A stretch of 25,396 bases of DNA from IMG/VR virus record IMGVR_UViG_3300034152_000215, positions 1 through 25,396 of that record; one strand, given 5' to 3'. The notes under the pieces were generated by a model. It was not told the origin of the DNA, did not search any database, and saw only the letters and a program-made list of their open reading frames with translations. Source of the DNA: a virus. The translations under genes were made by a program, and so were the position numbers. Each line of letters begins with the position of its first letter. Position 1 is the first letter of the stretch. This document shows, in pieces, positions 1-25,396 of this stretch.

Positions 1-1912
1 CGGACAGGTCGTAGCTGAGCAGGAAGTGCAGCAGGTTGCCGTAGCCCCCGCCGCGCATAGCGTCGGCGATCTTACCGAAGTAGACTACGTCTTGTATGTG
101 CTTGTCGCCTACGTCAAGAACGCAGAACCTTCTCTCCATCGGTCCGGCCGGTACTACCCAGTCCGCGTTGGACGCCATAATAATGTGCAGGCAGTTAGCC
201 TTCATCTCGGTGTCCACACCCTTCGGCGTCACCATAATAGAGTCCTCGGTCACGAGGGTCTTCAGCGTGGACGAGTGCTTCTTGTCCCCGGCGTAGAACG
301 CCTCGTCCGCGAACAGAACCACGCAGTCCCGCAGATGCGCGTTGAAGTTGCCGGTCAGGTGCATAGCGTTACTCACGTGGACGAAGTGTCTCCCGAACAA
401 CTTACCGAACGTCCGAGCTAAAAATCCCTTGCCCACACCCTCGTCTCCGCGCAGGACTATCGCCGTCTCTCCGGGCTGAGCCGGGAACTGGACCGTTCGG
501 GCCATCCAGCCGACAACATAGGCGAAGAGCTCCTTGCTACCACCACAGACATTCTTTAGTACGTGGTCCAGGAACGGCTTGTGCTTGTCGCCAGGTACAG
601 GCTCCCAGGCGTAGCCCCGCCACATGTTGTAAGCGTCAGAGAGCTCTCGGCCCGGAGCGAATATTACTCTCTCGTACTGCCGTCTCTTCTCGTGCTCCAG
701 CCACCACCGGCCCAGAGGCATGAATCGTGGGTTCTGCTGGGAGTCGGTGCCGATCTGCACTCGCTGGTTCATGTACTTCTTAGCGAAGTCCTCGAAGGTC
801 ATCGTGACGATTTGGTGTCTCTCGAGTATCTCGTCCCACTCTTCGAGGATAATTCGCTGCTTGCCACCCATAGTGACTACGGCGTACCGCTCGTTGAGTT
901 TGCGGAGGTTGCCCGACTTGTCCACCTCGTCCTCGCGAGCCCGCTCTATCTGGCGTAGCGCGTAGCCTTCGGCGTTACGGCCCTTCTCCAGAACAGAGGA
1001 GGAGATACGAAATTCCGGGTCCGTTATGACGGAGTAGATGGTGTCGTTGTCTATCTCCCCGCGAACCAGTTCGCAGCAGACGAAGAAGAGTGCCTCGCTG
1101 CGGGAAGGGAACCTCTCCGGCTTGTCCGGGTCCGTGCCCTGAACTATGACCACCTTGCACAGGTCAGATACCTTGTCGCCGAGGTCGCTTACGTCGTCCA
1201 CCCGCTTTATATTGCCGGAGATCTGCACCTGGCTCGTGCGGCCGAAACCCTTAGTCTCGGCCTGGACAGCTGGTGCTGGCTGGAAGATGTCGAGAGAATA
1301 GACTCTGTCCTCGTGCCACTCGACCAGTTTGGCCAGCGCCTCAACCCGGCCCTTCGCCTTCTTACGCTTGTCGGGTCGGTTGATTGTACCCGGTAGCCGC
1401 ATGATACGGTCTACGTTGTGGCAGTTGTCGGCACCGAAGGCGAGCTCGAGAGCCTGGTTGTACCGTTTGGCGTCCTCGTACAGAGCCTCCTCTCCGTTTA
1501 TGTCTTTCGGCTCGGCCAGCTTCCAGAATCCCTGGTAGCCGCCTCCGGAGAACACGATAACGGTAGGTTTGGGTAGACCGTTAGGAGGCTCTTGAAGCAG
1601 TCGTAAGGCTCGTTGACGCTCCTTATCTATGTCTTCCCCGGCTCTCGGGTCTATGTCCACGTGCAGCCAGTCGAGAGACTTCACGTCCTCCCGCATAGGC
1701 TTCTTAGAAACGTCGTACCGAGTCGAGTTCACCGAGAAGTATATGTTACGATCTTTTTCGAACTTCTCGAGCCACCCGAATACCTCGGAAACGTCTCGGA
1801 ACGTCGTAGTGACTATGCTCTTCTTGTCGAGAGTAATAGCCGTCAAGACCCACGGTCCGTCGGGGCACCACTTCTGTAAGAAATCCACAGATGCTTGGTA
1901 GTTCGGCGTCAT
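1..1912 (-). CDS. Primase-polymerase fused to SF3-like helicase (DUF5906 type), 3' end off window
   Basis: Probable replication protein that makes primers and unwinds DNA. 637 codons are visible from ATG 1912; the gene runs off the left edge. The N-terminal part has the archaeo-eukaryotic primase pattern: HVDID at residues 84-88 (metal-binding D-x-D), SGGGYQGFW at 122-130 and NVDRIMRLPGT at 166-176. The C-terminal part has a Walker A (GDEGVGKG, 489-496), a Walker B (VVLFADEA, 531-538) and a downstream ERRFCVLDV segment, as in the DUF5906 / D5-like helicases of NrS-1-type primase-polymerases. Its start overlaps the upstream nuclease stop as ATGA, so the two are probably translationally coupled. 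The family assignment is firm. Whether it also acts as a full polymerase is unknown, because a separate family A polymerase gene is present at 5976-7955. Confidence 0.88.
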   Translation of the reverse strand, partial: MTPNYQASVDFLQKWCPDGPWVLTAITLDKKSIVTTTFRDVSEVFGWLEKFEKDRNIYFSVNSTRYDVSKKPMREDVKSLDWLHVDIDPRAGEDIDKERQRALRLLQEPPNGLPKPTVIVFSGGGYQGFWKLAEPKDINGEEALYEDAKRYNQALELAFGADNCHNVDRIMRLPGTINRPDKRKKAKGRVEALAKLVEWHEDRVYSLDIFQPAPAVQAETKGFGRTSQVQISGNIKRVDDVSDLGDKVSDLCKVVIVQGTDPDKPERFPSRSEALFFVCCELVRGEIDNDTIYSVITDPEFRISSSVLEKGRNAEGYALRQIERAREDEVDKSGNLRKLNERYAVVTMGGKQRIILEEWDEILERHQIVTMTFEDFAKKYMNQRVQIGTDSQQNPRFMPLGRWWLEHEKRRQYERVIFAPGRELSDAYNMWRGYAWEPVPGDKHKPFLDHVLKNVCGGSKELFAYVVGWMARTVQFPAQPGETAIVLRGDEGVGKGFLARTFGKLFGRHFVHVSNAMHLTGNFNAHLRDCVVLFADEAFYAGDKKHSSTLKTLVTEDSIMVTPKGVDTEMKANCLHIIMASNADWVVPAGPMERRFCVLDVGDKHIQDVVYFGKIADAMRGGGYGNLLHFLLSYDLS

Positions 1913-2316
1913 TCTTCTCCTCTGAGGATCGTCTCCAACTCCCCAGTGTCCAGCCCTTCTTTCCAGTGCCGGTAGGCCAACGTGGACAGGTACTCACGAT
2001 CCGCCGTACCTAAGTGTTCAGCGGCGACGATAGCGTCGAACAGCAGCCACTCCCGACCACACTGGAGTATCACCCACACAGGCTGGCCGCGAGCCCATCG
2101 CCGCCTGGCCCACGCCTTCTGCTCAGGCGTGTAGGGATGGTCGAGGACTACTGGTGTCTCTTCCCGCTTAGGCCAGGAACGGAGCCACTTACACTCCATC
2201 CATCCTCCGATAAAGTTCACATCGGGAGTACCGGGACCAGCCCGGTTCTCTACCGAGATCGCGTCGAGAGGACGGAGAGCGCTTACGAGGCGCTTTCGCA
2301 TTCCCTGCTCAGACAA
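1909..2316 (-). CDS. PD-(D/E)XK nuclease, VRR-NUC/Hjc-like
   Basis: Small nuclease of 135 residues, likely acting on branched or replicating DNA. The PD-(D/E)XK core is visible as GTPDV at residues 29-33 (Asp32), followed by WMECKWL with Glu41 and Lys43. The length and compact motif fit phage VRR-NUC or Holliday-junction-resolvase-like proteins. The chosen start is TTG 2316, with AAGGGA about 10 nt upstream. ATG 2301 is the alternative but has its purine-rich stretch too close. It overlaps the upstream gene by 8 nt and ends in an ATGA overlap with the primase-polymerase gene, so a role in replication-fork or recombination processing is likely. Substrate specificity cannot be read from the sequence. 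Confidence 0.75.
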   Translation of the reverse strand: MSEQGMRKRLVSALRPLDAISVENRAGPGTPDVNFIGGWMECKWLRSWPKREETPVVLDHPYTPEQKAWARRRWARGQPVWVILQCGREWLLFDAIVAAEHLGTADREYLSTLAYRHWKEGLDTGELETILRGEE

Positions 2317-2665
2317 GGCAGATCAGTCCCTTGTTGTTGTCATAGCGGAGATCGCGCTTGGCGATGGTGGCGGTAAAGCCAGCTTCCACACAGAGCTCGA
2401 CGTACTCGCTACTGATCATCCCGTCCTTGTAGAACGTGAAGCTTCGGTTGGCCGAGGCCCCGCGCTTTACGTAGTCCGGCTGGAGAACAAATATAACCTG
2501 CTCGCCAGTCGCACCCAGCAGACTCCGGACCGCCTCTACCCCGGCGTCCTTGGACAGAAAACGCGAAACCTTCTTCACGTCTTCGTACCGCTTGGCGATA
2601 GCGTTATTGATCGCTACCAGTTGTGCCCCCGACAGATCGTGGAGGCTTTTCTTCTTGCTTGCCAT
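2309..2665 (-). CDS. Hypothetical protein, 118 aa
   Basis: I do not recognise this family. The product is 118 residues, basic at the N terminus (MASKKK), with a predicted helical first half and a more beta-rich second half (VIFVLQPDYVKRG, residues 57-69, then SFTFYKDGMIS). It has no cysteine pair, transmembrane segment or catalytic motif that I can identify. ATG 2665 has a strong SD (GGGAGGAAG) just upstream, which supports translation. Its start lies inside the last 62 nt of the dCMP deaminase gene, and its end overlaps the nuclease gene by 8 nt. That places it in the same transcript and suggests a DNA-metabolism accessory role, which is inference only. Confidence 0.7.
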   Translation of the reverse strand: MASKKKSLHDLSGAQLVAINNAIAKRYEDVKKVSRFLSKDAGVEAVRSLLGATGEQVIFVLQPDYVKRGASANRSFTFYKDGMISSEYVELCVEAGFTATIAKRDLRYDNNKGLICLV

Positions 2666-3101
2666 TTCTTCCTCCCAAAATTAGCCGCACGCCTGCCTCC
2701 TCAAAGAGAGCTACGGCGCGCTCCAACGTGTCACCCCACCGACTACGGTAGTCGGCTGTGGGCATATTTGCGTAGACTCTTGTGATACCGGCCTCTATAA
2801 TAAGAGCAGCACACCGGCAGCACGGTACGGCAGACACGAAGATATAGCACCCCTCCAGGTCTCTCTTCGCGTCGAGTAAGGCCCTCGCCTCCGCGTGCAC
2901 GACCAACTCGTACTTGAGGGCCCTGTCGTTCATACGCTCGTCTTCTGCTATACCGAACGGAAACCCGTTGTACCCGGTCCCTAAGATACGGCCTTCCGGG
3001 TCCGTCACTATGGCCCCCAGCTTAGTGCTCGGGTCGACACTGCGGCATTCACCTATCGTCTCAGCATCCGTAAGTAGCCGCTCTTCTACGTCAGGTCCCA
3101 T
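2604..3101 (-). CDS. dCMP deaminase (zinc-dependent cytidine deaminase fold)
   Basis: Converts dCMP to dUMP, feeding thymidylate-type pathways. The zinc site is clear: HAE at residues 69-71 (His69, proton-shuttling Glu71) and PCCRC at 93-97 (Cys94 and Cys97). DPSTKLGA near residue 23 and GTGYNGFPFG at 41-50 are typical of phage and bacterial dCMP deaminases. I chose ATG 3101 (165 aa) because GGAG sits 8 nt upstream; an in-frame GTG at 3125 would add eight residues. The Lys/Glu/Gly-rich tail overlaps the next gene by 62 nt. The dUMP it makes is the substrate for the ThyA-family enzyme at 9759-10814, so it fits the proposed modified-thymine pathway, but it is equally usual in phages making ordinary dTMP. 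Confidence 0.9.
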   Translation of the reverse strand: MGPDVEERLLTDAETIGECRSVDPSTKLGAIVTDPEGRILGTGYNGFPFGIAEDERMNDRALKYELVVHAEARALLDAKRDLEGCYIFVSAVPCCRCAALIIEAGITRVYANMPTADYRSRWGDTLERAVALFEEAGVRLILGGRNGKQEEKPPRSVGGTTGSDQ

Positions 3102-3487
3102 CGGCAGATCTCCGTCTTCTTGCACATAAGGCTTACCGCTATCACCGTTAGTCTTAGCTCCCTGTCCGTCTTAGTTGCTATGTGCGGATGCCAGCTGTAG
3201 GTCTGGTCCCGCGAGTCGTGTGTCGTTAGCTCCATCAACCATCTTGGCCATACCGTATTATAGGTTGGCTCGAGAGCGCGGACAGTGTGACGAGGCCCGT
3301 ACCAGGCCTCAAGGGAAAACTCGATCTCGAACCTGCTGCTCGCTGGTGGTGCGACGATACCCCTAACCCAGTCCACTATCTCGGCCATCTCCGTAGGCGA
3401 CAAATCCTTGAAATAACTTAACGTCAGGTGCAGGTCCGGCCGTCCCTGGAACCTCAGGCACACATAGTAGTTCTTTCTCGTACTCAT
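3086..3487 (-). CDS. 2H phosphoesterase (LigT/CPDase-like)
   Basis: 133-residue protein with both signature histidine motifs of the 2H superfamily: HLT at residues 20-22 (within LHLTLSYF) and HIA at 102-104 (within WHPHIAT). Members open cyclic phosphodiesters: 2',3'-cyclic phosphates on RNA ends, or cyclic nucleotides, as for the phage anti-CBASS enzyme Acb1. The length is normal for a minimal 2H domain. It starts in an ATGA overlap with the Pnk-type kinase gene, so the two are coupled. A kinase plus a 2H esterase are the two end-healing activities of fungal tRNA ligase, which makes RNA repair one reasonable hypothesis. Anti-defence hydrolysis of cyclic oligonucleotides is the other. No ligase is seen in the window. 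Confidence 0.82.
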   Translation of the reverse strand: MSTRKNYYVCLRFQGRPDLHLTLSYFKDLSPTEMAEIVDWVRGIVAPPASSRFEIEFSLEAWYGPRHTVRALEPTYNTVWPRWLMELTTHDSRDQTYSWHPHIATKTDRELRLTVIAVSLMCKKTEICRWDLT

Positions 3488-3978
3488 AGCTGCACTTCAG
3501 GGGACCACATCCCCATCACCCTCCGCTCGTAGTCGGTCAGGCACTCGGACTCTGACCTTAACTGCTCAACTATCTCCCACGGGAACTTGGTCTCCTTGCA
3601 CCGCCTCCGCCACTCCTTCTCTTCGGGTCTCGGGAACACTACCGCGATAACCTGAGCGTCGTACTCCTGGGCCAACTGTAGGTAGATAGCCCTTATCCAC
3701 ACAGCGTGGTTCGCGTTATCTACGATCACGTGCTGTCCGCGTACCAGAAGAGACCGGATCATATACTCCTCGACCATCGTTACGGTTTGCTCCAGTCTCC
3801 TGTCATAGCGGTTTACCCCGAGTACCCTGCGAATGTCGTCCCGAGACACGATAGTGGCCCGGAGTACCCGGTGGGACCGGTTTGCCCAGGAGGACTTGCC
3901 GCATCGTGGGAGGGCGACGGTTAGGTACATCGTTGGTCGCCCTGGTAGTTGGTCCCTTGTGGCGAAGTCAGTCGTCAT
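3484..3978 (-). CDS. P-loop polynucleotide-type kinase
   Basis: 164-residue P-loop kinase. Walker A is ALPRCGKS (residues 22-29, with Ala in place of the first Gly). VSRDDIR (44-50) resembles the NRDD.R element of T4 polynucleotide kinase. VIVDNANH (84-91) matches the vDnaN strand of the same group, and RRRC (124-127) may be the lid. There is no C-terminal phosphatase domain. Such kinases phosphorylate 5'-OH ends of nucleic acid. In hypermodified-thymine phages a P-loop kinase phosphorylates 5-hydroxymethyluracil in DNA, which is an alternative role here. ATG 3978 follows GGAG at about 10 nt and overlaps the membrane-protein gene by 11 nt. Fold assignment is solid, substrate unknown. Confidence 0.82.
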   Translation of the reverse strand: MTTDFATRDQLPGRPTMYLTVALPRCGKSSWANRSHRVLRATIVSRDDIRRVLGVNRYDRRLEQTVTMVEEYMIRSLLVRGQHVIVDNANHAVWIRAIYLQLAQEYDAQVIAVVFPRPEEKEWRRRCKETKFPWEIVEQLRSESECLTDYERRVMGMWSPEVQL

Positions 3979-4342
3979 ATCTGGGTGCTCCGAGCTCGAG
4001 ATCTCGCACTCGCTGCTCGAGTTTCTCCAAGTCCACCTTCGGCTTCTTTAGGTGCGCGTCGGCCGAGGCCCCGAGTCTCTTCTCGATCCACATAGATATA
4101 CGGACACCAAACATGGAGCCGAGCATAGTACCGACACAGTACCACGGGAACAGTATGAAAGACATGTCTCCCCGGACCAGGTGTCGGAACGTAAGGAACC
4201 AGATTGAGTTGCTGAAGAATGCCGCTATTAGGTGAAACTTCAGGTCGTTCCGGTTCCGGCTCCGGCTTACGATACTGAACGATGTGTTCTGCACGAAGGC
4301 CAGAACCAGTAGTGTGATTGACGCGATTAGGTAGCCTGCCAT
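3968..4342 (-). CDS. Integral membrane protein, about three TM segments
   Basis: 124-residue protein with hydrophobic segments at about residues 2-18, 37-53 and 60-82, followed by a charged cytoplasmic-type tail with a heptad-like stretch (VDLEKLEQRVRDLEL, 103-117) that could form a short coiled coil. A basic loop (SRSRNRN) lies between the first two segments. ATG 4342 has an excellent SD (GAGGAGAAG). I do not recognise the family. It is not obviously a holin because it sits among nucleotide-metabolism genes, although a holin-like or superinfection-exclusion role cannot be ruled out. It overlaps the kinase gene by 11 nt and the small Cys protein gene by 16 nt, so it is co-transcribed. Confidence 0.75.
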   Translation of the reverse strand: MAGYLIASITLLVLAFVQNTSFSIVSRSRNRNDLKFHLIAAFFSNSIWFLTFRHLVRGDMSFILFPWYCVGTMLGSMFGVRISMWIEKRLGASADAHLKKPKVDLEKLEQRVRDLELGAPRYDD

Positions 4343-4497
4343 CTCTTCTCCTCGTTCTTTTTCTTAATACGGCGTTCACGTTCTCGGCGCGGCGTTAGGT
4401 ATCTCGTGCGCTTCCCGGTCTTGCAGATCCTAACGATACCGCAGCCCCGGCACCAGGATATACCTGGTGCTATCAGTCTCCACTCTGGGTCCATCAT
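4327..4497 (-). CDS. Small basic Cys-containing protein, 56 aa
   Basis: Short reading frame starting at ATG 4497 (immediately followed by a second ATG) and ending at TAA 4327-4329. The product has WCRGCG (CxxC at residues 16-19), a third Cys at 25, and then a strongly basic tail (RERERRIKKK, residues 38-47). This looks like half a zinc ribbon or a small nucleic-acid-binding protein. The start shares its A with the preceding stop (TAATG) and is preceded by AAGGGG, so coupled translation is likely. The end overlaps the membrane-protein start by 16 nt. Function unknown. The packed junctions on both sides are the main evidence that it is real. Confidence 0.6.
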   Translation of the reverse strand: MMDPEWRLIAPGISWCRGCGIVRICKTGKRTRYLTPRRERERRIKKKNEEKRWQAT

Positions 4498-4631
4498 TAC
4501 CAGCGACCCCTTGTCAGCCTTTCTTGACGCTCCTTCTCGAGTTCTTCCTCGTGGAGCTTCTCCAGTATCTTGACCCGGTAGTGCAGTAGAGCCCCCACCA
4601 GACCGAGTAGTATTATGCAGAACCAGTCCAT
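4497..4631 (-). CDS. Small single-TM protein, 44 aa
   Basis: Reading frame from ATG 4631 to TAA 4497-4499. Residues 3-17 form a hydrophobic segment (WFCIILLGLVGALLH), followed by a charged amphipathic helix rich in Glu, Lys and Arg (residues 21-40). The arrangement resembles small phage membrane proteins and some spanin- or holin-like peptides, but nothing specific identifies it. It starts one base after the metallophosphoesterase stop (TAA-G-ATG) and ends in a TAATG overlap with the next small gene, consistent with translational re-initiation. I see no separate strong SD. Function unknown. Confidence 0.58.
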   Translation of the reverse strand: MDWFCIILLGLVGALLHYRVKILEKLHEEELEKERQERLTRGRW

Positions 4632-4632
4632 C

Positions 4633-5991
4633 TTATCTCTGAGCCTCCTCGTCACTTACCCTTGTCGTAAACTGGCAGACCAGGCCCTCGTTCTCTGACC
4701 AGATGAACGAGGCGCTGGCTCGGTTCTTGTCGAGAAAACCCATCTCGTAGTGCCACTTGTCCGAGGCACAAAGAGACGGGAGCATACGGACCACGGTGTG
4801 GGAGCCGAGCGTGTCCGCCTGCATGTACTGCAGCTCCATTATTTTGTGCAGGTGGCCGGTGTGTATCTCGTGGTGGTCGGCGTCGGCCCACTCCTTCTTA
4901 AAGAGCTCGGCGAATATACCCCGCTGCTTCTCCCACATCCCCTTGTTCATAGGGTGGGAGAAACCGATAGCGCTGTTGCCCCACGTGTACAGCTTCCGGC
5001 TACGGGCACCAGTGTCCACGGTAACACCTCGCCGAAACCCACCGTCCACGTCCATGTAGTGCGCGGCCAGTTCCCTGGCCAGGAAGTACGAGGTCTGCTC
5101 GTCGTGGTTGCCGGGGACCCATATGAGGTGCACCGGAGCGATCTGGCGTAGCCGTTCTATGCCCCGGAACAGGGACCAGAAGCCAGACTCGTACACCTTA
5201 ATGAGTCGGCCCTCTATGTCGAGCCGGTGCTTGCCCTTCGGTGTCTGGAAGGTCGGGTCGTTGCAGTGGAACCAGTCGTTCCCTATCGGGACGAGGATCT
5301 GCTTGACGTTGTACGGCGAGGCCTTCTCGATGACCTTCGTGGTGGCTATGTCGAAGAACGCGTCCGAAATCTTCAGGTCCCAGTGGGCCTCCACCTCTGG
5401 CTTCCAGGCAAGTAGACCGTGGTGCTGGTCGAACGGGCACCACTCCAGCATCACCGGATCTTTCTTTAGACTACGATACTTAACCTTTGGTGGTCTGTAC
5501 TTCCTGGCGATCAGCCTGTCGCACAGAGTCTCTATCGCCTGCTCCGCAGGCGTGCGGCGCTCGAGAGTGCACGAGATATGCATGTTGGTGTAGACTCTGG
5601 ATTGGTCGGCCGTGCACTTACCGACGGTCTTCCGTAGCTTTACTGTAACCTCGCTACTGGACACTCGGCAGGTCTTTACGGCCCACTCCTTCGGGTCCAC
5701 GTCGCACGCTTTCAGTAGCTTTTCGGGACTCTTTATGTCCAGCCATCTCGGCCTGCTGTCCTTTTCGTGAGTCACCTCTATGTCGAGCTGACCACCCTTC
5801 TCCCCGAGAGTAGAGGTGACCTTCTTACCCGGCCTCGGGTCCTTGTTTACCGTGACGTTGCGACGACGTCGTATTCTACGAACGGTCGCCTCACCAATAC
5901 TTAGCTCGGCGGCCACCCCCACATTTGTCATTCCCGAGCAGAGTAGCGCTACAACTCTGTCCTCTACAGCAGGGTCTATTTGTCTTCCCAT
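4633..5991 (-). CDS. HTH domain fused to calcineurin-like metallophosphoesterase
   Basis: 452-residue protein. Residues about 20-42 form a helix-turn-helix (GMTNVGVAAELSIGEATVRR), then a basic linker. The C-terminal half is a calcineurin-like phosphoesterase with the full metal-site set: DQHHG (188-192), GND (237-239), GNHDE (294-298), a separate His in FSHP (346) and GHLH (379-382). Such enzymes hydrolyse phosphodiesters or phosphomonoesters; several relatives are DNA exonucleases or repair nucleases. The fused HTH suggests DNA targeting. ATG 5991 is preceded by AGGAGG at about 5 nt, a strong site. It overlaps the polymerase stop by 16 nt, so it is probably made together with the polymerase. 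The exact substrate is not deducible. Confidence 0.86.
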   Translation of the reverse strand: MGRQIDPAVEDRVVALLCSGMTNVGVAAELSIGEATVRRIRRRRNVTVNKDPRPGKKVTSTLGEKGGQLDIEVTHEKDSRPRWLDIKSPEKLLKACDVDPKEWAVKTCRVSSSEVTVKLRKTVGKCTADQSRVYTNMHISCTLERRTPAEQAIETLCDRLIARKYRPPKVKYRSLKKDPVMLEWCPFDQHHGLLAWKPEVEAHWDLKISDAFFDIATTKVIEKASPYNVKQILVPIGNDWFHCNDPTFQTPKGKHRLDIEGRLIKVYESGFWSLFRGIERLRQIAPVHLIWVPGNHDEQTSYFLARELAAHYMDVDGGFRRGVTVDTGARSRKLYTWGNSAIGFSHPMNKGMWEKQRGIFAELFKKEWADADHHEIHTGHLHKIMELQYMQADTLGSHTVVRMLPSLCASDKWHYEMGFLDKNRASASFIWSENEGLVCQFTTRVSDEEAQR

Positions 5992-7955
5992 GATTCCTCC
6001 TGTGCAACCTTCTTAACCTCGCCCCAGCTGGGACCAACCTCTGTATCTACCCTAAACGGCACTCTCGCCGTTACGCACTCCCGCATAATGACGGCCAGTT
6101 CTTTCGCCTGCTCGACCCGCTCCACCGTTTGGTCTAACTCGTCGTGTACCTGCAACTGGAGCCTGAACCCGGCCTTGTCCGCCTCTACCATAGCGATCTT
6201 GGTCTGATCTCCTGATGAGCCCTGGATAAGTCGGTTGCACGCCTTGTGTATCCAGTCGTACCCGCCAGAACCGTCGACGTTCTTAGCCGGGAACCGGCAG
6301 TGGCGACCAGACACTGTCTTGATATACCCGGTTCGGGCAGCCTTCTTCTCGCACAACTTAGCCAGCTGCCTTACGAACGGGACTCGCCGATTGAACAGGT
6401 CCAGAACCGCCTGGGCCTCGTCCCCAGCAACTTCTATCATCCGACCGCGCCTGTTCTCTATACGCTTAGTGGGCAGCCCGAGGCTTCTCGCCAGCTTGGC
6501 ACCACCCATCCCGTAGCACAGACCGAGGAAAATGATCTTAGCGTTAAACCGCTGCGTGTATGACGGCTCCTCCTTATCCCCAAGACCGTAGATAATCCGA
6601 GCCATCATAGTGTGGTTGTCGGTAAGGGGATCGTTCCGGTACTTCTCTGCTGCCGCTACGACCGACGGGCAGTTGAACCTCAGGATCCTCGGATTCTCGT
6701 GACAGTCCTCGGCGTAGTGCACCAACCACCTGGGCTCCTGCTGAGAGTAGTCGTTCGAAGCCCAGAAGGAGTCTGGGTCGTCGGGGATGTAGATGCTCCG
6801 CCACATGTCGGCGAAGTCGTCCCGGGACGGCTGCTGCTGTAGGTTCGGGTCTACGCAGGACAGACGACCGTACCGTGCTCCCTTGTCTTCTCCGGTCCCG
6901 TCGTCTGTCTTACGTAGCTGGTTGAACGTGCAGTGTATCCGGTCCCCGACGGCGTGCTTCCGAACTGACGCGGCAAACGTGGTGCGGAGTTTGGCGACTT
7001 TGCGGGCACGGTTAAGCGCGTCGGCCACGGGATGCTTAAGACTGGCCAGGAAGTCTTTGTCTATGGAGTATTGGCCGGACTCTACGGTTCGGGGAACTTT
7101 TACGCCTATCGCCTGTAGGGCAGGAGCCAGTGCTGCCGCTTTCATGACGTCTTCAACAGCGATCTGTACGAGAGTCTCGACACGTACTCTGTCCAGACAC
7201 TGCTGCGCCTCTTCCAGGGCCCACTTCTCTACCTGCTCCAGTTTGTCGAAGTCTACGCGCACCCCGCGTCGCCGCATCTTCACGAGCACGGGCAGGAGTC
7301 GGCTCTCCAGATTGTATACTTCCCACAGTTCCTGCTCATCTATTTCTCGCTCCTGCCTACGTAGTAGCTGCAACGGTAGCTTGGCGTCTTGCACGGCGTA
7401 CCCGGCCACGTACCTGGCCGGCAGTTTCCACAAATCTTTCTTTGGGTCCACACCACAGATTTTGGCTATCTCGAGTAGTAGGGTCTCGTCCTTACCCGGT
7501 AGGCCCCGGCGCGCCGCGATATTCTCTAAAGAGTAGGAGAACTGGAGCTCGTCCAGTAGAGGCTCGGCTATCTGGCAGTCCCGAAACCACCGGGCACTAC
7601 GGAACACGATTTTCTCTTGTGCGAGATAGTCGAGGTCGTACTGCAACTGTGCCCCGCAGATATCGCCGGAGAACACCTTAGCCTGGTCTCTGAAGTAAGC
7701 CAAGGCATGCTCGGGCGATTCTACATTATCCCCACCGGCGTGTCGGATCGGGACGTATGCGGAGGGCCCGTCCTCTATGGCGAAGGATATCCCGACGACG
7801 TAGCCGTCACGCCGGACACCCGGTCCCAGCGTCTTTAGCTGCGGGTCCTTGGTCTCGACGTCCACCGATACCCGGCCAGCTCCCTTCCAGGAAGGGAGCT
7901 CCGAGATCTTTGGCGGCTCCCAGTCAATCTCAGGTTTGAAGAGAGGTAGTTGCAT
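5976..7955 (-). CDS. polA: Family A DNA polymerase with 3'-5' exonuclease domain
   Basis: Replicative DNA polymerase, 659 aa from ATG 7955. The exonuclease domain shows DVETKD (32-37, Exo I), QLQYDLDYL (103-111, Exo II) and YAVQDAK (186-192, Exo III). The polymerase domain shows RYGRLSCVDPNLQ (361-373), motif A NDYSQQEPR (401-409), the O-helix QRFNAKIIFLGLCYG (468-482) and motif C QVHDE (602-606). There is no 5'-3' exonuclease domain, as usual for phage PolA. In the O-helix the residue equivalent to E. coli Phe762 is Leu477. An in-frame GTG at 7985 would add ten residues but lacks a suitable SD. The start overlaps the Nudix gene end by 26 nt. Confidence 0.95.
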   Translation of the reverse strand: MQLPLFKPEIDWEPPKISELPSWKGAGRVSVDVETKDPQLKTLGPGVRRDGYVVGISFAIEDGPSAYVPIRHAGGDNVESPEHALAYFRDQAKVFSGDICGAQLQYDLDYLAQEKIVFRSARWFRDCQIAEPLLDELQFSYSLENIAARRGLPGKDETLLLEIAKICGVDPKKDLWKLPARYVAGYAVQDAKLPLQLLRRQEREIDEQELWEVYNLESRLLPVLVKMRRRGVRVDFDKLEQVEKWALEEAQQCLDRVRVETLVQIAVEDVMKAAALAPALQAIGVKVPRTVESGQYSIDKDFLASLKHPVADALNRARKVAKLRTTFAASVRKHAVGDRIHCTFNQLRKTDDGTGEDKGARYGRLSCVDPNLQQQPSRDDFADMWRSIYIPDDPDSFWASNDYSQQEPRWLVHYAEDCHENPRILRFNCPSVVAAAEKYRNDPLTDNHTMMARIIYGLGDKEEPSYTQRFNAKIIFLGLCYGMGGAKLARSLGLPTKRIENRRGRMIEVAGDEAQAVLDLFNRRVPFVRQLAKLCEKKAARTGYIKTVSGRHCRFPAKNVDGSGGYDWIHKACNRLIQGSSGDQTKIAMVEADKAGFRLQLQVHDELDQTVERVEQAKELAVIMRECVTARVPFRVDTEVGPSWGEVKKVAQEESWEDK

Positions 7956-8469
7956 CGTCTTTCTTATAGGTCGTGTATATTGCACCTAACCTGTTGTGGC
8001 AGGTCCGGTCAGTAAGGAACTGCACGAACCAGTTCACACACGGGCACAACGGGAGATAAGGCACGGCCCTTACGGGAACTATCCGAACCTCCTCGTCCGT
8101 CTTAGTTTCTACCGCGTTGGCGATATAATCGTTCTGGCCCCAGAAGCAGTGGACTATGAAGTCCTCACCGCACAGTTCTGTGAACTTGTTCCACTCCTTG
8201 CACTGCGTGTGGACCCCGGTCTCTTCGAAGAACTCGCGGATCATGGCGTCTTTAGGAAGCTCGCCGTCCTGGCATCCGCACGTGCAATTTCCCTTACCGA
8301 AGACGTCGTCCTGCTCGGCCACGTGCTGCTTCCCCATCTCTATCTTACCGCCGACACCGTTCCACCGGCCGAGTACTGCCCTCGGCCCGTGCTCTTTCTT
8401 CATGAGAACTACCTTGTCCATGGCCGCGTCGAACATGAACCCGACCACGTACTCCTGTATCATCCCCAT
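7930..8469 (-). CDS. Nudix hydrolase with Cys-rich insertion inside the Nudix box
   Basis: 179-residue Nudix-type hydrolase, expected to cleave nucleoside diphosphates linked to another group (such as damaged dNTPs or modified nucleotides). RWNGVGGKIE (35-44) is the usual beta-strand and loop before the box, and GELPKDAMIREFFEETGV (69-86) is the catalytic helix with the REFFEE metal-binding glutamates. Between them sit about 24 extra residues containing CTCGC (62-66), unusual because the canonical box is continuous. ATG 8469 has a near-perfect SD (AGGAGGTGA). It lies between an unknown gene and the polymerase gene. In this context it could sanitise dNTP pools or process modified precursors, which is inference. 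Confidence 0.85.
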   Translation of the reverse strand: MGMIQEYVVGFMFDAAMDKVVLMKKEHGPRAVLGRWNGVGGKIEMGKQHVAEQDDVFGKGNCTCGCQDGELPKDAMIREFFEETGVHTQCKEWNKFTELCGEDFIVHCFWGQNDYIANAVETKTDEEVRIVPVRAVPYLPLCPCVNWFVQFLTDRTCHNRLGAIYTTYKKDDATTSLQT

Positions 8470-8726
8470 CCTTTCACCTCCTTTACGACCTCAGTCTTTG
8501 CGGCCTGCTTAATATCGATTCGCTCTTCCGTAATGACGTGTATGCGGAACGGGTTATTGACCGGCATCTCGGTCTTGTCTGTCCAGATCAGCACGCAGCC
8601 ACCCACCTGGCCGATGTACGTAGCCAGTAACTGCACAGGGAGACCGACCGCGTTCTCTTCGATCGCGGCCTTAGTCGCCACGAACACGTCTCTTTGGAGC
8701 TTCATAAATCGTTGAGTGTCGGTCAT
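8460..8726 (-). CDS. Hypothetical protein, 88 aa
   Basis: 88-residue acidic-to-neutral protein with no recognised motif. The middle contains a hydrophobic stretch (LLATYIGQVGGCVLIW, residues 33-48) that is more like buried beta strands than a membrane helix, since it is interrupted by Gly and polar residues. The C terminus is Lys/Glu-rich. ATG 8726 directly follows the TAG of the preceding gene and has GGAGGGATAG upstream, so translation is well supported. It overlaps the Nudix start by 10 nt. Function unknown. Confidence 0.68.
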   Translation of the reverse strand: MTDTQRFMKLQRDVFVATKAAIEENAVGLPVQLLATYIGQVGGCVLIWTDKTEMPVNNPFRIHVITEERIDIKQAAKTEVVKEVKGWG

Positions 8727-9233
8727 CTATCCCTCCTTAGCCTTAGCGTCTGCCCTAATCCTGGCCACACGCGCCTCGCAGCAGTCTGGGCACTCGCACT
8801 TCTCGCAGTGCGGCTCCTCGGTTAGTGCCCTCTTGGTCACACAGGCATTGCAGATACAGCCCCCGTTAGGTTGGTGCTCCGACGCGTTGTCTCGGTGCTT
8901 TGACTTAGCAGCGACAGAACCTCGGGCACGCATCTCCGCCTCCACCAGGACCAGATACCGGCGAAGGTCGCGGATGTCGTCAATAAGCCCCTCGCCTCGC
9001 TCGTCCTTCATAATGTGGTCGAAGATATCGAACTGTCTGGCTCCGCCCTCCTCGCTCTCTATCCGGTTCTCGAGCCGGTCCCACTTGCGGCAGAGCATCA
9101 TGTAGGCCCCTACGCCACCCCGACGCTTCCAGCTTCCCTTGTAGTGTCCCTCGGCCTTACGAAGACCTGTCCCGTCCTCCGTCGTTATCGGGATAATGTG
9201 CTCCAGGTGTTTTGTGTCCATGTCGTGGTCCAC
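8727..9233 (-). CDS. Unknown phage protein with Cys-rich tail (possible Nmad1/MazG-like fold)
   Basis: 168-residue protein from GTG 9233, which has AAAGGAAAG at suitable distance; ATG 9221 is the alternative. The first 110 residues look all-helical with KGSWKRRGGVGAYMML (32-47) and LIDDIRDLRRYLVLVEAEM (83-101). This pattern resembles phage proteins related to DUF1599 (nucleotide modification associated domain 1) or MazG-like helical folds, but I recognise it only weakly. The C terminus is a cysteine cluster, CICNAC then CEKCECPDCC (residues 126-152), probably a zinc-binding module. It overlaps the HD-domain gene by 77 nt and abuts the next gene as TAGATG. If the Nmad1 resemblance holds, it would fit the base-modification context. 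Confidence 0.66.
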   Translation of the reverse strand: MDHDMDTKHLEHIIPITTEDGTGLRKAEGHYKGSWKRRGGVGAYMMLCRKWDRLENRIESEEGGARQFDIFDHIMKDERGEGLIDDIRDLRRYLVLVEAEMRARGSVAAKSKHRDNASEHQPNGGCICNACVTKRALTEEPHCEKCECPDCCEARVARIRADAKAKEG

Positions 9234-9777
9234 TTCGCTTTCCTTTCCACAATAGGTCGTAGCTTCGTTTATACCTACTATAGTCTTTCGTCAGTAGTTC
9301 AAAGACGGGAGTAGGTATCCAGATCATATTCTCCGTAGTCCACTCGCCGATGTTCCGCAGTAGTACGTGGACATTCCGGTTCCCCACGAGTAGCTGGTCC
9401 TGACACCAGAGGAAGAGCTCCAGCATGTCCACGGCCTTAGCCCACCTGAGCTCTGTCTCGGACAGATGGCACTTCCTTATGAATTTCATCTGCACGTGAA
9501 TTAGTTCCTCTGCCTCCTCCATTCCACTCGCGATACCGGCGAACATCTGCTTAGCGTACCACGGCGCGTCCCCGGTCCACCGCTCAGCCACGTCATGGGT
9601 AAGGACGTACATAAGAAGGAGTTTGGAAGCATCCGGATACAGCGTATCGAGAAGCATCGCCGCGTGCCAGGAGTGCTTTGCATTGTCGTACTCCCCGAAG
9701 TGGGGAATAGTGTGGCATCGGCGCACGTGCCCGGCCTCGCGTAAATCTTGTATCCGGTCTAATGTTCTTTTGTCCAT
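9157..9777 (-). CDS. HD-domain phosphohydrolase (YfbR-like nucleotidase)
   Basis: 206 aa from ATG 9777. HD-superfamily metal residues are visible: NAKHSWHAA (residues 32-40) carries the first histidine and LTHDVAE (59-65) the HD pair, with a later Asp in AVDMLEL. The order and spacing resemble YfbR-type 5'-deoxynucleotidases and related dNTP hydrolases, which remove phosphate from dNMPs. In phages that replace thymine, nucleotidases of this sort drain the dTMP or dTTP pool; that role here is inference. A GTG at 9801 is possible but its SD is too close. The start overlaps the ThyA-like gene by 19 nt, and the polar C-terminal tail overlaps the next gene. Confidence 0.82.
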   Translation of the reverse strand: MDKRTLDRIQDLREAGHVRRCHTIPHFGEYDNAKHSWHAAMLLDTLYPDASKLLLMYVLTHDVAERWTGDAPWYAKQMFAGIASGMEEAEELIHVQMKFIRKCHLSETELRWAKAVDMLELFLWCQDQLLVGNRNVHVLLRNIGEWTTENMIWIPTPVFELLTKDYSRYKRSYDLLWKGKRSGPRHGHKTPGAHYPDNDGGRDRSS

Positions 9778-10814
9778 TTCGCTACTCGTCTCTCGAGCCA
9801 CTCTCCTGCGGCCATGGTCCAGTCATGATTCTTCGGCATCTGCTTAGCCACTATCTCCTGGGCGTTACGGAGTCTCTCTATTCTGCTACCGTCACCGCGC
9901 TTATAAAACGTAAGCGCTCTCAGCATAGGCGAGGCGATCTTTCTCGTAAACCAGTCCTGACTGCCCAGAGGAGTGTCGCCGACCTCGAGAAGCATGCGGC
10001 TGTCCGCGTCGAATATGGGCACGGTGCCCCGGACGAGAGGCGTAGTGACGACCATGTTCTGCTCGTAGGGACAGCCGTTCCTGTACTGGGAGGACGGCCA
10101 CGCCTTGGCGGCCAGCTGGTGCATTAGTTCCTCGTGCCGGTCGAGATACAGATGCAGGTTGTTGGTCACCTGCCAGTACCGGCCGACCCCGCAGCCTATC
10201 ATCTCCGCCATGTACTCCTGCAAGAAAGAGAAGTGCACCGCGTTGGCTCCGAGAGCACCCCATACCGCGTCGTTGCTCCGGTTGCACACGGTCATGTCGA
10301 GACGACGCTCGTGCACGGCGAAGTAGACGTGCGTGTTGCACGGTACGTCCTTAGTAGCTGCCCCGAGGTCGTAGTTCGCGTCCCATATCTGGAGCACCTG
10401 TCGCCGGCAGTTCTCGTCGGCCCGCATCGCCTCGGCTATCATGGTGAGCTGGTCCGTGCCCGTTTCCGGATGCGGGATCTCGAACCAGTTCCGCCAGCGA
10501 AAACCATAGGCCCCGTGGAATATCTTCCCGTTGTCCGAGAAGTCCGCCATGCTGGGTAGTATGGACACTAAGAACTCCACGTCTCGCCTACCGGCCAGCA
10601 TCCACAACGACTCGAGCACGTGGAAGAACGGGTTGGCGTCTCGCTCCGGCCAGAACACGACTCGCTCGCACGGTCTCTCGTACATAATAGTAGTCGGCCC
10701 GTCCATCTTAAGGACCGGTCCGCTACGACTCTCCTGGCGGATACCCTCGGTCATCAGTAGGTGCATAACCTCGGGCAGTGCCTGGTGAGCGTTTCTCGCT
10801 CTTACTACGTGCAT
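9759..10814 (-). CDS. Thymidylate synthase superfamily enzyme, possible dUMP hydroxymethylase
   Basis: 351-residue folate-dependent enzyme of the ThyA fold. Catalytic Cys159 lies in VPCNTHVYF, RSND is at 179-182, the dUMP-binding Asn is in GALGAN (191), and HLY (221-223) is the nucleotide-binding H-x-Y. GAYGFRWR (101-108) matches the ThyA YG.qWR element. The canonical PCH is PCN here and the following Gln is Tyr; RSND rather than RS.D recalls T4 dCMP hydroxymethylase, while the Asn favours uracil over cytosine. A dUMP hydroxymethylase making 5-hydroxymethyl-dUMP is therefore plausible; ordinary thymidylate synthase is the alternative. ATG 10814 has AGGAGG 8 nt upstream and overlaps the HNH stop as TAATG. 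It is longer than E. coli ThyA (264 aa). Confidence 0.85.
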   Translation of the reverse strand: MHVVRARNAHQALPEVMHLLMTEGIRQESRSGPVLKMDGPTTIMYERPCERVVFWPERDANPFFHVLESLWMLAGRRDVEFLVSILPSMADFSDNGKIFHGAYGFRWRNWFEIPHPETGTDQLTMIAEAMRADENCRRQVLQIWDANYDLGAATKDVPCNTHVYFAVHERRLDMTVCNRSNDAVWGALGANAVHFSFLQEYMAEMIGCGVGRYWQVTNNLHLYLDRHEELMHQLAAKAWPSSQYRNGCPYEQNMVVTTPLVRGTVPIFDADSRMLLEVGDTPLGSQDWFTRKIASPMLRALTFYKRGDGSRIERLRNAQEIVAKQMPKNHDWTMAAGEWLERRVAKWTKEH

Positions 10815-11134
10815 TATGACCACCTCCTAATAGAGTTTTCGCTCTGCGTTACGGCCTCCAGATGATCCGGGTTGCAGCATGCTCGTTGCGTACACATCGG
10901 CTTCTTGTGGTCTATAGTCATTCCTTCCGGGATCGCTTTCTTAAGCGCTGCATAGGCGACTCTGTGGACCCAGCGAGACTTACCTTCGTACCATATTTTC
11001 CCGTATCCCTTTCTGTCTCGACAACCCATCCACACCCAGCACCCGTCGTTATTCTCCCTAAGATTAGTAAACAGCCGCCTTAGCAGGTCGGGATCACTTA
11101 TCTTCGGGAAGGCGTGTGCCCGAGAGAGTACCAT
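10814..11134 (-). CDS. HNH endonuclease (HNH_3 / homing type)
   Basis: 106-residue free-standing HNH nuclease. The N-terminal CWVWMGCRDRKGYGKI (32-47) and WVHRVAYAAL (55-64) lead to IDHKKPMC (74-81) and CNPDHLEAVT (87-96), the pattern of phage HNH_3 homing endonucleases related to I-HmuI. No separate DNA-binding domain is visible beyond the short tail. It sits between the glycosyltransferase and ThyA-like genes, overlapping the first by 37 nt and sharing TAATG with the second, so it has been fitted in without breaking the operon. No SD at proper spacing precedes ATG 11134, suggesting low or coupled translation. It may be a selfish mobile gene or have a DNA-processing role. Confidence 0.85.
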   Translation of the reverse strand: MVLSRAHAFPKISDPDLLRRLFTNLRENNDGCWVWMGCRDRKGYGKIWYEGKSRWVHRVAYAALKKAIPEGMTIDHKKPMCTQRACCNPDHLEAVTQSENSIRRWS

Positions 11135-11919
11135 CCCTGATACGAGTCGTACGCCTTCTTCCAGTAGATCGTAACCTCTTTGCGCGTACCGAACTCTCCT
11201 CCCGACCTGTTCTTCTTCATCCGTAGCCGGACGAACGGCTCGTGCAGCTCAGCCAGCTTCTCGGCTGCCGCCGCGTGCAACTTGTGGCTTCGGTAGTCGC
11301 TGCAACCCCCGGCCTCCTGAGTCTGCTTCTGGCCCTGCGCAAAGTTCACCGTCATAGCGTTCGGCACACCTCGGCGGAGCAGCTGGAGCAAGACGTCGAA
11401 ATCCTCCATTACCGGGACCCTGCCGTGCTCGCAAGCGAGAAACTCAGCCGTGTTGAAGGCCAGCACCCGGATAAGTCTGGTGTTGATGTTCGGGCACTTG
11501 TCGAACCGATTGTTCCCCTCGCGAGGACTAACGCCGACAGCGCCGTAGCCCTTTAGGAGTAGATGCTCGATATAACCCACCATCCTCTTAGTCTCTTCCG
11601 GCTCCTGACCCCGCAGGTGCCAGTCACCCGGCGCCTTCCGGATCAGGAACCCGAGGTCGTCGTCCATCATGCAGAAGTGCTTGTCATTCCCGGCCTGTTC
11701 GGCACACCACTGCCGTGTCATAGCGATCCCGTCATACGGGCAGACCAGAACATTGTCGGCAGGAATACGTCCGGCGACAGCGTCCTCATATTGTGGCTTC
11801 TGACCGACAGGAACTACCACGTAGGGATGCGGCAGGTTGGTCTTAATTAGCTGTCTCAGAGTCCGGCCCTTCTGAGCCACCCTGTCAGCTCTTGACCTCG
11901 ACGGTATAAAGATCTTCAT
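11098..11919 (-). CDS. GT-A type glycosyltransferase, possible DNA-base glycosyltransferase
   Basis: 273-residue protein. It opens with MKIFIPSRSRADRV, the first beta strand and nucleotide-sugar loop typical of GT-A enzymes. CMMDDDLGF (83-91) supplies the D-x-D that binds metal and the sugar-nucleotide, and PVMEDFDVLLQLL is a likely catalytic-domain segment. The opening and D-x-D resemble glycosyltransferases that comparative genomics linked to modified-base operons of phages (TET/JBP-associated type). Its ATGA overlap with the pyrophosphorylase-like gene supports a shared pathway, so a modified thymine in DNA is the suggested acceptor. A cell-surface or protein acceptor is not excluded. ATG 11919 has GAGGAG about 9 nt upstream. 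Confidence 0.78.
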   Translation of the reverse strand: MKIFIPSRSRADRVAQKGRTLRQLIKTNLPHPYVVVPVGQKPQYEDAVAGRIPADNVLVCPYDGIAMTRQWCAEQAGNDKHFCMMDDDLGFLIRKAPGDWHLRGQEPEETKRMVGYIEHLLLKGYGAVGVSPREGNNRFDKCPNINTRLIRVLAFNTAEFLACEHGRVPVMEDFDVLLQLLRRGVPNAMTVNFAQGQKQTQEAGGCSDYRSHKLHAAAAEKLAELHEPFVRLRMKKNRSGGEFGTRKEVTIYWKKAYDSYQGWYSLGHTPSRR

Positions 11920-12782
11920 CCGTTGTATCTCCTCTTCATTCTCTTCCCCTCGTACTTAACCCGGTAGTATTTGGCGTATTCGCAGAGCCAGTGCTCCACC
12001 TCACGCATTTCCCACTTCGGCCAGTGCTGCGGCCACAACTCCTCCGCCGTACTAAGAACAACGAGTCGTTGCATAGCCTCTATCGCCGCGATCCGGTCCC
12101 TCGCTGCTCCGTACGACATCTCCTGGGCAGTTAGTTTGGACAAACCGAGACAGGCCCCTGGCCCAGGAGCAGCCCACATGGTGATATCCGGCGCGTTCTC
12201 CAGAAGATAAGTCCACCGCAAATCACTCGTTATCTCGTAGGCCATAAAAGAACCGAGACAAGGGAACCGCATTAGGATACGCCACATATTCTCGAGAGTG
12301 CACGGCTGCTCCAGCCGCGTAGTGATCTCCAGATGGTCGCGAGATATCGAGTGCACCATACTTATGATACCGTTCAACTTGTCCATGCCGTCGGGACTCC
12401 TGATAACGTAGGCTGCCCCGCATATAGGTCTGGTGTCCCTAAGCGCCTCGTGCGTGCGGACACCGTCGAAGTGTGTGTTGACGAACACCCTTGCGTCCAG
12501 TAGCTTCTGCAACGTCTCTACCTTATTGACGAGCCGGCAGAGGGCCATGGCCCACATAACTCGGGACTCGTTCCGATACGGCTCTCGCACGTTCTCGCGG
12601 ATCCAGGTAGTAACCTTGTCGTCCTCGCGAAACACGTTGCAGAAGTACCACTCGCGGAATATCGGGTCGCTGGTCCAGGGTCGGCTCTGCCCCTCTCGTC
12701 TCTTCTGGAGAATAGTGTACCGTTCTCTGGCTGTAGCGAAGTACTCTTCGACGCGGTCGTCTTGTAGTTCGTAGGTTGGCAT
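11916..12782 (-). CDS. Alpha-glutamyl/putrescinyl thymine pyrophosphorylase-like protein
   Basis: 288-residue protein that I match to the alpha-glutamyl/putrescinyl thymine pyrophosphorylase (aGPT-Pplase) family by its N-terminal signature: RYTILQKRREG (21-31), RPWTSDPI (34-41) and FCNVFREDDKVTTW (47-60). The rest is largely helical, consistent with the DNA-glycosylase-like fold proposed for the family. By published prediction, these enzymes replace the pyrophosphate on 5-(pyrophosphoryloxymethyl)uracil in DNA with an amino acid or polyamine, as in SP10- and phiW-14-type modified thymines. It is the first gene of the putative modification block and overlaps the glycosyltransferase as ATGA. 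No standard SD precedes ATG 12782. The catalytic residues cannot be named with confidence. Confidence 0.8.
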   Translation of the reverse strand: MPTYELQDDRVEEYFATARERYTILQKRREGQSRPWTSDPIFREWYFCNVFREDDKVTTWIRENVREPYRNESRVMWAMALCRLVNKVETLQKLLDARVFVNTHFDGVRTHEALRDTRPICGAAYVIRSPDGMDKLNGIISMVHSISRDHLEITTRLEQPCTLENMWRILMRFPCLGSFMAYEITSDLRWTYLLENAPDITMWAAPGPGACLGLSKLTAQEMSYGAARDRIAAIEAMQRLVVLSTAEELWPQHWPKWEMREVEHWLCEYAKYYRVKYEGKRMKRRYNG

Positions 12783-12788
12783 GCTTAT

Positions 12789-12794
12789 ATTATA
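12789..12794 (-). promoter_or_regulatory. Candidate -10 element (TATAAT) before the modification block
   Basis: A perfect TATAAT lies in the 36-nt gap between the ribonucleotide reductase stop and ATG 12782. No good -35 hexamer is visible 16-18 nt upstream. If used, transcription would begin at or very near the A of the start codon, giving a leaderless mRNA, and the gene does lack a well-spaced SD (AAAGG is 13 nt away). Low confidence, since AT-rich gaps produce such hexamers by chance. Confidence 0.35.
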
Positions 12795-12818
12795 GCCTTT
12801 CTGGATAAGAGTAGTATC

Positions 12819-14597
12819 TTAATCGCACTCTCGTCGGCCAGACTTCGTATCCAGTCGACAGGAGGCTCCCTTCTTAGCAGTGGAGATAATACCCGAACGC
12901 TTACCTCCGACCTGGTAGGTGGTGATACCTTTACACCCCAACTCCCAGGCTCTCATGTAGAGTTCTTTGAACTCGGGCCACGGTGTATCACTTGGTACGT
13001 TGCAGGTCTTACTAACCGCAGAGTCAACAAACTTCGAGGCACAAGCGAGAACAGCAAGATGCTCGTCAATAGTAACCTGGTCTGCGGTCTTGCCCTCTAC
13101 ACCCAGTACTCGATAACCATAGTCGTCAACACTAAACTCAGTTGCTCCGTCTGGCATATTGACCAGGCGCTTCTGCTCCAGAGCAAAGACCGGCTCAATA
13201 CTGGACGATACGTTATCAGCACAAAGTGATATAGTACCTGTGGGGGCTATCGACAACAGATGACTGTTACGAATACCGTTCTGCCGAATCAAATCCTGAG
13301 TCGTACTACTAAGGCTCTTAATAAACTCACTGTCGCAGTACTTGTCTCGTTTGTACAAAGGAAACGGACCCTTCTCTATTGCCAACTCCACCGAGGCTCG
13401 GTAGCAGTTCTCAGCAAGAGTACTGAGTATCTCGGCCTGCACATCAACGAACTCCGCAGAACCATAGGGATAACCCATAAACTCGATAGCATTCGCGAGG
13501 CCAGTCACACCAAGACCCATCCGACGAGTGGCCTTAGCTGCCTTCTCCTGCTCATATAGGGGATAGGTAGTATTATCAATCACATTATCCATAGCTCGAA
13601 CAACGTGGTGAATGTCTTGAATCAACAGACTCCGATTAAACCATGGTGGTCCGGACGAAAGAAGATACTTCACGAGATTGAAAGAGCCGAGAAGACATGC
13701 CCCATATGCCGGCAGAGGTTGCTCCCCGCACGGATTGGTTGCGATTATCCTCTCGTAGTACTGCTGATTATTCATCCTGTTCACGGTATCAATAAAGATG
13801 ATACCCGGCTCAGCCCAGTCCCAGGCCGAACGCATAATAGTGTCCCAGAGCACCCGCGCGTCAATCTCCTGGTAGGACTTACCACCAAATCGTAGAGTAA
13901 ACGACTCCTTATCTCGCACAGCCCTCATAAATTCGTCCGTAACAGCCACCGATATGTTGAAGCCGGTAAGCCTATAGACTGCCTGTAGCGCCTTATGCCA
14001 CTCTCGCCACTCAACTGTGCCAGCCTCACACTCGGCCAGCTTACGAAGAATCGGTTCCACTGCCGCAGGTGGCTGCTTGCATCGAACGAACTCCTCGATA
14101 TCAGGATGATCCACCCGCATCACACCCATCTGGGCTCCTCGTCGATGTCCCGAAGAGGATATACATCGACAGATGGCATCGTAGATCTCCATGAAGGACA
14201 CAGGCCCAGAGGAGGAGGACTGGAGCTTGCGGATGAGATCTCCGCGCGGTCGTAGGGTGGAGAAGTCGTAGCCGATACCTCCTCCCATACGCATAGTGGT
14301 CGCTGCCTCCGTGGCTATCTGCATTATGGAGCCGTGGCCCTCCACAAAGGAGTCCTCGATCCTGCCGGAGACAAAACAGTTGAATGCTGTTACGTTCTTC
14401 TTGCTACCGATGGCAGCCTGTATTCGACCACCCGGCATAAATCTCATATCGAGAAGCGCATCGCGAAAACCGTGAAAGTGCTCTTCGCTATCCTCCAAGG
14501 TTCCGGCGATACGGTTCATCGCCTCTTTGAAAGTCTCGTTCTTGCCTCGATACTTCTCGGCGTGTATAGCTTCTGAAAACTCCAGTGTTGGTCCCAT
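12819..14597 (-). CDS. nrdJ: Class II (adenosylcobalamin-dependent) ribonucleotide reductase
   Basis: 592-residue single-chain class II reductase that turns ribonucleotides into deoxyribonucleotides using vitamin B12. FNCFVS (72-77) provides a redox Cys, NPCGEQPL (288-295) the radical-site Cys290, GACLLGSFN (299-307) follows, and SIAPTGTISL is the phosphate loop. The C terminus ends CRLDTKSGRRECD, probably the shuttle cysteine pair. Residues about 175-209 form an extra segment between the IEEFVRCKQ strand and TGFNISVAVTD relative to minimal NrdJ proteins as I know them. The gene is visibly lower in GC than its neighbours (sampled 60-bp lines 40-65%, most near 48%). ATG 14597 has AGGA 7 nt upstream and sits one base after the helicase stop. 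Confidence 0.93.
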   Translation of the reverse strand: MGPTLEFSEAIHAEKYRGKNETFKEAMNRIAGTLEDSEEHFHGFRDALLDMRFMPGGRIQAAIGSKKNVTAFNCFVSGRIEDSFVEGHGSIMQIATEAATTMRMGGGIGYDFSTLRPRGDLIRKLQSSSSGPVSFMEIYDAICRCISSSGHRRGAQMGVMRVDHPDIEEFVRCKQPPAAVEPILRKLAECEAGTVEWREWHKALQAVYRLTGFNISVAVTDEFMRAVRDKESFTLRFGGKSYQEIDARVLWDTIMRSAWDWAEPGIIFIDTVNRMNNQQYYERIIATNPCGEQPLPAYGACLLGSFNLVKYLLSSGPPWFNRSLLIQDIHHVVRAMDNVIDNTTYPLYEQEKAAKATRRMGLGVTGLANAIEFMGYPYGSAEFVDVQAEILSTLAENCYRASVELAIEKGPFPLYKRDKYCDSEFIKSLSSTTQDLIRQNGIRNSHLLSIAPTGTISLCADNVSSSIEPVFALEQKRLVNMPDGATEFSVDDYGYRVLGVEGKTADQVTIDEHLAVLACASKFVDSAVSKTCNVPSDTPWPEFKELYMRAWELGCKGITTYQVGGKRSGIISTAKKGASCRLDTKSGRRECD

Positions 14598-14598
14598 A

Positions 14599-15813
14599 TT
14601 AGTTCCTACAAATTGTTACCTTTTCTGATGCCCTTGTAATAGCTGTGTACAACCAACGCCTGCTGTCCTGCCTAAACTGCCAGGCCTCATCAAAGATGAA
14701 TACGTTAGGCCACTGGGATCCTTGTGCCTTGTGGGTCGTAAGAGCATAGCCAAAGTCAAAGCACTGTGCCTCACGAATGTCCCAGTGACCCAATTCGTCC
14801 TCGTGTCCCGTGAAATAGTGCGTGTGGGCGTCCACCGTTATAGTAGTGTCCTCGGACCGGACCGTAAGCACCATACGGGTATAGTCCTTGATCGACTCAG
14901 CCTCCTCCACGACCCAGATAGTACCGTTAAGGAGACCCACCTCGTGGTCGTTCTTCAGGCAGACTATGCGGTCGCCCTTTACCGGAAGAGGATCAACACC
15001 CAGGCCCAGAAGAGTCCGCATCCTGTGGTTGCACTTACGCCGCGTCTTGTTGAGACCCACCAGTATCTGGTCGGCCCCGGTCACGAGTTCCTTTTCTGGC
15101 TTACCCCGCATCACGAGGGACTCGCCGTACTGTCCGTCCTGGAGAGGCTCTCCCTGGCGGACTTTGGTGGCCAGGTCTATAACCGGGTTGCCGCGAGCCT
15201 GACGGTGTATCTCCGTGAGCATCACGTCCGGCTTCGCCTCGGTAAAGAAACCGAGACCCTTAACGGGAGGCAGCTGGGCAGGATCTCCGAGGGCGAGTAC
15301 CGGTATGCCGAAGCTAAGCAGGTCGTCGGCCATTCTACCGTCCACCATAGAGACCTCGTCTATGACTATGAGGTCCGCGTCCTGTACCGGCGCTTCCGGG
15401 TTTAGAACGAAGTGTGGCTGCCTGACGCGAGCGTCTTCTGCCTTCACTTCGGCACGAAGTTTCTTTACTTCCCGGCTCTCGTTCGGGTCACCCTTTTCTG
15501 CCTCTATCTCGCCGACGAGGTCGAGTAGCTTACCCTGTAGCTCTCGCAGATGGACTTTAGACTTGTCCGACGGTAGGTAGATCATCTGGTGGATAGTCTG
15601 GGCCAGGGGACACCCCTTAGACCGCATGACGGACGCGGCCTTACCGGTATAAGCTGCAAAGTAGACGGTGCCGGCACTCTCTGCCAGATGCTTAGCCAGC
15701 GTAGTCTTACCGACCCCGGCGTAGCCGAACAGCCTGAAGATCTGCTCGTCCTTCTTGGTCAGCCAGCGACCAACGGCGTCTATCGCACCTACTTGTTGAC
15801 TGCTCCAGTTCAT
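14599..15813 (-). CDS. SF1B helicase, RecD/Dda-like
   Basis: 404-residue DNA helicase. Walker A is GYAGVGKTT (30-38) and motif II is IDEVSMV (151-157). GDPAQLPPV is motif III, TTHKAQGSQW near residue 365 is the UvrD_C_2-type motif V, and YTAITRASEKV is motif VI. A charged coiled-coil-like insertion (residues about 85-130) separates the Walker motifs. It resembles the T4 Dda and RecD2 group, 5'-3' helicases used for origin opening, fork restart and recombination. I chose ATG 15813 because GGGGAG lies immediately upstream; an in-frame GTG at 15825 is inside a hairpin arm. Two stable hairpins lie between it and the ssDNA-binding protein gene and probably control its expression. Confidence 0.92.
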   Translation of the reverse strand: MNWSSQQVGAIDAVGRWLTKKDEQIFRLFGYAGVGKTTLAKHLAESAGTVYFAAYTGKAASVMRSKGCPLAQTIHQMIYLPSDKSKVHLRELQGKLLDLVGEIEAEKGDPNESREVKKLRAEVKAEDARVRQPHFVLNPEAPVQDADLIVIDEVSMVDGRMADDLLSFGIPVLALGDPAQLPPVKGLGFFTEAKPDVMLTEIHRQARGNPVIDLATKVRQGEPLQDGQYGESLVMRGKPEKELVTGADQILVGLNKTRRKCNHRMRTLLGLGVDPLPVKGDRIVCLKNDHEVGLLNGTIWVVEEAESIKDYTRMVLTVRSEDTTITVDAHTHYFTGHEDELGHWDIREAQCFDFGYALTTHKAQGSQWPNVFIFDEAWQFRQDSRRWLYTAITRASEKVTICRN

Positions 15814-15822
15814 AGCACTCCC

Positions 15823-15869
15823 CACACCTCAGAGGATAAAGAGTCAGTTCCCTTATCCCCTGAGGTGTG
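15823..15869 (-). promoter_or_regulatory. RNA hairpin abutting the helicase SD
   Basis: 17-bp inverted repeat: arms 15823-15839 and 15853-15869 with a 13-nt loop. The only mismatch is A/C on the plus strand, which becomes a G-U pair in the minus-strand transcript, so the structure is fully paired as mRNA. The 3' arm ends directly before GGGAGTGCT-ATG of the helicase gene. There is no U tract, so a simple terminator is unlikely. It probably affects ribosome access or RNA stability. Confidence 0.8.
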
Positions 15870-15902
15870 ACCGTGCCTGCTGTACCCTGTTGCAGGCACG
15901 GT
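15870..15902 (-). promoter_or_regulatory. Second hairpin, directly adjacent
   Basis: Perfect 11-bp inverted repeat (ACCGTGCCTGC / GCAGGCACGGT) with an 11-nt loop at 15881-15891. It abuts the neighbouring hairpin with no spacer, so the two could stack coaxially. It lies 28 nt after the ssDNA-binding-protein stop. With no U tract following, it may act as an RNA-stability or processing element, or as a DNA structure. Confidence 0.75.
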
Positions 15903-15930
15903 CTGGTGGTGAAGAGGGGGATTCTCAGTC

Positions 15931-16743
15931 TTAGAACGGCTCGTCGCCGTCGCTCTGCGCGGTGTCGTCCTGCGAGTCCACGGCAGCCTTAGCAACGCCA
16001 CCACGGACGGCCTTTACCAGGGCCATACCTTCCTTGAGCAGGTTCTCGAAATCGGTGCCGGGCAGGTTCAGCGAGGACTTCATGTCACCGCATGCCGGGT
16101 CGATCTTGAAGTTCCTGTACGGCTGGCCCTGCTTGTTCTTGTCCGGGACCGACGTGATCTTGAATCGGAAGGCGAACATCGGTGGGTCGCCCTTCATCGT
16201 CCGGATCCTGGTCATGAGCTGGGACCGGTAAATCTTGATCTTAGTGGACGAGAAACCGACGACCATCGGCGTGAGCATCGTGTTGCCCTCAGGCCCGTCG
16301 ATAAGCAGGCCATAGACATAATGCGTCTCGACCAGATCGTGACCCTCGTCAGTCTTCAGCTTGAACTGGTCCTCGGCTGCCGCCTTGCAAGCTCTCACCA
16401 GTTCCGAGTTGAGCTCGTGTATGGCGACCAGCCCACCACCCGCGTCGCGAGGAATCCACTCCACGTAGACGCTGTCCTTGCAGCACGGCACGAAGTAGGC
16501 TTCGTCCCCGATGAGCTCGTTCGTAACGCTGTTGATCAGCTGCCCGACTTTCGCTCCCTCGATAAACTTCGGGTCGCCCTCGCTCAGCTGAGGACTCAGT
16601 TGCTGGAGAAGCGTCAGAAACGGAATCTGCACGTCGTTCTGCCCCACGTTCTCCATACCGGCTCCGGCGTACTCGCCGAAGTCCACTTTGGCCAGGTTAG
16701 CGTCTCCCGGCGCCTTCAGGCTGTCTTTCTTGTCTTTACTCAT
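15931..16743 (-). CDS. Single-stranded DNA-binding protein (phage type)
   Basis: 270-residue protein, probably the phage ssDNA-binding protein. The N-terminal third contains NDVQIPFLTLLQQLSPQLSEG (its core, QIPFLTLLQQLSPQ, at about residues 39-52), followed by a beta-rich core (YFVPCCKDSVYVEWIPR). The last 13 residues form an acidic tail ending DGDEPF, like the DDDIPF tail of bacterial SSB and the acidic, Phe-ending tail of T7 gp2.5 that recruits partner proteins. I assign the role from this tail, the length and the position between helicases; the fold itself I recognise only as a phage family. ATG 16743 has GGGAGAA 6-7 nt upstream; the frame is open further upstream but without an SD. Confidence 0.72.
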   Translation of the reverse strand: MSKDKKDSLKAPGDANLAKVDFGEYAGAGMENVGQNDVQIPFLTLLQQLSPQLSEGDPKFIEGAKVGQLINSVTNELIGDEAYFVPCCKDSVYVEWIPRDAGGGLVAIHELNSELVRACKAAAEDQFKLKTDEGHDLVETHYVYGLLIDGPEGNTMLTPMVVGFSSTKIKIYRSQLMTRIRTMKGDPPMFAFRFKITSVPDKNKQGQPYRNFKIDPACGDMKSSLNLPGTDFENLLKEGMALVKAVRGGVAKAAVDSQDDTAQSDGDEPF

Positions 16744-16802
16744 TTCTGTTCTCCCGTAAGTGCGGCGGACTCTTTGACGTGCTCCGGCGCTTGGCACGGC
16801 CA

Positions 16803-17375
16803 CTAATCTTGTGGCGTCTTGATCTTTGTGGATCTCTGCTCGTATATCCCGAAAATATCCCGGGGAACTTCCTTACCGTTCTCCAGTTCTTTCCTGACGA
16901 AGGAGGTTAGCGACGCGGCCTCCACTTTCATGTCCTGCTTTACCGCGTTCCCCACGCTGCGTTTACGTAGCTCATCCAGGAGTTTCTTAGCTGCGGCACC
17001 CTCCTTGGCGTTGAACGATACGACGACCGTCCTCTTAATAAGGGCGTCGTGCTTGTTCTTTAGCAGCCACGCGAACGCCTCGGCCTTACGGTTCCCGATA
17101 GAGGCTCTGATCTTAGTGTCTATCTCTATCTCTATACCGGCTGTGTTCACGAACTTCTTCAGCCCCAAAGAGTCGAGATACGCGGGAATGTCGAACTCGT
17201 CCAGCTGCCGGTGCCTCTCCTGCGCCTTCCTCAGCTTCTCCTGGGCCTCCTCGACCTCCTGCTCTGCTTTTATTAGCTTCTTCAGCAGATCGTTAAGGCG
17301 AGCGAACGCCTCCTCGGAGGGAGCATCGTCGGCTCGGAAATCCGCGAACGGGTCGGCATTCTTAGGCTTAGTCAT
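16803..17375 (-). CDS. Coiled-coil phage protein next to the ssDNA-binding protein
   Basis: 190-residue protein. Residues about 24-58 form a strong coiled coil (LNDLLKKLIKAEQEVEEAQE and following). A globular C-terminal part contains RASIGNRKAEAFAWLL (90-105) and RKELENGKEVPRDIFGIYE (161-179). This architecture recurs in phages beside SSB-like or recombinase genes and superficially resembles Gam-type proteins, but I cannot name the family. ATG 17375 follows GGGGAT. The gene lies between the SNF2 helicase and the ssDNA-binding protein, so an accessory role in replication or recombination is likely. The 59-nt gap that follows has nothing notable. Confidence 0.72.
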   Translation of the reverse strand: MTKPKNADPFADFRADDAPSEEAFARLNDLLKKLIKAEQEVEEAQEKLRKAQERHRQLDEFDIPAYLDSLGLKKFVNTAGIEIEIDTKIRASIGNRKAEAFAWLLKNKHDALIKRTVVVSFNAKEGAAAKKLLDELRKRSVGNAVKQDMKVEAASLTSFVRKELENGKEVPRDIFGIYEQRSTKIKTPQD

Positions 17376-17385
17376 CGGTAATCCC

Positions 17386-18831
17386 CTATATCCACTCTAA
17401 CAAAGTATCGCCCGTAAGGCTGTTGGAGAGACTCCGCTTGTCCCGTAGTGAGTCTATAATCCTCATATCGACAGTACCTGTGGCGGCTATGTCTACGTAG
17501 TGTACCTTATCGTCCTGTCCTATACGGTGCGGCCTGTCCTCGGACTGTATCCGGTCCGTAAGACTGAAGCTGTTGGAGTAGTACACGCAGGTCTTAGCCA
17601 TGTTCAGCGTGTGCCCCATCCCGATAGCTGCCGGAGACGCCACCAGGAACTGGACGTCCCCGCGCTTAAACCGGTCCAGAGCCTCGTCCCGGGCAGGGCC
17701 CGTCACCTCACCGTTTACGACCACGCAGTTGTCCCGGAAGAGCTTGTGCCCCGAGATCAGCCGGTGGTCCTCCCGGAACCTGGCCCAGAGGATGGCCTGG
17801 TGCGGGAGGTCGGTGCAAATGTCGACCAGCAGGTCGAGCCGGGGATTGTCGCCTGGTATCGGGACGAGTGTGTCGTCGTCGTCCGACGCCGGCAGGTAGC
17901 CGCAGCATATCTGCTGGAACCGCAGTAGCTTGACTATGGCCAGTATCGCGGTGAGCTCGCCGCAGGCAGCCTCCACAACGCAGTCGTCCGCGAGCTCCTT
18001 GTACATACGCTTCTGCGCAGGAGTGAGCTCGAAGTATCTCTTGCTGTATATCTTCGGCGGGAGGTCGAGTACCTCGTCCTTGGTAACGCGCGACCCGAGC
18101 TCGTGTATGTGCTTGTAGAGAATCTCGAGGTTCCGATAGCTTACGCAGTGGGGATAGGGTCTCTCGTCTCTCGTGTATAGGGTCTCCCATACCCCGAAGA
18201 ACGTTTTGAACGCAGCAAAGTTTTGTATCCCGTAGGGTCGCCACACGTCCCCGTCAAGAAACCGCAGCTGGTTGTAGATATCGAACGGGGACTCCGCCAC
18301 CGGCGTTCCCGTCAGGACTCGTCGGTAGGGAGCCGCGACTTTAGATCCGAGTAGGCGCTTGGACCACTTGGTCCCCGGACTCTTTATTCGGTGCGACTCG
18401 TCCAGAACGTACATGCACCGCCGATTCTTAAGGAACGCTTTCCACGCGTCCCGGCCCCGACCGGTCCACACCGCGTTGTACGACATGACCAGAACGGCGA
18501 GTCCCTCGTGCTTTAGCGTACCGGCGAAAGACCTCTTGTGCTTCTGCGTGTCTGTGGAGTACCACACGTGCGACCGTATCCGCTCGGCCACCCTGTCGGG
18601 CACGTGGGCCTCTATCTCGTCGGATACCCAGTTCCGGTGCACCCCGTTAGGAGCTATCACGCACAGCCCGTCTATCTCCTCTTCTTCGTAGAGGTAGGTA
18701 GTGCTGTCGAGGACCGGCTTAGTCTTGCCGGTCCCCTGCTCCCAGAACAGCCCGCGTATCGGGTCGGCCCCGTGGTGCGTGAACTCCTCGTGCTGGTGGT
18801 CGTATGGTTTTGTCTTGTACCTGTAGGTCAT
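17386..18831 (-). CDS. SNF2-family SF2 helicase
   Basis: 481 aa from ATG 18831. RecA1 domain: DHQ (11-13, Q-motif region), EQGTGKTK (31-38, Walker A), VLDESHR (142-148, motif II DESH) and LTGTP (173-177, motif III). RecA2 domain: SPAAIGMGHTLNMA and the diagnostic SNF2 motif VI QSEDRPHRIGQ. Phage members translocate on DNA and help replication, recombination or removal of bound proteins. No SD is visible before ATG 18831. An in-frame GTG at 18996 would add 55 residues and is preceded by a ten-base anti-SD match (GGAGGTGATC), but the extension would overlap a small gene and looks unlike a domain. The start is therefore uncertain; the rest is secure. Confidence 0.9.
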   Translation of the reverse strand: MTYRYKTKPYDHQHEEFTHHGADPIRGLFWEQGTGKTKPVLDSTTYLYEEEEIDGLCVIAPNGVHRNWVSDEIEAHVPDRVAERIRSHVWYSTDTQKHKRSFAGTLKHEGLAVLVMSYNAVWTGRGRDAWKAFLKNRRCMYVLDESHRIKSPGTKWSKRLLGSKVAAPYRRVLTGTPVAESPFDIYNQLRFLDGDVWRPYGIQNFAAFKTFFGVWETLYTRDERPYPHCVSYRNLEILYKHIHELGSRVTKDEVLDLPPKIYSKRYFELTPAQKRMYKELADDCVVEAACGELTAILAIVKLLRFQQICCGYLPASDDDDTLVPIPGDNPRLDLLVDICTDLPHQAILWARFREDHRLISGHKLFRDNCVVVNGEVTGPARDEALDRFKRGDVQFLVASPAAIGMGHTLNMAKTCVYYSNSFSLTDRIQSEDRPHRIGQDDKVHYVDIAATGTVDMRIIDSLRDKRSLSNSLTGDTLLEWI

Positions 18832-18938
18832 AGTAAAGAAGCAGAAGAGAGGACCGTACGACGAACATCGGTTTGAGTAATAGTGGTTCTCTATCGCTCT
18901 CGGCCATCGGAGCGCGGTGCCTCTCCCCTGCGGTCTAT

Positions 18939-19100
18939 CTATTTTCGTCTCAGAGCACGCGACACAAGAGCTACCGAGGATATGATCGGCTCCCACTTCT
19001 CGTAGATCACCTCCTGAGCATATTCTGTAGCCGCCAGAACAGCTTTCTCGGGATCCTGTATTACCTCGTGACGTATCGCTTCTGCCGTTCTCTTGTCCAT
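18939..19100 (-). CDS. Small hypothetical protein, 53 aa
   Basis: Short frame from ATG 19100 to TAG 18939-18941 with a good SD (GGGGAG about 8 nt before the start). The product is probably helical (AVLAATEYAQEVIYEKWEP, residues 20-38) and ends in a basic tail (SRALRRK). No motif is recognised. It precedes the SNF2 helicase, separated by 107 nt that contain a possible GGGGAGAGG ribosome site but no clear gene. Confidence 0.6.
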   Translation of the reverse strand: MDKRTAEAIRHEVIQDPEKAVLAATEYAQEVIYEKWEPIISSVALVSRALRRK

Positions 19101-19128
19101 ACCCTATTCTCCCCTTGTGCGCCGAGTT

Positions 19129-19398
19129 TCAGCCGCAGCTGAAGTGCTGCTCGGCCCGTTCTCTTATCTCCGTCAGCAGGGAGCCCGCGCCGTCGGCGGG
19201 CAGGCCCTCCTCCCGGAGTATCTCCTCGATGTCCCCGACCGTTAAGCCCACGGAGATGTCGACGTCCACCGTGCCGCCCTCGCCCATGTAGCCGTAGCCG
19301 CGAGAGACGTCCACCACGCCGGTGACGGGGATCTCCCGCACCACGAGGGAGACACCCTCGTGCTCGAGCTCCAGATCTATAGTCTGGTCAATCTGCAC
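19129..19398 (-). CDS. Hypothetical acidic protein, 89 aa
   Basis: 89 residues, acidic, probably beta-rich in the first half (VSLVVREIPVTGVVDVSRG, residues 16-34) with a Gly-rich turn and helical in the second (DIEEILREEGLP). No motif is recognised. It starts at GTG 19398, with GGAGG five bases upstream, and overlaps the preceding gene by 11 nt. It belongs to a run of small genes downstream of the 20.5 kb promoter. Function unknown. Confidence 0.68.
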   Translation of the reverse strand: MQIDQTIDLELEHEGVSLVVREIPVTGVVDVSRGYGYMGEGGTVDVDISVGLTVGDIEEILREEGLPADGAGSLLTEIRERAEQHFSCG

Positions 19399-19681
19399 GA
19401 AGTCCTCCGTACTTGACCAGTATCTTACCGTTCTTCACCCACCAGGCGTCGTAGATAGGCCCCTCCCAACCTCTCTTGACAAAGGCTGCCTTCACGTGGC
19501 TTACCCCGGCCCCGCGCGGGCACGTAACCACGATCCTCGGCTTCTTAAGGTCTGGGTGGAACGGTTCGAGCTCCACAGTCACCGGGTCTCCGGCGGGACG
19601 ATCCGTGTGGGTCATAAACGCGAACCACCTCCGCTCATGATCCTGGTGTCTCTCAAGCATCTTCTGCGCTTGCGACTTCAA
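19388..19681 (-). CDS. Hypothetical protein sharing a domain with the neighbouring zinc-ribbon protein
   Basis: 97 residues from TTG 19681, a rare start that is convincing because AGGAGG lies seven bases upstream. Residues about 47-90 align with residues about 130-173 of the preceding gene product: PRIVVTCP against PKLVVFCP, then A-F, G and W at matching positions. The shared region is likely a small alpha/beta domain. The N terminus is basic and helical. It overlaps the preceding gene by 29 nt. The domain is not one I can name. Function unknown. Confidence 0.72.
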   Translation of the reverse strand: MKSQAQKMLERHQDHERRWFAFMTHTDRPAGDPVTVELEPFHPDLKKPRIVVTCPRGAGVSHVKAAFVKRGWEGPIYDAWWVKNGKILVKYGGLRAD

Positions 19682-20201
19682 GTTTCCACCTCCTATCCTT
19701 AGTCTGCATCATCCAGTTTACGAACAGAGACCCCGGTAACCCCTCTTCCCCGAACTTCGCCTCTATGGCCGACAGCGTCGTGTCGGACGGGCAGAAGACC
19801 ACCAGCTTAGGCGCCTGGACGCTTACCGTTATGTGCTTTATGCGCACGGAGGTCCGCATCAGGAACTCGGTGATCTCCCCTACCGGCTGCGTCTTCGGCG
19901 CGTACTTAGCCAGTACCTCCCGCCGTTTGTGGCGGACAGCACGCATCGTACGACCCAGCTTCTTAGCCAAGTCGAAGGCCCGCTCGCCCGCGTGGGCCAG
20001 CAGGTACTTCTCGTCCTCGCGGGACCACAATCTCTGGTGGTAATCGGCACCCCGGCGAGAGACGTCGTTCTCGGCTGACTGCTGCTCCTGGCGACAGATA
20101 TTGCAGCGCGTCCTGAGCAGGCCACCCGGTCTCTCCCGACTAAAGCAGTCGAGGCGCCTCATCTCGCCGCAACCTTTGCATCTCCGCTCCGTTATTCCCA
20201 T
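19653..20201 (-). CDS. Zinc-ribbon plus Myb/SANT-like DNA-binding protein
   Basis: 182-residue protein of three parts. Residues 8-36 hold two CxxC pairs (CKGC and CNIC) forming a probable zinc ribbon. Residues 56-95 resemble a Myb/SANT three-helix unit (LWSREDEKYLLAHAGERAF, then LGRTMRAVRHKRREV). Residues 130-173 are a domain duplicated in the next gene. The combination points to a sequence-specific DNA-binding protein, possibly a transcription regulator. ATG 20201 has AGGAGA six bases upstream. It lies downstream of the palindromic promoter, so it may act early. No catalytic motif is visible. Confidence 0.74.
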   Translation of the reverse strand: MGITERRCKGCGEMRRLDCFSRERPGGLLRTRCNICRQEQQSAENDVSRRGADYHQRLWSREDEKYLLAHAGERAFDLAKKLGRTMRAVRHKRREVLAKYAPKTQPVGEITEFLMRTSVRIKHITVSVQAPKLVVFCPSDTTLSAIEAKFGEEGLPGSLFVNWMMQTKDRRWKLEVASAEDA

Positions 20202-20210
20202 ATCAGTCTC

Positions 20211-20336
20211 CTAACAGTTCGCGAGGTAGGAGGCGATCGTCAACCACAACACGAATCGTGTGGACGTGTTACTGAACGGCCCGCCTACCGGCGAACGATA
20301 AAATTTCCACCACCACTCGCTCATTCTCTCGCACAT
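20211..20336 (-). CDS. Small membrane-type protein, 41 aa
   Basis: Frame from ATG 20336 to TAG 20211-20213, sharing TAATG with the upstream small gene. The product begins with charged and Trp residues (MSEWWWKFY at 5-13) and ends in a hydrophobic stretch (RFVLWLTIASYLANC), a probable membrane anchor. AAAGGAAC is suitably placed for ATG 20336; an internal ATG at 20324 is an alternative start. No homology is recognised. Evidence for being real is the coupled junction and the hydrophobic pattern. Confidence 0.5.
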   Translation of the reverse strand: MCERMSEWWWKFYRSPVGGPFSNTSTRFVLWLTIASYLANC

Positions 20337-20488
20337 TATTTGTTCCTTTCGAGAAGAGCATCAATCTTGGCGTAGCGATCGTTGGTAACCTCGACCACGT
20401 TCTCGGCTGCGTTCTTTACTGCCCAACCTATAGTCAGTATAACGATCATCGCAGTAATAAGAATCGACATTTTAGTTTTCGTTTCCAT
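20336..20488 (-). CDS. Small single-TM protein, 50 aa
   Basis: Frame from ATG 20488 to TAA 20336-20338 with a strong SD (GGGGAG about 7 nt upstream). A basic N terminus (METKTKM) precedes a transmembrane helix (SILITAMIVILTIGWAV, residues 8-24) and a helical polar tail. It is the first gene after the palindromic promoter. Small early membrane proteins of phages often act on the host envelope, but nothing here identifies a target. Confidence 0.62.
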   Translation of the reverse strand: METKTKMSILITAMIVILTIGWAVKNAAENVVEVTNDRYAKIDALLERNK

Positions 20489-20503
20489 GGTTTTCTCCCC
20501 TTT

Positions 20504-20539
20504 CACTTAAAGTATACTATACTTTAGGTGAAAAGCCAA
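20504..20539 (-). promoter_or_regulatory. Early promoter overlapping a 27-bp palindromic operator
   Basis: On the minus strand TTGGCT (20534-20539) and TATACT (20511-20516) are separated by 17 bp, a reasonable sigma70-type promoter just ahead of the 50-aa gene. The -10 lies in a 27-bp palindrome (20504-20530, centre 20517) with one mismatched pair, a likely binding site for a dimeric repressor or activator. Thirteen bases of it (20505-20517) recur exactly at 22494-22506 upstream of another gene. Confidence 0.66.
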
Positions 20540-20551
20540 GAAAATTCTCAA

Positions 20552-20788
20552 TTATTTTTCCGAAATTTGTGCCTCCAGTAACAGAGCCAGTCCCATATCC
20601 GCCATCTTACTGCCCCCGCATTCCTGGCGAACCAAAGACCGGCGCTTCTTTACCGGCTGGAGGAACGGCGACCCGCACTCATCGCACCTCGTCGCATTCA
20701 CGTGCTCCGTCCGCTCCGAGATCGTCTGCGTATCGCAAACTAAGCACACCCATCTTGTCTCGCCGTACTTTAGGCGCCTGGCTTCCAT
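20552..20788 (-). CDS. Zinc-ribbon protein, 78 aa
   Basis: 78-residue protein with two Cys pairs, CLVC (15-18) and CDEC (35-38), forming a zinc ribbon, followed by a basic patch (PVKKRRSLVR) and a helical tail. The layout suggests a small nucleic-acid-binding or RNA-polymerase-binding protein. ATG 20788 has GGAGATC upstream and overlaps the previous gene by 19 nt. The family is not recognised. It is the last gene before the promoter region at 20489-20551. Confidence 0.7.
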   Translation of the reverse strand: MEARRLKYGETRWVCLVCDTQTISERTEHVNATRCDECGSPFLQPVKKRRSLVRQECGGSKMADMGLALLLEAQISEK

Positions 20789-21021
20789 ATCCCGATCTCC
20801 TTTATGTCGGCACCCTTAACGGCGCCGAGCTCGTCTTTGCCACGGAACTTGTCGCAGTACCGGTTCTCCACGAACGCAGGATCCTTCCGCTCAGAGGACT
20901 TCAATCTCCGCACCGAGCCGTAAGGGCACCTCTTGTTGGAGCACCGCTCCCTGTGGTCACAGTATATGTCGACGAAGTCCGTCAGCTTCTTCTGTTTTCT
21001 GTGCGGACTAAAGTATATCAT
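20770..21021 (-). CDS. Small Cys-rich protein, 83 aa
   Basis: 83-residue basic protein with Cys and His at YCDHRERCSNKRC (residues 20-32) and YCDKF (55-59), a probable metal-binding finger of a type I do not recognise. The spacing resembles Cx5Cx4C plus a distant Cys. It starts in an ATGA overlap with the 51-aa gene. It contains ATATACTTTAGT at its 5' end, similar to the operator half-site, although this also encodes the first residues. Function unknown. Confidence 0.68.
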   Translation of the reverse strand: MIYFSPHRKQKKLTDFVDIYCDHRERCSNKRCPYGSVRRLKSSERKDPAFVENRYCDKFRGKDELGAVKGADIKEIGIWKPGA

Positions 21022-21173
21022 TCCTGTGCCTCCATTAGCAACTGGGTCCCCAGGTCAAGCATCGCCCGGTCCCGGTTCTCCCACCACTCCCGCAACCACC
21101 AGAGTAGTATGGTCAGCGGCAGCGGTAGGAGAACGGTCGACCCACCTATGATTATCACGTCCACGATAGTCAT
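21018..21173 (-). CDS. Small membrane protein, 51 aa
   Basis: Frame from ATG 21173 to TGA 21018-21020. Residues 3-26 are hydrophobic (IVDVIIIGGSTVLLPLPLTI, then LLWW), followed by a charged amphipathic tail. It starts three bases after the DUF932 gene stop and ends in ATGA with the Cys-rich protein, so it is part of the operon. No SD of note; coupled translation is likely. No family recognised. Confidence 0.58.
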   Translation of the reverse strand: MTIVDVIIIGGSTVLLPLPLTILLWWLREWWENRDRAMLDLGTQLLMEAQE

Positions 21174-21176
21174 AAC

Positions 21177-22217
21177 CTACGACGCCAGAACCAGCGCCTC
21201 CTTAAAGGCTGCCTGCTTGCAGTCGTTGGAAGTACCGAACAGGTTCGAGTGCACCCGGCCCTCGGACTCCTGCACCGACAGGAACCGGCCGCGCTGGTGG
21301 TCATGGTAGAAACTGACCGCGTTGTACGCGGCCCATGCCGTACCACGAACACCGTCCATAACCTGCTCGTCCCGATCCATGTTTTTACCCCACGTCTCCA
21401 GGATACCGTCCCGGCGAGCTATCTGCTTCTCGAACCGGCGAACGTCCTTGGGGTTGGTCTCGTCCACCTCGGGCACCACGCCGAAGGACGCGTCATAGAC
21501 CGCGCGGAAGTACGCGGCGACCTCGCTCTGCTTCACGTGCTTAGCCGCCAGGACCCTTACCTGGGCCTCGAACTTCTTGATCTCGTCCATTATCAAGCCC
21601 AGGGCGAGGCGTGCGTGGCCGATCTTCTGCTTGATGTCGCCGGTGTGCTGGAACTGGATACCCCTGCTCAGATCCTTCTCCGAGAGACGGAGTGTGTTGG
21701 CGCAGACGACCCGGACCGAGGTCGGGTAGATCTGAAACGCCGCGCTACCGTCGTGGCTGTTTCGGACCAGCACGTACTGCTGGAGGATGTCCTGGTCGGT
21801 AACCGCTATGTCCTGCGGCAGCCGGACCAGGGCGAATATCTGTCGCCCGTTACGGAGCGAGCCGGCAGTCTCCACCACCACCGTCTGGTCAGCCTCGACC
21901 AGGATATCGGCGAACTCGGCGAGAGCCTTATTGCTTACCGGCTTGTACTTACTCCCGACCACCCCGAGCAGACCCATAGTGTCCTTACGGATGTGGGCCG
22001 CGTGGGTCGGCACCTTGAACTGCTTCTTCTTTCCGTCCGTGTCCTTGTACTGACAGACCAGCGGTAAGAGCTCGGTCTCCCAATCGAGCCCTATCTCCTG
22101 GAACGCGGGCCAGGCCCTTAGCCCGTCGTTGATCTCGACGCCAAGCCCGTGCCACGCCTTCTGGCCGTGCAGCCGGACCTCGCCGAAAACGTCTGTCGCT
22201 TCGATTTCGTGTGCCAT
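21177..22217 (-). CDS. DUF932 (phage/plasmid-like TIGR03299) protein
   Basis: 346-residue protein matching the DUF932 / phage-plasmid-like family: the N-terminal MAHEIEATDVFGEVRLHGQK is followed by AWHGLGVEI, and the centre has GVVGSKYKPVSN and YPTSVRVVCANTLRLS. Members are common in phages and plasmids, but their biochemical function is unsettled; they are often near replication or anti-restriction genes. ATG 22217 has AAAGGG about 8 nt upstream. The length is typical. It is the second gene after the 22.5 kb promoter and is probably expressed early. Confidence 0.85.
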   Translation of the reverse strand: MAHEIEATDVFGEVRLHGQKAWHGLGVEINDGLRAWPAFQEIGLDWETELLPLVCQYKDTDGKKKQFKVPTHAAHIRKDTMGLLGVVGSKYKPVSNKALAEFADILVEADQTVVVETAGSLRNGRQIFALVRLPQDIAVTDQDILQQYVLVRNSHDGSAAFQIYPTSVRVVCANTLRLSEKDLSRGIQFQHTGDIKQKIGHARLALGLIMDEIKKFEAQVRVLAAKHVKQSEVAAYFRAVYDASFGVVPEVDETNPKDVRRFEKQIARRDGILETWGKNMDRDEQVMDGVRGTAWAAYNAVSFYHDHQRGRFLSVQESEGRVHSNLFGTSNDCKQAAFKEALVLAS

Positions 22218-22232
22218 GCTCTACCCTTTCAA

Positions 22233-22475
22233 TTAGAACTCGTTTAGTTCCTCGATGGCCTCGGCAAGGTCCCCGATCCACTCCGCCGCGTTGGGGAAGC
22301 CCTGCTCTTCGGTCACTATACACTCAGACATCCACAACTCCTCCACAAGATTCCTCAGGAGCTCGGGTTGTTCCTCGCCGAAGGCCAGCGTAAGAACCTT
22401 GGCGACACCCTTCGGCGTAAGCGCGTTATTGTTACGAGTCGTAATGTCAAACTTGATTGGGGTCTTAAGTGCCAT
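22233..22475 (-). CDS. Hypothetical acidic protein, 80 aa
   Basis: 80 aa from ATG 22475, where GAGAGGTGAAG forms a clear SD; the frame remains open upstream but crosses the promoter. The N-terminal KTPIKFDITTRNNNALTPKG is polar, followed by two helices (VAKVLTLAFGEEQPELLRNL, then EWIGDLAEAIEELNEF) with strong net negative charge. Small acidic early proteins are often DNA mimics or host-protein binders, but this is only a suggestion. First gene after the repeat region. Confidence 0.7.
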   Translation of the reverse strand: MALKTPIKFDITTRNNNALTPKGVAKVLTLAFGEEQPELLRNLVEELWMSECIVTEEQGFPNAAEWIGDLAEAIEELNEF

Positions 22476-22499
22476 CTCTTCACCTCTCTTTCTACTTAA

Positions 22500-22528
22500 A
22501 GTATACGCCGCATCTGGGAAAAGCAAAA
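22500..22528 (-). promoter_or_regulatory. Candidate early promoter
   Basis: TTTTGC (22523-22528) and TATACT (22500-22505) with 17-bp spacing, followed by the same TTTAAGT as the 20.5 kb promoter and then by the SD of the 80-aa gene. The 13 bases 22494-22506 are identical to half of the palindrome at 20504-20530. It reads toward the early block and lies just downstream of the repeat array. Confidence 0.6.
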
Positions 22529-22551
22529 CGAAATCCCAAAATTTTCCGACA

Positions 22552-22855
22552 TACTTTACCTTGGCCCATAGGTAGAGTAAATCGCAAGGTAGAGTATGAA
22601 GGTAGAGTACGTCTAAGTTCGCCGTTCCACTGCCCTTATATTACTTTACTCTACCTACTCTACTAAAAGAGAGTAAATTACTAAGCTGGAGACAGAGGCC
22701 TGCCGCTACCTGGGCACTGTGTCGACTTACGGAATTGAAAGAGGGTAGAGTACGTAGAGTAAGTGGAGTATGTTGACCAGTTGGTAGGGGATAAGATGAG
22801 TTCTGCGTGCCGTATCTCCCCTCTACCTTGTGGACAGGGTGGAGTACGTAGAGTA
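22552..22855. repeat. 9-bp iteron-like repeat array in a 380-bp non-coding region
   Basis: Non-coding between 22476 and 22858. Plus-strand GGTAGAGTA-type 9-mers occur at 22571, 22588, 22601, 22744, 22753, 22762, 22838 and 22847. The trio at 22744-22770 and the pair at 22838-22855 are directly tandem. Reverse-orientation copies lie at 22647 and 22656, with an 8/9 copy at 22552. AT-rich stretches flank them (22525-22560 and 22637-22680). This is the kind of layout seen in iteron origins or multi-site operators. No gene is seen in the region. Confidence 0.78.
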
Positions 22856-22858
22856 CGC

Positions 22859-23122
22859 TTACCGGGAGATGATACTCTTTATACCTACCCAGAAGATGCC
22901 GAGGGCCCCGACTACCGCGATCCCGACAGCCGCCAGAACAGCCTTACCCCGGACGGACTCCGTGGTGGTGCGCCAGTCTCGGAGGAACTGGAGATCCCGC
23001 TGGACGTCGAGTGGGTGGGACGTGTCTACGCCGAACTTAGTAAGCGCCTCGTTCACGGCCCTTTTCATAAGGTCGCAGAGCTCGTCCGGCTTCATAACTA
23101 CCTGCTTGGTCTCGTCTTCCAT
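22859..23122 (-). CDS. Small C-terminally anchored membrane protein, possible holin
   Basis: 87-residue protein. Residues 1-58 are charged and helical (including LDVQRDLQFLRDWR, 38-51). Residues 61-82 form one transmembrane segment (AVLAAVGIAVVGALGIFWVG), and the tail is short and basic. Phage proteins with this layout (soluble helix then one C-terminal membrane helix) are often placed near tail and lysis genes and may be holins or antiholins. The position directly after the tail gene supports that loosely. SD weak (ACGAGTATATAGT). The TAA stop lies three bases from the repeat array. Confidence 0.68.
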   Translation of the reverse strand: MEDETKQVVMKPDELCDLMKRAVNEALTKFGVDTSHPLDVQRDLQFLRDWRTTTESVRGKAVLAAVGIAVVGALGIFWVGIKSIISR

Positions 23123-23151
23123 ACTATATACTCGTAGTCAGTTTGCAGTTC

Positions 23152-23173
23152 TCGACTATGTAATTATAGTCGA
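23152..23173. other. Hairpin just after the tail-gene stop
   Basis: 8-bp inverted repeat TCGACTAT / ATAGTCGA with a 6-nt loop, starting at the base immediately after the tail-gene TAG (minus direction). It is not followed by a U tract, so Rho-independent termination is doubtful. It could mark an RNA processing point between the tail and membrane-protein messages. Confidence 0.45.
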
Positions 23174-25396
23174 CTAAGGAACGAATATTGCGTAGGCGTC
23201 CTCTGCCGACGTTGGAGAGTTCGCTCTGAAGATAGTCTCGGTAGCCCCGCCACCGAGGGCCAGTCCGTTTGCTCTGATCTCGATGGTATCGCCCGAGGTG
23301 ACTCCTGTCATACTGCCGGTCGTCGCGCTCTGAGCGATACAGGTGAGCCACCCGCCTCCGTTCAGCCGATACTCGATGGGTCCGGCGGTGTTAGCCCTAC
23401 CGATTGTGCACGAGTAGGAGCCGGTGTCTGGCGCTGTCCAGGACGTCGATATCTCCGTGTTCCCGAGGACGCCCATATTCTGGTCTCCGGATAGCTCGGC
23501 AGAGCCGCAGAGAAAGTCCCAGTCGAGTGTCTGTGTGGCCTCGTAGACGACCGTGTCGAAGGTGTGGCGGGTCTTAATCTTGATACGTAGCTCGCTCGGG
23601 ATGACACCGTCCATATACCGTAGGATGGCTGTTCTGTAGGCGTAGTCTATCTTCGTGGACTGCCACCCGGTCGTGTATAGAAGCGATGGAGTTCCGCTGG
23701 GATCCTTCCAGACCTCAATGGCGTACTCGGTGGTGTTAGCTGCCGGGAACGTAGGATCAAGCGTCTCGGCATCTGTAGCGTTCTGGGACACCTCGTCGTA
23801 GATTCGGTAGTCCCTACGGTTGAATTCTATCTCTATACCCTTATCGTCCTCGATAGAGCCTTGCTGGACGTCCAGGGAGACCGAGCCGGTTGGATACTGA
23901 GTACCGTTCAGCTCTGTGAACGTGGGTGGATAAGGTCTACGCTCACGATTCGCCATTGTAAGCGAGATAGTCGTCAGTGCCGCATCGCTCTCAGAAACCT
24001 GATTCCCGTGGAGGTCATACGGGAGGAGTTTTATATCCACGTTGTTGGTTAGCGGAAAGGCCGTTACAGTTAAGGCTCCTCCGACGAAGATGAACTTAAC
24101 GGCTGTGGCAGCCGCGTGGGACTGCTGAGCCGAGTCGAGCAGGCCTCGGTAACATCCGGTGAGTCGAATACCGCCTGTGATAGTAGTAGCCCCGGTACAG
24201 GCGACAAACTCATCACCGATCAGGAGTAGGTTCGTCAGCTCATTTCCAACATCTGTTGCGTTCGAGTCGAGAATCTCGGCGACATTCATATCTGTTAGTA
24301 CATCAATCGTACTGTCGTCGTTGTCGATTGCAGAGTCTAAGGCGCCCGCAAACATGAAGCTGCTCCCCTGGCCGGCATCAAAGAAACTGCCGCTCGGAGT
24401 ACCAACAGCGTTCCGCTGCCGAAAGAGATAACCGGCCTCCTCTCGTCCCTGGGAGACGCCAGATAGGAACACCCGGCCTTCCGTCGTAACCTCGTCCCGA
24501 CGCGTAAAGGCATAGGGAGCCTCAAACCCAACCTGTTCTGTAGCTGGGAACGGGATCAGGTTCTTGTCCGGAGCCGTCCAGGAGGAGGCATCGGGATCTG
24601 CGAAGGATGGCGACCTATAGGAGAAGACATCCTGTACCGCGTCCACTATAATCTCCGGCTCGTCTTTGTTGCCGGTATCTATCCTTGTAATCCGCATCGG
24701 CAACTGGTCTATCTCCAGCGAACCGTGTGTATAGGTAAGCGCAAAGACCTCTCCGACATAGGCATCCCAGAAAGTACGATCCATCTTGAACCGACCTTTC
24801 GCGAAGGGATAGGAACTGGACCGCAGTTCTCTCCAGGCTATCTTATTCGCCAGCGCATCATCCTTAACACCCTCAAAGGTCCACGTTGCTGGAACAACCC
24901 GATTCTGTATCCGCATATTCGCACCATCCTGGGCAGGTGCGTAGCTCTGACTGTAGTCGTTAACACGGCGCTGATATTGTATTCGGATACTGTTGAAGGT
25001 CTCGTCCCAGGCAGCCCTGGAGAAGTTTATAACCTCCTTAATGTTATCATTATCAGCAACCCTAAGAGAACCTATACTATATCCGTCACGCGCTAAGGCA
25101 ATACGCCACTTACCAGTTGTTGGATCTATTCGAAATCGTCCGTCTATCTGCTTCTCTATCTCAGCGATAAGGGATGTGGCCTTTCGCTGTGCCATAATAG
25201 CCATACTTATCCCGTTTCCCTCAGTATATAGGGTATCTGCCGCGTCCTGAAACTCAGGGATATCTACGTCTGAAGACGGATAACCATAGCCCCATTCTGT
25301 GTGGGTTAGGATTTCGTAAGCCATCTCCATAGGATTGCAGTCGTAGGTATTAACTATTGGATTAGCACACCCGAGTCCGGTAGGAATTCGTGTAAC
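23174..25396 (-). CDS. Tail protein (J-like / tip attachment), 5' end off window
   Basis: 740 residues visible; the frame stays open to the right edge, so the start is outside the window (the first internal ATG, at 25330, is unlikely to be the start). The upstream NPMEMAYEILTHTEWGYG and TTGKWRIALARDGYS segments resemble phage tail-tip or host-specificity proteins of the J / tip attachment type. The later part has several beta-rich repeats with Gly-, Ser- and Thr-rich loops (ISTSWTAPDTGSYSC, then GDTIEIRANG near the C terminus), suggesting fibronectin- or Ig-like domains for host binding. It is probably the last structural gene of a siphovirus-type tail module. Parts of the 5' region are AT-rich compared with the replication genes. 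Confidence 0.82.
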   Translation of the reverse strand, partial: VTRIPTGLGCANPIVNTYDCNPMEMAYEILTHTEWGYGYPSSDVDIPEFQDAADTLYTEGNGISMAIMAQRKATSLIAEIEKQIDGRFRIDPTTGKWRIALARDGYSIGSLRVADNDNIKEVINFSRAAWDETFNSIRIQYQRRVNDYSQSYAPAQDGANMRIQNRVVPATWTFEGVKDDALANKIAWRELRSSSYPFAKGRFKMDRTFWDAYVGEVFALTYTHGSLEIDQLPMRITRIDTGNKDEPEIIVDAVQDVFSYRSPSFADPDASSWTAPDKNLIPFPATEQVGFEAPYAFTRRDEVTTEGRVFLSGVSQGREEAGYLFRQRNAVGTPSGSFFDAGQGSSFMFAGALDSAIDNDDSTIDVLTDMNVAEILDSNATDVGNELTNLLLIGDEFVACTGATTITGGIRLTGCYRGLLDSAQQSHAAATAVKFIFVGGALTVTAFPLTNNVDIKLLPYDLHGNQVSESDAALTTISLTMANRERRPYPPTFTELNGTQYPTGSVSLDVQQGSIEDDKGIEIEFNRRDYRIYDEVSQNATDAETLDPTFPAANTTEYAIEVWKDPSGTPSLLYTTGWQSTKIDYAYRTAILRYMDGVIPSELRIKIKTRHTFDTVVYEATQTLDWDFLCGSAELSGDQNMGVLGNTEISTSWTAPDTGSYSCTIGRANTAGPIEYRLNGGGWLTCIAQSATTGSMTGVTSGDTIEIRANGLALGGGATETIFRANSPTSAEDAYAIFVP

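Follow-up and report, generated by a model that had tools for sequence, protein, structure and literature searches.

A predicted thymine-to-sugar DNA modification module in a virus record and the exchange of writer genes beside PF18723

Introduction

The phages M6 and PaMx11 carry the closest described systems, which are thymidine hypermodification loci with genes for ribonucleotide reductase, a PF18723 protein, a ThyA-type enzyme, an HD-domain protein, DNA polymerase A and dCMP deaminase in the same order as in the locus analysed here. In M6, the kinase (gp54, PF18748 above the cut-off), the amino acid:DNA transferase or ADDT (gp51, PF18724) and the PF18723 protein (gp55) are encoded by separate genes. 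The same was found for PaMx11, with kinase gp49 (PF18748 below the cut-off, AAA_33 above it), transferase gp46 (PF18724) and PF18723 protein gp50. The PaMx11 gp46 protein (PUGT) matches PF18724, and its solved structure was entered in the PDB as a 5-PmdU glycinyltransferase.

TAGT glycosyltransferases are known from T2/T6 and from TET-associated phage loci, and solitary TAGT homologues without T4-type glycosyltransferases were noted in 2026 (PMC13216743). The T4 beta-glucosyltransferase accepts 5hmU in duplex DNA only if it is mispaired with G, and not if it stands opposite A (PMC4111573). Kinetoplastid base J also carries a sugar on 5-hydroxymethyluracil, but there JBP oxidises thymine already in DNA and a different glucosyltransferase acts (PMC6449724).

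In pelagiphages, a “partner AMG” cluster of TS and aG/PT-PPlase1 was described, and some genomes also carry a putative glucosyltransferase and a 5'-deoxynucleotidase (PMC9599517, mSystems 2022). TS and PF18723 have therefore already been seen together with a glycosyltransferase. In the passages of that article covered here, the cluster was read as M6-type hypermodification, and neither kinase exclusion nor writer exchange was mentioned.

Results

Gene content and order

The window, meaning the whole stretch of DNA analysed, is a virus record of 25,396 bases. An ORF check confirmed each of the named genes, the module genes included, as a real minus-strand ORF. Gene order is as in Mesyanzhinovviridae (M6, PaMx11), the shared order being helicases, ribonucleotide reductase, modification genes, ThyA, HD, DNA polymerase A, dCMP deaminase and primase. 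In the direction of transcription, the PF18723 gene (12782-11916) is followed by TAGT (11919-11098), an HNH endonuclease (11134-10814), ThyA (10823-9759), HD (9801-9157), two small ORFs and then Nudix (8469-7930). A family A DNA polymerase (5976..7985, PF00476 E 7e-49) adjoins the module. The window PF18723 and ThyA proteins are 33-40% and 44-52% identical, respectively, to those of M6/PaMx11. Unlike those phages, the window has no PF18748, PF18724 or associated modification genes, and a TAGT gene lies between PF18723 and ThyA.

A comparison with the related locus L022 (PF18723 51-52% identical) showed the same difference. L022 contains reductase, ADDT, kinase, PF18723, ThyA, HD, a Nudix-like ORF and polymerase, while the window, L009 and L021 lack both ADDT and kinase and have TAGT after PF18723, the window and L021 otherwise sharing the gene order of L022. 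About 36 bases separate the ribonucleotide reductase gene from the PF18723 gene in the window, and therefore there is no space for a kinase or transferase at that point.

When whole records were searched, neither the window nor any of 32 other TAGT-type records gave a PF18748 kinase, where the result for the window covers its 25 kb fragment. The kinase profile returned nothing in the window and 31 others beyond a 36-residue stretch (E 0.005) in one record. No ADDT (PF18724) was found in the window and 31 other TAGT-type records, with PaMx11 and L022 giving a signal as controls. The records with neither kinase nor ADDT include two finished genomes, LuckyBarnes and MW202897.

PF18723 protein

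The gene at 11916..12782 (minus strand) encodes a protein of 288 aa, which the sequence-only reading of this DNA had called aGPT-Pplase-like. The profile search placed it in PF18723 (144.6 bits against a curated cut-off of 25, E 5e-42, residues 10-277 of 287), named “5-hmdU DNA kinase, helical domain” (HMUDK_hel, ex aGPT-Pplase1) in the Pfam copy used. The family assignment thus held, and the earlier label arose because phage records still annotate homologues as aGPT-Pplase1: among Pseudomonas phage homologues, three records read “aGPT-Pplase1 domain-containing” and another “5-hmdU DNA kinase helical domain-containing”. The activity implied by that label, pyrophosphorylase or transferase, was rejected, as it belongs to a different protein, PaMx11 gp46/PUGT (PF18724). 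In M6 and PaMx11, kinase and transferase each have a gene of their own beside that for PF18723, so 11916-12782 encodes neither of these two enzymes.

Rows from annotated phage records were left out of the structure-model alignments, and the AF2 model of the protein reached a pLDDT of 96.8. Foldseek with this model gave no match below E 0.001, and PDB sequence searches with PF18723, as a single sequence and as a profile, found no relative. VIA-align placed DUF2419 (Z 10.2) and the gp46 glycinyltransferase (Z 10.1) at the top, along with DNA glycosylases. Nearly all 50 rows were DNA-glycosylase-superfamily structures or gp46, with Z of 7-10, a Z near 10 being moderate for a helical protein. A DNA-glycosylase-like fold is predicted for PF18723 from this model, because the matched structures came consistently from one superfamily.

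TAGT glycosyltransferase

The gene at 11098..11919 (minus strand) encodes a TAGT-family GT-A glycosyltransferase of 273 aa (PF20691 66.3 bits against a cut-off of 27.5; phrog_842 E 5e-41). It overlaps the upstream PF18723 gene by ATGA. The DDD motif among the catalytic residues is invariant, and so are D173 and D175. The model (pLDDT 93.6) has a GT-A fold. The Pfam family is common, above the cut-off, to the TAGT of T2/T6 and of TET-associated phage loci; in contrast to T2/T6, the window TAGT is predicted to act on ThyA-derived 5-hmdU, and no T4-type AGT or BGT was detected across 32 records in a search for which T4 served as the positive control. PF12851 (TET/JBP) gave no match in 32 records, in a search in which no positive control rang. 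In viral contigs, a single-sequence TAGT search gave no match, while an alignment-based search did find TAGT.

ThyA and nucleotide-pool genes

The ThyA-superfamily gene (9759..10823, minus strand; Thymidylat_synt 75 bits) has PCN in place of PCH, as in SPO1, and RSND is present. The product is 52% identical to that of PaMx11, 34% to SPO1 gp29, annotated as dUMP hydroxymethylase, and 19% to T4 gp42 (full length). Alignment with SPO1 gp29, T4 gp42 and E. coli TS (reference sequence identical to PDB entries) showed the catalytic Cys and an Asn where T4 gp42 has Asp179, the determinant of dCMP over dUMP in T4 (PMC6400193). The Asn at this dUMP/dCMP switch was found in 44/44 TAGT-class ThyA proteins, LuckyBarnes included. 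From these residues, the window ThyA is predicted to be a dUMP hydroxymethylase making 5-hmdUMP.

The HD-domain protein (9157..9801, minus strand; phrog_6047 E 9e-41) is probably a 5'-nucleotidase; Pfam HD_3 was below the cut-off in the window and above it in the L009 orthologue. The Nudix hydrolase (7930..8469, minus strand; PF00293 E 8e-10), with a counterpart at the same position in L009 and Nudix-like ORFs in L021 and L022, is a probable nucleotide-pool enzyme, and the dCMP deaminase (2604..3125, minus strand; PF00383 E 3e-15) is a probable supplier of dUMP. The glycosyltransferase, the ThyA-type enzyme with both motifs, the HD gene and the nearby Nudix enzyme had all been named in the sequence-only reading, and the searches bore them out.

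Survey of writer genes

Loci with PF18723 or TAGT were gathered from viral contigs and annotated phages and dereplicated by PF18723 similarity, which gave 103 PF18723 clusters represented by 12 annotated phages or the window and by 91 viral contigs. With glycosyltransferase matches cut at 60 bits and a radius of 7 kb, both chosen after the matches were seen, the clusters were assigned to TAGT (44), kinase (44, of which 27 with ADDT), methyltransferase (6), GT-B (6, of which 5 with FkbM) and no writer (3, of which one is truncated by the end of its contig and another has its kinases more than 7 kb away). TAGT lay within 60 nt of PF18723 in 16/44 clusters and the kinase in 29/44.

At the 60-bit cut, none of the 103 clusters held a clear TAGT together with a kinase, and ADDT was never found alongside TAGT among the surveyed clusters. 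Without a score cut, TAGT-like and kinase genes co-occurred in two clusters only. The glycosyltransferase matches in L044/L045 were weak (21-22 bits). Mercedes (L016) had two matches of 44-47 bits to the profile built here, one of them 53.9 bits to Pfam TAGT, and its kinase-like protein was weak and not called PF18748 by Pfam. The PF18723-retrieved set contained glycosyltransferase only in 11, kinase only in 37 and both in 1 (Fisher p 4.5e-5, a value that ignores kinship). An independent search of bacterial and archaeal contigs with PF18723 alone yielded a kinase in 8, GT or GT-B in 7 and both in 0. Clear TAGT and kinase are mutually exclusive across the PF18723 family.

The TAGT-retrieved loci comprised 36 PF18723-bearing clusters, none with a kinase. 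ThyA accompanied TAGT in every TAGT-retrieved cluster, and PF18723 did so except in loci cut at contig edges and in MW202897; the TAGT query consisted mostly of PF18723-linked sequences, so this high linkage describes this TAGT subfamily only. MW202897 (40 kb, called circular and complete) has TAGT and ThyA with PF18723 not detected, and therefore the partner role proposed below for PF18723 is not always needed. Chromosomal PF18723 and ThyA pairs with no local writer also exist. The isolate Brevibacterium phage LuckyBarnes carries two TAGT genes together with ThyA and PF18723.

Phylogenetic analysis

On the PF18723 tree, the TAGT and kinase labels require 12-16 changes, at least 5-7 of them on well-supported branches, and the ThyA tree calls for a minimum of 4-5. 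A single TAGT clade on the PF18723 tree was rejected (cost of 411 log-likelihood units, AU p 3e-108). The supported group that holds the window on this tree has five members with a kinase and four with TAGT. The label changes on both trees show that writers were swapped repeatedly beside a constant PF18723-ThyA pair. No description of this pattern was found in the literature, the coverage of which was incomplete, and Lee 2022 may list related combinations.

Proposed pathway and alternatives

Taken together, these data make it probable that the locus is a thymine-to-sugar module. The dCMP deaminase would supply dUMP, which the ThyA-type enzyme would convert to 5-hydroxymethyl-dUMP; the HD and Nudix proteins would tune the pool of nucleotides, and with 5-hmdUTP as substrate the phage PolA would insert 5-hmdU into DNA. 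TAGT would then glycosylate the hydroxymethyl group of 5-hmdU in the polymerised DNA, with PF18723 as a base-recognition partner that recognises or flips the 5-hmdU:A base and hands it to TAGT, a part it would also play for the kinase of M6-type phages. The predicted product is 5-(glycosyloxymethyl)-dU, base-J-like and with no phosphate or amine, and the ThyA enzyme would make the precursor nucleotide, unlike in the base J pathway. Several observations count against this reading: MW202897 has no detected PF18723, Mercedes combines TAGT-like enzymes with a weak kinase-like protein, a kinase might lie outside the 25 kb fragment, a P-loop AAA_33 protein is encoded in the window, fewer TAGT than kinase genes lie within 60 nt of PF18723, the fold Z scores are moderate, and chromosomal PF18723-ThyA pairs exist with no local writer. 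The sequence-only reading had foreseen thymine modification that begins with 5-hydroxymethyl-dU and likely adds a sugar; its further proposal, in which the sugar is additional to a phosphate or pyrophosphate-amine route, found no support, PF18748 and PF18724 being absent from the window and about 30 related TAGT-type records.

The T4 BGT is idle on 5hmU:A, so a helper for that pair is plausible. To glycosylate 5-hmdU:A, a phage would have to possess an enzyme or a helper suited to this pairing, and PF18723 appears a reasonable candidate from its predicted base-handling fold and its constant presence beside different writers. More tentatively, and at somewhat less than even probability, PF18723 may be a chassis for interchangeable writers, not a kinase subunit, that presents 5-hmdU to a kinase (then an amino acid), to GT-A or GT-B glycosyltransferases or to a methyltransferase. 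If so, at least two undescribed phage DNA bases would exist, a glycosyloxymethyl-dU and an alkylated (e.g. methoxymethyl) dU.

A catalytic role for PF18723 itself, in which a relative of the 5-PmdU glycinyltransferase makes a 5-hmdU intermediate for TAGT or kinase, is considered unlikely. Its modelled fold is nearest to DUF2419 and gp46, and 13 residues are invariant in 92 PF18723 sequences spanning all writer classes, but the protein co-occurs with kinase, GT-A, GT-B or methyltransferase, chemistries that share only the 5-hmdU hydroxyl. The profile comparison with ADDT was also weak (4.7% probability), and MW202897 appears without PF18723. A hybrid route is less probable still, with the P-loop AAA_33 protein (3484-3978) phosphorylating 5-hmdU, an amine being installed and TAGT adding a sugar. 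Such a kinase-like ORF is present in the window and in its closest relatives L009 and L021, and PaMx11 gp49, which adjoins PF18723, also matches AAA_33. As the missing kinase, however, the AAA_33 protein was rejected at -0.6 bits to the 5-hmdU kinase profile; its gene is distant from the module and neighbours a LigT-like ORF, similarity searches recovered it solely in the window, L009/L010 and L021, and the TAGT-type records have no ADDT.

It is very unlikely that TAGT modifies 5-hmC or adds a second sugar to an already glycosylated base, as in T6. This role has been described for TAGT in T2/T6 (PMC13216743), and the authors of LuckyBarnes, with its two TAGT genes, called its ThyA a dCMP hydroxymethylase; the uracil-type Asn throughout the TAGT-class ThyA proteins, that of LuckyBarnes among them, and the missing T4-type AGT/BGT argue against it. 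A host envelope or other non-DNA target is highly improbable: TarS and other enzymes of wall teichoic acid are among the structure matches to the TAGT model, yet TAGT keeps company with ThyA and, save for the exceptions given above, PF18723, and it takes over the position of DNA-modifying genes.

Under the thymine-to-sugar reading, this locus and its many uncultured relatives lead to a predicted sugar-bearing thymine base, and PF18723, whose name comes from a single step of one pathway, is suggested to be a general 5-hmdU-DNA adaptor. A glycosyltransferase able to modify 5-hmU opposite A in DNA would also have value as a reagent.

Other genes of the module

A small conserved protein with no function assigned is encoded at 8727..9233 (minus strand), and similar ORFs were seen by eye beside HD/ThyA in L021, L022, L135 and L163. 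The HNH endonuclease gene (10814..11134, minus strand; PF13392 E 1e-9) sits between TAGT and ThyA and had been passed over in the sequence-only reading. It has a matching location in L009, with a similar ORF at the corresponding place in L021, and is probably a mobile gene located where the exchange occurs.

Variation at the PF18723/ThyA locus

An HNH endonuclease gene (10814-11134) was found at the exchange site, where TAGT and kinase writers were swapped, and L009 and L021, close relatives of the window, also carried an HNH gene there, by a similar ORF in L021. In phage AIIMS-Plu-RaNi (L007), PF18723 and ThyA were separated by a GIY-YIG gene. The writer exchanges may have been carried by such homing genes.

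PF18723 and ThyA flanked a GT-B glycosyltransferase in loci L036, L067, L070, L073, L083, L086, and L183, most of which also had an FkbM methyltransferase, and the product may be a methylated sugar on 5-hmdU. A SAM methyltransferase, immediately or closely upstream of PF18723, replaced the kinase or TAGT in loci L071, L074, L076, L087, L092, and L094, and may alkylate 5-hmdU. Microbacterium phages Mercedes (L016) and Lucky3 (L015) both encoded PF18723, a divergent ThyA, and thymidylate-kinase-like P-loop proteins, with two additional TAGT-like enzymes in Mercedes. Hyphomicrobium/Hyphomicrobiaceae contigs (L195, L194, L205, L187, and L197) contained adjacent PF18723 and ThyA genes, preceded by a recA-like ORF in L195 and L194, and no recognised writer was found within the contig stretch examined.

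Other genes in the window

An AAA_33 P-loop protein and an adjoining, weakly LigT-like ORF (3086-3978) are possibly a nucleic-acid end-repair pair; relatives of the AAA_33 protein were found only in L009/L010 and L021. A DUF932 protein (PF06067, E 6e-52) was encoded at 21177-22217.

Follow-up and report, generated by a model that had tools for sequence, protein, structure and literature searches.

The window analysed here, i.e., the complete stretch of 25,396 bases of a virus record classed as linear, carries nearly all of its genes on the minus strand and is, judging from its gene content, a linear piece of a phage genome of the YuA-like (Mesyanzhinovviridae-related) type. Common to the group are the gene order as well as the polymerase, the primase, the SNF2 helicase, and the terminase. 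The polA product is up to 57.8% identical to those of Abidjanvirus phages, relatives of its primase and helicase occur in YuA, Ab20, and CN1, and the TerL protein of a relative shows 57% identity to that of YuA. Assuming the ATG at position 22475 to be the start of the next gene, the non-coding gap studied here extends from 22476 to 22858. As originally predicted, it lies between the late and the early block, separating a tail protein and a phrog_6420 protein from the early genes:

23174-25330, minus strand: tail protein on the late side
22859-23122, minus strand: phrog_6420 protein, last gene of the late side
22500-22528, minus strand: sigma70-like promoter (TTTTGC-N17-TATACT) between the repeat array and the first early gene, read from the sequence
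22233-22475, minus strand: small protein without a family match, first gene of the early block
21177-22217, minus strand: DUF932 protein of the early block, with replication and nucleotide genes beyond it
1-1912, minus strand: AEP-SF3 primase, the proposed binder of the repeats, represented by its N-terminal 637 amino acids (the C-terminal domain lies off the contig)

Relatives of the phrog_6420 protein also adjoin the early array in contig G002 and in phages YuA and CN1. The promoter at 22500-22528 is absent from the list returned by a generic promoter scan of the window; the same hexamers with the same spacing can be read at the first array of G002.

A search of both strands located 12 sites of the GTAGAGTA type, 8 or 9 bp long and in both orientations, between positions 22552 and 22855. 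The exact 8-mer GTAGAGTA is present in eight of them and the exact 9-mer GGTAGAGTA in five. The prediction of at least ten copies in both orientations with tandem sets is thereby confirmed, including a perfect 9-bp triplet and pairs, with the correction that the inverted set at 22642-22664 consists of a tandem pair plus an overlapping variant. That exact copies are missing elsewhere holds for the 9-mer, of which none was found in the rest of the window, but not for the 8-mer, which recurs once in the 25.4 kb (position 13892). Eight copies of GTAGAGTA within 304 bp compare with a maximum of 2 to 4 copies of any 8-mer within 304 bp in 300 simulated order-2 Markov sequences of window length. The array is organized as follows:

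22552-22560, minus strand: array site
22571-22579, 22588-22596, and 22601-22609, plus strand: three outer sites on the early-gene side (span 22571-22609)
22642-22649, minus strand: GTAAAGTA variant site, overlapping 22647-22655
22647-22655 and 22656-22664, minus strand: tandem pair GGTAGAGTA, AGTAGAGTA
22642-22664, minus strand: inner left arm, the inverted tandem set composed of GTAAAGTA overlapping GGTAGAGTA, followed by AGTAGAGTA
22635-22684: least stable 50 bp in the window by nearest-neighbour energy, a candidate unwinding element inside the array
22665-22743: 79-bp spacer between the inner arms, containing AAGCTGGAG
22744-22752, 22753-22761, and 22762-22770, plus strand: inner right arm, the perfect direct tandem triplet GGTAGAGTA CGTAGAGTA AGTGGAGTA with a 9-bp step
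22838-22846 and 22847-22855, plus strand: outer direct tandem pair GGTGGAGTA CGTAGAGTA

With respect to structured RNA, the array yielded only a sub-threshold chance match.

A search with the DUF932 protein retrieved two contigs at 72% identity, which are nearly identical to each other over 39,931 bases. G002 (59,230 bases) carries an array in the same gap as the window and a second one upstream of its small and large terminase genes. An even spread of the repeats through a whole genome, named beforehand as the outcome that would count against a functional array, was not observed in this 59-kb relative, where 21 of the 24 exact copies of GGTAGAGT are clustered in the two arrays and three lie outside. 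The two modules of G002 are 80% identical over 241 bp, those of G019 90% over 287 bp. The motif AGCTGGA from the spacer of the window recurs in both spacers of G002 and in G011/L073. The array of the short (4.4-kb) contig G011 is located upstream of a terminase gene whose product is 73% identical to that of G002, and it aligns with the array of the window over 219 bp (83%); it is likely the late-side counterpart of our array in a close relative. A pattern scan for two tandem 9-mers recovered 49 stretches, several with 8 to 15 sites in 400 bp in both orientations. According to protein comparisons, most of these contigs encode a YuA-like polymerase, primase, helicase, and terminase, and their arrays lie either in front of the early block or upstream of the terminase genes; G012 looks unrelated and was discarded. 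The IMG/VR relatives may be represented by incomplete genomes.

G002 also contains a 59-bp stretch in two copies of 90% identity (18966-19024 and 49443-49497), each holding TATACTTAATGTAGAG and followed by a start codon. One copy follows the first array and the other, at 49443, lacks an array; the stretch is probably a repeated phage promoter.

The architecture was also searched for without any given motif, as two inverted 22-nt arms that are 50 to 130 bp apart and each periodic at 9 bp. In eight relatives the two best loci genome-wide were the two modules:

YuA: 33045 and 508
CN1: 34802 and 384
SN1: 52536 and 25230
Ab20: 31298 and 218
Epa43: 42928 and 12199
G002: 18742 and 54112
G003: 19141 and 53699
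G004: 34703 and 2914

The array of the window is its top locus (22641) with a score of 36, compared to 29 for the next locus and 29 to 30 for shuffled sequences, and periods of 8 and 10 gave nothing but noise at the module loci. In seven of the eight relatives one module is found upstream of the early helicase block and the other upstream of the terminase; the exception is G004, whose arrays are not adjacent to the helicase. The window shows a single array since the contig ends first, and a matching module upstream of the terminase genes is expected in the missing part of this phage. Arrays that ranked less clearly are present in RHph_I65, Bhz59, G005, G006, G007, and G019. A general repeat-density scan did not pick out the modules in GC-rich genomes, whereas the architecture-specific scan did.

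The repeat unit itself differs between lineages. YuA, Ab20, Ab19, PaMx11, Epa43, CN1, SN1, M6, and RHph_I65 carry 9-mers of their own in the matching gaps, and the lineage-specific 9-mer is common to both modules of one genome, e.g., GTTAAGTAA in YuA, whose genome contains no exact copy of GTAGAGTA. The architecture and the core motif recur in phages of Pseudomonas, Bordetella, Sphaerotilus, Stenotrophomonas, and Rhizobium. The motif-blind scan revealed no comparable pair in JenP1, Seurat, HTVC027P, R5C, and Pan1, which have a related helicase or terminase and in which a primase of the YuA kind was not detected. In G016, G018, and G020, whose primases are about 50% identical, the helicase gene is not preceded by a gap, and a clear array was not found at this place.

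The modules coincide with DNA of low stability. Within the window, the segment at 22635-22684 ranks first in ease of melting. In YuA, CN1, SN1, Ab20, Epa43, RHph_I65, Bhz59, and G007, the two modules take the first two ranks among all 50-bp loci of the genome; those of G002, G003, and G019 also rank high. The array thus combines direct short repeats (the 9-bp tandem sets) with adjacent easily melted DNA, as is characteristic of iteron-type origins. The GC-skew profile suggested as a check gave a divided answer: the cumulative minimum falls within the array for the window and for G002; in YuA, CN1, and others it lies outside the modules.

Elanor, Donnerlittchen, DLP4, PaMx28, and JWX each contain loci that melt with unusual ease, including one immediately 3' of the distant primase gene; they were not counted as further cases of the paired module because of weak 9-bp periodicity and weak similarity between the loci. 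The JWX loci match through an exact repeat of 125 bp, possibly a terminal repeat. Two loci are far easier to melt than the rest of the genome in Elanor (62.0k/22.1k), Donnerlittchen (39.0k/56.9k), and DLP4 (32.6k/54.2k). In all three, one of the loci lies just 3' of the primase gene; the other precedes the major capsid gene in Elanor and Donnerlittchen. In the 94-kb contig G017, the regions 164-563 and 44103-44502 share a 109-bp match at 98% and contain the two loci of the contig that melt most easily, one of them upstream of its helicase gene; this pair looks like a further degenerate form of the paired module.

Which protein could recognize the repeats? A Myb-like protein, the DUF932 protein, and the primase had been proposed as binders. 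The first two were dismissed after they were not found in the array-bearing contigs G005, G006, G007, and G013; of the relatives compared, G002 alone yielded a DUF932 protein, and the Myb-like protein was confined to G002 and G003. All YuA-type genomes tested encode the primase, which is retained as the candidate. This protein has a RepB-type AEP region and an SF3 helicase (DUF5906/VapE-like), for which structures of the NrS-1 primase (6k9c and 6k9e, labelled "Primase") match at an E value of 1e-8, and the YuA protein has a weak Pox_D5 match near its C terminus. The model of the C-terminal domain contains a helix-strand-helix-helix-two-strand unit with confident stretches and is predicted to be a winged helix. 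Its best structural matches are mostly winged helices, all of them weak (Z of about 5 or less), and include the RFX DNA-binding domain, the winged helices of Cdt1 and ORC, and AsfvPrimPol. Foldseek returned no match of this model below an E value of 0.001, the P4 structure 1KA8 is not among its structural matches, and the profile of the domain found no match among the sequences of solved structures. The primase windows that correlate best with the motif class fall in the region of the recognition helix; this co-variation was rejected as support, since the best windows of terL and polA reach the same level.

The closest parallel is phage P4, whose alpha protein binds the origin repeats with a winged helix (PMC4234260). 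In the P4 record, type 1 repeats are found at two sites and in both orientations, with tandem spacings of 9 bp in crr and 10 to 11 bp in ori. The likeness comprises 8-bp iterons in both orientations, some with 9-bp spacing, two arrays per genome, and a single primase-helicase; two iteron arrays with both orientations were likewise detected in G002, G003, YuA, CN1, SN1, Ab20, and Epa43. However, the type I iteron of P4 is GGTGAACA, in contrast to GTAGAGTA or GTNRAGTA-like units in the phages studied here, and P4 has a TOPRIM instead of an AEP primase. Moreover, each module described here stands at the head of either the early or the late block, and the two are similar throughout their length. 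Because no sequence similarity was found between P4 alpha and the C-terminal, putatively DNA-binding end of the family primase, we suggest a likeness in the way of working and not membership in the P4 system. A parallel for the domain order AEP-SF3-winged helix has been proposed in the ORF904 protein of plasmid pRN1, the origin of which is a stem-loop without iterons (PMC4234260).

Taken together, the evidence for and against seems to us about evenly balanced for the proposal of a twin iteron origin of the P4 kind, of which the array would be one half. It would overlap the control regions of the early and late blocks and have the phage primase-helicase as its initiator. This protein would bind the 9-bp iterons with its predicted C-terminal winged helix, assemble around the easily melted DNA, unwind it, and then prime replication; sigma70-like promoters for the early and late blocks, as read from the sequence, are located in the same regions. 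Since promoters and modules share these regions, the start of replication is probably physically coupled to block transcription. An origin is favoured by the pairing of the modules, by their variable orientation, by their coincidence with the DNA that melts most easily, and by a primase-helicase that occurs throughout the family and is predicted to end in a winged helix; easily melted DNA also marks promoters, which speaks against an origin. We infer both the binding of the primase to the 9-mers and a start of replication at the array. The original choice between a replication origin and a multi-operator region is supported in part, as either or both could apply, and a dual role of the array as origin and control region is likely.

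A purely transcriptional function, with an operator or enhancer array through which a phage regulator switches the early and late blocks and which has no role in replication, appears rather unlikely, although some points favour it. The modules head both blocks, and in both the window and G002 the array is followed by sigma70-like promoters that contain TATACT. Furthermore, the GenBank record of YuA (NC_010116) lists two sigma70 promoter fragments of medium activity at 489-568 and 33014-33160, exactly at the two module places upstream of the helicase gene gp02 and the small terminase gene gp50. The paired 9-bp architecture is present at both; the record annotates the promoters, but not the repeats. 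On the other hand, the two modules of Ab20 and Epa43 are about 87% identical and mutually inverted although helicase and terminase are read in the same direction, an arrangement more in keeping with an origin than with a plain promoter. Given the patchy occurrence of the Myb-like and DUF932 proteins, none of the known phage regulators fits the family as a whole, and the putative G002 promoter at 49443 matches the one at array 1 yet has no adjoining array.

A site for recombination, partition, or packaging (attP-like arms, a centromere, or pac) is improbable. Tandem arm sites around a core do resemble the attP arms of tyrosine recombinases, P4 also has 12-bp attP arm repeats, and one module adjoins the terminase, but each genome carries the module twice, once far from the terminase, and no integrase or partition gene was present among the proteins scanned, a subset of those encoded by the genomes. 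Least credible is an array of host-regulator sites by which phage expression would follow the state of the host: clusters of short CtrA sites have been described in large intergenic gaps of some alphaproteobacterial phages distantly related to YuA (PMC9437464), but these are TTAA-N7-TTAA half-sites, which are not known to form a paired 9-bp tandem architecture, GTAGAGTA and the 9-mer of the window contain no TTAA, and both architecture and core motif are common to phages of five host genera.

The twin origin may be extended to the whole family, with two matching iteron modules, one heading the early and one the late block and each free to take either orientation, an AEP-SF3-winged-helix primase, a 9-mer preference that drifts with the lineage while both modules change together, and a replication start coupled to the early/late layout. 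This broader proposal leans slightly to the doubtful side. If it is true, large tailed phages with another type of primase possess a counterpart of the P4 ori/crr arrangement that is either unrelated to it or related only very distantly. YuA-like phages are widespread and include phages studied for therapy, and a description of their replication origin was not found in the open literature searched. As there are only two modules, both short and defined, and one candidate initiator, the question is directly testable in laboratory Pseudomonas phages.

Some further observations concern other regions and contigs. Dense GTAGAGT repeats in L075 (6622-6728, with a 5-bp step) and L031 look like simple tandem repeats and not like the 9-bp module. 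The window has a second large gap at 20202-20551, in which the region around 20507 is its second most easily melted locus and possibly holds a further promoter. A thymidylate-synthase-like protein is encoded at 9759-10823, and its YuA relative is annotated as a putative deoxyuridylate hydroxymethyltransferase. The gene adjoins those of two conserved proteins (11098-11919 and 11916-12782), and together they are possible thymine hypermodification genes.
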